From Rhabdothermincola sediminis (GTDB taxonomy: Bacteria > Actinomycetota > Acidimicrobiia > Acidimicrobiales > Acidimicrobilacustridaceae): a stretch of DNA of 64,000 bases. A model generated the notes under the pieces. The model was given only the letters and a program-made list of their open reading frames with translations, searched no databases and was not told the DNA's origin. Position 1 is the stretch's first letter. Each line of letters starts with the position of its first letter. Made by a program: the position numbers and the translations under genes. The stretch is taken from positions 1-64,000 of the forward strand of contig NZ_JACFSZ010000003.1 of NCBI RefSeq assembly GCF_014805525.1, in the 5' to 3' direction. Of this stretch, positions 1 through 64,000 are shown piece after piece.

Positions 1-19
1 GCATACAGTCAGCAGCCAT

Positions 20-73
20 CGGGGCCTCCTCGGATCGGCGTCTTCCAACAACACCGAGTCCAGCGAGGCCCCG
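20..73. repeat. Inverted repeat beside the truncated cas4-cas1 gene
   Basis: A 9-bp arm (CGGGGCCTC, 20-28) is matched by its reverse complement (GAGGCCCCG, 65-73). A second short pair, CTCGG (29-33) and CCGAG (54-58), lies inside. The element starts 19 bases beyond the stop codon of the truncated cas4-cas1 gene. It could be a terminator-like hairpin for that transcript or the edge of an inserted element that removed the rest of cas1. Too little sequence lies to the left to tell. Confidence 0.4.
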
Positions 74-91
74 ACCCACACGGGTGGACCC

Positions 92-1189
92 CTACACGCC
101 CCTCATCCCACGATCACGCGCAGTGCCATCGATCGCTTCCTCGGGACGGCTCCTCGCATTGCGCATGAGCAAGGTTCGAGAGTTGCGGATCTTCGCCGAT
201 ACGACGTGACGGGCGATCTCGAGACCACCCTGGCTCGCCACGATCACCTGACGGCGTCGAAGCTCGACGTGCTTGGACGGCAAACCGTGAGCCATACCCG
301 AGAACCATCCACCTGATGAGAACCAGCAGACAGGAACCTCACGGGCAAACAGTTCGCGCAGGAGCGGCGTCGAGACCTCGACGTTGCCGTGTAGGCACAA
401 CTGGGAGACGTCGATCAACGGAACGGAAGCAAGGCGCTCACCCTTCCTCGTCACCTCGATACGGCCGTGGTTCTTCCGCACGACCGCTCCTGGCTCGGTG
501 ACGTACAGGGGATGCGGAGCATCGTCCGAAGGGATCAACCTGCGTGCGGGGAGTGACTGCCTGGTGAGCAGCACGTTCGTCTCGTCCGGCAGGCACAGTC
601 CGACGAGGGAGCAACGTGGACACTTGGGGCTGTCCAGCAGCGGGGGTGGCGCGACGCCGGAGGCCGCCGTAGCCCGCAACTCACGAACCAACTCGAGCGT
701 GCGACCGACCAATGCCTCGTCGAAGTCGACCCGGACCCTGCGCCTGGCCCCTGCGAACCACAGGTACCCGTGGGTGCAGCGGTAGCCTGCTTCTCGGAGT
801 AGCAGGCCCTGCACGCACAGCTGCACACGCTCGGGCTCCCAGGCCCCTTCAGGGATATCGGGTGGCACCCCCTTCTTGTGGTCGACCGGAACAACCTCTC
901 CCTCAGCCGCCTCCACGACGTCGCAGGTGGCCACCAGACCCAGGCGGTCGGATGAAAGCCTCAGAGACCGAGCGATCTTGAGATCCCCTTCATCCTCGGG
1001 GAGTGGGGCTCGTCCAGATGGCTGCTCGGAGTGGCGGTGACGCCACGCGCCCTCGACGGTATCGGCGTTGTGAACGAACCTCGATTCGACCCACTCGAGG
1101 AAGAAAAGGCGGGGGCAGTAACAGAACTCGTTGACCATCCGGGCAGGAACCAGCTCCGGTACGTCGCTCACGGTCGCGTCGCTGATCAC
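92..1189 (-). pseudogene. cas4-cas1: Truncated Cas4-Cas1 fusion (type I-G CRISPR adaptation)
   Basis: In intact fusions the Cas4 nuclease trims pre-spacers and Cas1, with Cas2, integrates them into the CRISPR array. Residues 1-200 form a Cas4 domain: N-terminal Cys23/Cys25 in FCYCPRLFFLEW, a RecB-type VPVDHKKG motif at 101-107, and a C-terminal CPRC...C cluster (190, 193, 199) for an Fe-S centre. The Cas1 beta-domain starts near residue 225 and runs to about 355. There the family similarity ends and the frame stops within about 10 codons. The catalytic alpha-helical domain, with the metal-binding Glu/His/Asp, is missing. Family fusions are usually about 550 residues; this one has 365. Other frames to the left do not restore Cas1. 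The start is GTG. Probably inactive for spacer acquisition, though the Cas4 half could still fold. Confidence 0.8.
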
Positions 1190-1244
1190 ACCCTGTCGTA
1201 CGACCGTGCCGTGACATCGGTTTCACCCACACGCCGGGATCGCA

Positions 1245-1277
1245 GCGACCAGACCGGCCTGTGGCCGGTCTGGTCGC
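1245..1277 (-). terminator. 15-bp perfect hairpin between csb2 and cas4-cas1
   Basis: The arms GCGACCAGACCGGCC (1245-1259) and GGCCGGTCTGGTCGC (1263-1277) pair perfectly around a TGT loop. The hairpin begins one base after the csb2 stop codon and 56 bases before the cas4-cas1 start. No U-tract follows on the minus strand, as is common for GC-rich actinobacterial terminators. It probably ends or attenuates the interference transcript before the adaptation gene, or protects its 3' end. Confidence 0.7.
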
Positions 1278-1278
1278 C

Positions 1279-2658
1279 TCAGGGTACTGGAAGGAACAAC
1301 CCGAGCGAGAAGTGGGCCAACGCCCCGAGACACATCGGACCCGAGACCGGCACGTCGAACTCGAGCTCGACGTGCCTGGCGGGCCGGGCCAGTCGTAGCG
1401 ATCGGCCTGGCCGGTGCCTCCGGAAGTACATGGCCGACGGATCGGCGTCGACCGTGATCCTCCCCTCGGGTAGCCCGCGGTGGCCGAGCTCATCCCGGAC
1501 TTGCTCCACCACGTGCTCATCCAGCGGCCGGCGGTCTTTCGGGTACCGCGTGATCACGAACGGCGTGACCGTCCGCCAGCGGTGCGACGCCGTGGTGATC
1601 TCCGGAGCAACCCGATCGATCGGACCGAGCCCCTCGAGCACCATGCGTAGCGGCGGCACCTCCTTCAAATATCCGGAGCGAAGCCACCGCAGGTTCGTCA
1701 GCGCTCTGACGTGCTCGTCGTCGAAGCCTTCCGGCGCCCAGATCACCGCAGAATCGAGGTAGTCACCGGCAGTCGCGAACACCAGGTAGTGGGCGTGCTG
1801 GTGCTGGTCCGTTCGACGCCCAGCTTCCGCTCGACCTGACAGCGTGTGCGAGCCATCCGGTCCCTTGCTGAGCGCCGCCTGGCGGAGCAGGTCCGCCACG
1901 GCGAGGCTCTGACGGACGTGAACAGGGGCTCGGCCGTCGAGCCGGAATCGAATGGCGCTCGGGCGCCGACGGACCACGAAGCGGCCACGGGTCTGCTCTG
2001 CCGGACTCGACCCTGTCGACACATACGGCACGAGACGGGCGCCCGAAGGCCACAGCCGCTTCGAGCTGCGGATCTGAGCGGGTGTCTCCGTCAGCGCCTC
2101 GCGATCGAGCGGCGCCTCGGCGACCAACAGGTCCACCACCTCGCCCTCGGCGGGGTGAGTGGGATCCAACGGATGCCAGCGGATAGGGCGGTCCTCGGGC
2201 ACGGCATCGGTCAAGGTGATCTCGCAGAGCGACTCACCTCTCCCGAGGAAGGGGATCTGTTCGACGAGACGAGCGAGCGCCTCATGCTGTTCCGGGGTGA
2301 GATCGACCTCCCAACGAACGATCGCTCCGCGGTCGGATCGGCAGGCGAGAAAGGTGTCCAGCGCCAGATCGCGCTGGTAGTCACCCGCGGTGTGCTTGTC
2401 GGCGGGCAAGAAGTGGCGCGTCAGACCGGGGCGCACGGGATCCGTGCCGTAGACCGGCAGTGCCGTGAGCTGCTCCAGGAGGCCGTGGACCACGCCCTCG
2501 GGAAGGTCGGGGCAGCGGGTCTTCCAGACTGCGTACAGCGTCCGCAGGATGCGGCGAGGAGCAGGTGGCCAGTCGGCCACCGCCTCGTTCGTGTGGGCCC
2601 CCCACGGGGTGGCGTGGATGCGCCCCCACGGGTACCGGAGCTCGAGTGTGACACTCAC
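1279..2658 (-). CDS. csb2: Csb2, Cas5-Cas6 fusion of the type I-G Cascade
   Basis: Csb2 (GSU0054 family) combines a Cas5-like RAMP and a Cas6-like RAMP. It is expected to process the pre-crRNA and cap its 5' handle in the Cascade complex (family knowledge). The protein has 459 residues. The chosen GTG start (2658) gives the family N-terminus MSVTLELRYPWGRIHATPWG; a longer frame upstream would run into csb1. This GTG overlaps the csb1 stop by 4 nt (GTGA), which points to translational coupling. A long hairpin follows the stop directly. No catalytic histidine can be assigned with certainty by eye; His-rich stretches such as TDQHQHAHYLVFA in the C-terminal half are candidates. Confidence 0.85.
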   Translation of the reverse strand: MSVTLELRYPWGRIHATPWGAHTNEAVADWPPAPRRILRTLYAVWKTRCPDLPEGVVHGLLEQLTALPVYGTDPVRPGLTRHFLPADKHTAGDYQRDLALDTFLACRSDRGAIVRWEVDLTPEQHEALARLVEQIPFLGRGESLCEITLTDAVPEDRPIRWHPLDPTHPAEGEVVDLLVAEAPLDREALTETPAQIRSSKRLWPSGARLVPYVSTGSSPAEQTRGRFVVRRRPSAIRFRLDGRAPVHVRQSLAVADLLRQAALSKGPDGSHTLSGRAEAGRRTDQHQHAHYLVFATAGDYLDSAVIWAPEGFDDEHVRALTNLRWLRSGYLKEVPPLRMVLEGLGPIDRVAPEITTASHRWRTVTPFVITRYPKDRRPLDEHVVEQVRDELGHRGLPEGRITVDADPSAMYFRRHRPGRSLRLARPARHVELEFDVPVSGPMCLGALAHFSLGLFLPVP

Positions 2659-3641
2659 GTCGCCTGCTTGGCCTTCTTCTTGGCCTTGCTGGCCCACACC
2701 ACGGTCCACACGGGATCGACCCCGTCGAGCTCAGGAGTCCCCGCGACGAGCTGCGAGATCTGCTCGGCGTACTGGCCCGGTTCCCCGAGAGGCTCTCCTG
2801 CCTCGTCGACCACGGGGTCAGTCGACACGTCGAAGTCGCAGAACGTCCGCAGCCGCAGTCCGCGCTCCAGCAGCGACGCAAGCTCCCAGTAGGCCACCAT
2901 CTTGAGCAGTTCCGTGGCTGCGTCGCTCAAGCGATAGGAGCGGAGCTGACCGAGATCGAGGCTCCACCGCAGCAGGATGCTACGGGCGGTGTATTCGACC
3001 CGGTGGTGCGGCACGGTGCCATAGCCCTCCGCGGTCTTGCCGGGCTCCCTGAGCTTGTTCGAGACCTGGTCGAACTTGACCCCACCCGAGTGGGCCTCAC
3101 GCACGTCGACCGCGTCGATCACCGAGGTCACGGCGCGGGCCATCTTCGGCTGCGCGGTCCACTGCTGCTGGGCGAAGAAGACGCCGTGGAGCAGGCAGAG
3201 CGGGTCGATCTTGAAGAGCCGCTGCGCGAAGTCGGCGTGGTCGAGCGGGCGATCTTCCCGGAGGCCGAGCCTGTCGGGAAGCTCGTCACGCATCGTGGAG
3301 CCGTTGGCCGTCGCGTCGAGGATGTACGCCGACGCGAGCCGGTGAGCCTCGGTACGGCTCGACGCAAGGAACGAACCGTCTTCGGCCTCGACCCGCACGT
3401 AGGGCAACGCTTCGAGAGCCGGCTCGGGTCGCGATTGGTCGCCCGCGACGATCCACCCGACCGCCTCGAGGCGGTTGGCCATCGACTGCGGTGATTCCAC
3501 CAGGACGCAGTCGACCCAGGTCCCCGTCTCCGGATCCCAGGCCTCGAAGCGGGCCGCTCCGAGATCGGGGAAGCCCGTCGGCTGGAACCGGGGCGACGGT
3601 CGGGGCTCGAGGTCGATGGTGAACGACCGGCGCAGGGTCAT
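2655..3641 (-). CDS. csb1: Csb1, Cas7-like backbone subunit of type I-G Cascade
   Basis: Csb1 (GSU0053 family, Cas7 group) is the repeated backbone subunit that coats the crRNA spacer. The 328-residue protein shows family segments such as DSPQSMANRLE-like 'ESPQSMANRLEA' near the N-terminus, 'SSRTEAHRLASAYI' in the middle and 'HSGGVKFD' later. The C-terminus is Lys-rich (KAKKKAKQ), which suits RNA contact. The ATG start overlaps the csx17 stop (ATGA) and the TGA stop overlaps the csb2 GTG, so it sits inside a tightly coupled operon. Length and motifs look complete. Confidence 0.87.
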   Translation of the reverse strand: MTLRRSFTIDLEPRPSPRFQPTGFPDLGAARFEAWDPETGTWVDCVLVESPQSMANRLEAVGWIVAGDQSRPEPALEALPYVRVEAEDGSFLASSRTEAHRLASAYILDATANGSTMRDELPDRLGLREDRPLDHADFAQRLFKIDPLCLLHGVFFAQQQWTAQPKMARAVTSVIDAVDVREAHSGGVKFDQVSNKLREPGKTAEGYGTVPHHRVEYTARSILLRWSLDLGQLRSYRLSDAATELLKMVAYWELASLLERGLRLRTFCDFDVSTDPVVDEAGEPLGEPGQYAEQISQLVAGTPELDGVDPVWTVVWASKAKKKAKQAT

Positions 3642-5941
3642 GCGATCTCCTCCTCGGGAGTGCTGGTCATGTCGGGAAGGGAAGGGTTGGCCGTGCGAAT
3701 GACACGGCTGAGCTCGGCGGGAAACATCGGCACCAGGGCAGCGTCGAGAACTCGGGCTCGGGCCAGCTCGGCCCGGGGGTGGAGGCGCAGCGGGACGTCG
3801 ATGCCGTACTGACGCAGGCGGCCGGCCGCCAACCGCAGAGCGGTCGCGCCGTCACCCCTCGCGACAGCGGTGACGTGCTCTGATATCGGGTGGAATCGAA
3901 CCTGGATCCCGGACTCCCCACCGGCGCGGAGCGCCCATCGTTTGAAAAAGGGCGCATTCGTGGCGAAAACCGGCCCGAGCGAAGCCGACGGCGTGGGCTG
4001 CTCGCCGAGCTCCTTCCACGGGAGGTCGTCGAAGCGGAACCCGGTCCAGTCCAACATCACCAGCGCCTCGAGCCAGGCGGCGAACTCCTCGTCGTCAAAC
4101 GACCCCAGCCCGTAGGCGACGATGTCCTCCAGGGGGCAGGGTGAGGCCGTATCAAAGGCGACCTGGATGCCTGGCGTGTCGTGCACGAGCTCCGCATTCC
4201 GCCCTGCCGTAGCGGGCTCGTCCCCGTTGCCGTTCTGACCTGACCGAGGCGGGTTCTGGGCGCACCGCAGCGCTCGCACGCGCCAGCCCTCACGGAGGGC
4301 AGACCGTGGGTCCGGCCCGAGCAGGTCGACGACGGGTTCCGCCTCCGACCACTCGAGGCGCATCATCTGGTGGCCGTCCTGGCGCCTCACGCCGACCCGA
4401 TGCACCGGCCGACACCACAACGGCACGGCGCTCACCTCGGTGGCCTGGCTTCCACGCTCGGGCCGCCACTGCGCATCCCGCTGGGACGCGATCGCGGCCG
4501 CCACCCGGAACTCCGGGCTCGTCTCGTTCGCAAAGAACCCGAACCAGTTGAGCGCTCGTAGCCCGCTGAACGGCTGCCGGACCTTGTCTCGAGCTGCCGA
4601 CGAGCGGCCGACAGCACGTTCGAGCCGGTGGAGCGACACGAGCACTGCCCGGGCGTTGCGCGCTGTGTCCCGGTTGGCCAGGTCGAAGATGCTCCGGCAC
4701 AGCCCGCTCGCCGCTCCTCGCACGGCCTGGGTCGGGTTCGAGATCCTCCCGACCCGTTCCAGGAACGGGTCGATGGCGCTCGTCAGCTCCACGCCACGGC
4801 GCCGCCGGACCTCGAAGCGGCCGACCGGCACGGCGAGGTTCGCCTGGCCGTGACGTTCGACGATCAAGTATCGGTCGAATGCCGCAATGTCGCGATCGAC
4901 GCCGAGCGACGCTGCGGCGCGCGCGAAGTCCAGGCTGCTCGTACTCTGCTTGCCTGACCACTGCGCCCTCCCCTCCGCCAGGAGCTGGCGGAGCTCGGAC
5001 AACGTCATGGGGCGTCGCCATTCCGGGAGCCAGAGCTCGGCGCGCACCTTCTCCCCGTCGGCCATGGTCCGAACAACGCCCGGGGACACGTTGACCTCGA
5101 ACGGGACGGACGCCCTCGACCGGCCCGCAAGACGCCGAGCTACCCCCGAGGCGAAGAGCGATGCGCCGTGCAGTCCGAGGAGGAAGTCGATCGGGTTCAC
5201 CAGCTTCTCCCCGGGACCCATGTTCACACCCCCGGTCCCTGCGGGATCGAACTGCCCAGGCAGGAGCTCGAAGAGCGGAACCCCCTCACGTGCGCCGGTG
5301 AGAGCCTCGACGACGTACCGCTGGCGGCAATCCCGGTCGGTCTTGACCATCCAGAGGACGGCCTCGTGCGCGTTCGACGACAGGTCACCGGAGCCGAGGT
5401 TCCCACCGGTACCGCCGAGCAAGGCCGGGTACACCGCCTCCTCTTCGACGAGCACAACGGCGGCGTCGAGCCAGCCAAGCGCGTCGTCGGGGAGGAGGGA
5501 CCTGCACAGCCTGACGAACTCCGCCTTCCGCTTCTCGTCGACCCTCTGCCCCTTGTCCCCGTCCACGACAAGTCCGGCTCCCTGGGCCTTTGCCCAGACG
5601 TACCGACCCACCTCGATGGCCTTCCGATAGGCCGCCAGACGGGAATCGGTAGACGCCTCAAGAGCCGCCAGCCGCTCCTCCGAGCTCTGCCCCCGATCGG
5701 TTCGGAAACCGCCACGGCTGTTCCACGGCGACAGAATCGGTGGTGGCGAGTACTTGTCGACGAAGAAGTCGACGAGTTCCTCGAGGCTGCCCGCCCCCAG
5801 CGTCAGGACAAAGCGTCCTGATCGCCAGGAGCCGGTGGCTCCAGCGTCGAGCTGCTCCGCCACCGCCGCCAGAACCCCGAAGGCCTTGAGGTACGAGAGC
5901 AGCGGCCGTGTCCGGCAACCATCGAGCAGGATCTCGGTCAT
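3638..5941 (-). CDS. csx17: Csx17, Cas8-type large subunit of type I-G Cascade
   Basis: Csx17 (Cas8u2) is the large subunit of type I-G/I-U effectors, expected to recognise the PAM and recruit Cas3. The 767-residue protein starts MTEILLDGCRTRPLLSYLKAFG, the family signature in which the N-terminal 'L-x-G-C-x-x-x-P-L-x-S-Y-L-K-A-x-G' segment is conserved. The ATG chosen overlaps the cas3 stop (ATGA); a frame extension of 46 residues upstream lies inside cas3 and is rejected. The middle carries 'LGGTGGNLGSGDLSSNAHEA', another recognisable Csx17 segment. The C-terminal part is Arg-rich. No sign of decay. Confidence 0.87.
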   Translation of the reverse strand: MTEILLDGCRTRPLLSYLKAFGVLAAVAEQLDAGATGSWRSGRFVLTLGAGSLEELVDFFVDKYSPPPILSPWNSRGGFRTDRGQSSEERLAALEASTDSRLAAYRKAIEVGRYVWAKAQGAGLVVDGDKGQRVDEKRKAEFVRLCRSLLPDDALGWLDAAVVLVEEEAVYPALLGGTGGNLGSGDLSSNAHEAVLWMVKTDRDCRQRYVVEALTGAREGVPLFELLPGQFDPAGTGGVNMGPGEKLVNPIDFLLGLHGASLFASGVARRLAGRSRASVPFEVNVSPGVVRTMADGEKVRAELWLPEWRRPMTLSELRQLLAEGRAQWSGKQSTSSLDFARAAASLGVDRDIAAFDRYLIVERHGQANLAVPVGRFEVRRRRGVELTSAIDPFLERVGRISNPTQAVRGAASGLCRSIFDLANRDTARNARAVLVSLHRLERAVGRSSAARDKVRQPFSGLRALNWFGFFANETSPEFRVAAAIASQRDAQWRPERGSQATEVSAVPLWCRPVHRVGVRRQDGHQMMRLEWSEAEPVVDLLGPDPRSALREGWRVRALRCAQNPPRSGQNGNGDEPATAGRNAELVHDTPGIQVAFDTASPCPLEDIVAYGLGSFDDEEFAAWLEALVMLDWTGFRFDDLPWKELGEQPTPSASLGPVFATNAPFFKRWALRAGGESGIQVRFHPISEHVTAVARGDGATALRLAAGRLRQYGIDVPLRLHPRAELARARVLDAALVPMFPAELSRVIRTANPSLPDMTSTPEEEIA

Positions 5942-8454
5942 CGCCGCGCTTCCTCTGCGCCAGCCGAACTCATCGTCGACAAACGGTCGGCGTCGGCTAG
6001 GAGCCGGGCGCTGGCTTCCCAGTCGGCGAGCCGCACGATCGCCTCGAAGAATGCAAGCCGGAACGGCCCGAGATCGCACCGGTCGCGAAGTCCGAGCGCC
6101 TTCCGGGTCCAGCCGGCGGCTGTGTCTTCGACCCTCAGGTGTCCCTCGGGCAGCTCACCCAGCGGCGTCGAGATCGCTGGAAGCTGCGAATCGTCGACAA
6201 CGCCGAGCATCACCATGTGACCGTCCCCGGACTCCTCTCCTGGAACGCTACGAATGCTGAGGCGTACCCGCCCGTGGTGGGCGCCGACGAGATACCGGCA
6301 CAGGTCAGGCTCAGGGCAGTCCCGGAGCAGTTCTGTCGCATACCCCGAGAGCGCAACCAGCGAGGCGAGCTCGTGGCGGAAGTGCGGCTGCTCGAAGCTG
6401 AGACGGCCCTTCTGCTTCGGGGTCTTCGCGACGAGGTGGTCCGGCGCCGGGTGGGTGTCGTCCGCCTGATTGCGCGCCGCCGCCTGCCACACCGGATGGG
6501 CCTTCCCGAGATCGTGAAGCGCTGCGGCGGTGACGCAGGCGTTCCGGTAGTCCTCCTTCAGGTCCGGTGCCATCGCTGCGACGAGCTTCTTGGCCGCCTC
6601 CATGGCGTCCTCGAGGTGTTGTTCGAGTGGGTACCAATCCCCGGTCTGCGACGCCGGGTCGTCGGCTGCGCGTTGGTCCTCGTCGGGACGTTCGCCTGCG
6701 GAACGCTCCGCCTCCGGAACCCGCTCGCGGCTCGCCGGAGCCCACCCCAACTCGAGGCTGTAGCCACCCGCCTCGGCCGGCACGACGTAGAGCTGGCCCG
6801 GCCGCAGGTCGTCAGGGGTTGCCCGCACCCAGCTTCCCTTCTCACCGAGCGGGTCCAGCCGGAACACCGGATGGTCGTCTTCGCTGCCACCCGCCCTCAT
6901 CCATGCCCGGAGCTGGTCGACCGAGACCGGGCAGAGCTCGGAGCGGGTCGGTGTCGCCATGTCGGGCCCGGTTTCGTCCCGCCATGCGACGAGGACGTCG
7001 CGCTCTTCGCCTTCACGGATGAACTGGCTCACGTCGACGACGTCCCCGGAGAGATCCGGGCTCGTGTCGAACAGCTCCAAGAGGTCCCGGCGCCGCAGGA
7101 CGTGGTGGATCCTGCGCTTCGGTGCAGGCCCCTCCCCCGGGAGCGACTTCGGGGTGACCGCCTGGCCCTCCAGGCTGCGCAGCACCTCGGCTGCCACGAC
7201 GAGATCGTCCGGGTCGTAGGGGGCGGCCTCCTCCCGCAGCTTCTTGTCCGGAAGGCCGTCGGTGACGTCGACCCACTCGAGCTGGGCATCTGCGATCTGG
7301 CCGCTGCGGTTGCACCTCCCGGCCCGCTGCACGATGGACGACCACGGCGCCACTTCGGTGATCATCGTGGCCGCGTCGACGTCGATACCCGCCTCGAGCA
7401 CCTGGGTCGTGACCACGATGCGCCCAGGGCCTTCCGCCTTGACTCGGTCGAGTGCGCGGCCAACGGCGTTCTCACGCTCGGGGGGCCGGAAGCGGCGGTG
7501 CAGGAGCACGAGGTCCGCCTCGGGCTTCCTGGCACGGAGCTTCGTGTAGACCTCCTGGGCACGCTTCACCTGGTTGCACACCACGAGGGTGAGCGAGCCA
7601 GGTCGGTGCGAACTCAGGGCATGACCCGCAAGTTCGTCGGCGTACTTCTTGCGATCGACGATTTGGAACTCATGAACGATCTTTTGCGCATTGACCCGCA
7701 GCTGGTACCCCTTGCCCAGGCCGCTCCCCTCACCATCTTCGGTACCGGCGAGCCCCTCTGCGTCGACCTTCTCTCCGTCGGGAATCTCGGCCGCGTCGAC
7801 CGTGCGCAGGAGCTCTTCGTCGAGCGTGGCGGACATCCACATCGTCCGAGTCGGCAGGATCGTGCCGAAATGCTCGCGGAACGCCTGGAGCTGGCGGCTC
7901 GTGACCGTGGCGAGCTCCATCTGCTGGACCTCGTCGAAGACCCACTGCACCCCGTTGTTGAACAGCCCGAACGAGATAGGCCAGACCCAACGACTCGACG
8001 CGTAGCCACGATTGAGCGCCCGGGACAGCAGCATGTCGACGGTGCCGATGAAGATCGCGTCGCAGGTGACCGCCAGCTGCCAGGCGCGGTCGTCCCAGCC
8101 CTCGCCGCCCATCACGCAGTGGACGTCGTCCACGGTCAGCCCACCTGTCGGGCCGGCAAGAGTCTGCGGACCGAGCTTCCTCACCCACTCGCGGACCCGC
8201 TCCACCGTCTGCTCGACCAGGCCGCGGGTGGGTAACGCCATGACCAGCCACCGAGGAGTGGACTGCCTGACCTCGGCGTCGGGGTGGGCATACCGCCGAT
8301 AGAGGTGGCCGAGGACCGCCGTCTCGGTCTTACCGGTTCCGGTCGGCGCGATCAGGAGTGTCGGCAGCCCCTGTTCCGCCACCGCCAACTGGTGCGCATA
8401 AGGGACGGCCCCCTCACCGACCGCCGTAGCGAAGAACTGCTCGAAGCTCATCAT
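5938..8454 (-). CDS. cas3: Cas3 helicase-nuclease (type I-G, HD domain C-terminal)
   Basis: Cas3 unwinds and degrades target DNA after Cascade binding. The helicase is N-terminal: Walker A APTGTGKT (36-43), motif II as DEVQ ('VFDEVQQMELA') rather than the usual DEVH, motif III 'MSATLDEEL', and motif VI 'QRAGRCNRSGQ'. The HD nuclease is C-terminal with His647-Asp648 in 'ALHDLGKAHPVWQ', then 'FRHELAS' and 'GAHHGR'. This helicase-then-HD order is typical for I-G Cas3 and opposite to I-E. At 838 residues all motifs are present, so the interference nuclease looks functional. Two adjacent ATG codons are possible; the second sits 5 nt after GAGGG. It is first in the cas operon, only 36 nt after mutM. 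Confidence 0.92.
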   Translation of the reverse strand: MMSFEQFFATAVGEGAVPYAHQLAVAEQGLPTLLIAPTGTGKTETAVLGHLYRRYAHPDAEVRQSTPRWLVMALPTRGLVEQTVERVREWVRKLGPQTLAGPTGGLTVDDVHCVMGGEGWDDRAWQLAVTCDAIFIGTVDMLLSRALNRGYASSRWVWPISFGLFNNGVQWVFDEVQQMELATVTSRQLQAFREHFGTILPTRTMWMSATLDEELLRTVDAAEIPDGEKVDAEGLAGTEDGEGSGLGKGYQLRVNAQKIVHEFQIVDRKKYADELAGHALSSHRPGSLTLVVCNQVKRAQEVYTKLRARKPEADLVLLHRRFRPPERENAVGRALDRVKAEGPGRIVVTTQVLEAGIDVDAATMITEVAPWSSIVQRAGRCNRSGQIADAQLEWVDVTDGLPDKKLREEAAPYDPDDLVVAAEVLRSLEGQAVTPKSLPGEGPAPKRRIHHVLRRRDLLELFDTSPDLSGDVVDVSQFIREGEERDVLVAWRDETGPDMATPTRSELCPVSVDQLRAWMRAGGSEDDHPVFRLDPLGEKGSWVRATPDDLRPGQLYVVPAEAGGYSLELGWAPASRERVPEAERSAGERPDEDQRAADDPASQTGDWYPLEQHLEDAMEAAKKLVAAMAPDLKEDYRNACVTAAALHDLGKAHPVWQAAARNQADDTHPAPDHLVAKTPKQKGRLSFEQPHFRHELASLVALSGYATELLRDCPEPDLCRYLVGAHHGRVRLSIRSVPGEESGDGHMVMLGVVDDSQLPAISTPLGELPEGHLRVEDTAAGWTRKALGLRDRCDLGPFRLAFFEAIVRLADWEASARLLADADRLSTMSSAGAEEARR

Positions 8455-8490
8455 CTCCCTCGTACACGCCCGCCGTGACAGACCTGCCCG

Positions 8491-9327
8491 TCAGACCTGG
8501 CAGACCTCGCAGTAGTAGGTCGAGCGCCCGGCGAACTTCGCCTTCACCACCAGGTTGCGTCGGCACCGCCGGCACGGCTGCTTCTCCCGGCCGTAGACGT
8601 TGTGGTGCGACTGGAACTCGCCCGGCTTACCGTTGAGGTCCACGTACTGGTCATCGGCAAGGGTGCTACCGCCGTACTTGATGGCCTCGTGCAGCGTCTC
8701 GACCACCGCCCGATACAGGCGGCGGATCTCCTGGGTGGAGAGGGTGTCGGACATGCGGTCGTAGCGCAGCCCGGCGGCGAAGAGGATCTCGTCGGAGTAG
8801 ATGTTGCCGATCCCCGCCAGCTGGGTCTGGTCCATCAAGAACGCCTTCAGTCTCACCGGCTTGGCCAGCAGCAGCTGGGCGAACGCGGTCCACGAGATCG
8901 GTTCCTCCACTGGGTCGAGCCCCAGCTCCGCCAGCTCGGGCGCCTCCTCGGTGAGGGTCTCGGCCCGGGCCACGAACACCTCCCCGAAGGTGCGAGGGTC
9001 CACGAAGCGCAGCTGCCCGCCCTGGGTGAAGGTGAGCACCACGTGGGTGTGCTTGATCGGCGGGTCCTTCACCGCGGTGCGCAGCAGCTGCCCGCTCATC
9101 CGAAGGTGGATGACGATCACATCGCCGTTGTCGAGGAACAGCAGCAGGTACTTGCCCTTGCGGCTGACCCCGGTGATCTTGGCCCCCTCCACCCGGGCGA
9201 TGAACTGCTTCTTCGGCTGCCGCCGCACGGTGCGGGTGCCCGACACCTCCGCCTGCTTGATGCGCTTGCCGACCACGTCGCGCTCCAGCTCACGCCGGAT
9301 CGTCTCCACCTCGGGCAGCTCAGGCAC
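8491..9327 (-). CDS. mutM: Formamidopyrimidine-DNA glycosylase MutM (Fpg)
   Basis: Bifunctional glycosylase/AP lyase that removes 8-oxoguanine and formamidopyrimidines in base excision repair. The GTG start at 9327 gives (M)PELPEVETIRREL; after Met removal the catalytic Pro and Glu are the first two residues, so this start is firm. The beta-clamp Lys lies in 'SRKGKYLLLFL' and the C-terminal zinc finger is complete ('CRRC' and 'CEVC'). The protein has 278 residues, normal for the family. The start overlaps the end of rnc by 8 nt, so it belongs to the rnc operon. The same rnc-mutM pair occurs in mycobacteria (fpg). Confidence 0.95.
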   Translation of the reverse strand: MPELPEVETIRRELERDVVGKRIKQAEVSGTRTVRRQPKKQFIARVEGAKITGVSRKGKYLLLFLDNGDVIVIHLRMSGQLLRTAVKDPPIKHTHVVLTFTQGGQLRFVDPRTFGEVFVARAETLTEEAPELAELGLDPVEEPISWTAFAQLLLAKPVRLKAFLMDQTQLAGIGNIYSDEILFAAGLRYDRMSDTLSTQEIRRLYRAVVETLHEAIKYGGSTLADDQYVDLNGKPGEFQSHHNVYGREKQPCRRCRRNLVVKAKFAGRSTYYCEVCQV

Positions 9328-10081
9328 GTTCCCCCTCTCCCCCCCAGTCACCGAGCCCGCTCGTGATGCGCGCCCAGGCGTCCTTCGCCGCGGCCTGCTC
9401 GGCCTGCTTCTTCGAGCGCCCCTCCCCCTCGCCGGCCACCTCACCCCCGAGGCGCACGGCGGCGAAGAACCGCTTGTCGTGATCGGGCCCCTCGTCGCGG
9501 ATCCGATAGACGGGCAGCTCGTCGAACCGGCGGGCGGCCAGCTCCTGGAGCTGGGTCTTGTAGTCGTGCTCCCCCGGACCTTCGGCCGCGACCTCGATGC
9601 GCTCGGTGAGCAGCGACAGCACCAGCCGGCGGGCCGCGTCGTAGCCCCCGTCGAGGTACACCGCGCCGATCACCGCCTCCATCGCGTCGGCCAGCAGCGA
9701 CGACTTCGACCGCCCCCCGCTGGCCTCCTCCCCCTTGCCCAGGCGCAGCGCGGGCCCGAGCCCCACCTCGGCGGCCACCTCCGCCAGCGTGGTGGCGTTG
9801 ACCACCGACGCCCGGGTCTTGGCGAGCTGGCCTTCGGGCATCGACGGGTAGCGAGCGAAGACGTACTCGGTGACCACCAGCCCCAGCACGGCGTCGCCGA
9901 GGAACTCGAGCCGCTCGTTGGACTCGTGGCCGGGATTCTCCGAGCACCACGAACGGTGCGTGAGCGCGAGCTGCTCCAGCGCGTGATCGGTGAAGGAGTA
10001 CCCGAGACGGTCGTCGAGCGATGCGAGCGTGTGCCTGCCCCCCGCCTCAGCCGAGCTTGGCCACCACGTAGTCGACGGCAT
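9320..10081 (-). CDS. rnc: Ribonuclease III
   Basis: Double-stranded RNA endonuclease for rRNA precursor and mRNA processing. The family signature 'ERLEFLGDAVLGLVV' (56-70) holds the catalytic acidic residues (Glu59, Asp63); a second acidic pair is in 'DAMEAVIGAVYLDGG'. A dsRNA-binding domain fills the C-terminus ('DYKTQLQELAARRF' to 'KKQAEQAAAKDAW'). The ATG at 10081 is the only initiation codon before the conserved 'LDDRLGYSF' region and lies 35 nt inside acpP, an unusually long overlap that would couple the two genes. 253 residues, complete. Confidence 0.93.
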   Translation of the reverse strand: MPSTTWWPSSAEAGGRHTLASLDDRLGYSFTDHALEQLALTHRSWCSENPGHESNERLEFLGDAVLGLVVTEYVFARYPSMPEGQLAKTRASVVNATTLAEVAAEVGLGPALRLGKGEEASGGRSKSSLLADAMEAVIGAVYLDGGYDAARRLVLSLLTERIEVAAEGPGEHDYKTQLQELAARRFDELPVYRIRDEGPDHDKRFFAAVRLGGEVAGEGEGRSKKQAEQAAAKDAWARITSGLGDWGGEGERA

Positions 10082-10337
10082 CTCGCACCGTCTTGAGGTC
10101 CTCGAGGTCTTCGTCCTCGATGCGGAACCCGACGGTGCGCTCGCCCAGCTCCTCCTCCAGGGCCTCGACCAGCTCGATCAACGCCAGCGAATCGGCTTCG
10201 AGGTCGTCGGCGAACGAGTCGCCCTCGTTGATGGTCGCAGGATCGATCTCGAGGATGTCCGCCAGCCGGTCGCGGATCAGCTCGAAGACCGCCTGGCGGT
10301 CGAGCGGGCTCTGCTCCACATGGGTCTCTGCTGGCAC
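10047..10337 (-). CDS. acpP: Acyl carrier protein
   Basis: Carries the growing acyl chain as a 4'-phosphopantetheine thioester in fatty acid synthesis. The attachment serine is in 'ADDLEADSLALIELVEAL' (DSL motif). The 96-residue protein is highly acidic with helix pattern of ACP. The GTG start at 10337 is chosen because AAGGAG lies 5 nt upstream; a longer open frame upstream has no ACP-like sequence. Its slightly long N-terminus (about 15 residues before the first helix) is normal in actinobacteria. It sits between plsX and rnc, the common plsX-acpP-rnc order (fabH is absent here). Confidence 0.93.
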   Translation of the reverse strand: MPAETHVEQSPLDRQAVFELIRDRLADILEIDPATINEGDSFADDLEADSLALIELVEALEEELGERTVGFRIEDEDLEDLKTVRDAVDYVVAKLG

Positions 10338-10621
10338 CTGAACTCCTTGTCGATCCGCTTGGGTGATTCGGTCTGTTCGATGGTGAGGGTGTCTGATGGG
10401 TTCGCTGCCGACTGCGGACGGCCTGGCACCGTGGGTGATGGGGACCCCTGCCTGACTGGTGGTGCACGTACCGAGCCCCGAGCAGAGCACTCGATGCCGG
10501 GCGACCACCGGCCGTGCGACCCCCTCCCCCGGGCCGGAAACGCCCGAAGTGTACCGGAGCGCGATCTCCGAAGCGCCGGTGAGACGGCACCAAAGACGTC
10601 GAAGTGTGCCGGATGTTGCCG
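10338..10621 (-). promoter_or_regulatory. 284-nt leader between plsX and acpP
   Basis: No gene is seen on either strand. The minus strand has a strong ribosome binding site (AAGGAG) just before acpP and a possible -10 box (TACACT) about 210 nt before the acpP start. It is large enough for an own promoter so that acpP, rnc and mutM could be expressed separately from plsX. No convincing -35 or long hairpin was seen. Confidence 0.35.
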
Positions 10622-11611
10622 TCAGGAGGCGCTGATCGCCGCTCGGAGGTGGTCCACCACGCCGCCTTCCACCATGTCGCGGGCCACCGACACCGCGTTC
10701 ACGATCGCCCGGGCGGAGGACGAGCCGTGGCTGATGATGCACACCCCATCGACCCCGAGCAGCATCGCCCCGCCGGTGGACTCCGGATCGAGCGAGGCGT
10801 ACAGCGGGGCGAGGGTGGGCCAGAGCGCCTGGGAGGCGGCCCGGGCCTCCTCCGAGGAGTCGAACGCCGCCAGCAGCGCACCCACCAGCGTCTTCAACCC
10901 GCCCTCGAGGGTCTTGAGGGCCACGTTGCCGGTGAACCCGTCGGTCACCACCACGTCGACCCCGTCGGTCATCAAGTCACGACCCTCCACGTTGCCGACG
11001 AACGTGGCGCCGGTGGCACCGACCCACTCACCTGCCGCGAGGAGAGCGTGGGTCTCCTTCACCAGGGTGTTGCCCTTGGTGGGCTCCTCCCCGATCGACA
11101 ACAACCCCACGCGAGGGGCGTCGAGGCCGTAGCGGTCCCGGGCGAACACCGCGCCCATCTGGGCGAACTGCACCAGCCACTCCGGCTGGCACTCCGCGTT
11201 GGCTCCCGCGTCGAGCAGCACCGTGGGGGTGGAGCCCGGAACCGGGATGGGGGTGGCGATCGCGGGGCGCGACACCCCTTTGATGCGCCCCATGCGCAAC
11301 AGCGCGGACGCCATCGTGGCGCCGGTGTTGCCGGCGCTGACCATGGCGGACGCCTTGCCGTCGCGCACCAGCTCCGCCGCTCGCACCAGCGAGGAGTCCT
11401 TCATGGTGCGCACGCTGGAAGCCGGGTCGTCGTCCATGGCGATCACCTGCGAGGCGGCGAAGAGCTCCAGCTCGCCCGGATCGCCGATGGCCTCGGGCTG
11501 GCCCACCAGCACGATGGGCACCCCGAGCTCGGCCGCGGCGGTGCGGGCGCCTTCGACGATCGCGCCCGGTGCGTGGTCGCCGCCCATGGCGTCGACCGCG
11601 ATCGGCAGCAT
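10622..11611 (-). CDS. plsX: Phosphate acyltransferase PlsX
   Basis: Converts acyl-ACP to acyl-phosphate, the donor for PlsY in phospholipid synthesis, at the inner face of the membrane. The 329-residue protein starts MLPIAVDAMGGDHAPGAIVEG, the diagnostic PlsX N-terminus, and contains 'VSAGNTGATMASAL', 'RPAIATPIP', 'LLDAGANAECQPEWLVQFA' and 'DGFTGNVALKTLEG'. The ATG at 11611 lies 8 nt after the rpmF stop. The yceD-rpmF-plsX order is one of the most conserved in bacteria and couples ribosome and lipid synthesis. Confidence 0.95.
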   Translation of the reverse strand: MLPIAVDAMGGDHAPGAIVEGARTAAAELGVPIVLVGQPEAIGDPGELELFAASQVIAMDDDPASSVRTMKDSSLVRAAELVRDGKASAMVSAGNTGATMASALLRMGRIKGVSRPAIATPIPVPGSTPTVLLDAGANAECQPEWLVQFAQMGAVFARDRYGLDAPRVGLLSIGEEPTKGNTLVKETHALLAAGEWVGATGATFVGNVEGRDLMTDGVDVVVTDGFTGNVALKTLEGGLKTLVGALLAAFDSSEEARAASQALWPTLAPLYASLDPESTGGAMLLGVDGVCIISHGSSSARAIVNAVSVARDMVEGGVVDHLRAAISAS

Positions 11612-11619
11612 CGGGACGG

Positions 11620-11799
11620 TCAGTCGACGTCGATGGCCTGCCGGCCCCGGTACCAGCCGCAGTTGCCGCACACCCGGTGCGGGCGCTTCACCGCACCGCA
11701 GCGCGGGCAGCCCGACCGAGCGGGGGAGCCGAGCCGCCATGCCGACGCACGCCGGCTGCGGCTCTTGGACTTGGAGGTCTTCTTCTTGGGGACGGCCAT
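11620..11799 (-). CDS. rpmF: 50S ribosomal protein L32
   Basis: Small zinc-ribbon ribosomal protein of the large subunit. The 59-residue sequence begins MAVPKKKTSKSKSRSRRAS, the L32 signature, and has four zinc-binding cysteines in 'CPRC' and 'CGNC'. It was found by reading the minus strand between yceD and plsX. The presence of all four Cys means this is the zinc-bound (C+) form; zinc-responsive genomes often carry a C- paralogue elsewhere. Transcribed with plsX, 8 nt apart. Confidence 0.95.
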   Translation of the reverse strand: MAVPKKKTSKSKSRSRRASAWRLGSPARSGCPRCGAVKRPHRVCGNCGWYRGRQAIDVD

Positions 11800-11880
11800 C
11801 GTGGTTCCTGGTGATCTCGCGCGCGGCAGCGCCTGGGCGGAGGGGACAGGTTAGCGGGAGCCGCACCGGCCGAGCGAACG

Positions 11881-11901
11881 GCCGGCTGGCCGCCAGCCGG
11901 C
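11881..11901 (-). promoter_or_regulatory. GC hairpin in the rpmF leader
   Basis: GCCGGCTGGC (11881-11890) and GCCAGCCGGC (11892-11901) form a near-continuous palindrome with a single central C. It lies in the 131-nt space between the yceD stop and the rpmF start, so on the minus strand it sits in the rpmF leader. It may be an attenuator, a processing site or a terminator for yceD. No U-tract follows. Confidence 0.5.
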
Positions 11902-11930
11902 GAGCTCGCAGCGCGTGTTCCAGTGCGGAG

Positions 11931-12491
11931 TCACTCCGTCCCCGACGTACCGCCCTGGCTCGGCTCGTCCTCCTCGAAGTGGAGCTGGTCCAGCGCCGCC
12001 CACCGCGGATCGCGCCCTCCACCACCGCCCGCTTCGCCGGCCGGCTCGGCGCCCTCCACCAACGCCGGGAACGTCTCCGGCGCCGGCCCCAGACATCCCG
12101 GCTCGCACAGCGGAGCCAGCGGCAACGACAACAGCGCCGCATCGCGCACCATCGGCTCCAGATCTACCACGTCGTCCTCACCCAGCGGGTAGGTCTCCCC
12201 CTCGACCGGGTGACGCTCGAAGATCTCGCGGACGGTGGCCTCGACCAGCCCCTCCACCGGTTGCAGGCACCGCCGGCACTCGCCCACCCACGGCACCGTG
12301 ATACGGCCCTCTGCCACCACGCCGTTGGCGATCGACTCCAGCTCCAGCTCAACCCCGATCTCGGCATCGTCGGGCACCGCAGCAGTGGAGATGCGCAGCC
12401 CTACAAGCACCACCCTGCGGCCGAACGGCCGGCGGCTCCCCAGGTGGCGGCGCAGGTCGGCCACCCCGGTCTGGAGCGGCCGAGCGGTCAC
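11931..12491 (-). CDS. yceD: YceD family protein (DUF177)
   Basis: Conserved protein encoded next to rpmF in most bacteria; linked to 23S rRNA maturation/accumulation in other organisms (family knowledge). The 186-residue protein has the family segment 'WVGECRRCLQPVEG' with a CxxC and a second Cys pair in 'PLCEPGCLG'. The C-terminus is Gly/acidic-rich, ending 'FEEDEPSQGG', and less conserved. The start is a GTG overlapping the stop of the preceding coiled-coil gene (GTGA). Function in this organism is inferred from family and neighbour only. Confidence 0.88.
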   Translation of the reverse strand: MTARPLQTGVADLRRHLGSRRPFGRRVVLVGLRISTAAVPDDAEIGVELELESIANGVVAEGRITVPWVGECRRCLQPVEGLVEATVREIFERHPVEGETYPLGEDDVVDLEPMVRDAALLSLPLAPLCEPGCLGPAPETFPALVEGAEPAGEAGGGGGRDPRWAALDQLHFEEDEPSQGGTSGTE

Positions 12492-13123
12492 GGCTCGTCC
12501 TGGTCGAAGAGCTGCTCGGTCGGCGGGGGCGGCAGGGGCTCGTCCGGCGGTGGCGGGAGCGTCGCTTCGGCCAGCCGTTGCTCCTCCTCCGCGCCGGTCT
12601 CACCCAGCAGGTTCGTGCCCTGCAGCTTGGCCCTCCCCGCGGCGACCAGCTTCTGGGTGCGCTCGAGCACGATCTCGAAGCTCGCCAGCTTCTGGTCACA
12701 GAAGTCCTCGACCTCGTGGCGCAGGCGGCGGGCCTCGCTCTCGGCAGTGTCGATGATCTGGTAGGCCCGCTGCTCGGCGGCCTTCACCACCTCGGTGCGC
12801 TGCACCATCCGCTCGGCCCGGGCCCGGGCCTGCTCCAGCAGCTCCTCACCCTGGTGGCGGACCCGCGCCAGGTACTCCTCGCGCTCCTTCAGCAGCCAGC
12901 GGGCGGCCCGCAGCTCTTCGGGCAGGCGGGCGATCGCCTCGTCGATGAGCTCGAGCACCTCGTCCTTGGCGATCATCGACGAGGCCGACAGCGGCACCGG
13001 TCGGGCCGCCTCGATCATCTCCCGCAGCTGCAGCAGCACCTCCTCCGTCTCGGGCGGGTGGTACTGCGAGCCCACGGGCGGCGGGGTCAGATCGAGATCC
13101 TCGGGGGCGTCGAAGTCGCTCAC
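12488..13123 (-). CDS. DivIVA-like coiled-coil protein (SepIVA-like)
   Basis: A 211-residue acidic protein with a long helical coiled coil from about residue 75 to 165 ('LKEREEYLARVRHQGEELLEQA' region) and a proline-rich C-terminus ('PPPPDEPLPPPPTEQ'). No enzyme motif is visible. In mycobacteria the gene next to yceD (Rv2927c, SepIVA) encodes a DivIVA-like septation and envelope factor of similar build. Position and architecture suggest the same role here: organising division or envelope synthesis at the membrane. GTG start overlaps the coaD stop (GTGA). The assignment is by synteny and shape, not by a clear sequence signature. Confidence 0.65.
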   Translation of the reverse strand: MSDFDAPEDLDLTPPPVGSQYHPPETEEVLLQLREMIEAARPVPLSASSMIAKDEVLELIDEAIARLPEELRAARWLLKEREEYLARVRHQGEELLEQARARAERMVQRTEVVKAAEQRAYQIIDTAESEARRLRHEVEDFCDQKLASFEIVLERTQKLVAAGRAKLQGTNLLGETGAEEEQRLAEATLPPPPDEPLPPPPTEQLFDQDEP

Positions 13124-13599
13124 CGGCCGTACTTCTCCTGCAAGCGCTTGGCCACCGCCATCGGAACCATCGCGGACACGTCACCCCCGAAGCGGGTGAT
13201 CTCCCGGATCAACCTCGACGCCAGGAACGAGTGCGCCGACGCGGAGGGGATGAACAAGGTGTCGACCCCGGAGATCTTGTGGTTCATCTGCGCCATCTGC
13301 AGCTCGCTCTCGAAGTCCGACACCGCTCGCAGGCCCTTCACGATGAAGTCGGCGCCGACCTCCTGGGCCAGGTCGACCACCAGGCTCGAGAACATCGTCA
13401 CCCGCACGTTCTCCAGGTGCGCGACGGTCTCCTCCAGCATCGCCCGGCGCTCGTCGAGCGTGAACAGCGGCTCGCCCTTCTGCGGGTTGCGCATCGCGGC
13501 CACGATCACCTCGTCGAACAGGCGCGAGGCGGTCTCGACGATCTCGACGTGACCGTTGTGGATCGGATCGAACGAGCCGGGGTACAGGACTCGGGTCAA
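13120..13599 (-). CDS. coaD: Phosphopantetheine adenylyltransferase
   Basis: Fourth step of coenzyme A synthesis: ATP plus 4'-phosphopantetheine gives dephospho-CoA. The nucleotidyltransferase motif 'GSFDPIHNGH' (8-17) binds ATP, 'VKGLRAVSDFESELQMAQMN' contacts pantetheine, and the C-terminal 'ASRLIREI' resembles the S-S-x-x-[RK]-E motif. 159 residues, the usual size. A TTG start overlaps the rsmD stop (TTGA), matching the rsmD-coaD pair of most bacteria. It feeds the acyl-CoA-rich metabolism seen in this window. Confidence 0.95.
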   Translation of the reverse strand: MTRVLYPGSFDPIHNGHVEIVETASRLFDEVIVAAMRNPQKGEPLFTLDERRAMLEETVAHLENVRVTMFSSLVVDLAQEVGADFIVKGLRAVSDFESELQMAQMNHKISGVDTLFIPSASAHSFLASRLIREITRFGGDVSAMVPMAVAKRLQEKYGR

Positions 13600-14147
13600 C
13601 GGGTCTCCGGGGAACTCGGGGGACGAGCGAACACGACGAGCGTACCGCCGTAGCGCTTGCGCCTCTCAACACGCCACCCCTCCGGCAGGGGCACCTCCCG
13701 GTCGGACTCCACCACCACCAACCCGCCCGGCCCGACCACCCGCCCGATCGAGCCCAACAGCGCCCGCCACTCGCCGTAGGCGTATGGGGGGTCGGCGAGC
13801 ACCAGATCGAAGGCGCCGGTCGCTCGCGCCAGGTAGCTCGCGGCGTCGGCGGCCACCACCGTGGCGTTCCCGGTGAAGCCCGTGGCCGCCAGGTTCTGCT
13901 CGATCGCGGCCCGAGCGGCGCGGTCGCGCTCCACCAGCACCGCGTGGCGCGCCCCGCGCGACAGCGCCTCGATGGCCAGCGCCCCCGAGCCCGCGAACAG
14001 GTCGAGGACCCGGTCCCCCTCGATGGCATCGAGGCTTCCCAGCGCGTTGAACACCGCTTCGCGCACCCGGTCGGTGGTGGGCCGCACGTCGCGGCCGGCA
14101 GGTGCGACCAGGCGCCGACCTCTGGCTGTGCCGGCGACCACCCGCAT
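13596..14147 (-). CDS. rsmD: 16S rRNA (guanine966-N2)-methyltransferase RsmD
   Basis: Methylates G966 of 16S rRNA in the 30S subunit. SAM-binding motif I is 'VLDLFAGSGALAIEAL' and the catalytic motif IV is 'LADPPYAYG'. The start ATG at 14147 gives MRVVAGTARGRRL, the family N-terminus; the 20 extra codons upstream would cover the divergent promoter and are rejected. 183 residues. The TGA stop overlaps the coaD TTG start. Confidence 0.94.
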   Translation of the reverse strand: MRVVAGTARGRRLVAPAGRDVRPTTDRVREAVFNALGSLDAIEGDRVLDLFAGSGALAIEALSRGARHAVLVERDRAARAAIEQNLAATGFTGNATVVAADAASYLARATGAFDLVLADPPYAYGEWRALLGSIGRVVGPGGLVVVESDREVPLPEGWRVERRKRYGGTLVVFARPPSSPETR

Positions 14148-14171
14148 CGGTCGCCAACCGTACCGGGGCAG

Positions 14172-14177
14172 TACCCT
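14172..14177 (+). promoter_or_regulatory. -10 box (TACCCT), leaderless
   Basis: TACCCT lies 7 nt before the GTG at 14185, so transcription would begin at or beside the start codon. The 37-nt divergent space has no ribosome binding site. Confidence 0.5.
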
Positions 14178-14184
14178 GCCCGGC

Positions 14185-14367
14185 GTGGAAGCACCGCCCG
14201 GGTTCACCTGCGTGGACTGCGGCGGCCGTACCCGGCTGCTGTCGTACCGCCCCGAGGACGGCTGGGAGCCCGGCGACGTCGTCGCCTACCGCTGCCCCGA
14301 CTGCGGCGAGCGCTTCGACGTGGTGCTCGAAGCCGGCGACGACGACCACCCGGAGCCCGGCACCTAG
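14185..14367 (+). CDS. Small zinc-ribbon protein
   Basis: A 60-residue protein with two CxxC knuckles, 'CVDCGGR' and 'CPDCGER', about 32 residues apart, as in a rubredoxin-like or zinc-ribbon fold. The C-terminus is acidic ('EAGDDDHPEPGT'). No further motif. It is divergent from rsmD and convergent with recG. The GTG start has no Shine-Dalgarno but a -10 box 7 nt upstream. It may bind nucleic acid or protein; function unknown. Confidence 0.65.
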   Translation: MEAPPGFTCVDCGGRTRLLSYRPEDGWEPGDVVAYRCPDCGERFDVVLEAGDDDHPEPGT

Positions 14368-14394
14368 CCCCACCAGCGCACGATCCGAGCCCGG

Positions 14395-16533
14395 TCAGGA
14401 CTTGAGCAGGAACTCGGCCGCGTCCTCGTCCGGCAGCAGCACCGCCAGCTCCTCCGCCAGCGCCGGGTGCCCGGCCAGCGACGGATCGTCACCGACCAAC
14501 TCGAAGGCCACCTCACGGGCCCGCCCCACCCACTCCCGATCGCGCCGCAGCGACGCCAGCCGCAAGTCGTTGCGCCCCTTCTGGCGCTCCCCCATGATCG
14601 TGCCCTCACCCCGCAGCTCGAGGTCGACCTCGGCCAGCTCGAAGCCGTCGGTGGTGCGCACCATCGCCTGCAACCGCTGCTCGCCCTCCGCGGTCGTGGC
14701 GTCGCCCACGAGGTAGCACACCGACGCCGCCTCGCCCCGACCGACCCGGCCGCGGAGCTGGTGGAGCTGCGCTATGCCGAAGCGGTCGGCGTCGAGGATC
14801 ACCATCACCGTGGCGTTCGGCACGTCGACGCCCACCTCGATCACCGTGGTCGCCACCAGCACGTCGAGCTCACCGTCCCGGAAGCGACCCATGACGGCCT
14901 CCTTGTCGGACGGGCCGACCCGCCCGTGCAGCAGCCCGAGCCGCAGGCCGCGCAGCTCACCGCCGGCGAGCCGCTCGAAGGTCTCCTCCGCCGAGGCCAC
15001 CTCCAGCTTGTCGCTCTCCTCGACCAAGGGGCACACCACGTAAGCCTGGCGCCCCGCGGCCACCTCGGCCCGCACCGTGTCCCACACCTCCTCCTCGGCG
15101 CCGGGCCCTCGCGCCCAGCGGGTCACGATCGGCGTGCGCCCCGGCGGCAGCTCGTCGAGCACCGACACGTCGAGGTCGCCGTAGACCGTCATCGCCGCGG
15201 TACGAGGGATCGGCGTAGCGGTCATCACCAGCACGTCCGGCACCGCCTCGGCGGTGCTCTTGGCTCGCAGCGCGGCCCGCTGCTCCACCCCGAAGCGGTG
15301 CTGCTCGTCGATCACCACCACACCCAGCGCCCGGAACGAGACCCCCTCCTGGATCAGCGCGTGCGTGCCGATCAGGATGTCGATCCCACCCCGCTCGAGC
15401 TCGGCCAACAGCCGGCGGCGCTCGGCCGCGGTGGTGCGGTTGGTGAGCAGCTCCACCCGCAGCTCACGGTCGAGACCGGCACTGGCGAACAGGTTGCCGT
15501 CCTCGGCGGTGTCGGGGACGGTGAAGCCCTCCAGCATCCGGCGGATGCCGAGGTGGTGCTGCTCGGCGAGCACCGCGGTGGGAGCCATCAACGCCCCCTG
15601 GTGGCCACCCTGCACCGCCACCAGCAGGGCGCTGACCGCCACCACCGTCTTGCCCGCCCCGACGTCGCCCTGCAACAAGCGGTGCATCGGATGCGGGCCG
15701 GTCAGGTCGCGCTCGATCTCGGTGATGACCCGCCGCTGGGCGCCGGTCAGGGGGAACGGCAGGCGCTGGTGGAAGCGCGCCACCAACTCGCCCCCCACGT
15801 CGTGGCGGATGCCCACGGTGGTGGCCTCCAGCTCCCGCTTGCGTTGCACCAGCTCGAGCTGGACGCGCAGCAGCTCGTCGAACACCAGCCTGCGCCGGGC
15901 CTCCTGCAGGTCGCGCATCGACTCCGGCGCGTGGATGTCGTGGAACGCGCGGCGGCGGTCGACGAGACCCCAGCGTGCCCGCACGTGATCGGGCACCGGG
16001 TCGTCGAACCGGGTACGCCGCAACAGCTCCGCCACCCACCTCGCGACGTCCGAGCTCTGCACCCCGGCCTTCTCCGACTGGGGGTACACGGGGATGATGC
16101 GCCCGGTCTTGTCGCCCACCAGGTCCACCACCGGGTTGGTCATCTGGCGGCGGCCACGGAACAGCTCGAGCTTGCCGAACAACACCACCTCGGTGCCCGG
16201 GGTGAGCTGGCGCTCCCGCCACGGCTGGTTGAAGAAGGTCACCCTCATGCCGGCCTGCCCATCGGTCACCTCGGCGGTGACCATGCGCCGGCGGTTGCGG
16301 GCCACCCGGCTGCCCACGCTCACCACCCGGGCCAGCACCATGGCCTCCTCACCCGGGCGCAACTGCCCGAGGGGGACCTCCTTGGTGCGGTCCAGGTAGC
16401 GGCGCGGGTAGTACATCAGCAGATCGAGCAGCGAACGGACCTCGACCTGCTCCAGCGCGGCCGCGGAGCGTGGCCCCACGCCCTTCAGCTCGGTCACCGG
16501 GATCCCGGCCAGGCGGACCAGCGTGCCGGCCAT
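14395..16533 (-). CDS. recG: ATP-dependent DNA helicase RecG
   Basis: Branch-migrating helicase that regresses stalled forks and processes recombination junctions. The N-terminal wedge/OB domain covers about residues 1-250 ('ELKGVGPRSAAALEQV' start). The helicase core has Walker A 'GDVGAGKTVVA', motif II 'VIDEQHRFGVEQR' (DEQH), 'MTATPIPRT' and 'QLRGRVGRGEAAS' for motif VI. 712 residues from the ATG at 16533; the upstream frame extension of 34 codons lies in the gap to fakA and has no similarity. The genes fakA and recG lie next to each other with a 14-nt gap, as in many Gram-positives. Confidence 0.95.
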   Translation of the reverse strand: MAGTLVRLAGIPVTELKGVGPRSAAALEQVEVRSLLDLLMYYPRRYLDRTKEVPLGQLRPGEEAMVLARVVSVGSRVARNRRRMVTAEVTDGQAGMRVTFFNQPWRERQLTPGTEVVLFGKLELFRGRRQMTNPVVDLVGDKTGRIIPVYPQSEKAGVQSSDVARWVAELLRRTRFDDPVPDHVRARWGLVDRRRAFHDIHAPESMRDLQEARRRLVFDELLRVQLELVQRKRELEATTVGIRHDVGGELVARFHQRLPFPLTGAQRRVITEIERDLTGPHPMHRLLQGDVGAGKTVVAVSALLVAVQGGHQGALMAPTAVLAEQHHLGIRRMLEGFTVPDTAEDGNLFASAGLDRELRVELLTNRTTAAERRRLLAELERGGIDILIGTHALIQEGVSFRALGVVVIDEQHRFGVEQRAALRAKSTAEAVPDVLVMTATPIPRTAAMTVYGDLDVSVLDELPPGRTPIVTRWARGPGAEEEVWDTVRAEVAAGRQAYVVCPLVEESDKLEVASAEETFERLAGGELRGLRLGLLHGRVGPSDKEAVMGRFRDGELDVLVATTVIEVGVDVPNATVMVILDADRFGIAQLHQLRGRVGRGEAASVCYLVGDATTAEGEQRLQAMVRTTDGFELAEVDLELRGEGTIMGERQKGRNDLRLASLRRDREWVGRAREVAFELVGDDPSLAGHPALAEELAVLLPDEDAAEFLLKS

Positions 16534-16547
16534 CGCGCCGCCGCGGG

Positions 16548-18227
16548 CTACTCGATCCCGAACAGGTACGGGTAGAGAGGTTGGCCGCCGTGGTGCACCT
16601 CGGCCGTCACGTTCGGCCGGTGGTCCTGCAACCACAGCTCGATGTGACGGGTGGTGGCCGCGGTCGCGCCCTCCCCCTCGATGATGGTGACGATCTCGTG
16701 GTCGTCGCGAACCAGCGCGTCGAGCAGCTGGGTGCAGGCGTCGTCGAGGCTCGGCGCGACAGCCACGATGCCGTCACGGCCGAGGCCGATGTAGTCGCCC
16801 TCGGCAATGGGCCCGAGGTCGCACGACGAGTCGCGCACCGCCCGGGTCACCTCGCCGGCGATCACGTTGGCCGCCGCTTCGGCCATCGCCCGGGCGTTGT
16901 CCTCGCCGCTGGCCTGGGGGTCGTAGGCCAGCAAGGAGGCGAAGCCCTCCGCCACCCCCCGGGTCGGCACCACGTAGACCCGCTTGCTCGTCTGGCCCCC
17001 CACCTGCTCGGCCACCGGGATGATGTTCTTGTTGTTGGGCAGGATCACGACCTCGTCCGCCGGGGCCCGCTCCACCGCTTCCAGCAACTGGGCGGTCGAG
17101 GGGTTCATCGTCTGCCCGCCGGTGACGATGCCCTGCACCCCCAGCGAGTAGAAGATGCGCCGCACCCCGTCGCCGGTGGCCACCGCCACCACCGCGCACG
17201 GCACCGGCTCGTGCGCCGCGGCCGGCTCGGGTGGCAGTGGCTCGGCCTCGCGGACCCAGCGTTCCTCCTCCACCTGCTCGAGCAGGTCGGTGACCCGGAT
17301 GTTGCGCGGGCGACCGATGTCGATGCCCGCTTCGATCGCCGCGCCGATGTCGTCGGTGTGGATGTGGCAGTTCCACAAGCCATCCCCGCCGACCACCACG
17401 ATCGAATCGCCGACCGTGGCCCACACGTCCTTGAACCCGGGCACCGCCTCGTCGGGGGCCTCGAGGAAGTACATGACCTCGTAGCGCAGGTCGGACACGC
17501 CCTTCTCGCCCGACTCGGCGTTCCGGTGGTCCGCGCTGGGGCCCCCGTGCCCGCCGGCCACCAGTGCCCCCGCCGGCAGCCGCCCCTCGTCTTCAGTGGG
17601 CACCGGCATCGGCCGGCCATCGATGACATGGGCCAGCGCGTCGAGCAGCAGCAGCAGCCCCGCGCCGCCCGCGTCCACCACCCCCGCCTCGGCGAGCACC
17701 GGCAGCAGCTCCGGCGTGCGCTCCAAGGCTCGACCTCCGGCGTCGCGGGCCCGCTCCAGCACCTCGACGAGTGCCGCCCCTCGCTCGGCCGCGGCCCGGG
17801 CCGCCTCGGCGGACTCCCGGACCACCGTGAGGATGGTCCCCTCCACCGGCCGCATCACCGCGCCGTACGCGGCGTCGGACGCTGCCCGGAGGGCCTCGGC
17901 CCACACCGAGGCGTCGCAGGTTTCGTGCTCGCGCAGCACATCGCAGGTGCCTCGCAGGATCTGCGACAGGATCACCCCCGAGTTGCCCCGGGCGCCCATC
18001 AGCGAACCGTGCGCGATCGCCTTGCAGGTCGAAGCCATGTCGGTGGCCGCGAGATCCAGCTCGTTGCACACCGCCTCGAGGGTGAGGGCCATGTTCGTCC
18101 CGGTGTCACCGTCGGGAACCGGGTAGACGTTCAGCCGGTTGATCGCCTCCCGATGGTCACGGAGCGCGCCGGCGTAGACCTTCATGGCTCGCCGGATCTC
18201 GTCCGCCGTGAACACATCGATGGGCAT
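16548..18227 (-). CDS. fakA: DAK2/DhaL-domain protein (FakA/YloV family)
   Basis: FakA is the kinase subunit that phosphorylates fatty acids bound to FakB carriers, feeding acyl-phosphate into PlsY. The N-terminal DhaL/Dak2 domain shows 'LNVYPVPDGDTGTNMALT' with the Mg-ATP-binding aspartates, 'GARGNSGVILSQILRG' and 'DAGGAGLLLLLDAL'. The C-terminal FakA domain carries 'NCHIHTDDIG', 'VILPNNKNIIPVAEQV' and 'VPTRGVAEGFASLLAYDP'. 559 residues, the family length. It lies upstream of recG and near plsX, which fits lipid metabolism. Starts with ATG at 18227, with TACCAT (-10-like) 9 nt upstream. Confidence 0.88.
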   Translation of the reverse strand: MPIDVFTADEIRRAMKVYAGALRDHREAINRLNVYPVPDGDTGTNMALTLEAVCNELDLAATDMASTCKAIAHGSLMGARGNSGVILSQILRGTCDVLREHETCDASVWAEALRAASDAAYGAVMRPVEGTILTVVRESAEAARAAAERGAALVEVLERARDAGGRALERTPELLPVLAEAGVVDAGGAGLLLLLDALAHVIDGRPMPVPTEDEGRLPAGALVAGGHGGPSADHRNAESGEKGVSDLRYEVMYFLEAPDEAVPGFKDVWATVGDSIVVVGGDGLWNCHIHTDDIGAAIEAGIDIGRPRNIRVTDLLEQVEEERWVREAEPLPPEPAAAHEPVPCAVVAVATGDGVRRIFYSLGVQGIVTGGQTMNPSTAQLLEAVERAPADEVVILPNNKNIIPVAEQVGGQTSKRVYVVPTRGVAEGFASLLAYDPQASGEDNARAMAEAAANVIAGEVTRAVRDSSCDLGPIAEGDYIGLGRDGIVAVAPSLDDACTQLLDALVRDDHEIVTIIEGEGATAATTRHIELWLQDHRPNVTAEVHHGGQPLYPYLFGIE

Positions 18228-18277
18228 CGCCGGCCGATGGTACCGATCGCCACGGAACAGACCCGCGATCAGCGCGA

Positions 18278-18330
18278 TTGTCGCGATCGGGCTCGTCGCT
18301 GCTAGCGTTCCCGGGGCCTCGTTCGAGGCC
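18278..18330 (+). promoter_or_regulatory. Promoter and leader hairpin of rpmB
   Basis: TTGTCG (18278-18283) and TAGCGT (18303-18308) are spaced 19 nt and could form the rpmB promoter. A perfect 7-bp hairpin, GGCCTCG-TT-CGAGGCC (18315-18330), begins where the transcript would start. It may stabilise the mRNA or serve ribosomal autoregulation. Confidence 0.4.
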
Positions 18331-18377
18331 TCTGCTGTTTCGAGAACTCCCGCCCCGAGAACCCCCGAGGTCCCCCC

Positions 18378-18572
18378 ATGGCTGCCGTCTGCGAGGTGTG
18401 TGGCAAGAAGCCGTCGTTCGGCATGGCGGTGAGCCACTCGCACCGCCGCACCAAGCGCCGCTGGAACCCCAACATCCAGCGGGTGCGAGCGCTGGTCAAC
18501 GGCGCGCCCAAACGGCTGAACGTGTGCACCTCGTGCATCAAAGCCGGCAAGATCGACAAGGTCGCCCGCTGA
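18378..18572 (+). CDS. rpmB: 50S ribosomal protein L28
   Basis: Large-subunit ribosomal protein. The 64-residue sequence starts MAAVCEVCGKKPSFGMAVSH and contains 'NPNIQRVRALVNG'. Four cysteines (CEVC and CTSC) mark the zinc-binding form. It is divergent from fakA, as often found in actinobacteria where rpmB faces the fakA-recG unit. ATG start. Confidence 0.95.
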   Translation: MAAVCEVCGKKPSFGMAVSHSHRRTKRRWNPNIQRVRALVNGAPKRLNVCTSCIKAGKIDKVAR

Positions 18573-18598
18573 GGCGGCCGATCGACGGGGAGCCTGTC

Positions 18599-18895
18599 GT
18601 GCAAGGGGTGATCAAGTCCTACGACCCGTCCAGCGGTGTCGGCACGATCATCGCCGACACCGACCTACGCGAGTACGAGCTGGCCGAGGGGGCGCTCGAG
18701 CACTCGCCGTTCCGGATGCTCCGCCAGGGCCAGCGGGTGATCTTCGACCTGGACGGGCGCGGGCTGGCCATGAAGCTGCGCCTCGGTTCGGAGGTCGACA
18801 TGGGCACACCGGGCTTCGAGCTCGCGCACCCCGACGACCGCCAGCACCCCCAGGACGGCCCCGACCAGCCCGTCCTGGGCCCGAAGGGCCACTGA
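18599..18895 (+). CDS. Cold-shock-domain-like protein
   Basis: A 98-residue protein whose first 65 residues follow the cold-shock fold: 'QGVIKSYDPSSGVGTIIAD' matches the beta1-beta2 part 'G.VK.F....G.GFI' and 'LRQGQRVIFDLD' matches 'L..GQ.V.F'. The RNP1/RNP2 aromatic residues of true cold-shock proteins are missing, so nucleic acid binding may be altered. The C-terminal 30 residues are Pro/Asp-rich. GTG start preceded by GGGGAG; 26 nt after rpmB, probably one transcript. A hairpin terminator follows. Confidence 0.6.
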   Translation: MQGVIKSYDPSSGVGTIIADTDLREYELAEGALEHSPFRMLRQGQRVIFDLDGRGLAMKLRLGSEVDMGTPGFELAHPDDRQHPQDGPDQPVLGPKGH

Positions 18896-18947
18896 GCCGA
18901 ACACCCGCCGGGTCCTGCGCGAACCACCGCGTGGTCTCCTGTCGCCT

Positions 18948-18970
18948 GCCGTGGGCTGGCTGCCCACGGC
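18948..18970 (+). terminator. Hairpin terminator after the rpmB unit
   Basis: GCCGTGGGC (18948-18956), loop TGGCT, GCCCACGGC (18962-18970): a perfect 9-bp stem 53 nt after the cold-shock-like gene and 77 nt before pckG. No U-tract. Confidence 0.65.
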
Positions 18971-18981
18971 CTGTCGCCACC

Positions 18982-19023
18982 TAGTATTGGGTATTCACGG
19001 TCGCGTCATCGGCGCGTCATCGG
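18982..19023 (+). promoter_or_regulatory. pckG promoter region with 11-bp-spaced direct repeat
   Basis: TAGTAT (18982-18987) is a plausible -10 box. Just downstream, GCGTCATCGG occurs twice (19003-19012 and 19014-19023) with an 11-bp period, one DNA turn, so a regulator could bind both on the same face and control gluconeogenesis. GGAGG at 19039-19043 is the ribosome binding site. Confidence 0.4.
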
Positions 19024-19047
19024 AGCGACAACGACGTCGGAGGTCAC

Positions 19048-20844
19048 ATGCCCGCCTCAACCGCCAACCAGAAGCTGATCGACTGGGTCGACGAGTGGGC
19101 ACGGATCCTCCGACCGGCGAGCGTCCACTGGTGTGACGGTTCCGAAGAGGAGCGGCGGCAGATGTGCGACCTGCTCATCGAGGGCGGGACGTTCCGACCA
19201 CTGAACGAGAGGCTGCGCCCGGACAGCTTCCTCGCCCTGTCCGATCCCGGCGACGTGGCCCGGGTGGAGGACCGCACGTTCATCTGCTCCGAGCGCGAGA
19301 GCGACGCGGGGCCCACGAACAACTGGCGGGACCCGGCCGAGATGCGAGCCGAGCTGCTCGAACTCCTCGACGGGGCGATGCAGGGTCGCACCATGTACGT
19401 GGTGCCGTTCAGCATGGGTCCACTCGGATCGCCGATCGCGCACATCGGGGTGCAGCTCACCGACTCGCCCTACGTCGTGGTGAACATGCGGATCATGACC
19501 CGCATGGGCCAGGCCGCACTCGACGTGCTGGGCCCCGACGGCGAGTTCGTACCCTGCATCCACTCGGTTGGCGCGCCGCTGGCCCCCGGGCAGCAGGACG
19601 TGCCCTGGCCCTGCGACGCGGACAACAAGTACATCGTCCACTTCCCCGAGACCCGCGAGATCTGGTCCTACGGCTCGGGCTACGGCGGCAACGCGCTGCT
19701 GGGCAAGAAGTGCTTCGCCCTGCGCATCGCGTCGACCATGGCCCGCGACGACGGCTGGTTGGCCGAGCACATGCTGATCCTCGGGGTCACCCCACCTGAC
19801 GGGAAGAAGCACTACATCGCGGCCGCGTTCCCCTCCGCCTGTGGCAAGACGAACATGGCGATGATGATCCCCACCCTGCCGGGGTGGAAGATCGAGACCA
19901 TCGGTGACGACATCGCCTGGATGAAGTTCGGGGACGATGGGCGGCTCTACGCCATCAACCCCGAGGCCGGGTTCTTCGGCGTCGCGCCGGGCACCAATGC
20001 CAAGACCAACCGCAACGCGATGGAGACCCTGAAGGGGCACGTGGTGTTCACCAACTGCGCGCTCACCGACGACGGTGACGTGTGGTGGGAGGACATGACC
20101 GACGAGCCCCCCGCGCACCTCGTCGACTGGCGCGGCCAGGATTGGACGCCCGAGATGGGCACGCCGGCCGCTCACCCCAACGCCCGGTTCACCGCGCCCG
20201 CCAACCAGTGCCCCTCCATCGCCCCCGAGTGGGAGGACCCCGCCGGTGTGCCGATCTCCGCGATCCTCTTCGGTGGTCGGCGGGCCACGAACGTGCCGTT
20301 GGTGACCGAGTCGTTCGACTGGCGACACGGGGTGTTCCTGGGCTCGATCATGTCCTCGGAGAAGACAGCCGCCGCGACCGGCACCGTCGGCGAGCTGCGC
20401 TTCGACCCCTTCGCCATGTTGCCCTTCTGCGGGTACAACATGGGCGACTACTTCGCCCACTGGCTCTCGATCGGCGAGGCCAGCGCGGTCGACAAGCTCC
20501 CCAAGCTGTTCTGGGTCAACTGGTTCCGCAAGGGCGAAGATGGCTCCTTCCTGTGGCCGGGCTTCGGCGAGAACTCGCGAGTGCTCAAGTGGATCGTCGA
20601 GCGGGTCGAGGGCCGCGGTGAGGCCACCGAGACCCCGATCGGCTGGGTGCCCACCCTCGACGCCTTGGACCGCACGGGCCTGAACGTGGACGAAGCCACC
20701 CTGGCCGAGCTCCTTGAGGTGGACCCGGAGGCGTGGCGCCAGGAGATCCCGCTCATCGAGAACCACTTCGAGTTCATCGGCGAGCGCCTGCCCGATGAGC
20801 TGCGGGACGAGCTGCGCCAGCTCGAGAAGCGCCTCGCGGACTGA
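19048..20844 (+). CDS. pckG: Phosphoenolpyruvate carboxykinase (GTP)
   Basis: Converts oxaloacetate and GTP to PEP and CO2, the entry to gluconeogenesis; cytoplasmic. The PEPCK-specific P-loop is '[12 protein letters not shown]' with the reactive Cys265 and Lys267; '[10 protein letters not shown]' binds Mn2+, and '[14 protein letters not shown]' follows. 598 residues, usual for the GTP class. A good ribosome binding site (GGAGG, 4 nt spacing) supports the ATG. It stands alone between two hairpin terminators. A GTP-PEPCK suits an organism growing on fatty acids or steroids, as the lipid genes nearby suggest. Confidence 0.96.
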
Positions 20845-20867
20845 CCCACTCGAATCCCGAGCTGCCT

Positions 20868-20896
20868 GGCCGGGGCCCTCGCGCGGCGCCCCGGCC
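20868..20896 (+). terminator. Hairpin terminator of pckG
   Basis: GGCCGGGGC (20868-20876) and GCCCCGGCC (20888-20896) form a perfect 9-bp stem with an 11-nt loop, starting 24 nt after the pckG stop codon. Confidence 0.65.
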
Positions 20897-20998
20897 TGTC
20901 GACCCCTCCACTCGAGAGGTGGCACGAACGCGCCCTCGCGCCCCTTTCCCGGTGCCTCGCAGCACACCTATGATCGCATAGCAGTCAGAAAACTTGCG

Positions 20999-21038
20999 TT
21001 GTCAACACTCAACTTTTGCGCTATTCTGCAGGTTGAGT
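20999..21038 (+). promoter_or_regulatory. hsp20 promoter with overlapping inverted repeat
   Basis: TTGTCA (20999-21004) and TATTCT (21022-21027) are spaced exactly 17 nt, the best sigma-70-type promoter in the window, in a locally AT-rich stretch. ACTCAAC (21007-21013) in the spacer and its reverse complement GTTGAGT (21032-21038) around +1 form an operator-like inverted repeat. It resembles half-sites of HspR-type HAIR elements (CTTGAGT/ACTCAAG) but the spacing differs. Confidence 0.6.
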
Positions 21039-21087
21039 CGAACGACCTATCGGAGCAGTCCGAGTCACCAGCAAGGAGGTCCCAGCC

Positions 21088-21534
21088 ATGCTGATCCGTT
21101 TCGATCCCTTCCGGGAGCTCGACCGCCTGACCCAGGAGATGTGGAGCGGCACACCCGCCGGCCCCGCCCGGATCGCCATGGACGCGGTACGCAAGGGCGA
21201 CCGGGTCGAGATCAGCTTCGAGCTGCCCGGTGTCGATCCCGACAGCATCGACGTCGAGGTCGAGAACAACGTGCTCACTGTCTCCGCCGAGCGGCGGGTC
21301 GAGACCGAGCGCAAGGAGGGCGAGGAGGTACTCGTCCGGGAGCGGCGCTACGGGCGCTTCGTCCGCCAGCTCTCCCTCGGCGACAACCTCGACGCCGATC
21401 GGCTCGAGGCCCGCTACCACGACGGGGTCCTGCACGTCACCGTCCCCGTGGCCGAGCAGGCCAAGCCCCGCAAGATCGAGGTCAGCCGGGGACAGGGCGC
21501 ACAGGCCATCGAAGCCGAGGTCTCCCACAACTGA
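21088..21534 (+). CDS. Small heat-shock protein, Hsp20/alpha-crystallin family
   Basis: ATP-independent holdase chaperone that keeps unfolding proteins soluble. The alpha-crystallin domain spans about residues 30-135: 'ISFELPGVDPDSIDVEVENN', 'LTVSAERR' and 'FVRQLSLGDNLDADRLEARYHDGVLHVTVP'. The short C-terminal 'RKIEV' provides the I-x-V type anchor for oligomers. 148 residues, typical of actinobacterial Hsp18. AAGGAGG sits 11 nt before the ATG. A strong promoter with an inverted repeat suggests heat-regulated expression. Confidence 0.93.
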   Translation: MLIRFDPFRELDRLTQEMWSGTPAGPARIAMDAVRKGDRVEISFELPGVDPDSIDVEVENNVLTVSAERRVETERKEGEEVLVRERRYGRFVRQLSLGDNLDADRLEARYHDGVLHVTVPVAEQAKPRKIEVSRGQGAQAIEAEVSHN

Positions 21535-21560
21535 GCCGCGGGGCATGACGCTGGTGACCT

Positions 21561-21586
21561 GGGGCCCGGCTCCTCGGCCGGGCCCC
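21561..21586 (+). terminator. Hairpin terminator of hsp20
   Basis: GGGGCCCGGC (21561-21570), loop TCCTCG, GCCGGGCCCC (21577-21586): a perfect 10-bp stem 26 nt after the hsp20 stop. Confidence 0.7.
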
Positions 21587-21659
21587 GGGGTTCCCGGCCC
21601 AGTTACCATCGGCATCGCCCCCATGGCTTGATGACCCAGAACGCAGAAGGGAGACCGCG

Positions 21660-21896
21660 ATGGCCGTCAGCGCCTACGTGCTCATCCAGACGGAGGTCGG
21701 CAAGGCCGCGCAAGTGGCCGAGGAGGTGGGCGCGATCGACGGCGTGGTCTCCGCCGACGACGTCACCGGGCCCTACGACGTCATCGCCCGGGCCGAGGCC
21801 GGCTCGGTCGACGATCTCGGCAAGATGGTGGTGAGCCGCATCCAGATGATCGACGGCATCACCCGCACCCTCACCTGCCCGGTCGTCAACCTCTGA
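21660..21896 (+). CDS. Stand-alone AsnC/Lrp ligand-binding (RAM) domain protein
   Basis: A 78-residue protein that is only the effector-binding half of Lrp/AsnC regulators: 'AYVLIQTEVGKAAQVAEEVG', 'GVVSADDVTGPYDVIARAEA' and 'MIDGITRTLTCPVV' follow the beta-alpha-beta-beta-alpha-beta RAM fold. The DNA-binding helix-turn-helix is absent. Such proteins form oligomers and may sense amino acids or modulate full-length regulators. AAGGGAG precedes the ATG. No functional partner is evident nearby. Confidence 0.8.
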   Translation: MAVSAYVLIQTEVGKAAQVAEEVGAIDGVVSADDVTGPYDVIARAEAGSVDDLGKMVVSRIQMIDGITRTLTCPVVNL

Positions 21897-21936
21897 CCGG
21901 GCAGCGGTCCCGGCTCCTCGGCGGGTTCCACCCCAG

Positions 21937-22299
21937 CTAGGTCGCGCCCACGATCATCGCCCTGATCCCGAGGCCCATCAGGAACAATCCACCGAACCCG
22001 TACAGCAGGAACCGGTAGGGCTCCATCTGCTGGCGGTAGCTGTAGATCAGCCCCACGGCGATGATGGCCACGAACCCGTAGAACATGTGGAACTGCGGGG
22101 CCTCGAGGCCCTGTCCGGCCACCAGACCCACGCCCATGGCCACCTGGCCGAAGATCGCCACTTCCGCCACGATCGTGAACCACCACAGGGCGCGGGTTCG
22201 CAGGGCGGGCAACCAGTGGGCGGCCAGCGCCCACGCCCCTGCCAAGCCGTTGCCGATGATCACGAACCAGGCGAACGACTCGTGCAGATCGAGCAGCAC
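21937..22299 (-). CDS. Small integral membrane protein
   Basis: 120 residues with four likely membrane helices: around 10-30 ('FAWFVIIGNGLAGAWALAAH'), 40-60, 70-87 ('HMFYGFVAIIAVGLIYSY') and 95-115. Single histidines and a 'SYRQQMEPYRF' loop are notable but no metal-binding pattern is certain. GTG start, 9 nt after the monooxygenase-like gene, so the two may be co-transcribed. No known family recognised with confidence. Confidence 0.6.
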   Translation of the reverse strand: MLLDLHESFAWFVIIGNGLAGAWALAAHWLPALRTRALWWFTIVAEVAIFGQVAMGVGLVAGQGLEAPQFHMFYGFVAIIAVGLIYSYRQQMEPYRFLLYGFGGLFLMGLGIRAMIVGAT

Positions 22300-22308
22300 G
22301 GGTCTGGA

Positions 22309-22638
22309 TCAGCTCGCGCGCGAGCCGCTCGACAGCGCCACCTGGTACGACCACAGCTCGCTGTGCGTGCTCACCGGCCCGCCATGAGGCGCCGGCGCGT
22401 CAGCACCCTGGTGGCCGTGAGCGAACGCCGGTGACGCCACCCACGCCTGGAACGCCTCCTCGTCACGCCAGCGGGTCACCACCAGCCAGGTGTCGCGGCC
22501 GTCGGTCGGCTGGAGCAGCTCGAAGCCCTCGAACCCGTCCTGATCGTCCACCGCGCCGGCGCGGGCGGCGAAGCGCTTGGCCAGCTCGTCGCCCGCCTCT
22601 GGGGGCACGGTGATGGCGTTGATCTTGATGATGCTCAC
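22309..22638 (-). CDS. Antibiotic biosynthesis monooxygenase (ABM) domain protein
   Basis: A 109-residue ferredoxin-like dimeric alpha-beta protein: 'IIKINAITVPPEAGDELAKR', 'FEGFELLQPTDGRDTWLVVT' and 'WRDEEAFQAWVASPAF' match the ABM family, which includes MhuD/IsdG haem-degrading enzymes. The GTG start gives the family N-terminus. The haem-ligand His of MhuD-type enzymes could be one of the His in 'HGHQG', but this is uncertain. Divergent from map by 67 nt. Confidence 0.75.
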   Translation of the reverse strand: MSIIKINAITVPPEAGDELAKRFAARAGAVDDQDGFEGFELLQPTDGRDTWLVVTRWRDEEAFQAWVASPAFAHGHQGADAPAPHGGPVSTHSELWSYQVALSSGSRAS

Positions 22639-22705
22639 CGGCCAGATCGTGTCGCACGCGCCCCGGAGCCGCCAGTCAGCCGGGAGCCCTACACTGCCGA
22701 GGACG

Positions 22706-23644
22706 ATGTTGAAGGCGAACGACCCGTGCTGGTGCGGCAGCGGCCGCAAGTTCAAGCGGTGCCACAAGGCCAGCCAAGAACGGCTGCGCCCGGGCGCCGT
22801 GAGCGCGCCCCGCGACGTGCCGCCGCACATCCCCCGCCCCGACTACGCGGCGACGGGGACGCCGATCCGCTGGGACGAACCCCGGGTCAAGTCCGCCGAC
22901 GTGATCGATCGGATGCGGCGGGCGGGGCGGGCTGCGGCGGAGATCCTCCAGCTCGCCGGCGAGGCGGTCGACGTCGGGGTCACCACCGACGAGCTCGACG
23001 CCCTCGTCCACCAGGCGTGCATCGACCGGGGTGGGTACCCGAGCCCGCTCAACTACCGTGGCTTCCCCAAGTCGCTGTGCACCTCCGTCAACGAGGTCAT
23101 CTGCCACGGCATCCCCGACGACCGGCCACTGCGCGACGGTGACCTGGTCAACCTCGACGTCACCATCTACCTCGACGGGGTGCACGGCGACACCAACGCC
23201 ACGTTCCTGGTGGGCGCCGCCGACCCCGAGTCCCGGCGGCTGGTGCGGGTGACCCGCGAGTGCCTCGAGCGGGGCATCGAAGCCGTGGTCCCGGGAAGGC
23301 CGCTCTCCGACGTCGGCAAGGCCATCGAGGAGCACGCCGACGCGAACGGCTTCGAGGTGGTGCGGGCCTTCGTCGGTCACGGCATCGGTGAGCAGTTCCA
23401 CACCGACCTGCAGATCCCCCACTACTACGAGCCCCGCCTCGCCACCATCGCCGAGCCCGGCATGACGTTCACCATCGAGCCGATGATCTCCATGGGTACC
23501 GGCCAGCACCGCCTCTGGGACGACGGCTGGACCGCGGTCACCGCCGACGGCAGCCGCACCGCCCAGTTCGAGCACACGCTGCTGGTCACCGACCATGGAG
23601 CCGAGATCCTCACCGTGGCTCCCGACCGGGAGCACGTCGGGTGA
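22706..23644 (+). CDS. map: Methionine aminopeptidase with N-terminal SEC-C zinc motif
   Basis: Removes the initiator Met from nascent proteins. Residues 4-18 form a SEC-C motif ('NDPCWCGSGRKFKRCH'), which helps ribosome docking. The M24 catalytic domain carries all five metal ligands: Asp in 'VNLDVTIYLDGVHGDTNATF', His in 'FVGHGIGEQFHTD', Glu in 'FTIEPMISMG' and Glu in 'QFEHTLLV'. 312 residues. The ATG at 22706 is chosen because the SEC-C motif begins there; TACACT lies 10 nt upstream. This long type resembles mycobacterial MapB-like enzymes. Confidence 0.94.
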   Translation: MLKANDPCWCGSGRKFKRCHKASQERLRPGAVSAPRDVPPHIPRPDYAATGTPIRWDEPRVKSADVIDRMRRAGRAAAEILQLAGEAVDVGVTTDELDALVHQACIDRGGYPSPLNYRGFPKSLCTSVNEVICHGIPDDRPLRDGDLVNLDVTIYLDGVHGDTNATFLVGAADPESRRLVRVTRECLERGIEAVVPGRPLSDVGKAIEEHADANGFEVVRAFVGHGIGEQFHTDLQIPHYYEPRLATIAEPGMTFTIEPMISMGTGQHRLWDDGWTAVTADGSRTAQFEHTLLVTDHGAEILTVAPDREHVG

Positions 23645-23949
23645 AGCACGCCCGGTTCACCATCGCCCACCTGACCGTCGACGGCGAGGACATGCCCCTG
23701 CTCTACGCGGATCTCGTGGTCGCCCAGCACGACAACCAGAGCGAGCTGGAATGGGAGTGCGTGGCCGCGTCGCGCCGCTCGATGGCACTCGAGCAGTCCT
23801 GCTACGACCTGCGGATGCTGACCCCACAAGGCCGGCGCCTCGCTGGCGACGTGGTGCTGGTCCGCAGCGACGATCGAGGGCACGTGTTCCGCGGGGTGGG
23901 CCCGCTCGCCGGGTTCACCGAGCGCGAGTTCGAGCGCCCGGCCCACTGA
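23641..23949 (+). CDS. Hypothetical protein translationally coupled to map
   Basis: 102 residues, GTG start overlapping the map stop (GTGA), so translation is probably coupled. The sequence is beta-rich: 'MPLLYADLVVAQHDNQSELEW', 'YDLRMLTPQGRRLAGDVVLV', 'GHVFRGVGPLAGF'. It resembles a small barrel but no family is recognised. No signal peptide or membrane segment. Ends convergent with the glycine-rich gene. Confidence 0.6.
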   Translation: MKHARFTIAHLTVDGEDMPLLYADLVVAQHDNQSELEWECVAASRRSMALEQSCYDLRMLTPQGRRLAGDVVLVRSDDRGHVFRGVGPLAGFTEREFERPAH

Positions 23950-23967
23950 GCGGCACCCCGACGGTGC

Positions 23968-24924
23968 TCAGCCCGCGTACCGCGGGCTTGCCTGCACGGC
24001 CCGAGCCGCCGAGCTCGCGGTCGTCGTGGTCGCCGTGGTCGATGTCGTGGATGCGGTCGAGGAGGTGGTGCTGCCCCCGCCGCCGGGGGTGTAGGTGATG
24101 GTCACCATCCCGTCGCCGGCACGCACCCCCGTCTCGAACACCACCCCGGCGGGACCACCACCAGAGCCACCACCGCCACCGCCGCCACCCCAGCCGCTCA
24201 GGTCCGCGCCCCCGCCACCGCCGCCCGCGAGGCCGCCACCCCCGCCGCCGCCGGCGATCCCGGTGGAGCTGCCCGTGTTGTCGCCACCCTCGCCCCCCGT
24301 GCCGAGCGCGCCGGGCGCGCCGTTGGCGTTGCCGCCCGAGCCCGGCGTGGTGCCCACGGCACCCCCGCCGCCGGTGGTGGTCCCATTGGGGTGCGCGCTC
24401 CCGTCACCGGCGCTGGCACCGCCGCCGGCGCCGCCCGCGCCCTGGCTCGAATACGCGGCCCCACCACCCCCGCCGGCGACCACCACCCGGTGCCCGAGCG
24501 ACGTGCCGCCCTGGCGGATGTCCGATGCGCCGCCGCCGCCGGCACCCGACGGGCCGAAGTCAAGATAGCGGGTACCGCCGTCGCCACCCCCACCGAAGCC
24601 TCCAGCCCCGGGGACCGAGATCTGGCTGTCGCCGCCCCGACAGCCGACGTTCACCTGGATGGTCTCGCCCGGCGTGACCGAGATCGTCGCCGTCGCCCGC
24701 CCGCCCAGACCCCCCGAGGAGGTCGTCGTGTCGCCACCGGCGGCCCCGTGGAGGTCGACCACCGCTTCGGTGACCCCGGCCGGCACGACCCAGCTCTGGG
24801 CGGCACCAGTACAAGAGAACGTCTCGGTGATCGGGTCAGCGGCGCCGGCCGGCGCGTTGGGGAGCCACATCGCCGCAGCGACGAGGGCTCCGGGCAGGGC
24901 GATACGAAAGAGATGCCTGTTCAC
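23968..24924 (-). CDS. Secreted glycine-rich protein
   Basis: 318 residues. An N-terminal signal peptide (about 1-29, hydrophobic 'ALPGALVAAAMWLPNAPAGA') ends in an AxA cleavage site. Residues 35-110 show the bacterial glycine-rich pattern 'FSCTGAAQSWVVPAGVTEAVV...GETIQVNVGCRGG', close to the Gly_rich family (PF12810). Residues 110-275 are dominated by Gly runs with Ala/Ser/Thr, and the tail is Thr/Ser-rich, possibly glycosylated. A cell-surface or extracellular structural role is likely. No sorting motif or C-terminal anchor is seen. The GTG start is uncertain. Confidence 0.75.
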   Translation of the reverse strand: MNRHLFRIALPGALVAAAMWLPNAPAGAADPITETFSCTGAAQSWVVPAGVTEAVVDLHGAAGGDTTTSSGGLGGRATATISVTPGETIQVNVGCRGGDSQISVPGAGGFGGGGDGGTRYLDFGPSGAGGGGASDIRQGGTSLGHRVVVAGGGGGAAYSSQGAGGAGGGASAGDGSAHPNGTTTGGGGAVGTTPGSGGNANGAPGALGTGGEGGDNTGSSTGIAGGGGGGGLAGGGGGGADLSGWGGGGGGGGSGGGPAGVVFETGVRAGDGMVTITYTPGGGGSTTSSTASTTSTTATTTTASSAARAVQASPRYAG

Positions 24925-24987
24925 CGAGCCTCCTCTCGGACTGATCGCACGAGGCTACTCCGTCGCCGCCGCGACGTGGCGATCCGC

Positions 24988-26124
24988 TCAGTACGCGGCC
25001 CGCAGGACCGCCAGCGCGTCGGCCTCGCTGACCGGGCGGGGGTTCAGCAACACGTTGGGGTTCGACTGTGAGAGCCGGGCCACCGCCTCGAGGTCCTCCT
25101 CGTGCACCCCGCACTCGGAGAGCCGGGTGGGCAGCCCCAATCTGGCGACGAACGACGACACGAAGGCCGCCAGATCACCGCTGGCGCCCATCGCGTCGGA
25201 CAGTGCGGTGATGGCGTCGGGCACCGCGCCCGCGTTGTACCGGATGGCATGCGGGAGGATGACGGCATTGGCCAGGCCGTGCGCGATGCCGGTCCGCCCG
25301 CCGACGAGCTGTGACAAGCCGTGGTGGATGCCCATGGTGCCGTTCTGCAGGCAACGGCCGCCGAGCGCCGCCCCTTCCAACATGGTGGACCGCGCGGCCA
25401 GCTCGCCGGGACGATCGACCACCGTCGGCAGCGCGCCGACGATGCGGCGGGCCCCGGCCAACGCGATCGCTTCCGCCTCGGGGCTGCGCGAAGGGGACCA
25501 CACGACCTCCACGCAGTGGGCGAGAGCGTTCATCCCCGTCTCCGCGCTGATCCGCGGCGGGGTGGCGACGGTGAGCTCGGGGTCGTACACGGCCGCCACG
25601 GGCGCGCACGACGGTCCCCCCGCGCCCCGCTTCTGGCGAGTGTGGGGATCGGTCATCCCGAAGAACGGGGTCAGCTCGGCCCCCGAGTAGGTCGTGGGGA
25701 CCGCTACGTGCGGCAGCATCGGGCGATCGGTCCAGGTGGTGGCGGGCATCCCGGCTTCCTGCTCAGAGAAGAAGTTCACCGCCTTGGCGGTGTCCGCGCA
25801 GGAGCCACCCCCGAACGACACCAGCCCGTCAACACCATCGCGGCGGGCCTGCAGCACCGCGGCCTGCACCACCGGCGCCGGCGCGTGCGAGGTGACTTCC
25901 GCGAAGGTGGAGGCCAGCGACGCCCCGAGCAGGCCAGTGAGGCGGCGTCCGTCGGCGGACGCCAGCCGCCCTGCGGTGGTCACCAGCATGACCCGCCGCA
26001 GGCCCAGTGCCCGCAGCAGCTCAGGGACCTCCCGCACGGTGCCCGGGCCGAACACCAGCCGCTGGGCGAGACCGGTGTGGGCCCATCCGGTTCCGGCCGG
26101 CGGTGCGCCACCCTCGCTGCTCAT
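24988..26124 (-). CDS. Iron-containing alcohol dehydrogenase / maleylacetate reductase family
   Basis: NAD(P)-dependent group III dehydrogenase, 378 residues. Nucleotide motif 'FGGGSCADTAKAV' and metal-site segments 'ALAHCVE', 'GIHHGLSQLVGG' and 'GIAHGLANAVILPHAIRYN' are present. The pattern 'LPHVAVPTTYSGAELTPFFGMT' is closest to maleylacetate reductases, which act in aromatic ring degradation, but substrate is not certain. It lies last in a minus-strand row with a PIG-L protein, a CoA-transferase and a hydrolase, 9 nt from the PIG-L gene. Confidence 0.82.
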   Translation of the reverse strand: MSSEGGAPPAGTGWAHTGLAQRLVFGPGTVREVPELLRALGLRRVMLVTTAGRLASADGRRLTGLLGASLASTFAEVTSHAPAPVVQAAVLQARRDGVDGLVSFGGGSCADTAKAVNFFSEQEAGMPATTWTDRPMLPHVAVPTTYSGAELTPFFGMTDPHTRQKRGAGGPSCAPVAAVYDPELTVATPPRISAETGMNALAHCVEVVWSPSRSPEAEAIALAGARRIVGALPTVVDRPGELAARSTMLEGAALGGRCLQNGTMGIHHGLSQLVGGRTGIAHGLANAVILPHAIRYNAGAVPDAITALSDAMGASGDLAAFVSSFVARLGLPTRLSECGVHEEDLEAVARLSQSNPNVLLNPRPVSEADALAVLRAAY

Positions 26125-26133
26125 CGGCGACCT

Positions 26134-26943
26134 TCAGCCGAGACCATCGAACAGGTCGGTGCGATAGGGCTCGCCGGCGAGCCGGAAGCGACCGAGCTCG
26201 ATGTACCACTCGGTACCGAAGGCCGAACGGAACGCCTCCTCGGGCATCTTCAAGAAGAACGTCTCCGGGCCGATCTGGCTGCGGTGAGCCTGCATCGAGG
26301 CTCTTTTGCGGGCCAGCACCGGGCGCACGTCGATGGCGTGGGTGATGATCGCCGCCGGCGAGCCGAAGTCGTCGTCGATCTCCCGCTGGTCGGGATCCTC
26401 GGCCACGGCCGCCTCGAGCTGCGACGCGGCCTCGCGCATCATCTCCAGGATGTGGTCCCGGTTCATGGTGGACTGGAACACCCGGGACACCCCGACCCGC
26501 TCGGCCGCGAGCCTCCCGACTCGGTGCACCTGGATGTGGTCGGGGTGCCCGTAGCCCCCGTGGTCGTCGTAGATGGTCAGCACGTCGGCGCGGACCTCGC
26601 GCAGCACCTGGGCCAGCCGCTCGGCGGCCTCGCCAACATCGGCCTGCCAGAAGCAGCGCGGATCGTCGTTGGTGGGGTCGCCCATCATCCCCGAGTCGTG
26701 GTAGCCGAGGAACTCGACCCGGCCCGCGCCGAGGATCCCGGCGGATTCGTGGGTCTCGCGCACCCGGCGCTGCCAGAGCTCCTCGCCGTCGGCGAGCACA
26801 CCCGGTTGGGGCTCACCCAGCTCCCCCCGGGTGGCCACCACCAGCACGACGTCGTGGCCGGCGTCCGCAGCGAGCGCCATCGTGCCTGCGGTGGCGATGC
26901 TCTCGTCGTCGGGATGCGCGTGGAAGCACACCAGGGTCGCCAT
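26134..26943 (-). CDS. PIG-L family deacetylase, mycothiol S-conjugate amidase-like
   Basis: Zinc-dependent LmbE/PIG-L hydrolase. The metal motif 'HAHPDDESIATAG' is at residues 8-20 and the third ligand is the His in 'DDHGGYGHPDHIQVHRVG'. The sequence 'TRGELGEPQPG' and overall length (269) resemble Mca/MshB, the mycothiol enzymes of actinobacteria: Mca cleaves mycothiol conjugates to export toxins as mercapturic acids. Its neighbours are catabolic, which fits detoxification. The -10 box TAGGCT lies 7 nt upstream of the ATG, so the mRNA may be leaderless. Confidence 0.8.
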   Translation of the reverse strand: MATLVCFHAHPDDESIATAGTMALAADAGHDVVLVVATRGELGEPQPGVLADGEELWQRRVRETHESAGILGAGRVEFLGYHDSGMMGDPTNDDPRCFWQADVGEAAERLAQVLREVRADVLTIYDDHGGYGHPDHIQVHRVGRLAAERVGVSRVFQSTMNRDHILEMMREAASQLEAAVAEDPDQREIDDDFGSPAAIITHAIDVRPVLARKRASMQAHRSQIGPETFFLKMPEEAFRSAFGTEWYIELGRFRLAGEPYRTDLFDGLG

Positions 26944-26950
26944 GGGTCGA

Positions 26951-26956
26951 AGCCTA
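26951..26956 (-). promoter_or_regulatory. -10 box (TAGGCT), leaderless
   Basis: On the minus strand TAGGCT lies 7 nt before the ATG of the PIG-L gene, inside the 22-nt gap after the CoA-transferase gene, suggesting an internal promoter. Confidence 0.45.
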
Positions 26957-26965
26957 GGGGTGGCC

Positions 26966-28111
26966 TCAGGCGATCGCGCCGGCCCGCCGGAGCTCGGCCA
27001 CCCGATCAGGGTCGAAGCCCCACTCGACGAGCACCTCGTCGGTGTGCTGGCCGGGGAACGCCGGGGGCCGCTGGATCTCCGCCGGCGTGCGAGAGAAGCG
27101 TGGCGCGGGAGCAGGCTGGACGACCCCGTTGCGGGTGACGAAGGTGCCTCGGTGCTCGTTGTGCGGATGGTTGGGGGCTTCGGCCATCGACAGGACGGGC
27201 GCGAAGCACGCATCGGTGCCCTCGAGCAGCTCGCACCACTCGTCACGGGTCTTGGTGCGGAAGATCTCGGCGAACCGCTCCTTCATGGCCGGCCACTGGC
27301 TGCGGTCGTGCTGGCGGGGCATCGAGGGGTCATCGGCCAGGCCGAGCTTGTCGAGCAACGTGGCGTAGAACTGTGGCTCGAGCGAGCCGATCGACACGTA
27401 CTTGCCGTCGGCGGTCTCGTACACCTCGTAGAAGTAGGCCCCGGTGTCGAGCAGGTTGGTGCCCCGCTCGTCGTTCCAGATGCCCATGGCCCGGAAGGCG
27501 TGGAACATGGTCATCAGCACCGCGGCCCCGTCGACCATCGCCGCGTCGACCACCTGGCCCTCCCCGGAGCGCTGCGCCTCCAGCAGCGCGCACACCACCC
27601 CGAACGCGAGCAGCATCCCCCCGCCGCCGAAGTCGCCGACCAGGTTGAGCGGCGGAAGCGGCCGCTGCCCGGCCCGGCCGATCGGCTCCAGGGCACCGGC
27701 CAGGGCGATGTAGTTGATGTCGTGGCCGGCCATCTGGGAGTACGGGCCGTCCTGACCCCAACCGGTCATGCGGCCGAACACCAGCTTCGGATTGCGGGCC
27801 AGGCACACCTCAGGGCCGAAGCCGAGCCGCTCGCAGACCCCGGGGCGGAAGCCTTCGATCAGGGCATCGGCCGACTCGACCAGGGTGAGCAGCGTCTCGA
27901 CGCCGTCGGGGTGCTTGAGGTCGAGTGCCACCGATCGCCGCCCCCGGTTGAGCACGTCGGCTGGGGGGTTGGCCGGGTCCCCGCCCACGACGCTCTGCGC
28001 CCGGTCGATGCGCAGCACGTCGGCCCCCATGTCGGCGAGCATCATGGCGCAGAAGGGCCCCGGGCCGATCCCCGCCAACTCGAGCACCTTCACCCCGGCG
28101 AGCGGTCCCAC
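26966..28111 (-). CDS. Family III CoA-transferase / alpha-methylacyl-CoA racemase-like
   Basis: CaiB/BaiF family, 381 residues. The N-terminus '[34 protein letters not shown]' and the active-site region '[13 protein letters not shown]' plus '[15 protein letters not shown]' match alpha-methylacyl-CoA racemase (MCR/AMACR), whose His and Asp catalyse the 2-epimerisation needed to degrade branched lipids and sterol side chains. A GTG start with GGAGG upstream gives the family N-terminus. It may belong to the hydrolase unit upstream. Confidence 0.85.
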
Positions 28112-28158
28112 GCGTCTTCCTCCGTTCGTGTCTCGGTGGTCTCGTCCTGGTGCGCCGG

Positions 28159-29043
28159 TCACGCCCCGGTCGCCCGCGAGGCCAGCGCGCACACGGCCTC
28201 CACGATGCGGGGCCAGTAGTGGGTGGGCAGGTCATGTCCCATGCCCTCGAGGACGAGCAGCTCCGCGCCCTCGAGGCATTCGGCCGTGCGCTCGCCACCG
28301 CTCACGTCGACCAGCGGGTCGGCGTCCCCGTGGATCACCAGAGCGGGCACCCGTAGCTGCCGCAGCGCCTCCGATCGGCTGCCCGACGCCAGGATGGCCA
28401 TCAGCTGGTGGGTGACCCCCTGCGGGTAGTAGCAGCGGTCGTACCACAGGGCCGCCTTGCGGCGAGCCCGAGCCTCGTCGAAGTACTCCGGGCTGCCGAT
28501 GGCCCGGCTGTTGCGCACCGAGTGCTCGATGTAGGCCTCGCGCTCGGTGGGCGCGGGCTCCAGCAGCACGTGGAGCACGTCAGGATGGGGCATGCCCACG
28601 TCGGGATCACCGGTGGTGGACATGATCGAGGTGAGCGAGAGCACCCGCTCCGGATGGGAGATGGCCATCGACTGCACGATCATCCCCCCCATCGACGCGC
28701 CGAGCAGGTGAGCGCGGGTGATGCCGAGGGCGTCGAGGAGCCCCCACGCGTCCGCGGCCATGTCGTCGAGCAGGTAGGGCGCATCCACCGGGCCGCCGGC
28801 GGCCGCGGCGCTCACGGCGGCCAGCAGGTCCACGTCGGGTGCGTCGATCTTGGTCGACAGCCCCACGTCGCGGTTGTCGAACCGGATGACGAAGAAGCCC
28901 CGGTCGGCGAACGCCTCGCAGAAGTCCTCGTCCCAGGAGATCATCTGCGCACCGAGGCCCATGACCAGCAGCAGCGGTGGATCACCGGAGGTCCCGAAGG
29001 TCTCGTACTCGAGCTCGATCCCGTTGCTGGCCGCTCGTGGCAT
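28159..29043 (-). CDS. Alpha/beta hydrolase
   Basis: 294 residues with the alpha/beta hydrolase core: oxyanion region '[16 protein letters not shown]', nucleophile elbow '[12 protein letters not shown]' (Ser in GxSxG), acid '[10 protein letters not shown]' and His in 'LEGMGHDLP'. '[15 protein letters not shown]' is typical for esterase/lipase-like or TAP-type members. ATG at 29043 with GAGG upstream; an 18-bp palindrome lies 20-37 nt before the start. Probable ester or lactone hydrolysis in a catabolic group. Confidence 0.85.
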
Positions 29044-29062
29044 CCGCAGATCCTCGCCGTTG

Positions 29063-29080
29063 CTTGACCGTGCGGTCAAG
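29063..29080. promoter_or_regulatory. 18-bp palindromic operator, TetR-type
   Basis: CTTGACCG-TG-CGGTCAAG is an 8-bp perfect inverted repeat with a 2-bp centre. It lies 20 nt before the hydrolase start and 55 nt before galT. This form (TTGACC..GGTCAA) is typical of TetR-family operators in actinobacteria. No regulator gene is adjacent. Confidence 0.55.
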
Positions 29081-29120
29081 AGCCGGAGCCAGCCTGCGAG
29101 GCCGCCGGCGGCGGGACGGC

Positions 29121-29126
29121 TAGCGT
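29121..29126 (+). promoter_or_regulatory. -10 box (TAGCGT), leaderless galT
   Basis: TAGCGT ends 8 nt before the galT GTG; no Shine-Dalgarno sequence is seen between. Confidence 0.45.
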
Positions 29127-29134
29127 CCCGAGCC

Positions 29135-30052
29135 GTGACCGACGGGGCGGAGGCGACGGGTATCGGGGCCGGAGCAGGCACGGAGCGGCACGCGCCCGCC
29201 GACCCGCGCTACCGGGTCGACCCCCTCACCGGCGACGAGGTGTACGTGGTCGCCAGCCGCCAGGGACGGCCCAACCTGCCGGCCGTGGGCTGCCCGTTCT
29301 GCCCCGGTGGTCTCGAGGCCCCCGACCCCTACGAGGTCCGCTGGTTCCCCAACCGGTGGCCGGCTTTCCCCGACGAGCGGTGCGAGATCGTGCTCTACAC
29401 CCCCCGCCACGACGCGGCCTTCTGGGAGCTGAGCGTGCCCGAAGCCCGCCGGGTGGTGGATCTGTGGGCCGAACGCACTGCCGCGCTCGGCGCCCGCGAC
29501 GGCGTCGACTACGTGTTGGTGTTCGAGAACCGCGGCCCAGAGGTGGGGGCCACGATCGCCCACCCCCACGGGCAGATCTACGCCTTCGACCGGGTGCCGC
29601 CGCGGGCCCGCACCGAGCTGGCCCGGCCGTCGGGTGCTGCGCTGGGGGACGAGGCGATCGGCGACCGGCTGGTGGCCTCGGGCGGCGGCTGGCGGGCGTG
29701 GGTGCCGTGGGCGGCCAACTGGCCCTACGAGCTGTTGCTCGCCACCCACACCCGGGTACCCGACCTGCCCTCGCTCGACGACCTGGGTCGCGACGGGCTC
29801 GCGGCCATCCTGCTCGACGTGCTGGCCCGGCTCGACCGGCTCTTCGACGAGCCCATGCCCTACATGATGTGGTTCCACCAGCGGCCCACCGACGGCGGCG
29901 AGTGGCCCGAGGCGTGGCTCCATCTCCACGTGGCCCCGCTGCACCGTGCCCCGGGGATCCAGCGCTTCGTGGCCGCCGGCGAGCTCGGGAGCCAGATCTA
30001 CTTCAACCCCGTCGACCCCGCCGAGGCCGCGGCTCGCCTCCGCGAGGCATGA
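29135..30052 (+). CDS. galT: Galactose-1-phosphate uridylyltransferase
   Basis: Leloir pathway: transfers UMP between UDP-glucose and galactose-1-phosphate. The active-site motif 'TIAHPHGQIYAFD' contains the His-Pro-His uridylylated histidine; 'CPFCPGG' is a zinc-binding CxxC and 'WLHLHVAPLHRAPGIQRFVAAGE' the C-terminal motif. 305 residues, a shorter actinobacterial form. The GTG at 29135 follows a -10 box by 8 nt and is preferred to in-frame codons upstream, which fall in the divergent promoter region. Coupled to galK by ATGA overlap. Confidence 0.92.
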   Translation: MTDGAEATGIGAGAGTERHAPADPRYRVDPLTGDEVYVVASRQGRPNLPAVGCPFCPGGLEAPDPYEVRWFPNRWPAFPDERCEIVLYTPRHDAAFWELSVPEARRVVDLWAERTAALGARDGVDYVLVFENRGPEVGATIAHPHGQIYAFDRVPPRARTELARPSGAALGDEAIGDRLVASGGGWRAWVPWAANWPYELLLATHTRVPDLPSLDDLGRDGLAAILLDVLARLDRLFDEPMPYMMWFHQRPTDGGEWPEAWLHLHVAPLHRAPGIQRFVAAGELGSQIYFNPVDPAEAAARLREA

Positions 30053-31065
30053 GCGGGCCGCGGGTGCGCGCCCGGGCCCCGGGGCGGGTCAACCTGATCG
30101 GCGACCACACCGACTACGCCGGTGGCCTCGCGGTCCCCATGGCCATCGATCTGGAGACCGTCGTGACCGGCACGCGGGGTGGCGGCCGGGTGCGGCTGCG
30201 GTCGGCGAGCGAGCCGTTGCCCGCCGACCTGCCACTGGAGGTCGCCGATCCCTCGACGGTCGATCCACCCTGGGCCCGCTACCCCGCCGGCGTGGTGGCC
30301 GAGCTGCGACCCCCGCTGGGCTTCACCGGGGAGGTGCACTCGACCGTCCCGGTCGGCAGCGGGCTCTCATCCAGCGCCGCGCTCGAGGTGTCGCTCGCGC
30401 TGGCGCTGGGTTACGAGGGCGACCCGATCGCGCTGGCCCGCCTGTGCCAGCGGGCCGAGCAGCGCGCGTGCGGCGTGCCGAGCGGCATCATGGACCAGCT
30501 CACGTCGATCCTCGGCCGGGCCGGCAACGCCCTGCTCATCGACTTCGCCACCCTCACCGTGACCGAGATCGACCTTCCTCCGGGCATCGAGATCGTGGTC
30601 GTCCACTCGGGCCAACCCCGCGCCCTGGCGGGCTCGGCCTACGCCGATCGCCGGCGCGACGTCGAGCGTGCCATCGCCGAGCTGGGCCCGCTGCGCGACC
30701 GGCCTGCCAGTGACGCGGAGGCCCTCACCGACCCGGTGCTGCGACGCCGGGCCCGCCACGTCATCGGCGAGAACGCGAGGGTCCTCGCCTTCGCCGGCGC
30801 GCTCCGCCGGGGCGAGCTGCGCGAAGCCGGCGCGCTGATGGTCGAGAGCCACCGCAGCCTGCGCGACGACTTCGAGGTCTCCACGCCAGTGCTCGACGAG
30901 CTGGTGGCGCGGCTGGTGGCTGCGCCCGGGGTGCTCGGCGCCCGACTGACCGGTGCCGGCTTCGGTGGTTGCGTGGTGGCGCTCGGCGAGCCCGGGGCGC
31001 TGGCCGATGAAGGCTGGCACGTGCACGCCAGCGACGGCGCCACCGTCACCGTCGAGGGTGGCTGA
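30049..31065 (+). CDS. galK: Galactokinase
   Basis: Phosphorylates galactose at C1. GHMP-kinase features in order: galactokinase signature 'GRVNLIGDHTDYAGG' near the N-terminus, ATP-binding 'VPVGSGLSSSAALEVSLAL', substrate segment 'GVPSGIMDQLTSILG' with catalytic Asp, and 'LTGAGFGGCVVAL' near the end. 338 residues, somewhat short but complete. ATG overlaps the galT stop. The 3' end overlaps the converging metal-receptor gene by 20 nt. No galE is present here. Confidence 0.93.
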   Translation: MSGPRVRARAPGRVNLIGDHTDYAGGLAVPMAIDLETVVTGTRGGGRVRLRSASEPLPADLPLEVADPSTVDPPWARYPAGVVAELRPPLGFTGEVHSTVPVGSGLSSSAALEVSLALALGYEGDPIALARLCQRAEQRACGVPSGIMDQLTSILGRAGNALLIDFATLTVTEIDLPPGIEIVVVHSGQPRALAGSAYADRRRDVERAIAELGPLRDRPASDAEALTDPVLRRRARHVIGENARVLAFAGALRRGELREAGALMVESHRSLRDDFEVSTPVLDELVARLVAAPGVLGARLTGAGFGGCVVALGEPGALADEGWHVHASDGATVTVEGG

Positions 31066-31759
31066 GCACCCCCTGGTCACGGAGCAGCCGACCCAGCCGG
31101 TCGAGCGCCCCCGGGGTACGGAACCCCCACCAGAACAGGTCCCGGCCGTCGACGAACACCACCGGCGCCATCGCCTCCAGCTCGGCGCGGTGACGCGCAC
31201 CAAAGGGGTAGGGCTCTGACGGCGCGAGCACGACGTCGGGACGCCGGGCCGCGACCTCCTCGAGGCTCACCTGCGGATAGCGGGAGCGGTCGTCGAACAC
31301 GTGACCCACCCCGAGATGGCGCAGCACGGACGCGCCGTAGCAGTCGCCACCGATCGTCATCCACGGCCGGCGCCAGATCGGCACGAACGCGCGACGCTCG
31401 ACCACGGCCGGCTCACCGGCCTCGGACAGATCATCGATGCGCAGGTCCTTGGCGTCCATCCCCACCGCGTCGGCCAGCTCGCGCATCGCCGCTCCCACGT
31501 CACGCACCGAGCCCACGCGCACCACGTGCACCGGCACCCCCGCCGCTGCCAGCGCGACCGAGTCCTGGCGACGGTTCTCCTCGTCGTTCATCACCACCAG
31601 GTCCGGTGCCAGCCCGACGATCGCCGCGACGTCCGGGTCCTTCGTGCCGCCGACGTGCGGCAGCCCGGGCTGCTCGCAGAAGCGGGTCACCGCCACCGGC
31701 ACGACACCCCAGGCCAGTAGGGTCTCGGTCACCGACGGGACGAGCGAGACCACCCGCAC
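31046..31759 (-). CDS. Cobalamin/iron-type helical-backbone metal receptor
   Basis: A 237-residue protein of the TroA/BtuF superfamily: 'RVVSLVPSVTETLLAWGV' at the start, 'DPDVAAIVGLAPDLVVMNDEEN', and 'RPWMTIGGDCYGASVLRHLG'. Unlike BtuF there is no signal peptide or lipobox, and no transporter genes are adjacent, so it may be a cytoplasmic receptor-like protein as in other actinobacteria. GTG start. The 3' end overlaps galK by 20 nt on the opposite strand. Confidence 0.75.
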   Translation of the reverse strand: MRVVSLVPSVTETLLAWGVVPVAVTRFCEQPGLPHVGGTKDPDVAAIVGLAPDLVVMNDEENRRQDSVALAAAGVPVHVVRVGSVRDVGAAMRELADAVGMDAKDLRIDDLSEAGEPAVVERRAFVPIWRRPWMTIGGDCYGASVLRHLGVGHVFDDRSRYPQVSLEEVAARRPDVVLAPSEPYPFGARHRAELEAMAPVVFVDGRDLFWWGFRTPGALDRLGRLLRDQGVLSHPRR

Positions 31760-31767
31760 GCCGGCAC

Positions 31768-32406
31768 CTACATGCGGCCCAGCAGCTCGGCCTTCTTGGC
31801 CTCGAACTCCTCCGCAGTCAGGTGGCCCTGGTCGCGCAGCTGCGCGAGCTGGGCGATCTGCTCCGGGATGGACGGAGCCGCAGGCGCCGGGTCGTGCGCG
31901 TTGATGCCCTGCGCCACCCGGTCGAACTTGCGGTTCTCGTTGTTCTCCATCTGGATGTAGATCTCGTTCTGCACCCGATTGGGCTTGCGGATGTTCTCGA
32001 ACTCCGAGACCCCTTCGACGCTGGCCGAATCGACCTTGAGGTCACCGAGCCCGAGGGCCCGCTCCCAGAGCTTCTGCGAGAAGTGGATGGCGTTGATCGA
32101 CTCCAGCGGGATCTCCACCCCTCGCTTGGCCAGGACGCCCGAGCGGTAGATGACCCGGTCGCTGGTCAGCACGAAGTGGGTGGTGACGAGCTGCAGGTAC
32201 CGCACCCCGAACCAGACCAGGTTGACCAGCAGGACCACGGCGATCAGGTAGTTGATCGGGCCCTCCCACCCGTCGATGACGGCCCACAGGCCCACGGTCA
32301 ACACCACGGCGAGGGCGGCGATCGACGGGGTGATGGTCCACCAGTGCGGGTGGAGATCGAGGACCAGCTCCTCGTTGGTGTGGAGGTTCTCCTCGGGATA
32401 GGGCAC
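31768..32406 (-). CDS. Membrane protein with bacterial PH (YdbS/bPH2) domain and SHOCT tail
   Basis: 212 residues. Two adjacent membrane helices (about 23-43 'ITPSIAALAVVLTVGLWAVI' and 50-68 'INYLIAVVLLVNLVWFGVRY') are followed by a bPH2 domain ('FVLTSDRVIYRSGVLAKRGVEIPLESINAI', 'LGDLKVDSAS'). The C-terminal 30 residues are a SHOCT domain ('IAQLAQLRDQGHLTAEEFEA'), usually an oligomerisation or protein-contact module. A -10 box (TACGCT) lies 6 nt before the GTG. Function unknown. Confidence 0.82.
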   Translation of the reverse strand: MPYPEENLHTNEELVLDLHPHWWTITPSIAALAVVLTVGLWAVIDGWEGPINYLIAVVLLVNLVWFGVRYLQLVTTHFVLTSDRVIYRSGVLAKRGVEIPLESINAIHFSQKLWERALGLGDLKVDSASVEGVSEFENIRKPNRVQNEIYIQMENNENRKFDRVAQGINAHDPAPAAPSIPEQIAQLAQLRDQGHLTAEEFEAKKAELLGRM

Positions 32407-32412
32407 GCGTCG

Positions 32413-32418
32413 AGCGTA
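32413..32418 (-). promoter_or_regulatory. -10 box (TACGCT), leaderless
   Basis: On the minus strand TACGCT lies 6 nt before the GTG of the PH-domain gene, in the 16-nt gap after the zincin gene. Confidence 0.45.
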
Positions 32419-32422
32419 CCGC

Positions 32423-32770
32423 TCACGCCCACCCGAGTTCGGCGAGACGGTCGTCGTCGATCCCGAAGTGGTGGGCCACCTCATGCACCACGGTGATCCG
32501 CACCTGCTCCACGACCTCGGCTTCCGAGGCGCAGCGCCGCAGGATGGGCTGGCGGAAGATGGTGATCCGGTCAGGCATCGCCCCGCCCACGCCGTACTCG
32601 GCCCGCTCGGTCAGCGGGATGCCCTGGTAGAGCCCGAGCAGGTGTGGATCGACCGCCCGGTCCTCGACCACCACCACCACGTTGTCCATGTGCTCCGCCA
32701 GCGCGGCGGGGATGGTGTCCAGTGCATCGGCCACCAGTTCCTCGAAGCGGGCTTCAGGGATGTCGATCAC
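32423..32770 (-). CDS. Minimal zincin-like metallopeptidase (DUF1025 family)
   Basis: 115 residues, consisting only of a short metallopeptidase fold. The zinc motif 'VVHEVAHHFGIDDDRLAELG' is the HExxH plus downstream Asp characteristic of the Zincin_1/DUF1025 group. 'LLGLYQGIPLTERAEYGVGGAMPDRITIFRQPILR' is the conserved middle. Metal-dependent peptidase activity is inferred from the motif; substrate unknown. GTG start with GAGGG 8-12 nt upstream. Divergent from uvrD2. Confidence 0.85.
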   Translation of the reverse strand: MIDIPEARFEELVADALDTIPAALAEHMDNVVVVVEDRAVDPHLLGLYQGIPLTERAEYGVGGAMPDRITIFRQPILRRCASEAEVVEQVRITVVHEVAHHFGIDDDRLAELGWA

Positions 32771-32861
32771 AGTCGTGCCCTCACCGCCGCCGCAGGGTAG
32801 CGATCCATCCCGTGATGCGCTGCCCCGTCGGGCCGTCCATCACGCTGTCAGGGGTCGTCGG

Positions 32862-32867
32862 TAAGGT
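32862..32867 (+). promoter_or_regulatory. -10 box (TAAGGT), leaderless uvrD2
   Basis: TAAGGT ends 8 nt before the uvrD2 GTG; no ribosome binding site is visible. Confidence 0.45.
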
Positions 32868-32875
32868 CGGCGCCG

Positions 32876-34888
32876 GTGGACGCCCGACACCTCCTCGACG
32901 GGTTGAACGAGAGCCAGCATCGAGCCGTGACCAGCCCGGCGCAGCCCTTGTGCGTGCTCGCGGGCGCCGGGTCCGGCAAGACCCGGGTGCTCACCCGCCG
33001 GATCGCCTGGCGAGCCGCCACCGGCGAGCTCGACCCTCGCCACGTGCTCGCGCTGACGTTCACCCGCAAGGCTGCGGGCGAGCTGACCCAACGGCTCCGG
33101 CGACTCGGTCTGCGCGATGCGGTGGCCGCGGGAACCTTCCACGCGGTGGCTTTCGGTCAGCTCCGCCAACGCTGGGCCGACCGCGGCATCCGGCCGCCCG
33201 AGCTCCTCGACCGGAAGGTGGCCTTCGTCGCTCGCCTGCTGCCGGCGGGCGTGGGCGGCGGCACCACGGCGCTCGACGTGGTGGGCGAGATCGAGTGGGC
33301 GAAGGCCCGTCTCGTCGAGCCTGCCGGCTACGTCGGCGCGGTGCGAGCGGCGGGGCGCCGGCCGAGCGTCGACCCGGCGGTGGTGGCCGAGGCCTTCGAT
33401 CGCTACGAGCAGGAGAAGCACCGCAAGCGGCTGGTCGACTTCGACGACCTGCTGAGGCTGTGCCGGCGCGACCTGCTGCGCGATCCGGAGTTCGCCCGCG
33501 CCCAGCGCTGGCGGTTCCGGCACCTCTTCGTGGACGAGTTCCAGGACGTCAACCCGCTCCAGCACGCGCTGCTCGACGCGTGGTGCGGCGAGCGCGCCGA
33601 TCTGTGCGTGGTCGGCGATCCGAACCAGGCGATCTACGGGTGGAACGGCGCCGACCCGGGGTTGCTGGACGCCTTCGCCGACCGCCACCCCGGCACCGAG
33701 GTCGTCCGCCTGACCGACAACTACCGCTCGACCCCGCAGATCCTCGCGGTCGCCAACGCCCTTCTTCCCTCCAAAGGGCAGGCGGGCGCGCTGCGCGCCC
33801 ACCGGCCCGACGGACCCGTGCCGCTGGTCCGCTCGTTCCCCCACGAGCGAGCCGAGGCCGCGGGGATCGCCCGGGCGGTGCGCGACCACCACCACCCGGG
33901 AGCCCGGTGGGCGTCGCAAGCGGTGCTGGTGCGCACCAACGCACAGATCGCCCTGCTCGAGGAGGCCTTTCGCGCCGCCCGGGTCCCCTTCCGGGTCCGT
34001 GGCAACGGTGCCCTGCTCGACCAGCCCGACGTGAAGGCCCGGTTGCGTGAGCTGCACCAGACAGCGCGCGAGCTGGCCACCGCGATCGCCGACCTCGAGG
34101 TCGCCGCTGCCGAGCTGCGGGCCGCGGACGACGACGCCAGCGCCGAGCGGGCTGGCAACGTCGAGGCCCTGGTGCAGCTCGCCCGCGACTACGCCGCACT
34201 CGACCCCGCCGGTTCGGTCGAGGGTTTCCTGGCGTGGCTCCGGACCACCACCAGAGCCGACCAGCCGGATGTGGTCGGTGACGCGGTCGAGATCGCCACT
34301 TTCCACGCCGCGAAGGGCCTCGAGTGGCCGATCGTACACATCGCCGGGCTCGAGCAGGGGCTCGTGCCGATCGCCCACGCCCGCACCCCGGCCGCGCTCG
34401 CCGAGGAGCGCCGCCTGCTCTACGTCGCCGTCACCCGGGCGGAGCAGCAGCTTCTGTGCAGCTGGGCGGAGCATCGCACCTACGGCGAGCGCACCGTGCC
34501 CCGCGAGGCCTCGCCCTACCTCGAGGCGATCACCGCAACGTGCGAGCGTCTCCGCCACGGCCCCCGGCGGACCCGCCCGACCACTCGCTCCCCCGCCCCC
34601 GCCGCACGCGACCGATCCGGGCCCCGGTCACGGACGACCCCGAGCCGAGCCGATCTGGACGGGCCGGGGGCCGAGCTGCTCGATGTTTTGAAGGCCTGGC
34701 GGGCAGCGCAGGCGAAAGCTGCCGCGGTGCCCGCCTACGTCATCTTCCACGACCGCACGCTGGAAGCGCTCGCGGCCACCCGCCCCCGCACCCACGCCGA
34801 ACTGCTCGCGTTGCCGGGCATCGGGCCGGTCAAGGTGAGTCGGTGGGGAGACGAGCTGCTCGAGGTCATGTCACGAGCGACCCGCTGA
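32876..34888 (+). CDS. uvrD2: UvrD/Rep-type helicase with HRDC domain (UvrD2-like)
   Basis: Superfamily 1A 3'-5' DNA helicase, 670 residues. Walker A is 'AGAGSGKT' (29-36), motif II 'VDEFQDVNPLQ' (219-229), motif III 'VVGDPNQAIYGWNGAD', motif V 'FHAAKGLEWPIVHIAGLEQG' and motif VI 'LLYVAVTRAEQQL'. An HRDC domain occupies about 599-670 ('IFHDRTLEALAATRP', 'LPGIGPVKVSRWGDELL'). This matches mycobacterial UvrD2, but the tetracysteine motif that joins helicase and HRDC there is replaced by an Arg/Pro/Ser-rich linker. Likely DNA repair or replication helicase. Confidence 0.9.
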   Translation: MDARHLLDGLNESQHRAVTSPAQPLCVLAGAGSGKTRVLTRRIAWRAATGELDPRHVLALTFTRKAAGELTQRLRRLGLRDAVAAGTFHAVAFGQLRQRWADRGIRPPELLDRKVAFVARLLPAGVGGGTTALDVVGEIEWAKARLVEPAGYVGAVRAAGRRPSVDPAVVAEAFDRYEQEKHRKRLVDFDDLLRLCRRDLLRDPEFARAQRWRFRHLFVDEFQDVNPLQHALLDAWCGERADLCVVGDPNQAIYGWNGADPGLLDAFADRHPGTEVVRLTDNYRSTPQILAVANALLPSKGQAGALRAHRPDGPVPLVRSFPHERAEAAGIARAVRDHHHPGARWASQAVLVRTNAQIALLEEAFRAARVPFRVRGNGALLDQPDVKARLRELHQTARELATAIADLEVAAAELRAADDDASAERAGNVEALVQLARDYAALDPAGSVEGFLAWLRTTTRADQPDVVGDAVEIATFHAAKGLEWPIVHIAGLEQGLVPIAHARTPAALAEERRLLYVAVTRAEQQLLCSWAEHRTYGERTVPREASPYLEAITATCERLRHGPRRTRPTTRSPAPAARDRSGPRSRTTPSRADLDGPGAELLDVLKAWRAAQAKAAAVPAYVIFHDRTLEALAATRPRTHAELLALPGIGPVKVSRWGDELLEVMSRATR

Positions 34889-34931
34889 AGCACCGGGCCA
34901 TCGCGGCGGGGCGCCGGCTGCCTCGGAAAGG

Positions 34932-35705
34932 TCAGCGGGCGTGCAGTCTCGCCTGCTCGCTCCGCTCGCGGTGTGCCTTGAGCTCCGCGAACTTCTCCAC
35001 CCCCACCGAGATGAACAGCCCCTCGGCCTCGGCGCACAGTCGCTCCCCGGCGTACAGCTCCCCCCGGGTGAAGATCTTGCGGCCCTCGACGCGCAATAGC
35101 TCGCCGATGAAGCGCAGCTCGGTGTGCAACGGGGTCGGGCTGCGGTAGACGATCGTGAGCGTGCCGGTCATGCCCGGAGCGCCCGACAGCGACTGCGTAG
35201 CGCCCAGCACCTCGTCGAACGCCCCCGCCACGTACCCACCGTGCACGCAACCGGGTGGCCCCTCGTAGGCGGAGCCGAACACCACCCGGCCGTGCACCTT
35301 GCCCTCGATCTCCTGTAGGTAGATCGGCGGCGCGAGCGGGTTGGCCCGCCCGATGAAGGGGCTGTGCTCGAACGAGGCGTGCGGGTCACCGCCCGCGTTG
35401 GCCGCCTCGGCGAAGCCCTCGTAGCGGGTGCCTTCGCGCAGGTGGTCGAACGTCAGGGCCACCCGCGCCAGCTGATCGGCAGCTTCGATGATCGCCTCGG
35501 TGGGGGCCGCAGTGGCGACCAGGCGCTCGATGATGATCCGCATGGAGTCCGCCAGCCGCCGCATCTCCACCCGGCGGGTGTCCATCTCCGAGACCGGGGG
35601 CTCCTGCCAGCGGCTGTACAGCGCGGATCGCAAGGCTTCGGCCGCGGAGGAGGCACCGGGGGACACCCGCTCGCCGGTCGGATCATGGATGGGGTCGTCG
35701 GTCAC
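34932..35705 (-). CDS. PaaI-type acyl-CoA thioesterase
   Basis: 257 residues. The C-terminal half is a hotdog fold with the PaaI-like motif 'PPGCVHGGYVAGAFDEVLG' and 'GTLTIVYRSPTPLHTELRF'. The N-terminal 100 residues are helical and unassigned ('EMRRLADSMRIIIERLVATA'), a layout seen in several actinobacterial thioesterases. It would hydrolyse acyl-CoA to free acid. GTG start. Lies 25 nt after xth on the same strand. Confidence 0.8.
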   Translation of the reverse strand: MTDDPIHDPTGERVSPGASSAAEALRSALYSRWQEPPVSEMDTRRVEMRRLADSMRIIIERLVATAAPTEAIIEAADQLARVALTFDHLREGTRYEGFAEAANAGGDPHASFEHSPFIGRANPLAPPIYLQEIEGKVHGRVVFGSAYEGPPGCVHGGYVAGAFDEVLGATQSLSGAPGMTGTLTIVYRSPTPLHTELRFIGELLRVEGRKIFTRGELYAGERLCAEAEGLFISVGVEKFAELKAHRERSEQARLHAR

Positions 35706-35730
35706 CCCGACATGGTGGCCCGGCCGGTGC

Positions 35731-36504
35731 TCAGAGGGCGAGATCGACCACCACCGGCGCGTGATCCGACGGCGACCTTCCCTTGCGGGCGTCACGGTCG
35801 ATGCGCGCCTCCGTGACCCTGGCTGCGAGCGACTCCGCCGCCAGCACCAGGTCGATGCGCATCCCCTTTCCCTGGTGGAAGTGACCGGCGCGATAGTCCC
35901 ACCAGGAAAACACCCCGCCCTCGGGATGCTGATCCCGGAACACGTCCCGCAAGCCCGTTGCCATCAGGCGACCCAGCGCGGCCCGCTCGGGCGGGCTCAC
36001 GTGCGTGGCGCCCACGAACGCCTCCGGATCCCAGACGTCGCGGTCGTCGGGGGCGACGTTGAAGTCCCCGCAGAGCACCAGGTCGGCGCGCCGGCGCTCG
36101 CGTGTCTCCACCACCGAGGCGAGTCGGTCCAGCCAACGGAGCTTGTACTGGTAGTGCCCGCTGCCCACCGCCCGCCCGTTGGGCACGTAGCAGCTCGCGA
36201 CCCGCAGCGGCCCGCACGTCGCCCACAGCAACCGGGCCTCGGCGTCTTCCGGCGCCCCGTCGCCGAAGCCCGCGACCACGTCCTCCAACCCCACCCGGCT
36301 CAGGATCGCCACCCCGTTCCACCGACCCTCCCCGTGATGGGAGCTCTCGTAGCCCAGGGCGTGGAACGCCAACCCCGGGAACGCCGCGTCGGACATCTTC
36401 GTCTCCTGCAGGCACACCACATCCGGCTGGTTGGCGACGATCCATTCCTCCACCCGGGCGAGGCGCGCCTTGAGCGAGTTGACGTTCCAGGTGGCCAGTC
36501 GCAT
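35731..36504 (-). CDS. xth: Exodeoxyribonuclease III
   Basis: AP endonuclease and 3'-5' exonuclease in base excision repair. The 257-residue EEP-fold enzyme starts MRLATWNVNSLKARLARVEEW with Asn for metal binding, 'VVCLQETKMSD' has the catalytic Glu, 'LCGDFNVAPDDRDVWDP' the Asp/Asn pair and 'GRSPSDHAPVVVDL' the terminal His. Complete. A -10 box (TAGGCT) lies 8 nt before the ATG. It complements mutM earlier in the window. Confidence 0.95.
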   Translation of the reverse strand: MRLATWNVNSLKARLARVEEWIVANQPDVVCLQETKMSDAAFPGLAFHALGYESSHHGEGRWNGVAILSRVGLEDVVAGFGDGAPEDAEARLLWATCGPLRVASCYVPNGRAVGSGHYQYKLRWLDRLASVVETRERRRADLVLCGDFNVAPDDRDVWDPEAFVGATHVSPPERAALGRLMATGLRDVFRDQHPEGGVFSWWDYRAGHFHQGKGMRIDLVLAAESLAARVTEARIDRDARKGRSPSDHAPVVVDLAL

Positions 36505-36512
36505 CGCCCGGC

Positions 36513-36518
36513 AGCCTA
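36513..36518 (-). promoter_or_regulatory. -10 box (TAGGCT), leaderless xth
   Basis: On the minus strand TAGGCT lies 8 nt before the xth ATG; no Shine-Dalgarno in between. Confidence 0.45.
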
Positions 36519-36650
36519 GGCGTGGTGTTCGGGTCCACCGGGAGGGGTGCCACGCCGCGAAGACCTTCCCTCTCAGTCAACTCTTTCGGGACCTTCGACC
36601 GTGCTCACCGTGCACGCCGGTCGCTACCGTTGCGCCGGAACGGGGGAACG

Positions 36651-39191
36651 ATGGCCGACGCCCGCAACTTCACCAGGATGCAGCGCTTCTGGTCCTGGCT
36701 CGCCGTGTGGCTCGGTAAGCACGCAGGCTTGGTCACCCTCGGCGGGCTGTTGCTCACCCTCCTGCTCGGCTACGGCACCACGAAGCTGCAGTTCGCCACC
36801 GGCCAGGACAGCTACCTCAACCCCAACGACCAGATCGCCATCGACAACATCGCCTACCAGGACCTCTTCGGTGGCCAGGCGATGCTGGTGATGCTGACCG
36901 CAGACGAGGGCACCACCATCGACCAGATGATGAGCCCGGCCAACATCCGCGAGCTCGACCGTATCCAGCGGGAGCTGGAAGCCAGGCCAGACCTCGTCAC
37001 CGCGGTGATCACCCCGGTCACCGCCCTGCAGTGGAGCGAGAACCTGCTCACCCGCCGCCCCGACGGCCAGCCTACGACCAGCCCGACCGACAGCGCGGTG
37101 GGCCAGGCCACCCTCGCCGCGCTGGAGCGGGAGCCGACCGAAGCCGGGCGAGCCGCCCGCCAAGCGGACTCCCTCCAGACGCTCGCCCGTCTCGACGCCA
37201 TCCCCGCCGACCAGCGCACCCTCGACAACCCCGCCTGGGTCGACCTGCTGCTCTACGACAACCAGGGCGACATCCGGCGGGCCCAGCAAGCCGTGTTCAC
37301 GGACCGGCAGCACGCCTTCATCGTGGTGCGCCTGGTGGGCAACGCCTCGATCGACGTGGAGGGAGAGGGCAGCGTCTTGGTGCGCGACGTGATCGAGGGG
37401 GCCAGCCTCGAAGGCGGTTCGGCCACGGTCACCGGCGCACCAATCCTGCTCAAGGACATCAACGACTACCTCACCGGCGGGATGCTCCAGCTCGGGGCCA
37501 TCGCGGTGGTGATCATGGCCGTCATCCTGCTGGTGACCTTCGACGTGCGCTGGAAGCTCTTGCCGCTCGCCGTGATCCTGGTGGGTGTCGTGTGGGCGTT
37601 CGGCCTCGCCGGCTACCTGGGCATCCCCCTCTCGCTGGTGACCATCGCCGGGCTGCCAATCCTGCTCGGCATCGGCATCGATTACGCCATCCAGATGCAT
37701 GCCCGAGTCGAAGAGGAGGTCGTCATCGACCGGGACCCGCACCCGATCCAGGAGACGGCTCGCAACCTCGGGCCCGCCCTGCTCGGCGTGGTGCTGTACT
37801 CGGTGGCCGCCATGGCCGCCCTGCGGTTCGCCCTGGTGCCCATGATCCGGGCCTTCGGCCTGCTACTGGCCATCGGCATCGCCGTGGTGTGCCTGGCGAG
37901 CATCGTCCTGCCGCTCGCTGTGCTGGGGGCGCGCGAGTACCGCTCCCCCACCAAGGGGCGCGACTACCGCGAGGGACCCCTCTCCCGGTTCGTGGTGATG
38001 CTCGGAAACCTCCCCGCCTGGCTCGCCCCCGCCTTCGCGGTGGCGAGCATCGCCGTGCTGCTGGGCGGGGTGGCTGTCGAAGACCACATCAAGCTGCAGT
38101 CCGATCCCGTGCAGTGGGTCGACCAGAGCTCCCAGTCGATCCGCGACTACCGGCAGGTCGAGAACGAGACGGGATCCAGCTCCGAGCTGGGCATCTTCAT
38201 CGAGAGCGACGACATCTTCTCCCAGGACACGGTCGAGTTCACCTGGCGGTACGCGAACGAGCTCCTGGCCACCCACGACGAGCTGCTCACCGCATCCAGC
38301 CTGGTCACGACCATCGGGTACGCGACCGAGGTCCCGGGCGCGACACCATTGGCCCCCCGGGCCGAGGACGTGCGGGCCGGCTATGCGCTCGCACCCCCCG
38401 ACATCCAACGCTCGACCCTCAACCCCGAAGCCAACGCAGCCAACCTCATCTACCGCTACGCACCGACGAGCCTCGAGGCCCGTGCCGTGGTCCTCGACCA
38501 GATCAAGGCGCAGACCGATCCGCCACCCGGCGTGCGAGCGACCCCCTCCGGTCTGGCCACGGTGGGCGTCGGTCTGCTCCAGAACCTGCGAGCCAACCGG
38601 GTCCTGCTCACCTACCTGGCGATCCTCTTCGTCGGCGTGCTGGTCGCCCTGCGACTGCGCAGCATCATCCGCTCGCTGCTGACGTTGGTGCCCGTGCTGA
38701 TCGCGGTCGGCGGGACCTCCCTCGCGGTGTGGGCCTTCGGCCTCCAGCTCAGCCCGATGACCGCCGTGGGCGGCCCGCTGGTCACCGCCGCCTGCGCCGA
38801 GTTCACCTCCTTGATGTTGTTGCGCTTCCTCGAGGAGCGGCGCCGCGGCTTCTGGCCCCGCCAGGCTGGACGGGTCGCATCGGCCCGCACCGGGCGAGCC
38901 TTCGTGGTCTCCGCCCTCACCACCATGACCGGCGTGGGGGTGATCGCCACCTCGCAGCTCCCCCTGCTGCGCGACTTCGGCATCGTCGTCGCGGTGAACA
39001 TCACCGTGGCGCTGCTCGCGGCACTCATCGTGCTCCCTCCGCTGCTGGTGTGGGCCGACCAGCGCGGCTGGGTCTCCCGGGGCCAGATCCCCGACGACGT
39101 CCTGCGAGCCACCACACCGCGCCTTGCCGGCCGGCCCGAGCCGGAGGCGCTGCCCGACGAGGAGCGGGACCGCGAACCGTCAGCGCGCTGA
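36651..39191 (+). CDS. MMPL/RND-family membrane transporter
   Basis: 846 residues. An N-terminal helix (about 25-45) is followed by a large extracytoplasmic domain, then six helices ('LGAIAVVIMAVILLVTFDV' through 'SIVLPLAVLG'), a second extracytoplasmic domain, and a second set of helices after residue 640. 'ILLGIGIDYAIQMHARVEEE' matches the RND/SSD helix with the conserved Asp in GxxxDY; the second half lacks an exact copy ('VTAACAEFTSLMLLRFLEER'). Such pumps export lipids or hydrophobic compounds using the proton gradient. ATG with GGGGGAA upstream. Substrate unknown. Confidence 0.87.
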   Translation: MADARNFTRMQRFWSWLAVWLGKHAGLVTLGGLLLTLLLGYGTTKLQFATGQDSYLNPNDQIAIDNIAYQDLFGGQAMLVMLTADEGTTIDQMMSPANIRELDRIQRELEARPDLVTAVITPVTALQWSENLLTRRPDGQPTTSPTDSAVGQATLAALEREPTEAGRAARQADSLQTLARLDAIPADQRTLDNPAWVDLLLYDNQGDIRRAQQAVFTDRQHAFIVVRLVGNASIDVEGEGSVLVRDVIEGASLEGGSATVTGAPILLKDINDYLTGGMLQLGAIAVVIMAVILLVTFDVRWKLLPLAVILVGVVWAFGLAGYLGIPLSLVTIAGLPILLGIGIDYAIQMHARVEEEVVIDRDPHPIQETARNLGPALLGVVLYSVAAMAALRFALVPMIRAFGLLLAIGIAVVCLASIVLPLAVLGAREYRSPTKGRDYREGPLSRFVVMLGNLPAWLAPAFAVASIAVLLGGVAVEDHIKLQSDPVQWVDQSSQSIRDYRQVENETGSSSELGIFIESDDIFSQDTVEFTWRYANELLATHDELLTASSLVTTIGYATEVPGATPLAPRAEDVRAGYALAPPDIQRSTLNPEANAANLIYRYAPTSLEARAVVLDQIKAQTDPPPGVRATPSGLATVGVGLLQNLRANRVLLTYLAILFVGVLVALRLRSIIRSLLTLVPVLIAVGGTSLAVWAFGLQLSPMTAVGGPLVTAACAEFTSLMLLRFLEERRRGFWPRQAGRVASARTGRAFVVSALTTMTGVGVIATSQLPLLRDFGIVVAVNITVALLAALIVLPPLLVWADQRGWVSRGQIPDDVLRATTPRLAGRPEPEALPDEERDREPSAR

Positions 39192-39264
39192 GGGTTAAGG
39201 ACCCAAACGCCCTGACCCGGCTTCCCACCGCTTCCCACCCTCACGGCGGCGGATACCGCGCCGG

Positions 39265-39270
39265 TAGGAT
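39265..39270 (+). promoter_or_regulatory. -10 box (TAGGAT), leaderless kgd
   Basis: TAGGAT ends 7 nt before the kgd GTG, which supports the chosen start. Confidence 0.45.
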
Positions 39271-39277
39271 CGAGTTC

Positions 39278-42200
39278 GTGGCCGGCCTGCCGCCCCCCAG
39301 CACGATCGGACCGAACGCCTGGCTCGTCGACGAGATGTACGAGCGCTACGTCGCTGATCCGAGCTCGGTGAGCGAGAGCTGGCGGGAGTTCTTCCACGAC
39401 TACCAACCGATGAGCGCGGCCGGCGCCGATGGTGGGCGTGCGGCCCCCGAAACCACCGAACCAGCCCGCGGAGCCCCGCCCGCGGCGGGACCGCAACCGG
39501 AGGCGAGCGGCGGCGCCCCTCCGGGCGAGGCACTGCGCGGCGCGGCGGCCCGGATCGCGGCAAACATGCGGGCCAGCCTGGAGGTACCCACCGCCACCAG
39601 TTTCCGGGACGTTCCGGCCCGGCTGCTCGAAGTGAACCGGTCCATCATCAACGGCTACCTCGAGCGCAAACAGCTGGGGAAGGTGTCGTTCACCCACCTG
39701 ATCGGCTACGCGGTGGTGCGGGCGATCTCCGATTCGGTGCCGGCGATGAACTCCACCTACGTGGAGGGGCCCGACGGCACGCCCCGGGTGGTGCGCCACG
39801 AGCACGTCGGACTGGGTCTGGCGGTGGACGTCGAACGTCCTGACGGTTCCCGCACCCTGCTCGTCCCGTGCATCCCCGACGCCGACACCCTCGACTTCCG
39901 GGGGTTCTGGATCGCGTACGAGGAGCTCATCCGCAAGGTCCGCGGCAACAAGCTCTCCCCCGACGACTTCACGGGCGTGACCGTCACGCTGACCAACCCC
40001 GGCACCATCGGGACGGTGCAGTCGGTCCCCCGCTTGATGCCCGGGCAGGGGGTCATCGTCGGTGTCGGCGCGCTGGGCTACCCGGCCGAGTACGAGGGCG
40101 CGGACCCAGCGACCCTGGCGGACCTCGGGGTGTCGAAGGTGATGACCCTGACCTCCACCTACGACCATCGCATCATCCAGGGCGCGGAATCCGGGCTGTT
40201 CCTGAGGCGGGTGCACGACCTGCTGCTCGGCCAGGACGGCTTCTACGCCGAGGTCTTCCGCTCACTCGGCGTCCCCTACCAGGCGGTCTCCTGGCGGCGT
40301 GACGTCAACCCGGTCGACCGCGAGCAGGCCATGCTCAGCAAGCAGATGCGGGTCCAGGCGCTGGTGAACCAGCACCGGGTGCGCGGCCATCTGATCGCCG
40401 ATCTCGATCCGCTGGCGGTCGAGGAGCCCCAGATGCACCCCGAGCTCGACCCCGCGACCTACGGGCTCACCATCTGGGATCTCGACCGGGAGTTCCTCAC
40501 CGGGGGCATCGGGGGGCGTGAGCGGATGCGCCTGGGTGACCTGCTGCACCTGCTGCGCGACGCCTACTGCCGATCCATCGGCATCGAGTACATGCACATC
40601 TCGGAGCCGGCCGAGAAGCGCTGGATCCAGGAGCACGTCGAAGGCGTCGAGGTGGAGCTGACCCGCCCGGAGAAGCGCCACATCCTCGAGCGCCTCAACG
40701 CCGCCGAGGCGCTGGAGCGGTTCCTGGCCACCAAGTACGTGGGACAGAAGCGCTTCGGCATCGACGGCGGTGAGAGCGCGATCCCGATCCTCGACGCCAT
40801 CCTCTCCGAAGCAGCCGACGCGCACCTGCACTCGGTGACCATGGGCATGGCGCATCGCGGCCGGCTCAACGTCCTGGTGAACATCGTCGGCAAGAGCTAC
40901 GAGCAGCTGTTCAACGAGTTCGAGGGGAACCTCGACCCCGAGTCGATCCAGGGGTCCGGCGACGTGAAGTACCACCTGGGCCAGACCGGCAAGTTCGTGA
41001 GCCCGGCCGGCAACGAGATCCCCGTAGAGCTGGCGGCGAACCCCTCGCACCTCGAAGCCGTCGACCCGGTGGTCGTGGGAATGGCGAGGGCCCGCATGGA
41101 CGGCATCGAACCTCCGGGCGACCATCCCGCCTATCCCGTGCTGCCACTGCTCATCCACGGTGACGCGGCGTTCGCCGGACAGGGGGTGGTGGCGGAGACG
41201 CTCAACCTCTCGCAGATCAAGGGCTACCGGGTCGGGGGCACGATCCACCTGATCATCAACAACCAACTCGGCTTCACGACCCCGCCGACCGCGGCGCGCT
41301 CGTCGGAGTACGCCACCGACGTGGCCAAGATGGTCCAGGCGCCGATCTTCCACGTGAACGGTGACGACCCCGAAGCTTGTGTACGGGTCGCCCGCCTGGC
41401 GTTCGCCTACCGGCAGGCGTTCCACAAGGACGTGGTCATCGACATGCTGTGCTACCGGCGGCATGGCCACAACGAGGCTGACGATCCGAGCTACACCCAG
41501 CCGTTGATGTACAAGCGCATCGACGCCCGCCGATCGGTGCGCAAGCTCTATACCGAAGCGCTGGTGAAGCGTGGCGACATCTCCCTGGAGGAAGCCGAGG
41601 CTGCGCTGGACGATTTCCAGCACCGCCTGCAGGCAGCCCTCGAGGAGACCCGCGCCCAAGCGCCACCGAAGGCGAGCAGCTTCCGTTCTCGGGCGCCTGT
41701 CGGGGTGCTGCCGCACGTCGACACCGGTGTCGACCGGGCGGTGCTCGACGAGGTGGTGCGCGCGCTCGACACGGTTCCCGAGGGCTTCCACCTGCACCCC
41801 AAGCTGATGAGGCAGTTCGAGGCGCGCAGGAAGCTCTACCAGGGTGGGGAGGCCGACTGGGCGCTGGGTGAGGCACTGGCGTTCGGCACCCTCCTGTACG
41901 AAGGAACTTCCGTACGCCTCACCGGCCAGGACTCCCGCCGAGGCACCTTCTCGCACCGCCACGGCGTTCTGGTCGACTACGAGACCGAAGACGAGCACAC
42001 GCCGCTCCAGCAGGTGGCGCGCCACGGCGCCAGGTTCTGGCTGTACGACTCGTTGCTCTCGGAGTTCGCTGCCCTCGGCTTCGAGTACGGGTACTCGGTC
42101 GCCAACAGGGATGCGCTGGTGATCTGGGAGGCGCAGTTCGGGGACTTCGCCAATGGCGCGCAGACGATCATCGACCAGTTCATCGTGGCGGCGGAGGACA

Positions 42201-42880
42201 AATGGGACCAGACGTCCGGCCTGGTGATGTTCCTCCCCCACGGCTACGAGGGCCAGGGCCCGGAGCACTCCTCGGCGCGCATCGAACGGTTCCTCACGCT
42301 CGCGGCCGACGACAACATCCAATGCTGCAACCCCACCACCGCGGCCCAGCTCTTCCACCTCCTGCGCCGGCAGGTGCGCCGCCATGTTCGCAAGCCGCTC
42401 GTGGTGTTCACCCCGAAGTCGCTGCTGCGGGCGAAGGCCTCCCGATCGCCGGTCGACGCGTTCACCAGGGGTTCGTTCGAAGAGGTGCTCGACGACCCAC
42501 GGGTCGCGGACCCCTCGTCGGTGCGCAGGGTCGTGCTCGCCTCGGGAAAGGTGGCGGTCGAGGCGGAGGCCGAGCGTGACCGCCGGGGAGCTCCCGTGGC
42601 GATCGCTCGGGTCGAGCAGCTGTACCCCTGGCCCTACGAAGGTGTTGCACGGGTGCTGGCGCGCTACCCGAACGCCCGGGAGGTCGTGTGGCTGCAAGAG
42701 GAGCCCGAGAACATGGGAGCCTGGAACGCCATCAAAGGTCGGCTCTACGAGTCCCATGGTGAGACGCACTCGATCCGCCGGGTGAGCCGGGTCGAATCGG
42801 GCAGCCCTGCCGCCGGCGCATCGGTGATCCACCTCCAGGAGCAGTCGGCGCTCTTGGAGGACACCTTCGCTGGTCTCTGA
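39278..42880 (+). CDS. kgd: Multifunctional 2-oxoglutarate metabolism enzyme (Kgd, SucA-type)
   Basis: A 1200-residue fusion in which one chain carries the E1 decarboxylase and an E2-like succinyltransferase; it feeds the TCA cycle from 2-oxoglutarate. Residues 10-40 are the E1 N-terminal helix ('NAWLVDEMYERYVADPSSV'), then an Ala/Pro/Gly linker, an acyltransferase domain (about 85-330) with catalytic His297 in 'TYDHRIIQGAESG', and the thiamine-diphosphate E1 domain with GDAAFAGQG (628-636) and Asn-Asn (661-662). The lipoyl domain of normal E2 is missing, as in mycobacterial Kgd (about 1230 residues). The start is GTG, 7 nt after a -10 box. Confidence 0.95.
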   Translation: MAGLPPPSTIGPNAWLVDEMYERYVADPSSVSESWREFFHDYQPMSAAGADGGRAAPETTEPARGAPPAAGPQPEASGGAPPGEALRGAAARIAANMRASLEVPTATSFRDVPARLLEVNRSIINGYLERKQLGKVSFTHLIGYAVVRAISDSVPAMNSTYVEGPDGTPRVVRHEHVGLGLAVDVERPDGSRTLLVPCIPDADTLDFRGFWIAYEELIRKVRGNKLSPDDFTGVTVTLTNPGTIGTVQSVPRLMPGQGVIVGVGALGYPAEYEGADPATLADLGVSKVMTLTSTYDHRIIQGAESGLFLRRVHDLLLGQDGFYAEVFRSLGVPYQAVSWRRDVNPVDREQAMLSKQMRVQALVNQHRVRGHLIADLDPLAVEEPQMHPELDPATYGLTIWDLDREFLTGGIGGRERMRLGDLLHLLRDAYCRSIGIEYMHISEPAEKRWIQEHVEGVEVELTRPEKRHILERLNAAEALERFLATKYVGQKRFGIDGGESAIPILDAILSEAADAHLHSVTMGMAHRGRLNVLVNIVGKSYEQLFNEFEGNLDPESIQGSGDVKYHLGQTGKFVSPAGNEIPVELAANPSHLEAVDPVVVGMARARMDGIEPPGDHPAYPVLPLLIHGDAAFAGQGVVAETLNLSQIKGYRVGGTIHLIINNQLGFTTPPTAARSSEYATDVAKMVQAPIFHVNGDDPEACVRVARLAFAYRQAFHKDVVIDMLCYRRHGHNEADDPSYTQPLMYKRIDARRSVRKLYTEALVKRGDISLEEAEAALDDFQHRLQAALEETRAQAPPKASSFRSRAPVGVLPHVDTGVDRAVLDEVVRALDTVPEGFHLHPKLMRQFEARRKLYQGGEADWALGEALAFGTLLYEGTSVRLTGQDSRRGTFSHRHGVLVDYETEDEHTPLQQVARHGARFWLYDSLLSEFAALGFEYGYSVANRDALVIWEAQFGDFANGAQTIIDQFIVAAEDKWDQTSGLVMFLPHGYEGQGPEHSSARIERFLTLAADDNIQCCNPTTAAQLFHLLRRQVRRHVRKPLVVFTPKSLLRAKASRSPVDAFTRGSFEEVLDDPRVADPSSVRRVVLASGKVAVEAEAERDRRGAPVAIARVEQLYPWPYEGVARVLARYPNAREVVWLQEEPENMGAWNAIKGRLYESHGETHSIRRVSRVESGSPAAGASVIHLQEQSALLEDTFAGL

Positions 42881-42927
42881 CCCGCCCTCGCCTGCTCTCT
42901 CCCCCTCGCCACCTTCCCCCTCCTTTC

Positions 42928-42981
42928 GCGAACCGGCCTGTCAAACGCGTGCCCCGGCACGCAGATCCCCTGCCAGTTCGC
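42928..42981. repeat. REP-like palindrome upstream of the DUF559 gene
   Basis: Outer arms GCGAACCGGC (42928-42937) and GCCAGTTCGC (42972-42981) pair with one mismatch. Inner arms GCGTGCC (47-53) and GGCACGC (56-62) pair perfectly around CC. It lies 34 nt before the DUF559 gene start and in inverted orientation to the copies after the gene. Confidence 0.75.
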
Positions 42982-43015
42982 CGCTTCGCTAGGCAAGACG
43001 GACATGGAGGTGGAG

Positions 43016-43948
43016 ATGTCCCTCGACGAGGATCTCCGCTCGCTGGCGGCGCGCCAGCACTGCTTGTTCACGACCGACCAGGCTCAGGCGCTCGGCGCGA
43101 GCCGATCGGCGCTCGACCATCGGGTCCGTACCGGACGCTTGCACAGGGTGGCACCACGGGTGCTCTGCCTGGGCGGTGTGCCGATGACGACCCAGCTACG
43201 TCAGTGGGCGATCCTGCTCGAGTGTGGCGGTACCGCCGCGCTCTCACACCAGACGGCCGCAGCGCACTGGGGTGTCCCCGGCTACCGGGTCGAGCCGATC
43301 CAGGTGCTGCGACTTCGTGATGGCACCTATCCGCCGTCGCGGCTGGGGGTCGTCCATCACACCCGCTCCCTTCCCGATGACCACGTGGCTATCCTCGACG
43401 GTTTGCGGATCACCACCCCGGCCCGCACGCTCTTCGACCTCGCCCCACACGTCTCGCCAGGACGTCTGGAACGTCTGATCGACCACGCGTGGTCCCACCG
43501 CCTGGTGACCGGGCGCCTGCTCGACCGGACACTCCGGGACCTCAGCCGTCGTGGTCGCCCGGGAATCCGGATCATGCGCGCGCTGCTGGCGGAACGGGGT
43601 CCCGACTACCAGCCGCCGGACAGCGCGCTGGAGGCACGGTTCGAGAAGCTCCTCCGAGAGGATGGCCAAGCGCCGATGGAGCGCCAGGTGGATCTCGGCG
43701 GCGAGGACTGGCTGGGCAGAGTCGACTTCGTGGACCACGAGGCGCGGGTGATCGTCGAGATCGACAGCGACTTGCACCACACGAGCATCAGCGACCGTCG
43801 AGCCGACGCGGCCCGGCAGGCCGCGCTCGAGGCTGCGGGCTGGCTCGTGGTCCGCATCACCGAGTTCGAGCTGTGGCACCGCCCGCAGGAGGTCGTCGAG
43901 AGGGTGCGCCGGGCGCGGGCATCAGCCTGGCAACGAACCGGCAGCTGA
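43016..43948 (+). CDS. AbiEi-type winged-helix plus DUF559 endonuclease-like protein
   Basis: 310 residues. Residues 1-55 resemble the AbiEi antitoxin N-terminal winged helix ('CLFTTDQAQALGASRSALDHRVRTG'), the middle is the AbiEi-like body ('GVVHHTRSLPDDHVAILDGLRITTPARTLFDLA'), and the C-terminus is DUF559, a Vsr-like PD-(D/E)XK fold ('DFVDHEARVIVEIDSDLHH', with Asp237, Glu248 and Asp250) ending 'GWLVVRITEFELWHRPQEVV'. DNA cleavage or nicking is inferred, not shown. The ATG at 43016 is chosen because GGAGG lies 5 nt upstream; the ATG at 43004 contains that site. The 3' end runs into a palindromic repeat. No AbiEii toxin is adjacent. Confidence 0.82.
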   Translation: MSLDEDLRSLAARQHCLFTTDQAQALGASRSALDHRVRTGRLHRVAPRVLCLGGVPMTTQLRQWAILLECGGTAALSHQTAAAHWGVPGYRVEPIQVLRLRDGTYPPSRLGVVHHTRSLPDDHVAILDGLRITTPARTLFDLAPHVSPGRLERLIDHAWSHRLVTGRLLDRTLRDLSRRGRPGIRIMRALLAERGPDYQPPDSALEARFEKLLREDGQAPMERQVDLGGEDWLGRVDFVDHEARVIVEIDSDLHHTSISDRRADAARQAALEAAGWLVVRITEFELWHRPQEVVERVRRARASAWQRTGS

Positions 43949-43985
43949 TCTGCGTGCTCTGGCACGCGTTTGACATGCCAGTTCG
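43934..43985. repeat. REP-like palindrome, first copy after DUF559 gene
   Basis: CGAACCGGCA (43934-43943) and TGCCAGTTCG (43976-43985) pair with one mismatch; inner stem GCGTGC/GCACGC (43952-43957 and 43962-43967) with loop TCTG. The element covers the last five codons of the DUF559 gene and its stop. Confidence 0.75.
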
Positions 43986-44059
43986 CGAGGGGGGCGCGGA
44001 CCGGCAGCGAAAACGCGTGCCAGAGCACGCGTTTGACATGCCAGTTCGCGAGGGGGGCG
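43962..44059. repeat. 35-bp perfect direct repeat (two copies, 63-bp period)
   Basis: Bases 43962-43996 and 44025-44059 are identical over 35 bp (starting GCACGCGTTTGACATG, ending GAGGGGGGCG). They are the right halves of two neighbouring palindromes. Confidence 0.85.
43998..44049. repeat. REP-like palindrome, second copy after DUF559 gene
   Basis: The core is a perfect 10-bp stem, AAACGCGTGC (44011-44020) and GCACGCGTTT (44025-44034), with loop CAGA. Outer arms GGACCGGCA (43998-44006) and TGCCAGTTC (44039-44047) pair imperfectly. Confidence 0.75.
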
Positions 44060-44083
44060 GTGGTGGGCGACGGTCGGCGGTGG

Positions 44084-44710
44084 TCAGCGGAGGGGGAAGC
44101 CCACCACGGCCTCGAGCTGCGCGAGGGCCTGGTGCGGATCGACCACCTTGATCGTGGACATACCCATCTCGCGGGCGGGCTTCAGGTTCACACCGAGGTC
44201 GTCGAGGAACACCGCCTCGCCCGGCTCGATGCCGAGCTCACGGCACGCCAGCTCGTAGAACCGGGGATCCGGCTTGCGAACGCCCACCTTGCTCGACTCG
44301 ATCACCACGTCGAACAAGGCGAGCACTGCGCCCATCTCGCCCTCGCGGTCGACGTGACCGTCGACGGTGACGAAGTTGTTGGTGAGCAGCCCGGTGAGCA
44401 GGCGTTCCGAACACCGGCGGACCGCCTCGACCATCTCGGGACGCAGCTCGCCGCCGAGCAGGGCCAGGACCTCCCGAGCGTCCAGGCGGTGCCCGGCATC
44501 CGCTGCCTCAGCCTCGAACCGCTCGCAGAACTCGTCGAGGGTGATCTTGCGGCGCTCGAGCTGCGCCCAGGCATTGGTGTCGGGGTTGGTCGCGTTCACC
44601 CGCCGGATGAAGCCCTCCGGAAGTCCGCGCTCTGCCTCGTATCGGGCGAAGGCGTCGAACGGCGACGAGAGGATCACCCCGCCGAAGTCGAAGAGCACGG
44701 CGCGGATCAC
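44084..44710 (-). CDS. HAD-superfamily hydrolase (subfamily IA)
   Basis: 208 residues. Motif I 'AVLFDFGGVILSS' (nucleophile Asp), motif II 'TGLLTNNF', motif III Lys in 'VGVRKPDPRFYELA' and motif IV 'AVFLDDLGVNLKPAREMGM' are all present. The pattern matches the phosphatase-type HAD found in ACAD10 and soluble epoxide hydrolase N-domains. A phosphomonoesterase or haloacid-type role is possible. GTG start, 6 nt after the M20 gene stop, likely co-transcribed. Confidence 0.87.
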   Translation of the reverse strand: MIRAVLFDFGGVILSSPFDAFARYEAERGLPEGFIRRVNATNPDTNAWAQLERRKITLDEFCERFEAEAADAGHRLDAREVLALLGGELRPEMVEAVRRCSERLLTGLLTNNFVTVDGHVDREGEMGAVLALFDVVIESSKVGVRKPDPRFYELACRELGIEPGEAVFLDDLGVNLKPAREMGMSTIKVVDPHQALAQLEAVVGFPLR

Positions 44711-44716
44711 GGTCGA

Positions 44717-46060
44717 TCAGCCGAGCAGGTCCCGGGCCACCTGGGCCCAGAGCGCGGTCGACAACGACAACGACTCCACATCGACCCGCTCGTTGTCCCC
44801 GTGGAACATCGCGCCGTAGTCCTCGAAGGTCATCTTCCGGCTGAACAGTCCGAACCCGTAGCTCGTCACGCCCTTGCCCCGGAAGTACTTCGCATCGGTG
44901 GACCCGACCGTGAGGTACGGAACGGTCTGGCTGCCCGGATACCACTGCTGGGTCACCCGTGAGAGCGAGTCCCACAACGGGGTGTCGATCGGCGAGGACG
45001 TCGACTCGATGGCTTGGAGGGTGATGATCTCCACCGAGGACGCGAGCTCGCCCAGCGCCTCGACCAGGGCGGCACGAGCCTCCTCGATCGTCTGACCGGG
45101 AAGGGTGCGCACATCCACGTCGAGCTCCACCGTGTGGGGGATGGTGTTGATCTTGTCGCCACCCTGCACGACGGTGGGAGCGATGGTCAGGTGCGTGCAG
45201 GCGTGGAACTGCCGAGCCATGCCCACCGGCAGCGACTCGCACAGGGACTCGAAGCCGTCTGCCGAGAGCAACGGCTCGGTGATCTCCTCCGGATAGCCCA
45301 TGCTCTCGATGAACCGGCGCCACACGTCGTGGATCCGCGTCTCCGGCCGGAAGTCGTGCAGGCGCTGCACGACCTGCGCGGCCTTCACCAACGCGTTGTC
45401 GGTGCGGTAAGGCTGCGAGCCGTGGCCCGGGGTCCCGCTGATCCGTAGCCGGCACCAGTACAGCCCCTTCTCCCCCACGATGACCGGCAGTTTCAACCCC
45501 GCCGGGCTGGGGATCGGGATGCCACCGGACTCGGTGATGACGTAGTCGGCCCGCACGGCGTCGTAGTCGTGTGCCACGAGATGGCCCGCGCCGTAGGTGC
45601 CGTGCGCTTCCTCGTCGGCGACCGCCAGGAACACGAGCGTCCCGTCGGGACGGAAGCCCTCCCGCACCAGCTGCTTCAGGGCCACCGCCATCGACGCGGT
45701 GAGGTTGAGCATGTCCACCGCACCACGCCCCCACACCTCACCGTCGATCAGCTCGCCGCCGAAGGGGTCCTCCCGCCAACCTTCCTCGTGAACCGGCACC
45801 ACGTCGGTGTGCCCCATGAGGAGCAACGTCGGTGCGTCGCGCCTCATGCCTTCGATGCGGGCCACCAGGCTCTGTCGGCCCGGCGCGGACTCGAAGCGTT
45901 CCAGCTGCAGACCGGAGCCTTCCAGGTAGTCGGTCAAGGTGCTGACGCTGCGCTCCTCGTGGCCGGAGTCGACCCTGCCGTCGTTGACACAGGCGTTGCG
46001 AATGAGCTGCTGGAGGAGCTCGACGACCTCGCCTTCGGCGCGCGCATTCGTACCTTCCAC
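44717..46060 (-). CDS. M20 family metallopeptidase / dipeptidase
   Basis: 447 residues. Zinc ligand region 'LLLMGHTDVVPVHEEGWREDP' has the first His and Asp, 'GRGAVDMLNLTASMAV' the bridging Asp, 'LVFLAVADEEAHGTYGAGHL' the catalytic Glu and ligand Glu, and 'CHLTIAP'-like 'HACTHLTIAPTVV' begins the dimerisation part ('GTPGHGSQPYRTDNAL'). The C-terminal ligand His is in 'GAMFHGDNERVDVESL'. Cleaves dipeptides or acylated amino acids in the cytoplasm. GTG start. Close to the divergent NYN-S1 gene. Confidence 0.9.
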   Translation of the reverse strand: MEGTNARAEGEVVELLQQLIRNACVNDGRVDSGHEERSVSTLTDYLEGSGLQLERFESAPGRQSLVARIEGMRRDAPTLLLMGHTDVVPVHEEGWREDPFGGELIDGEVWGRGAVDMLNLTASMAVALKQLVREGFRPDGTLVFLAVADEEAHGTYGAGHLVAHDYDAVRADYVITESGGIPIPSPAGLKLPVIVGEKGLYWCRLRISGTPGHGSQPYRTDNALVKAAQVVQRLHDFRPETRIHDVWRRFIESMGYPEEITEPLLSADGFESLCESLPVGMARQFHACTHLTIAPTVVQGGDKINTIPHTVELDVDVRTLPGQTIEEARAALVEALGELASSVEIITLQAIESTSSPIDTPLWDSLSRVTQQWYPGSQTVPYLTVGSTDAKYFRGKGVTSYGFGLFSRKMTFEDYGAMFHGDNERVDVESLSLSTALWAQVARDLLG

Positions 46061-46236
46061 CTGGAGCAGCGTAGGCTGCGTTGGTCGATGCCCGCCGGCT
46101 CGACACGGCCGCCACTGGCGATCCGGACCGCTCGGCCCACCGGGCGCGAAGCGCGTCGGTTCGCGATCGGGGCCACCCAGTCCACCTCATCACGCCTGCC
46201 CGCGGGCAGGCCCACGACCCGGGAACACACGAATCG

Positions 46237-47652
46237 ATGATCCGACCGCACGTGGTGGTCGACGGCTCCAACATCGCGACCGAAGGCCGTTCGACCCCCA
46301 GCCTCCGTCAGCTGGACGAGGCGGTGCGGGCCTTCATGGCCGAGCATCCCTCCGACATCGTCACCGTGGTGGTCGACGCGACCTTCGGGCACCGCATCGA
46401 CCCATCCGAGCGCGCCGAGTTCGACGACGCCGTGTCGTCGGGGGAGCTCATCACCGCTCCCGCCGGGGCGATCGGACGGGGTGACGCGTTCATCCTCCAG
46501 ATCGCCGACAAGGCGGATGCCACCATCCTCTCCAACGACTCCTTCCAGGAGTTCCACGGCCAGCACGAATGGCTCTTCGACGAGGGCCGGCTGGTCGGCG
46601 GCAAACCGATCCCCGGTGTCGGCTGGGTCTTCCTGCTGCGAACCCCCGTCCGTGGGCCCGCCAGCAGGCGAGCCGTGAAGGAAGCCAAGGACAAGGCGGG
46701 CAAGGCCAAGGGGAAGGCCCCGGAGAAGGAGGAGAAGGAGGCGAAGAAGGACGGGCGGGGCGCAAAGCCCTCCAAGGGGGCCGAGAAGCCGAAGGCCGCG
46801 AAGAAGGACGAGGAGAAGGCCGCCAAACGCAGCCGCAAGAAGCGGTCGAAGCCGTCGGAGGCGATCAACCCCGCATTGCCGTTCATCGAGTTCGTCGGAA
46901 GGCATCCGGTCGGGTCGGTGCTCGACGCGACGGTCACACAGTTCTCCTCCCACGGCGCGTACGTGGAGGTCGAGGGCGTCACCTGCTACGTGCCGCTCCG
47001 TCTCATGGGTGACCCGCCACCACGATCGGCCCGCGACGTGCTCCAGATCGGCGAGACCCGCACCTTTGCCGTGCACACCATCGATGCGGCGTTGCGAGGT
47101 GTCGACCTCGCACTCGTCGCGACGCGCGATCGCGCGGCGGAACGTCGTCACAAAGAGACGAGTGCGGTGACCGATGAGGCATCGATCACTCGCGCGACGG
47201 CACGTGAGATCGAAGAGGACGCGACGAAAACCAACACAAGCGCATCGTTCCTTGCTACAACTTTCACAGCAGACCAACACGCCGAGGAGGCGCAGGTGAC
47301 ACCAGCAAAGAAAGCTGCGAGCAAGCGAGCAGCCAAGAGGACCACCGCGAAGCGGGCCGCGAAGAAGGCTCCCGCGCGCAAGGCAGCGAAGAGCGCGCCG
47401 GCCAAGAAGAAGGCGGCGGCGCGGAAGACCACCGCGAAGCGGACCACGAAGAAGGCCACCGCCAAGCGCACCGCCAAGAAGGCCACGAAGAAGGCTCCGG
47501 CCAAGAAGGCCACCGCGAAGCGGACCACGAAGAAGGCGACCGCCAAGCGCACGGCCAAGAAGGCGACCGCCAAGAAGGCCACGAAGAAGGCTCCGGCCAA
47601 GAAGGCCACCGCGAAGCGCACGACGAAGAAGGCTCCGGCCCGCCGCCGCTAG
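46237..47652 (+). CDS. NYN/PIN-like RNase, S1 RNA-binding domain and histone-H1-like tail fusion
   Basis: 471 residues with an unusual order. Residues 1-135 form a Zc3h12a/NYN RNase domain: 'VVVDGSNIATEG' (Asp9, Asn12), 'TVVVDATFGHRIDP', 'GRGDAFILQIADKADATILSNDSF'. A Lys/Glu-rich charged linker follows (about 147-208), then an S1 domain (about 221-293, 'GSVLDATVTQFSSHGAYVEV'). The tail from residue 354 is a Lys/Ala/Thr/Arg repeat like histone H1 or HupB C-termini. It would bind and cut RNA and could contact DNA or RNA with the tail. The ATG at 46237 is inferred from the NYN start. Promoter not clear. Confidence 0.8.
   Translation: MIRPHVVVDGSNIATEGRSTPSLRQLDEAVRAFMAEHPSDIVTVVVDATFGHRIDPSERAEFDDAVSSGELITAPAGAIGRGDAFILQIADKADATILSNDSFQEFHGQHEWLFDEGRLVGGKPIPGVGWVFLLRTPVRGPASRRAVKEAKDKAGKAKGKAPEKEEKEAKKDGRGAKPSKGAEKPKAAKKDEEKAAKRSRKKRSKPSEAINPALPFIEFVGRHPVGSVLDATVTQFSSHGAYVEVEGVTCYVPLRLMGDPPPRSARDVLQIGETRTFAVHTIDAALRGVDLALVATRDRAAERRHKETSAVTDEASITRATAREIEEDATKTNTSASFLATTFTADQHAEEAQVTPAKKAASKRAAKRTTAKRAAKKAPARKAAKSAPAKKKAAARKTTAKRTTKKATAKRTAKKATKKAPAKKATAKRTTKKATAKRTAKKATAKKATKKAPAKKATAKRTTKKAPARRR
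47296..47652 (+). CDS. Possible internal start: H1-like Lys-rich protein
   Basis: GTG at 47296 is in frame with the NYN-S1 gene and has GAGGAGG 6 nt upstream, the best ribosome binding site in the region. It would start a 118-residue protein made wholly of AAKK/TAKR/KAPAKK repeats, similar to actinobacterial histone-H1-like proteins. The 150 bases before it are AT-richer than the surroundings, as a promoter or translation-start region would be. Whether it is expressed separately is not shown by sequence. Confidence 0.4.
   Translation: MTPAKKAASKRAAKRTTAKRAAKKAPARKAAKSAPAKKKAAARKTTAKRTTKKATAKRTAKKATKKAPAKKATAKRTTKKATAKRTAKKATAKKATKKAPAKKATAKRTTKKAPARRR
47431..47642 (+). repeat. Tandem repeats encoding the Lys-rich tail
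   Basis: Blocks starting ACCGCGAAGCGGACCACG recur at about 47431 and 47511, and a close variant at about 47608, encoding TAKRTTKKATAKRTAKKAT. This is a coding tandem repeat, prone to length change. Confidence 0.7.
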
Positions 47653-47685
47653 CCCTGCTTCGTTCCTGTCGGACCCCTCGACGAC

Positions 47686-47714
47686 GCAGCCCCGCCGGTC
47701 GACGGCGGGGCTGC
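47686..47714 (+). terminator. 12-bp hairpin terminator
   Basis: GCAGCCCCGCCG (47686-47697), loop GTCGA, CGGCGGGGCTGC (47703-47714): a perfect 12-bp stem between the NYN-S1-H1 gene and ettA. Confidence 0.75.
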
Positions 47715-47757
47715 TCCCGTTCTCGCCCCGTCTTTCCGTCGCTCACGAGGGGATCGG

Positions 47758-47763
47758 TAACCT
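47758..47763 (+). promoter_or_regulatory. -10 box (TAACCT), leaderless ettA
   Basis: TAACCT ends 7 nt before the ettA ATG; no ribosome binding site is visible. Confidence 0.5.
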
Positions 47764-47770
47764 CGGCCGC

Positions 47771-49450
<1,680 letters not shown>

Positions 49451-49457
49451 CGCACCG

Positions 49458-49802
49458 ATGTCCCCCCGCCTCATCCGCCGCCTGGTGATCGTCGTGTTCG
49501 TCACGGGGATCGCGGGCATGATCGTGGGCTCGGTGGCCGACAACAACGGGGTGGCCATCACCTTCGGTCTGATCACGGCGGCCGCCGCGCTGGGGTTGAT
49601 CCTGGTGACGTCGGTGGCGCCGCCCGGGTCCTTCAGCTCACGAGCGGCGCCGCATGATCGACCGCCGGACACCGTCGACGAGCGGATCGCGGCCGACGTC
49701 GAGGCCCGCATCGAACGGCTCGCCGCGGCGGGAGCCGACGAGACCGAACTGCGCCAGCTCGTGCAACGAGCCGTCGAGCTCGGGCGCGGCAGCTCGCGCT
49801 GA
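49458..49802 (+). CDS. Small membrane protein with coiled C-terminus
   Basis: 114 residues. Two membrane helices (about 7-27 'RLVIVVFVTGIAGMIVGSV' and 33-52 'AITFGLITAAAALGLILVTS') are followed by a cytoplasmic helical segment ('DERIAADVEARIERLAAAGADETELRQLVQ'). ATG 7 nt after ettA, so probably one transcript. No known family recognised. Confidence 0.65.
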   Translation: MSPRLIRRLVIVVFVTGIAGMIVGSVADNNGVAITFGLITAAAALGLILVTSVAPPGSFSSRAAPHDRPPDTVDERIAADVEARIERLAAAGADETELRQLVQRAVELGRGSSR

Positions 49803-49866
49803 TCGCGCACTGGGCCGTTCGGCCCTTCACGCTCAGCTCGTACGACCCCTCCGCCGATGGAATGGC

Positions 49867-50115
49867 ATGGCAACGACGGCGACCGTGACCAGCAGGCGGT
49901 TCAAGAGTCGAGCCGTCCTGCGTGTGATCGAAGCAGGCAGCTTCGCGGAGTGCGCCTACTGCGGGGAGCTGGTGAAGTTCCAGGCCAAGACCAGGCAGCT
50001 GCAGGTGATCTGCAACGTCTACGTCAAGGGCCGATGGGATCGAGTCGAGCACTACCACGAACGCTGCTACCACGAGGCCGACGAACCGTACGGCACACCA
50101 CTCGCCGCGGCGTGA
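49867..50115 (+). CDS. Small Cys/His-rich protein
   Basis: 82 residues. 'CAYCGELVKFQAKTRQLQVICNVY' gives CxxC and a further Cys, and 'VEHYHERCYHEADEPYG' adds His and Cys, so a zinc site is likely. The N-terminus is basic. Convergent with cysC. ATG start 49867. No family assigned; similar short proteins occur in actinobacteria to my knowledge. Confidence 0.65.
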   Translation: MATTATVTSRRFKSRAVLRVIEAGSFAECAYCGELVKFQAKTRQLQVICNVYVKGRWDRVEHYHERCYHEADEPYGTPLAAA

Positions 50116-50150
50116 CCAACCTCGATCGGCAAGGCCGGTCGCGAACCGTG

Positions 50151-50774
50151 CTAAGGCAGCACGCCTCGCGCCGCAAGCAGCGCGACGACACGTTCTGCCT
50201 GCGCGGCGGCGCTGCCGTCGGCGGGCGTGAGCTCGAGCTCGGGTGACCGCGGCGGCTCGTACGGGTCGTCGATACCGGTGAAGCCCGTGATCTCGCCCGC
50301 CCGAGCCTTGACGTAGAGGCCCTTCGGGTCCCGGCGCTCGCACTCCTCGATCGGGGTGTTGACGAACACCTCGATGAACGGCAACCCGGCTGCGTCGTGG
50401 ATGGCACGAGCACGGTCCCGACCGGCGCGGTAGGGACTGATGAGGGGCACCAGCGCTACCACCCCGGCATCGGCGAACAAGCGCGCCACCTCGGAGGCCC
50501 GGCGCACGTTCTCGTCACGATCGGCGGCCGAGAAGCCGAGGTCGCCGTTCAGGCCGTGACGGAGGTTGTCGCCGTCGAGGAGGTACGCGGGCCGACCTCG
50601 CTGGAGCACCAGCCGCTCGACCTCGACCGCGATCGTGGACTTGCCCGAGCCGGACAGGCCGGTGAACCACACGGTGATGCCCGCCAGGCCAGCGGCTGCC
50701 CAGCGCTCCGCCCGGGGGATGGCGCTCTCGTGCCAGACGACGTTGGGGCTCGTGCGGGCGTCGGGTCCGCTCAC
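50151..50774 (-). CDS. cysC: Adenylylsulfate kinase
   Basis: Phosphorylates APS to PAPS in sulfate assimilation. 207 residues: P-loop 'WFTGLSGSGKSTIAVEVE', 'LLDGDNLRHGLNGDLGFSAADR', and 'NTPIEECERRDPKGLYVKARAG'. The GTG start overlaps the cysN stop (GTGA). Order cysD-cysN-cysC on the minus strand forms one operon. Confidence 0.95.
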   Translation of the reverse strand: MSGPDARTSPNVVWHESAIPRAERWAAAGLAGITVWFTGLSGSGKSTIAVEVERLVLQRGRPAYLLDGDNLRHGLNGDLGFSAADRDENVRRASEVARLFADAGVVALVPLISPYRAGRDRARAIHDAAGLPFIEVFVNTPIEECERRDPKGLYVKARAGEITGFTGIDDPYEPPRSPELELTPADGSAAAQAERVVALLAARGVLP

Positions 50775-52030
50775 TGGGTGGGACCGAGGATCATGCCGGC
50801 GCCCACGGTGTTGTTCGTGGCTTCGTCGATGAGGATGAAGCTGCCGGTGGTGCGGTTACGCCGGTAGTCGTCGAAGAACAGGGGCACCGTGGTGCGCAGG
50901 CTCACCCGCCCGATCTCGTTGAGGGCCAGGACTCGGGCGTCATGATCACGATGCAGGGTGTTGACGTCGAGCCGGTAGTGCAGGTCCTTCACCAGGGCGC
51001 GCGCCGAGCGGGTGGTGTGTTTGATGGCGTACTTCGCCCCCGGGGTGAGCTGGCTCTGGTCGGCCATCCAGCAGATCATCGCGTCGATGTCCTGGCCGAC
51101 CGTGGGTTGGTTGTGAGGCCTGCAGAGCATGTCGCCCCGCGAGATGTCGATGTCGTCGGTGAGGGTCACCGAGACCGACATCGGTGCGAAGGCCTCCTCC
51201 AGGGGCCCGTCGTGGGTGTCGATGGAGTGGATCCGGCTGGTGAACCCGGACGGGAGCACGAGCACCTCGTCGCCCACCTTCAGCACCCCGCCGGCGACGG
51301 TGCCGGCGTAGCCCCGGTAGTCGTGGAACTGATCACTCATCGGGCGCAGGACGTACTGCACCGGGAACCGGGCATCGATGAGGTTGCGGTCGGACGCGAT
51401 GAACACGTCCTCGAGATGGTGTAGTAGGGAGGTGCCTTCGTACCAGGGCATGTTCGCCGAGCGGTGCACCACGTTGTCGCCCTGCAGCGCGGAGATCGGG
51501 ATGAACGTGAGGTCCGTGATGTCGAGCTTGGTGGCGAAGGCTTTGAACTCGTCCTTGATCTGCTCGAACACCCCTTGGTCGTAATCGACCAGGTCCATCT
51601 TGTTCACGCACACCACGAGGTGCGGCACCCGCAGCAGCGATGCCAGGAACGCGTGGCGCCGCGACTGCTCGACGATGCCGTTGCGGGCGTCGATCAGCAC
51701 CAGGGTGAGATCCGCCGTGGAGCATCCGGTCACCATGTTGCGGGTGTACTGGATGTGCCCCGGGGTGTCGGCAATGATGAACTTCCGCTTGGGCGTGGCG
51801 AAGTAGCGGTACGCGACGTCGATGGTGATGCCCTGCTCCCGCTCGGCTCGCAAGCCGTCGGTGAGCAGCGCCAGGTTGGTGTACTCGTCGCCGCGGTCGC
51901 GGCTCGTACGCTCCACCGCTTCGAGCTGGTCCTCGAAGATGGCCTTGGAGTCGTAGAGCAGCCGACCGATCAACGTGCTCTTGCCGTCATCGACGGAGCC
52001 GGCGGTGGCGAAGCGGAGCAGCTCGGCCAT
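50771..52030 (-). CDS. cysN: Sulfate adenylyltransferase subunit 1 (GTPase)
   Basis: GTPase subunit of ATP sulfurylase that drives APS formation. 419 residues: G1 'TAGSVDDGKSTLIGRLLYDS', G3 'IADTPGHIQYTRNM', G4 'VCVNKMDLVDY', then two beta-barrel domains. It is the stand-alone form rather than the CysNC fusion, as a separate cysC follows. ATG overlaps the cysD stop (ATGA). Confidence 0.95.
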   Translation of the reverse strand: MAELLRFATAGSVDDGKSTLIGRLLYDSKAIFEDQLEAVERTSRDRGDEYTNLALLTDGLRAEREQGITIDVAYRYFATPKRKFIIADTPGHIQYTRNMVTGCSTADLTLVLIDARNGIVEQSRRHAFLASLLRVPHLVVCVNKMDLVDYDQGVFEQIKDEFKAFATKLDITDLTFIPISALQGDNVVHRSANMPWYEGTSLLHHLEDVFIASDRNLIDARFPVQYVLRPMSDQFHDYRGYAGTVAGGVLKVGDEVLVLPSGFTSRIHSIDTHDGPLEEAFAPMSVSVTLTDDIDISRGDMLCRPHNQPTVGQDIDAMICWMADQSQLTPGAKYAIKHTTRSARALVKDLHYRLDVNTLHRDHDARVLALNEIGRVSLRTTVPLFFDDYRRNRTTGSFILIDEATNNTVGAGMILGPTQ

Positions 52031-52935
52031 CAGAAGTAGCCCTCCTTCTTGCGATCTTCCATGGCCGCTTCGCTGGTCTTGTCGTCCGCTCTCGTGGCCC
52101 CACGCTCGGTGATGCGGGTGGAGGCCACCTCGGCGATCACCGCGTGTACGTCGGCCGCGCTCGATTCCACCGCGCCGGTGCAGCTCGCGTCACCAACGGT
52201 GCGGTACCGCACCAGCGCCTCGAACGGCTCCTCGCCGTCCATCAGGGTGACGAACGGGCTCACCGCGAGCAGCATGCCGTCGCGGCGGAAGACCTGCCGC
52301 CGGTGCGCGTAGTAGATCGACGGCAGCTCGATGCTCTCCTCGGCGATGTACTGCCAGATGTCGAGCTCGGTCCAGTTCGAGAGCGGGAACACCCGGATGT
52401 GCTCACCGGGCTTGTGGCGGCCGTTGTAGAGCGCCCACAGCTCCGGTCGTTGGTTCTTCGGGTCCCACTGCCCGAACTCGTCGCGGAAGGAGTACACCCG
52501 TTCCTTCGCCCGCGCCTTCTCCTCGTCCCGCCGACCACCGCCGAAGACCGCGTCGAAGCGATGCTCCTCGATGGCGTCGAGCAAGGTGGTGGTCTGCAAC
52601 CGGTTCCGGCTGGCCCGAGGGCCCGTCTCGTCGACCACCCGGCCCTGGCGGATCGACTCCTCGACGCTCGCCACCACCAACCGGACACCGAACCGCTCCA
52701 CGGTGCGGTCGCGGTAGTCGATGACCTCCGGGAAGTTGTGACCGGTGTCGACGTGCATCACCGGGAAGGGGAGCTTGCACGGCCAGAACGCCTTGAGGGC
52801 CACGTGCAGCATGACGACGGAGTCCTTGCCGCCCGAGAAGAGCAGCACGGGACGCTCGAACTCCGCGGCGACCTCCCGCATGATGTGGATCGACTCCGCT
52901 TCGAGCATGCGGAGGTGGCTCAGTTCGTAATCCAT
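52030..52935 (-). CDS. cysD: Sulfate adenylyltransferase subunit 2
   Basis: PP-loop adenylyltransferase subunit of ATP sulfurylase. 301 residues: PP-loop 'LLFSGGKDSVVMLHVALKAF', 'FPVMHVDTGHNFPEVIDYRD' and 'VFGGGRRDEEKARAKERVYSFRDEFGQWDPKNQRPE' are classic. ATG at 52935 gives 'MDYELSHLRMLEAESIHIMRE', the family start. First gene of cysDNC. 62-nt divergent space to cysQ. Confidence 0.95.
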   Translation of the reverse strand: MDYELSHLRMLEAESIHIMREVAAEFERPVLLFSGGKDSVVMLHVALKAFWPCKLPFPVMHVDTGHNFPEVIDYRDRTVERFGVRLVVASVEESIRQGRVVDETGPRASRNRLQTTTLLDAIEEHRFDAVFGGGRRDEEKARAKERVYSFRDEFGQWDPKNQRPELWALYNGRHKPGEHIRVFPLSNWTELDIWQYIAEESIELPSIYYAHRRQVFRRDGMLLAVSPFVTLMDGEEPFEALVRYRTVGDASCTGAVESSAADVHAVIAEVASTRITERGATRADDKTSEAAMEDRKKEGYF

Positions 52936-52997
52936 GAGGCGCTCCAGCGTAGGGTACGGGGGCAGTCCCGTGAAATCCCGACCAGATAGGTAAACAT

Positions 52998-53774
52998 TTG
53001 GTGGCACCGACTCCCGCAGGGCCGACCCCTGCCGATCACGCGCTGGCCGCCGAGCTGGCCGGTCGGGCCGCCGCGCTCCTGCTCGAGCTGCGACGGTCCC
53101 ACGATCCCGGTGGCGACCCCGCCGTGCTGCGCAAGGCCGGTGACCACCAGTCGAACGAGCTGCTGCTCGCCGGGCTGGCCGCAGCGGTGCCCGCCGACGC
53201 GGTGCTGTCGGAGGAGTCCAAGGACGATCCGGCGCGGATCCACGCCTCCCGAGTGTGGATCATCGACCCCCTCGACGGCACCCGCGAGTTCGGCGAGCCG
53301 CCCCGCACCGACTGGGCGGTTCACGTGGCCCTCACCATCGACGGCGCACCGGTGGCGGGCGCCGTGGCGCTGCCGGCCCTGGACGTGGTGCTCGGGACCG
53401 ACCCGCCCGCCACGCTCGCGCCCCCCTCCGACGGGCCCGTACGGCTGGTGGTGAGCCGCACCCGGCCCCCGAAGGCCGCGACCTTCCTCGCCGATCGCCT
53501 CGACGCCACGCTGGTCGAGATGGGATCGGCCGGGGCGAAGGCAATGGCCGTGGTCCGGGGAGAGGTCGACGTCTACGTGCACTCCGGCGGGCAGTACGAG
53601 TGGGACTCCTGCGCCCCGGTGGCGGTGGCCGCCGCCGCGGGGTGCCACTGCTCCCGCATCGACGGCTCACCGCTGATGTACAACAACGAAGATCCGTACC
53701 TCCCCGACCTGCTCATCTGCCGCCCCGAGCTGGCCGAGCCGGTGCTCGCCGCGCTCGCCGACTTCCACGGCTGA
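52998..53774 (+). CDS. cysQ: 3'(2'),5'-bisphosphate nucleotidase CysQ
   Basis: Removes PAP produced by sulfate reduction, and may control PAPS. Inositol-monophosphatase fold: 'LSEESKDD' and 'WIIDPLDGTREFGEPPRTDWAVHVAL' hold metal-binding Glu and Asp, with 'GGQYEWDSCAPVAVAAAAG' as the C-terminal motif. 258 residues. TTG (52998) or the adjacent GTG (53001) start. Divergent from cysDNC, matching function. Confidence 0.92.
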   Translation: MVAPTPAGPTPADHALAAELAGRAAALLLELRRSHDPGGDPAVLRKAGDHQSNELLLAGLAAAVPADAVLSEESKDDPARIHASRVWIIDPLDGTREFGEPPRTDWAVHVALTIDGAPVAGAVALPALDVVLGTDPPATLAPPSDGPVRLVVSRTRPPKAATFLADRLDATLVEMGSAGAKAMAVVRGEVDVYVHSGGQYEWDSCAPVAVAAAAGCHCSRIDGSPLMYNNEDPYLPDLLICRPELAEPVLAALADFHG

Positions 53775-53801
53775 CGGCCGCTCAGTGGCCGGGAACGACC
53801 G

Positions 53802-54614
53802 ATGGAGCTGAAGGCCACCCGCTACCAGGTGGAGGACCGGATCGCCACCATCACCCTGGCCAGGCCCCACCGCCTCAACGCGTGGACCGGCCGGATGCAC
53901 ACCGAGTACCGGTGGCTGCTCGCCCGGGCCGAAGCGGACACCGGGGTGCGGGTGGTGGTCGTCACCGGTGAAGGGCGGGGCTTCTGCGCCGGTGCGGATG
54001 CCGCCGCCCTCGACGGCCACGTCGCCAAGGGCGGCTACGACCCCGGCACGACCTCCGAGCTGGCCACCCCGGGATTCGGGGTCCACCCGACCTTCGACCG
54101 GGACTTCGCGTTCCACTTCGGGTTGACCAAACCGGTGATCGCGGCCCTCAACGGCCCGGCCGCCGGCGTCGGGCTGGTGCTCGCGTGCTTCTGTGACCTG
54201 CGCTTCGCGGCGGCAGGCGTGAAGCTCACCACCTCCCACGGGCGGCTCCACCTGCCGGCCGAGTACGGCTTGTCCTGGGTGCTACCCCGCCTCATCGGCG
54301 CCGGCCGGGCTCTCGACCTGCTGCTGTCGAGCCGCGTCGTGCTGGCCGAAGAAGCGCTGGAGATGGGGCTGGTGAACCGGGTTTGGCCCGGAGCCGAGCT
54401 GCTACCGAGAACCTACGAGTACGCGCACGAGCTCGCGCACCACATCTCACCCCGCTCCCTGGCCGAGACCCGCAGGCAAGTGTGGGTCGACCAGCACCGC
54501 GACGTCGGCTCGGCCGTCGAGGAAGCCCGGCGGCTGCTGGAGGAGATGATGACCGAGGAGAGGTTCCGCGAAGGGGTGCAAGCCCTCCGGGAGAAGCGAC
54601 CACCCGAGTTCTAG
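53802..54614 (+). CDS. Enoyl-CoA hydratase/isomerase family protein
   Basis: 270-residue crotonase-fold protein. Oxyanion-hole segments 'GRGFCAGADAAAL' and 'NGPAAGVGLVLACFCDLRFA' are present; 'HLPAEYGLSWVLPRLIGAGRALDLLLS' has one catalytic Glu position. Hydrates enoyl-CoA in beta-oxidation, though substrate and role cannot be told from sequence. ATG start. The stop overlaps the converging CoA-transferase end by 4 nt. Confidence 0.87.
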   Translation: MELKATRYQVEDRIATITLARPHRLNAWTGRMHTEYRWLLARAEADTGVRVVVVTGEGRGFCAGADAAALDGHVAKGGYDPGTTSELATPGFGVHPTFDRDFAFHFGLTKPVIAALNGPAAGVGLVLACFCDLRFAAAGVKLTTSHGRLHLPAEYGLSWVLPRLIGAGRALDLLLSSRVVLAEEALEMGLVNRVWPGAELLPRTYEYAHELAHHISPRSLAETRRQVWVDQHRDVGSAVEEARRLLEEMMTEERFREGVQALREKRPPEF

Positions 54615-55783
54615 CCCTCGACGCCCTCACTACCACCTATCGAGCCGATGACCTGCGCCGTGTGCTCGCCGAGGCCGGGCACCGGCCCGACCGGTGGCAC
54701 GCCCCCACCGTGGAAGGTCACCGGTGAGGCCACCGCCCGGTGGGCAGGTGCGCCCCCGCCCTCGGGGACATCGACGAAAGCACCGGCGGCGATGGCCTGC
54801 GGGTCCTCGACCACCTCGTCGGGGGTCAGCACCGGCGCCCACCACACGCCGTGCGCGTCGAAGGCGGCGGCGATCTCGTCGCGAGACGACGCGGCGAAGG
54901 CCTCGTCGAGGATGGCGATCAGCTCGACGGCATGGTGGCGGCGCGCCCGGCCGTCGGCGAAGCGCTCGTCGTCGATCAGATCCTCGCGACCGATGCTGCG
55001 ACACAGGTTGGGGAAGTGCCGCTGGCTCTCCACCCCGAGCAACCAGAACCAGCGGCCGTCACCGGCCCGGTAGCAGTTCACCAGCGGGTTCATCTCCTCG
55101 GTCCTCGCCACCGGCCCCGCCAGCTTGCCGAACCGCAGCTGGATCCCCAGATCCCACCCCAGGCAGTACACGCCCGTACGGAGCAACGAGGTCTCCACCA
55201 CCTGCCCCTTGCCCGTGCGCTCCCGCTCGAGGAGCGCGCCGAGGATTCCCGACAGGGTCGCCAGCCCCGTCACGTGGTCACCGAACCCGCCGCGGATGTT
55301 CGGCGGCGGGGTGTCGCCCGCCGCCAGGGTGGCGGCGATGCCCGTGCGAGCCCAGAAGCCCCCGACGTCGTAGCCCGGCCGGGTCGCATCGGGCCCCTCG
55401 AGGCCGTAGCCAGTCACCAGGGCATAGACCAGATGGGGGTTCTCGGCCAACAGCGCATCGGGGCCGAAGCCCAAGCGCTCCAGCGCGCCGGCCCGCAGGT
55501 TGGTGAGGAACACGTCGGCCGTCCTCACCAGCGCGTGCAGCCGCTCACGGTCGGCCTCGTCCTTGAGATCGAGCACCACGCTGCGCTTGCCCCGGTTGTC
55601 GAGATCGAACGGTGGGGACTCGGTCCGGCCGTGACCGGCGATGAGCTGGAACACCCGCCGCATCGGATCACCCTCGGGCGGCTCGACCTTGATCACGTCG
55701 GCTCCCCAGTCGGCGAGGATCCCGCCCGCGGACGGCCCGGCCACCCAGACCCCCAACTCGACCACCCGGTAGTTCTCGAGCAT
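54611..55783 (-). CDS. Family III (CaiB/BaiF) CoA-transferase
   Basis: 390 residues. The start 'MLENYRVVELGVWVAGPSAGGILADWGADVIKVEPPEGDP' and 'NPHLVYALVTGYGLEGPDATRPGYDVGGFWARTG' fit the CoA-transferase family; 'NIRGGFGDHVTGLATLSGIL' is the position of the catalytic Asp (the Asp in GDHVTG). It transfers CoA between carboxylic acids. Distinct from the first CoA-transferase in the window. A leaderless -10 box (TAGCGT) lies 6 nt upstream. It faces aarF. Confidence 0.87.
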   Translation of the reverse strand: MLENYRVVELGVWVAGPSAGGILADWGADVIKVEPPEGDPMRRVFQLIAGHGRTESPPFDLDNRGKRSVVLDLKDEADRERLHALVRTADVFLTNLRAGALERLGFGPDALLAENPHLVYALVTGYGLEGPDATRPGYDVGGFWARTGIAATLAAGDTPPPNIRGGFGDHVTGLATLSGILGALLERERTGKGQVVETSLLRTGVYCLGWDLGIQLRFGKLAGPVARTEEMNPLVNCYRAGDGRWFWLLGVESQRHFPNLCRSIGREDLIDDERFADGRARRHHAVELIAILDEAFAASSRDEIAAAFDAHGVWWAPVLTPDEVVEDPQAIAAGAFVDVPEGGGAPAHRAVASPVTFHGGGVPPVGPVPGLGEHTAQVIGSIGGSEGVEG

Positions 55784-55789
55784 CAGGCC

Positions 55790-55795
55790 ACGCTA
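55790..55795 (-). promoter_or_regulatory. -10 box (TAGCGT), leaderless CoA-transferase
   Basis: On the minus strand TAGCGT lies 6 nt before the ATG at 55783. Confidence 0.45.
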
Positions 55796-55822
55796 GCGAG
55801 GGTCACGACGACCGTCCGCTCC

Positions 55823-55828
55823 TACACT
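55823..55828 (+). promoter_or_regulatory. -10 box (TACACT) of aarF-like gene
   Basis: TACACT ends 10 nt before the ATG at 55839, giving a leader of only a few nucleotides. Confidence 0.4.
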
Positions 55829-55838
55829 CCCGGGCACC

Positions 55839-57470
55839 ATGGCCCACGACGCCGCCACCACCGACACCGACACCCGCGCCACCACCGACGGCCCGCCTGC
55901 GGACCTCGAGGTGGGCTCGTTCAGCGACCACCCGCCGTGGATCGTCGACCCCGCGGAGATGCGATGGCGCCGCGCGGTGCCAGCGGTGCGGTGGGTGAAG
56001 CGCCGGGAGCTTCCCGAGCTGGTCCGGCCCCGGAGGCTGCCGCCGGTCCGGAGACTGACGCGAGTGGCCCGCCACATCGGCGGCGCCCTCGTCGGCTGGT
56101 ACGTCTCCGGCAGGCGAGCCGGCGGCTCCGCGTCGAAGCGCGACCTCTCCCGGCGGTTGCGGATCGCCGCGGAGCGACTCGGGCCGACCTACATCAAGCT
56201 CGGCCAGATCATCTCCTCGGGGGAGGGTCTGTTCCCCGAGGAGCTGGTGAGCGAGTTCCAGAAGCTGCGGGACCGGGTGCCACCGGAGTCCTTCGGCGAC
56301 GTGCGGGCCGTGGTCGAGAGCGACCTGGGGTCGACGTTGGAGGCGGTCTTCGAGCGCTTCGATCCCGAGCCGGTCGCCGCGGCGTCGATCGCCCAGGTCC
56401 ACCGGGCGCGCCTGCGCACCGGCGAAGACGTGGTCGTGAAGGTGCAGCGGCCGGGCATCGACCGGCTGGTGCACGACGACCTGCGGGTCATGGCCTGGTT
56501 GGCCCCGTTCCTGGTCGGGCGCATCCCGGTGGCCGCCCTGGCCAACCCGCCGGCGCTCGTGGAGCTGTTCGCCGAGACCATCACCGAGGAGCTGGACTTC
56601 CGGCTGGAAGCCGAGAACATGCTCGACATCGCCCGTTGCTTCGCGGAGCTCGACCAGCGGGGCTACGTGATCCCCCGCCCCCATCCCGAGCTGGTCACAC
56701 CGCGGGTGCTGGTCATGGAGCGGCTCGACGGGTTCGCCTTCTACGACGTCGAGCGCATGAAGGAGGCAGGCGTGGACACCGAGGCGGTGATCCGCACCGG
56801 GATGATCGGCTTCATGGAGGGCGCCATGATCCACGGGATCTTCCACGGCGACCTGCACGGCGGCAACCTGGTCGTGATGGCCGACGGGCGGGTGGCGCTG
56901 CTCGACTTCGGGATCACCGGCCGGATGGACGAGCCTCGGCGCCTGGCGTTCCTGCGGCTGCAGGTCGCGGCCAGCATGAACGACATCCGAGGGCAGATGG
57001 CCGCCCTGCGCGACCTGGGGGCGTTGCCGGCGGACACCGATCTCGACGCGGTGATCCGTGACCTCGGCCTGGACCGCCCTCCTGTCGACCCGACGACGAT
57101 GACCGCGGACGAGATGGTGCACGAGATCCAGCGAGCGGTGAAGAGCCTCCTGGCCTACGGCGCCCGGTTGCCCAAGGAGCTCATGCTGTTCGTGAAGAAC
57201 ATGGTGTTCCTCGACGGAGCCATCGCCTCGCTCGCCCCGGACCTGGACCTCTTCGCCGAGATCGCACACATCTCCGCCTACTTCGCACAGACCCACGGCG
57301 AACGCATCGCGGCCGACATCGGCATCGACCCCCGTACCTACGAGCTCGACTTGTCCGGGGTGAAGGGCAGCTTCGGGGTCGATCCCACCACCGAGTCCCT
57401 GACCTACCGAGACCTCCAGAAACGGCGGGAGGTCATCCGCAGTCGCTTCCGGGAGCGGGCGATCGACTGA
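55839..57470 (+). CDS. AarF/ABC1/UbiB family atypical kinase
   Basis: 543 residues. Family motifs '[13 protein letters not shown]' (KxGQ), '[16 protein letters not shown]' (Ala-rich loop), '[10 protein letters not shown]', '[15 protein letters not shown]' and '[13 protein letters not shown]' are all present. The family is linked to quinone lipid synthesis and membrane lipid homeostasis; in actinobacteria the role is less clear. No transmembrane helix is strong. ATG start. Confidence 0.9.
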
Positions 57471-57482
57471 GCCGCCAGCACG

Positions 57483-57488
57483 TACGCT
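57483..57488 (+). promoter_or_regulatory. -10 box (TACGCT) of nucS
   Basis: TACGCT ends 9 nt before the nucS ATG (57498), inside the 27-nt gap after the AarF gene. Confidence 0.4.
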
Positions 57489-57497
57489 CGCTCCCCG

Positions 57498-58157
57498 ATG
57501 CGCATCGTGATCGCCCGCTGCTCGGTCGACTACGTGGGCCGGCTCTCCGCACACCTCCCACTCGCCACCCGACTGATCATGGTGAAGGCGGACGGGTGTG
57601 TGGCCATCCACGCCGACGGCGGCGCCTACAAGCCGCTCAACTGGATGAACGCCCCCAACCGCTTGATCGAGGAGCCGGGGCGGTGGGTGGTGACCAATCC
57701 CAAGGGCGAGACGCTCACCATCATCCTCGATGAGGTGCTCAGCGACAGCACGCACGAGCTGGGCGTCGACCCCGGGCTGCAGAAGGACGGCGTGGAAGCA
57801 CACCTGCAGGAGCTGCTGGCCGCGAACCCGGAGGTGGTGCTCGACGGGCTGCGGCTGGTCCGACGGGAATACCCCACCGACATCGGGCCCGTCGACCTGC
57901 TGTGCCGGGACGCGGCGGGCAACGCGGTGGCCATCGAGGTGAAGCGGCGGGGCGAGATCGACGGCGTCGAGCAACTCGCTCGTTACCTGGAGCGCCTGGA
58001 TCGTGACCCCCTCCTGCGCCCGGTCCGGGGTGTCTTCGTGGCCCAGTCCATCAAGCAGCAGGCGAAGGTGCTCGCGACCGCCCGCGGCATCGTCTGCGTC
58101 GAGGTCGACTACGACGAGCTCAGAGGCCTCGAGCGCGACGAGCTGCGCCTGTTCTGA
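57498..58157 (+). CDS. nucS: Mismatch-specific endonuclease NucS (EndoMS)
   Basis: Cleaves both strands at mismatches; the core of the MutS/MutL-independent mismatch repair in actinobacteria and archaea. 219 residues. The N-terminal DNA-binding domain ('[20 protein letters not shown]', '[15 protein letters not shown]'-type '[19 protein letters not shown]') is followed by the PD-(D/E)XK nuclease: '[26 protein letters not shown]' with Asp, Glu and Lys. The C-terminus 'DELRLF' resembles a beta-clamp binding motif. Complete. Confidence 0.95.
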
Positions 58158-58191
58158 CCATCCGAGGCAGATGACCGCGGTGGGTCACGGG

Positions 58192-58197
58192 TACGGT
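58192..58197 (+). promoter_or_regulatory. -10 box (TACGGT), leaderless nuoF-like gene
   Basis: TACGGT ends 6 nt before the GTG at 58204. This fits the leaderless pattern of other genes here and favours that start over ATG 58171. Confidence 0.4.
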
Positions 58198-58203
58198 GGC
58201 GCG

Positions 58204-59625
58204 GTGCTCGCCGACCGAGTCCTGCCACCGGAACCGATCACCTCACTCAGTGGGTACGAGCGCCGGGGCGGCGGCGCAGCCATCGGCCGGCTGGCCGACG
58301 TCGGCCGCGACGCGGTGCTCGACGAGCTCGAGCGCAGCGGGCTGCGCGGGCGGGGTGGTGCGGGCTTCCCCACCGCGACCAAGTGGCGCTCGGTGCTGCT
58401 AGGCGGCGCGGAGGCCGGCGAGCGGTACGCGGTGGCGAACGGAGCCGAAGGCGAGCCTGGCACCTACAAGGACCGGCCGCTGCTGCATCGCAACCCCTAC
58501 CAGGTGATCGAGGGCCTGGCGGTGGCGGCCCGGGTCATCGGGGCGCAGGAGGCCTACGTGGCGATGAAGGCCTCGTTCGCCCCACAGATCGCCGCCGTCG
58601 AGCGCGCCCTGGAGGAGATGTCGGCCGCCGGCTGGCTCGACGGGTTGCGCATCTACGTCGTGAAGGGCCCAGACGAGTACCTGTTCGGGGAGGAGAAGGG
58701 GCTGCTCGAGGTGATCGAGGGCGAGGACCCGCTCCCCCGCCTCTTCCCCCCGTACCTCTACGGGCTCTTCGCCGAGCAGCCGCAGTTCGGATGGTCCGCC
58801 CCCACGGCCGGCTCGGATGCCAGCGGTCCGGCGTCGAACCCGACGCTGGTCAACAACGTCGAGACCCTCGCGCACGCCGCCGCGATCGTCGCCTACGGTG
58901 CGGAGTGGTTCCGTGAGCTCGGCACCGACGGCTCGCCGGGGACGATCATCTGCACGGTCTGCGGGGACACGAACCGCGCCGGCTTCGCCGAGATCCCGAT
59001 GGGCACCCCGCTGATCGAGGCGATCGAGCACATCGGCGGGGGGATGCCCGTAGGCCGGTCGATCAAGGGCGTGCTGTCGGGCGTGGCGAACCCCGTGCTC
59101 ACCGCCGACCAGCTCTCGACCCCGCTCAGCTACGAAGCATTCGACGCCATCGGCAGCGGCCTCGGGGCCGCCGGGTTCATGGTCTTCGACGACCGGCGGG
59201 ACATGGTCCGGGTGGCCCACGCCGTATCCCGATTCCTGTACATCGAGTCCTGCGGCCAGTGCCCCGCCTGCAAGTTCGGCACCGGTGAGGTCACGGCACG
59301 GCTCGAGCAGCTGATCCTCGAGGGTGGCTCACCGGAGGACCTCGACACGATCGCCGCCCGCCTGCGGACCGTCACCGACGCGAACCGCTGCTACCTCGGA
59401 CGCCAGGAGCAGGTGGTGGTGTCGAGCCTGCTCAGCGCCTTCCCGGCAGACGCGGCGCTGGCGCTGACCGGCGTGCACACCGACCCCATCGCCCCCATCA
59501 CCCAGCTCGTGGAGATCCGCGACGGCCGGGCGGTGTGGGATCCCCAACAGCCCTGCAAACGCCCTGACTGGACCTACGCCGAGACCATCCCCGAGATCTT
59601 CGTGAGGCGGAGGCGGCCTCGATAG
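58204..59625 (+). CDS. NuoF-like NADH-binding flavoprotein subunit
   Basis: 473 residues from GTG 58204; ATG 58171 (484 residues) is an alternative with GAGGCAG upstream. FMN-binding 'RGRGGAGFPTATKWRSV', NADH-binding 'VANGAEGEPGTYKDRPLLHRNPY', SLBB-like middle, and the 4Fe-4S motif 'ESCGQCPACKFGTGE' plus a fourth Cys in 'NRCYLG' mark a 51-kDa subunit of complex I or of an NAD-linked dehydrogenase. No nuoE or nuoG is adjacent, so it may form an electron-transfer subunit for another enzyme. Confidence 0.85.
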   Translation: MLADRVLPPEPITSLSGYERRGGGAAIGRLADVGRDAVLDELERSGLRGRGGAGFPTATKWRSVLLGGAEAGERYAVANGAEGEPGTYKDRPLLHRNPYQVIEGLAVAARVIGAQEAYVAMKASFAPQIAAVERALEEMSAAGWLDGLRIYVVKGPDEYLFGEEKGLLEVIEGEDPLPRLFPPYLYGLFAEQPQFGWSAPTAGSDASGPASNPTLVNNVETLAHAAAIVAYGAEWFRELGTDGSPGTIICTVCGDTNRAGFAEIPMGTPLIEAIEHIGGGMPVGRSIKGVLSGVANPVLTADQLSTPLSYEAFDAIGSGLGAAGFMVFDDRRDMVRVAHAVSRFLYIESCGQCPACKFGTGEVTARLEQLILEGGSPEDLDTIAARLRTVTDANRCYLGRQEQVVVSSLLSAFPADAALALTGVHTDPIAPITQLVEIRDGRAVWDPQQPCKRPDWTYAETIPEIFVRRRRPR

Positions 59626-59638
59626 CCGGCGCGCAGGC

Positions 59639-60481
59639 TCACGAGAACGTCACCCGGCCGCTGTCGATCACCACCCGGCCGTCCTCGCCACAGGTCTGGA
59701 AGGTGGCCGACGAGCCCTCCACCCACATGCGCACCGTGAGGGCTTCACCGGGGTACACGGGGGAGGAGAACCGGCCCTCCATCGAGCGAAAGCGGGCCGG
59801 GTCCGATCCGCAGAGGGTGTGGAGCAGCGCTCGACCGGTGAACCCGTAGGTGCACAAGCCGTGGAGGATCGGGCGGTCGAAGCCGCCGAGCTTGGCGAAG
59901 GCGGGATCCGAGTGCAGCGGGTTGCGATCGCCGGACAGGCGGTAGATCAGCGCCTGGTCGTCGCGCGTGTGGTAGGTGACCTCGTGATCGGGGGCCCGCT
60001 CCGGTGGCTCATTGCGCGGCCCGGACGGGCCTCGATCGCCGCCCCAGCCGCCCTCGCCGCGGATGAACGCCGACATCGTGTTCTTGAACAGCGGCTTGCC
60101 CGTGGACACGTCGGTCGAGACCGATTCGGTGACGATCACCGCACCCTTGCCCTTGTCCCAGATGCCGGTGATCTCCCCGACCGTGCTCACCGTGCCCGAC
60201 GTGGGGATCTCACCGTAGAGCTCGATGGCCTGCTCGCCGTGCACGAGCATCGCCGGGTTGAACGTGCCGATCTTGCCCACGGCACCGAAACCGCCCACCC
60301 CGAGCACCACGGCCATGGTGGGCAGCACCCGCAACGGGGTGTCCATGGTGTTCTCGGTGGTGAACTGCAGCTCACCGGTGCCCGCCCCCACGCCGAGGGC
60401 ATAGAGCATGACGTCCTTCTCGGTCCAGGAGTGCTCGTGGGGCTCACTGGTGGAGCCGACGGCATCGGGGTTGATCGGCAT
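59639..60481 (-). CDS. MaoC-like 3-hydroxyacyl-CoA dehydratase
   Basis: 280-residue double-hotdog protein. The hydratase-2 motif 'YRLSGDRNPLHSDPAFAKLG' with catalytic Asp and His lies in the second half. The first half, which starts 'KDVMLYALGVGAGTGELQFT', matches the peroxisomal MFE-2-type hydratase family. It hydrates (2E)-enoyl-CoA in fatty acid or sterol side-chain breakdown. GGAGG lies 5 nt before the ATG. It follows the SDR gene by 35 nt on the same strand. Confidence 0.9.
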   Translation of the reverse strand: MPINPDAVGSTSEPHEHSWTEKDVMLYALGVGAGTGELQFTTENTMDTPLRVLPTMAVVLGVGGFGAVGKIGTFNPAMLVHGEQAIELYGEIPTSGTVSTVGEITGIWDKGKGAVIVTESVSTDVSTGKPLFKNTMSAFIRGEGGWGGDRGPSGPRNEPPERAPDHEVTYHTRDDQALIYRLSGDRNPLHSDPAFAKLGGFDRPILHGLCTYGFTGRALLHTLCGSDPARFRSMEGRFSSPVYPGEALTVRMWVEGSSATFQTCGEDGRVVIDSGRVTFS

Positions 60482-60516
60482 TCGGGCCTCCGTGACGCTG
60501 CGTCGTGCTGTCTGGA

Positions 60517-61422
60517 TCAGTCGGTGCGGTCGTTGCCGGCCATGTCCGCGTTGGGTCGGGCGCGAGCCAACAGGTCGGCGACCAAGGGTCCCATCCGGGT
60601 CGGATCGTCGACGGGGGTCTCCGACGGACCGATGTGCCAGCCTTCGGCGACCCCGAGCCGCCTGCCGGACACGTCGAAGACCCGGCCGGTGACCTGGCGG
60701 GACTCGCTCGAGGCCAGCCAGGTGACGATGGGGGCGATCCACCGGGGAGCCATCTGCTGTCGGACCTCCTCCGGCGCCTGCCCCATCCCCAGGTTCTCGG
60801 TCATGCGGGTCAGCGCCGCGGGCGCGATCGCGTTGACCGTCACGCCGTAGCGGGCGAGCTCCATCGACGCGATCACCGTGAAGGCGGCGATACCCGCCTT
60901 CGCCGCGCCATAGTTGGTCTGCCCCGGGTTGCCGTAGATGCCTGACGGCGAGCTGGTGTTGATGATCCTGGCATCGACGTCCTCGCCGGCCTTGGAACGG
61001 TCGCGCCAGTAGGCCGCCGCATGGTGTGACGGCGCGGCCGTGCCCTTGAGATGCACCTTGATCACCGCGTCCCACTCGGCTTCGGTCATGTTGACCAGCA
61101 TCCGATCGCGGAGGATGCCTGCGTTGTTGACGAGGACGTCCAGCCGGCCGAACTCGTCGATCGCCTGCGCGACGAGCCGGGCGGCGCCGTCCCAGTCCGA
61201 GACGTCGTCGGTGTTGGCCACCGCCTCGCCACCAGCAGCGCGGATCTCCTCCACGACCTCCTGGGCCGGACCGCTCGACGCGCCCTCGCCCGACATCGAC
61301 CCGCCCAGGTCGTTCACCACCAGCTTGGCGCCGTGCTCCGCCAGCATCAGCGCGTGCTCGCGCCCGATGCCGCGCCCGGCCCCGGTGACGATGCAGACCC
61401 GGCCCTCGCACAACCTGCTCAT
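60517..61422 (-). CDS. Short-chain dehydrogenase (MFE-2 / 17-beta-HSD4-like)
   Basis: 301 residues. NAD-binding 'CIVTGAGRGIGREHALMLAEHG', 'LVNNAGILRDRM', catalytic Ser in 'IINTSSPSGIYGN' and Tyr/Lys in 'NYGAAKAG' are present. The sequence resembles the 3-hydroxyacyl-CoA dehydrogenase part of peroxisomal MFE-2, and it lies next to the MaoC hydratase, the other activity of that enzyme. ATG at 61422 has GGGGGAAG upstream; the longer frame to 61437 is rejected. Confidence 0.9.
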   Translation of the reverse strand: MSRLCEGRVCIVTGAGRGIGREHALMLAEHGAKLVVNDLGGSMSGEGASSGPAQEVVEEIRAAGGEAVANTDDVSDWDGAARLVAQAIDEFGRLDVLVNNAGILRDRMLVNMTEAEWDAVIKVHLKGTAAPSHHAAAYWRDRSKAGEDVDARIINTSSPSGIYGNPGQTNYGAAKAGIAAFTVIASMELARYGVTVNAIAPAALTRMTENLGMGQAPEEVRQQMAPRWIAPIVTWLASSESRQVTGRVFDVSGRRLGVAEGWHIGPSETPVDDPTRMGPLVADLLARARPNADMAGNDRTD

Positions 61423-61542
61423 CGGCACTTCCCCCACGCCCCTGACTGCAACCCCGGGATCATGGCAGGGGTGGCGGCGGAGCGGGAAATCCGCGCATCC
61501 AGGCGACTACCGCCGCCCCACGCGGCATGCCAAGGTGAATGA

Positions 61543-63189
61543 GTGCCTCGGAGCCCCCGCAGCGCCGGCTTGGCCGCGCTCGTCTCGCTGATCGCGGTCC
61601 TCGCCGCGCTGCTCGGAACCTGGGCGGTCGACACGGCGATGCACTCCGGCCAAGCGATGCGAAACGTCTCCCTGGCCGGCACGGCGGTGGGCAGCCTGTC
61701 CGAGACCGAGGTGCGCGCCGAGGTCGAGCGCATCGCGGAGAGCACCACCGAGCGACCGGTCCACATCCAGACACCCGCGGGCGCACTCGACACCACCGCC
61801 GCCTCCGTGGGGCTGGCCGTCGACCGGGAAGCCACCCTCCGAGCCGTGCTCGACGCCGGCCGGGGCAACCTGCTCTCCCAGCCGTTCGAGTGGCTCGGCT
61901 CGCTCCTGTCACCCCATCGGGTCCCCGTCGTCTACCACGTCGACTCCTCCCAGGCCGCGGAGGCGATCGCCGCGCTCGAGGAGGCCAACCGGGTCGCACC
62001 CGTGGAACCGACCGTCTCGATGACCGGCGGCGCGCTCGAGGCCGTGGCCGGCGTCCCGGGCATGTCGCTCGACACGGCGAGCTTGGAGCGCGCGCTCATC
62101 GAGCAGGCCGCAGCGCCGGACGGCCCCATCACCGTCGAGCTGGCGACGGTGGAGGTGGCACCGGCGTATCCCGACCGCGCCGCGGAAGCGGTGGCTGACG
62201 AAGGGCGCCGGCTCGCCGCCCGGCCGCTGACCGTCCGGGTCGGTGGCAGGTCGACCTCCGTCCAACCCGCCGTCCTGCTGACCTGGATGCGAGCCGTCCC
62301 GGCGCCTGACGGCTCCACCCTCGTACTCGGCATGGACGAGCAGCAGATCAACCACGACGTCGCCGCGGCGGTGGGCACCGTCGGAACACCCCCCGTCGAG
62401 CTGACCTGGCACGTCGATGCCACGGGCAACGTGTCGTTCACCGAGGGCACACCTGGCACCGGATGCTGCGCTGCGGACTCGCCCCAGCGGGTCGTCGACG
62501 CACTCCGGAGCGGGCGTGGCGAGGTGGACCTCGACCTGGCGACCGAGCAGCCCGAGCACGACGCCGCCTGGGCGCGCCGCATGGGGATCACGACCGTGGT
62601 GGGCACCTTCACCACCAACCACGCCGCCGGCGAGAGCCGGGTCACCAACATCCACCGCATCGCCGATCTCATCCGCGGCGTGGTCATCGAGCCCGGCGAG
62701 ACGTTCTCGGTCAACGAGTACGTCGGGCAGCGCACCCGAGCCAAGGGCTTCGTCGAGGCCGGCGTGATCTATGCCGGCAAGTTCACCACCGACATCGGCG
62801 GCGGGGTGTCGCAGTTCGCCACCACCATGTTCAACGCCGCGTTCTTCGCCGGGCTCGACCTGGTCGAGTACCAGGCCCACACGATCTACATCTCCCGCTA
62901 CCCGTACGGCCGCGAGGCCACGCTGAGCTACCCGAAACCGGATCTGAAGATCCGCAACAACACCCCCTACGGCGTGTTGATCTGGCCGACGTACACGAAC
63001 AGCTCCATCACCGTGACCCTGTACTCGACCCCGTGGGTGCGAGGCGAGCAGACCGGCCAGACCCGCACGCCCGCGGGGGCGTGCACCAAGGTCACCACCG
63101 AGCGCACCCGCACCTACCTCACCGACGGGCATCGCGAGGTCGACACCGTCACCGCGCTTTATCAGCCGGCGGAGGGCGTCCTGTGCTGA
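61543..63189 (+). CDS. VanW family protein with peptidoglycan-binding domains
   Basis: 548 residues. Signal-anchor helix at about 8-30. PG_binding_4-type repeats cover roughly 45-320 ('EATLRAVLDAGRGNLLSQPFEWLGS' region), followed by the VanW core (about 350-500): 'TTNHAAGESRVTNIHRIADL', 'VIEPGETFSVNEYVGQRT', 'GGGVSQFATTMFNAAF'. This family is linked to cell wall and vancomycin-resistance regions but its biochemical role is unclear. GTG start; divergent from the SDR gene. Confidence 0.87.
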   Translation: MPRSPRSAGLAALVSLIAVLAALLGTWAVDTAMHSGQAMRNVSLAGTAVGSLSETEVRAEVERIAESTTERPVHIQTPAGALDTTAASVGLAVDREATLRAVLDAGRGNLLSQPFEWLGSLLSPHRVPVVYHVDSSQAAEAIAALEEANRVAPVEPTVSMTGGALEAVAGVPGMSLDTASLERALIEQAAAPDGPITVELATVEVAPAYPDRAAEAVADEGRRLAARPLTVRVGGRSTSVQPAVLLTWMRAVPAPDGSTLVLGMDEQQINHDVAAAVGTVGTPPVELTWHVDATGNVSFTEGTPGTGCCAADSPQRVVDALRSGRGEVDLDLATEQPEHDAAWARRMGITTVVGTFTTNHAAGESRVTNIHRIADLIRGVVIEPGETFSVNEYVGQRTRAKGFVEAGVIYAGKFTTDIGGGVSQFATTMFNAAFFAGLDLVEYQAHTIYISRYPYGREATLSYPKPDLKIRNNTPYGVLIWPTYTNSSITVTLYSTPWVRGEQTGQTRTPAGACTKVTTERTRTYLTDGHREVDTVTALYQPAEGVLC

Positions 63190-63204
63190 GCGCCGGTCGT
63201 CGGT

Positions 63205-64000
63205 CTAGGCCCGGGCGAGGTTGACGTCGCCCTCGGTGGTCTCGAGCTCGACCACCCTCCCCACCCACTCCTCCACCTCGAGCGCCACCAGCAGGTCAGG
63301 ATCGGTGGCCCGGGCGTAGCAGCGCGCTCCCCCGTCGAACTCGCAGACCAGCAGCGCCCAGCCCGGTTCGCCGTCCCGACCGTGCGCCACGCTGTACGCC
63401 GCGACCGTGGCCGGACCGCGATGGGTGTCCACGATCGGGGCCGGACCCTCGGCGTCGAGCCGCCGCTGGACCCGTTCCACTTCCGGCAGCATGACCGGCC
63501 CGGGACTGGTGGAGTAGAGGCCGAAGGCGTGCTTCGTCATGTGCATGCCGACCCCGCTGACCAGGCCGAACGAGCCCGGGTCCTCGCGCAGGACAACGGC
63601 CATGCTCGCGATCGAGTGCGCCAGGTAGCCGCTGCCGGCACCACCGGCGAAGGGCAACCCACCCGTGACCGTGAGCCCCCTCGGGTCGTCGGGCGCGAGG
63701 CCGAGGGCGTCACGGGCGAAGTCCACCGAGCTGGCGAAGCAGCTGTAGAGGTCGAGGTGGGCCACGTCGTCGACACCGACGCCCGCCACCCGGAGGGCCT
63801 CGGCGCTGGCGGCGGCCATGGCGGGCGAGCGCGACAGGTCGCGGTGCTCAGCGACGTAGAGCGGGTCAGTGGCGTAGCACCACCCCCGCAGGTACACCCG
63901 GCGCTCTGCGGGCACCCCGAGCGAGTCGGCCCGGGCGTGGCTGGCGACGATGACCGCGGCGGCCATGTCGACGTCCATCACCGAGACCATGTACTTCGTG
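63205..64000 (-). CDS. Thiolase-like acetyl-CoA acetyltransferase, C-terminal part (cut by window edge)
   Basis: The gene runs off the right edge, so its N-terminus is missing. The visible 265 residues match thiolases of the SCP-x type: 'YMVSVMDVDMAAAVIVASHARADSLGVP', 'HLDLYSCFASSVDFARDALGL', 'GGLPFAGGAGSGYLAHSIASM' and 'SGVGMHMTKHAFGLYSTSP'. The C-terminal 90 residues ('EVERVQRRLDAEGPAPIVDTH') are an extension. With the SDR and MaoC genes it would complete beta-oxidation-type chain shortening. Confidence 0.8.
   Translation of the reverse strand, partial: TKYMVSVMDVDMAAAVIVASHARADSLGVPAERRVYLRGWCYATDPLYVAEHRDLSRSPAMAAASAEALRVAGVGVDDVAHLDLYSCFASSVDFARDALGLAPDDPRGLTVTGGLPFAGGAGSGYLAHSIASMAVVLREDPGSFGLVSGVGMHMTKHAFGLYSTSPGPVMLPEVERVQRRLDAEGPAPIVDTHRGPATVAAYSVAHGRDGEPGWALLVCEFDGGARCYARATDPDLLVALEVEEWVGRVVELETTEGDVNLARA

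Follow-up and report, generated by a model that had tools for sequence, protein, structure and literature searches.

The closest described systems to the one analysed here are the REP/RAYT pairs ('REPtrons', TnpA-REP, Y1/HUH), in which enzyme and repeat co-evolve (PMC8266576, PMC3733652). RAYTs are the enzymes known to be paired with REPs, and a 2013 survey of these elements also includes CGTC REPs, for which no dedicated enzyme is known (PMC3733652). Two other groups come close through their proteins: the AbiE type IV toxin-antitoxin systems, and the EDxHD homing and Vsr mismatch endonucleases, among which I-Bth0305I reportedly binds as a dimer to a site almost 60 bp long (PMC3943268, a review).

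The gene described here lies in a window of 64,000 nucleotides of Rhabdothermincola sediminis (the window being the whole stretch of DNA analysed), between copies of a palindrome. The arrangement resembles REP/RAYT systems in that short palindromes are dispersed at extragenic sites and each palindrome family has one enzyme gene, which is flanked by its copies and co-evolves with them. In contrast to RAYTs, the protein combines an AbiEi-type winged helix (wHTH) with an EDxHD/DUF559 nuclease and lacks the Y1/HUH domain (PF01797), the palindromes measure about 45-60 nt against the 20-40 bp of REPs (PMC3733652) and often end in (AA|TT)CTG instead of GTAG, and the genomes concerned are mostly without Y1 enzymes. 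CGTC-type REPs are comparable as REP-like repeats without a known dedicated transposase (PMC3733652), but here there is a specific candidate enzyme, and sequence and tags differ. With EDxHD and Vsr enzymes the protein shares nuclease-domain profile similarity and the E-D-H-D residues, and the long site of I-Bth0305I is a further likeness, but the gene was not seen within an intron or intein and stands beside dispersed palindromes, an association unreported for those enzymes in the literature searched. Its N-terminal part matches AbiEi profiles, as in AbiE systems, but is fused to a nuclease, and no AbiEii-type toxin gene was recognised next to the window gene, whose neighbours are kgd and a HAD-hydrolase gene. 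The system is thus neither a RAYT system, since enzyme and tag differ, nor an AbiE toxin-antitoxin pair, since no partner gene was recognised.

The window gene and its three palindromes

As originally predicted, the gene joins an AbiEi winged helix to a DUF559 nuclease. Domain profiles place AbiEi_4 at residues 9-50 of the 314-aa protein (E 4.7e-7) and MTES_1575/DUF559 nuclease matches at residues 239-303 (E 5.9e-10 and 4.9e-9); the DUF559/MTES_1575 scores exceed the curated Pfam cut-offs (39.5 vs 38.2 bits and 36.5 vs 20.6 bits), and the PADLOC AbiEi profile spans residues 7-184 (E 9e-28). A profile made from 37 homologues matches the DUF559 structure 3hrl, Vsr (1cw0/1vsr) and the 'Mobile intron protein' 3r3p, which we take to be I-Bth0305I, after which the EDxHD homing endonucleases are typified. 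Structure prediction from the single sequence gave a poor model (pLDDT 49), unfit for fold search. The nuclease domain bears the E-D-H-D residues of EDxHD/Vsr-type nucleases, which are conserved among 68 sequences (E210 in 65/68, D241 in 68/68, H259 in 63/68 and D268 in 65/68). Matching repeats accompany 40 of the 58 genes with intact E-D-H-D residues and 4 of the 10 with altered ones, so that four altered genes keep their repeats all the same; the difference is weak.

Three palindromes of about 52 nt bracket the gene (Table 1), the first downstream copy overlapping its last codons (the stop codon ends at 43948), and the whole unit lies in the intergenic region, where no intron or intein was seen around it. 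The upstream copy is inverted, being 85% complementary to the first downstream copy over 55 nt, and the two downstream copies have a 35-bp perfect repeat in common. Single-stranded DNA folding gives the nested hairpin in all three (z -2.1 to -5.9 against shuffles), and a 24-mer half-site, allowing up to 3 mismatches, finds 3 sites in the window against 0 in 100 shuffles. In these features, namely palindromes on both sides, inversion, nested hairpins, perfect repeat and overlap, the locus is as the original prediction described it; the gap between upstream palindrome and gene, given there as 34 nt, is in fact 23 nt to the ATG at 43004.

Table 1. Positions in the window of the gene, its palindromes and its neighbours
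Feature	Position	Strand	Remark
kgd, upstream neighbour of the unit	stop at 42880		
Intergenic region holding the whole palindrome-gene-palindrome unit	42881-44083	.	from kgd to the convergent HAD-hydrolase gene
Upstream palindrome, 52-56 nt, nested hairpin	42926-42981	-	orientation opposite to that of the downstream copies; 23 nt from its end to the ATG
Gene for the 314-aa AbiEi-type winged-helix plus DUF559/MTES_1575 (Vsr/EDxHD-like) nuclease	43004-43948	+	
AbiEi_4 winged-helix domain, residues 9-50	43028-43153	+	presumed DNA recognition
Nuclease domain, residues 206-304	43619-43915	+	conserved E210, D241, H259, D268
First downstream palindrome	43934-43988	+	overlaps the gene's last codons
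35-bp perfect direct repeat, copy 1	43962-43996	+	right arm plus GAGGGGGGCG spacer
Second downstream palindrome	43995-44051	+	63-bp period with the first downstream copy
35-bp perfect direct repeat, copy 2	44025-44059	+	
HAD-hydrolase gene, convergent neighbour	44084-44710	-	

Two further features were seen in the same window. In the region of the HAD-hydrolase gene, positions 44096-44181 (-) resemble the ASdes sRNA family of Rfam below threshold (29.4 bits, gathering 40), and at 46081-47652 (+) a 523-aa open reading frame has a globular N-terminal part followed by an extended tail rich in Lys and Ala (AKKA-type), as in histone H1-like proteins.

Palindromes across the genome and beside homologues

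The genome of the window (G000) holds about 55 palindrome copies in 33 clusters, frequently as tandem arrays with a period of 62-63 bp. Simple gene calling puts 32 of the 33 clusters outside genes; 13 clusters lie at convergent, 11 at tandem and 7 at divergent junctions. The same genome has one full copy of the gene and one remnant, and no Y1/RAYT transposase (PF01797). The palindrome sequence was not found in 40 relatives; an exact half-palindrome had one chance-like match in public genomes (a Burkholderiales bin) and none in viral contigs. Aligned copies from this genome and two others (G053 and G030) have no conserved GTAG/CGTC flank. The arms of each G000 copy pair with each other no better than the family consensus predicts (12.40 vs 12.36 pairs), and, lacking such copy-specific compensation, the copies may be old. 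Insertion of the palindromes into pre-existing inverted repeats was considered and rejected, as the flanks are no more complementary than swapped flanks. The remnant, a fragment of a second DUF559/AbiEi gene (C2:92291-92611, L072), is the sole other DUF559 fragment in this genome; it has no palindrome nearby and is perhaps a decayed pair.

A genome-wide scatter of the palindrome without DUF559 neighbours had been expected to speak against the pairing of gene and repeat. Formally, that scatter is what this genome shows, but REP-type systems, with one enzyme gene and many solo palindromes, show the same pattern.

Of 296 genomes from the phylum, 97 have DUF559/AbiEi fusion genes, many of them more than one paralogue, and homologues in relatives are flanked by hairpins of wholly different sequence. 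We compared flanking hairpins (strong being a score of at least 13) in genes with enough flank, using other genes of the same regions as controls. Upstream, 28/68 homologues but 12/363 controls have a strong hairpin (Fisher p 1e-16); downstream the figures are 21/71 and 12/348 (Fisher p 3e-10), and for both sides at once 13/67 and 0/323. A second comparison did not rely on hairpin scores: in 44 of 68 genes the two flanks of the same gene, upstream and downstream, resemble each other more than the 99.9th percentile of mismatched pairs, and permuted partners reached the observed mean in 0/10000 trials; in the remaining 24 of the 68 a matching repeat pair is absent. Printed alignments show that these upstream and downstream repeats are palindromes or imperfect palindromes. 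Some homologues beyond the order are likewise arranged, such as L168, with near-perfect palindromes of about 50 bp on both sides. The outer-end motif (AA|TT)CTG is present in 24 of 56 flanking palindromes where 2.3 were expected. At five loci (L116, L122, L111, L165 and L109) pairs of palindromes stand on each side, much like REPIN/BIME doublets, with a repeat unit of some 100-120 nt.

Used as queries, 24 homologue palindromes had matches in all 18 genomes searched, with at least 2 to 51 per genome when both strands are counted; among the matches listed, all concern the genome's own palindrome. In G053 and G030, 22 and 23 near-identical copies align as a unit of about 50 nt with sharp edges and unrelated flanks. 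Across all gene pairs, protein identity correlates weakly with flank similarity (Mantel 0.086, 15/1000). Because the best pairs had syntenic neighbour genes in common, not palindromes, we dropped this correlation in favour of a comparison of sister species.

Could these be mere terminators acting in both directions, or hairpins that arise by chance in GC-rich DNA, near an unrelated gene? Many copies do lie at convergent gene ends. However, no T-run terminators were found at the palindromes, Rfam gave sub-threshold matches and no family at gathering score, the hairpins are enriched over control genes of the same regions, and upstream and downstream flanks match each other. The palindromes of sister species, described below, also contradict this explanation, and we hold it to be very improbable.

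More deserving of attention, though still improbable, is the reading of the palindromes as operators of an AbiEi-type autorepressor, the dispersed copies being a regulon or decoys on which the nuclease does not act. AbiEi domains are antitoxin or autoregulator folds; the upstream palindrome of the window stands 23 nt from the start codon, and among homologues upstream is the commoner side for hairpins. Against this, a copy is usually present downstream of the gene too, the G000 clusters favour convergent over divergent junctions (13 of 33 and only 7, respectively), and many G030 copies directly follow the stop codons of convergent genes. The nuclease residues are conserved, moreover, and near-identical dispersed copies imply active copying.

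Sister species and the history of the locus

Three sister species of one genus (G030, G353 and G352) carry different variants of the palindrome, which read GCGTGAACAAACTGCGGAAC.. in G030, GCGTGAACTCGTTGCGCACC.. in G353 and GCGTGAACAATTTGCAGGAC.. in G352. Sites in sister species orthologous to the solo palindromes of G030 are palindrome-free or carry a variant. We had set out beforehand that, if the DUF559 protein is the partner of the palindrome, each orthologue should be flanked by its own species' variant. This is what we observed: orthologues of one gene carry species-specific palindromes, whose two arms have changed together. When the gene-side copy is compared with the dispersed copies within each species, 40/41 bases agree in G030, 38, 37 and 31/41 in G353 and 36 and 37/41 in G352; comparison with the other sister species gives 32/41 at most. 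Of the three copies in G353, the one with 31/41 is intermediate. In an 11-row alignment 94.7% of cells pair, and 10 of 19 stem pairs are changed on both sides. The covariation score was 0.425, with shuffles at 0.183 (0/500). Even without any structure, relatedness of the sequences may lift a score above such shuffles; slid controls, at 0.149 or less, are also far below 0.425, however. An alignment of the G030 locus with its G353 orthologue extends for some 3.5 kb with 80% identity, from which we conclude that the gene was inherited in place there. The palindrome thus co-diverges with the orthologous gene, species by species.

At or near sites orthologous to those of G030, three loci in sister species, L267 (1698), L280 (1704) and L268 (1669), hold perfect palindromes of other families, such as GGGGTCGGATACGTTTCGTC... 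Convergent gene ends may therefore attract more than one family of palindromes, as hot spots.

The proposal that the DUF559 nuclease stands to its palindromes as RAYTs stand to REPs is strongly supported by the pairing across dozens of genomes together with this co-divergence, and we consider the partnership of gene and palindrome close to certain. It is quite unlikely that the palindromes owe their spread to a different enzyme or to a process of the host, with DUF559 genes as passengers settling in or beside them. One of the 19 genomes examined does have a Y1 transposase (Y1_Tnp, PF01797), and CGTC repeats are an example of REP-like repeats without a known enzyme (PMC3733652). Y1 enzymes are nevertheless missing from the other 18, and palindrome identity is specific to the gene and changes with its orthologues across species.

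Over longer times the gene has moved or been lost, since duplications within genomes and gene-free kgd-HAD junctions are both found. A homologue occupies the same junction in G026, and that of G013 adjoins kgd, while in at least 12 relatives kgd and the HAD gene are direct neighbours; no homing target was recognised. The gene tree contains many within-genome duplications, and the copies at the kgd-HAD junction are compatible with one or several insertions.

These junctions, the many clusters of paralogues and the presence of one gene with repeats on both sides would also suit an IS-like transposon with palindromic ends, in which DUF559 is a true transposase and the solo palindromes are MITE-like. 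We judge this unlikely. Unlike an insertion sequence, the gene was not seen as a set of near-identical copies with ends in any one genome, the closest paralogues being about 79% identical, and it stays put in the sister-species series. The family is almost absent from plasmids (one weak match) and phages (none). Neither target duplications nor insertion events with exact boundaries were found at the sites compared, where the sequences are too diverged for them to be read. The earlier suggestion of a self-mobilising gene is not supported, as the gene is inherited in place in the one genus looked at and no genome was seen to hold a pair of near-identical copies. The idea that tRNA genes serve as insertion sites was rejected, since none were found beside the genes in the ten sources scanned.

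A possible mechanism and its meaning

We slightly favour, as a whole, a mechanism in which a REP-like palindrome family has a cognate nuclease that would recognise and cut it and so spread or homogenise it. The protein would most likely dimerise on the palindrome of about 50 bp via its AbiEi-type winged helix, as duplex, cruciform or hairpin; the nearly 60 bp target of I-Bth0305I is close to the length of the palindromes and was counted in favour of this reading. The EDxHD/Vsr-like domain would then nick or cut DNA at the palindrome, and repair would copy the palindrome into new intergenic sites or convert existing copies to the current version. As an outcome, palindromes would become dispersed, build up tandem arrays of 62-63 bp period and be replaced in step with the enzyme. 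Flanking copies would hold the enzyme and its repeat together and probably have a part in regulating the gene. Such a cut-and-repair model would account for the dispersal, the tandem arrays, the sharp edges, the restriction of each palindrome to its genome and the concerted change with the enzyme. Whether it amounts to a class of palindromic mobile DNA new to bacteria, in which one AbiEi-wHTH/EDxHD nuclease cleaves the palindrome that belongs to it, repair of the breaks leads to copying or conversion of the palindrome genome-wide, and site and enzyme co-evolve species by species, seems to us evenly balanced.

Our search found no literature linking DUF559 to repeats, or DUF559 with AbiEi; it covered titles and abstracts, with few subscription papers and no dedicated bioRxiv set, and priority is uncertain. 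The observations point to an undescribed enzyme-repeat partnership, which would be the functional counterpart of REP/RAYT but rely on an unrelated catalyst. If true, a second, unrelated class of enzymes is paired with dispersed palindromes, an independent solution to the problem that REPs and RAYTs solve, and the DUF559/AbiEi fusion genes gain a function. Their many pairs of enzyme and palindrome would then form a natural set for learning how a nuclease fold reads sites of about 50 bp. The system makes testable the question of how short palindromes that carry no transposase multiply.
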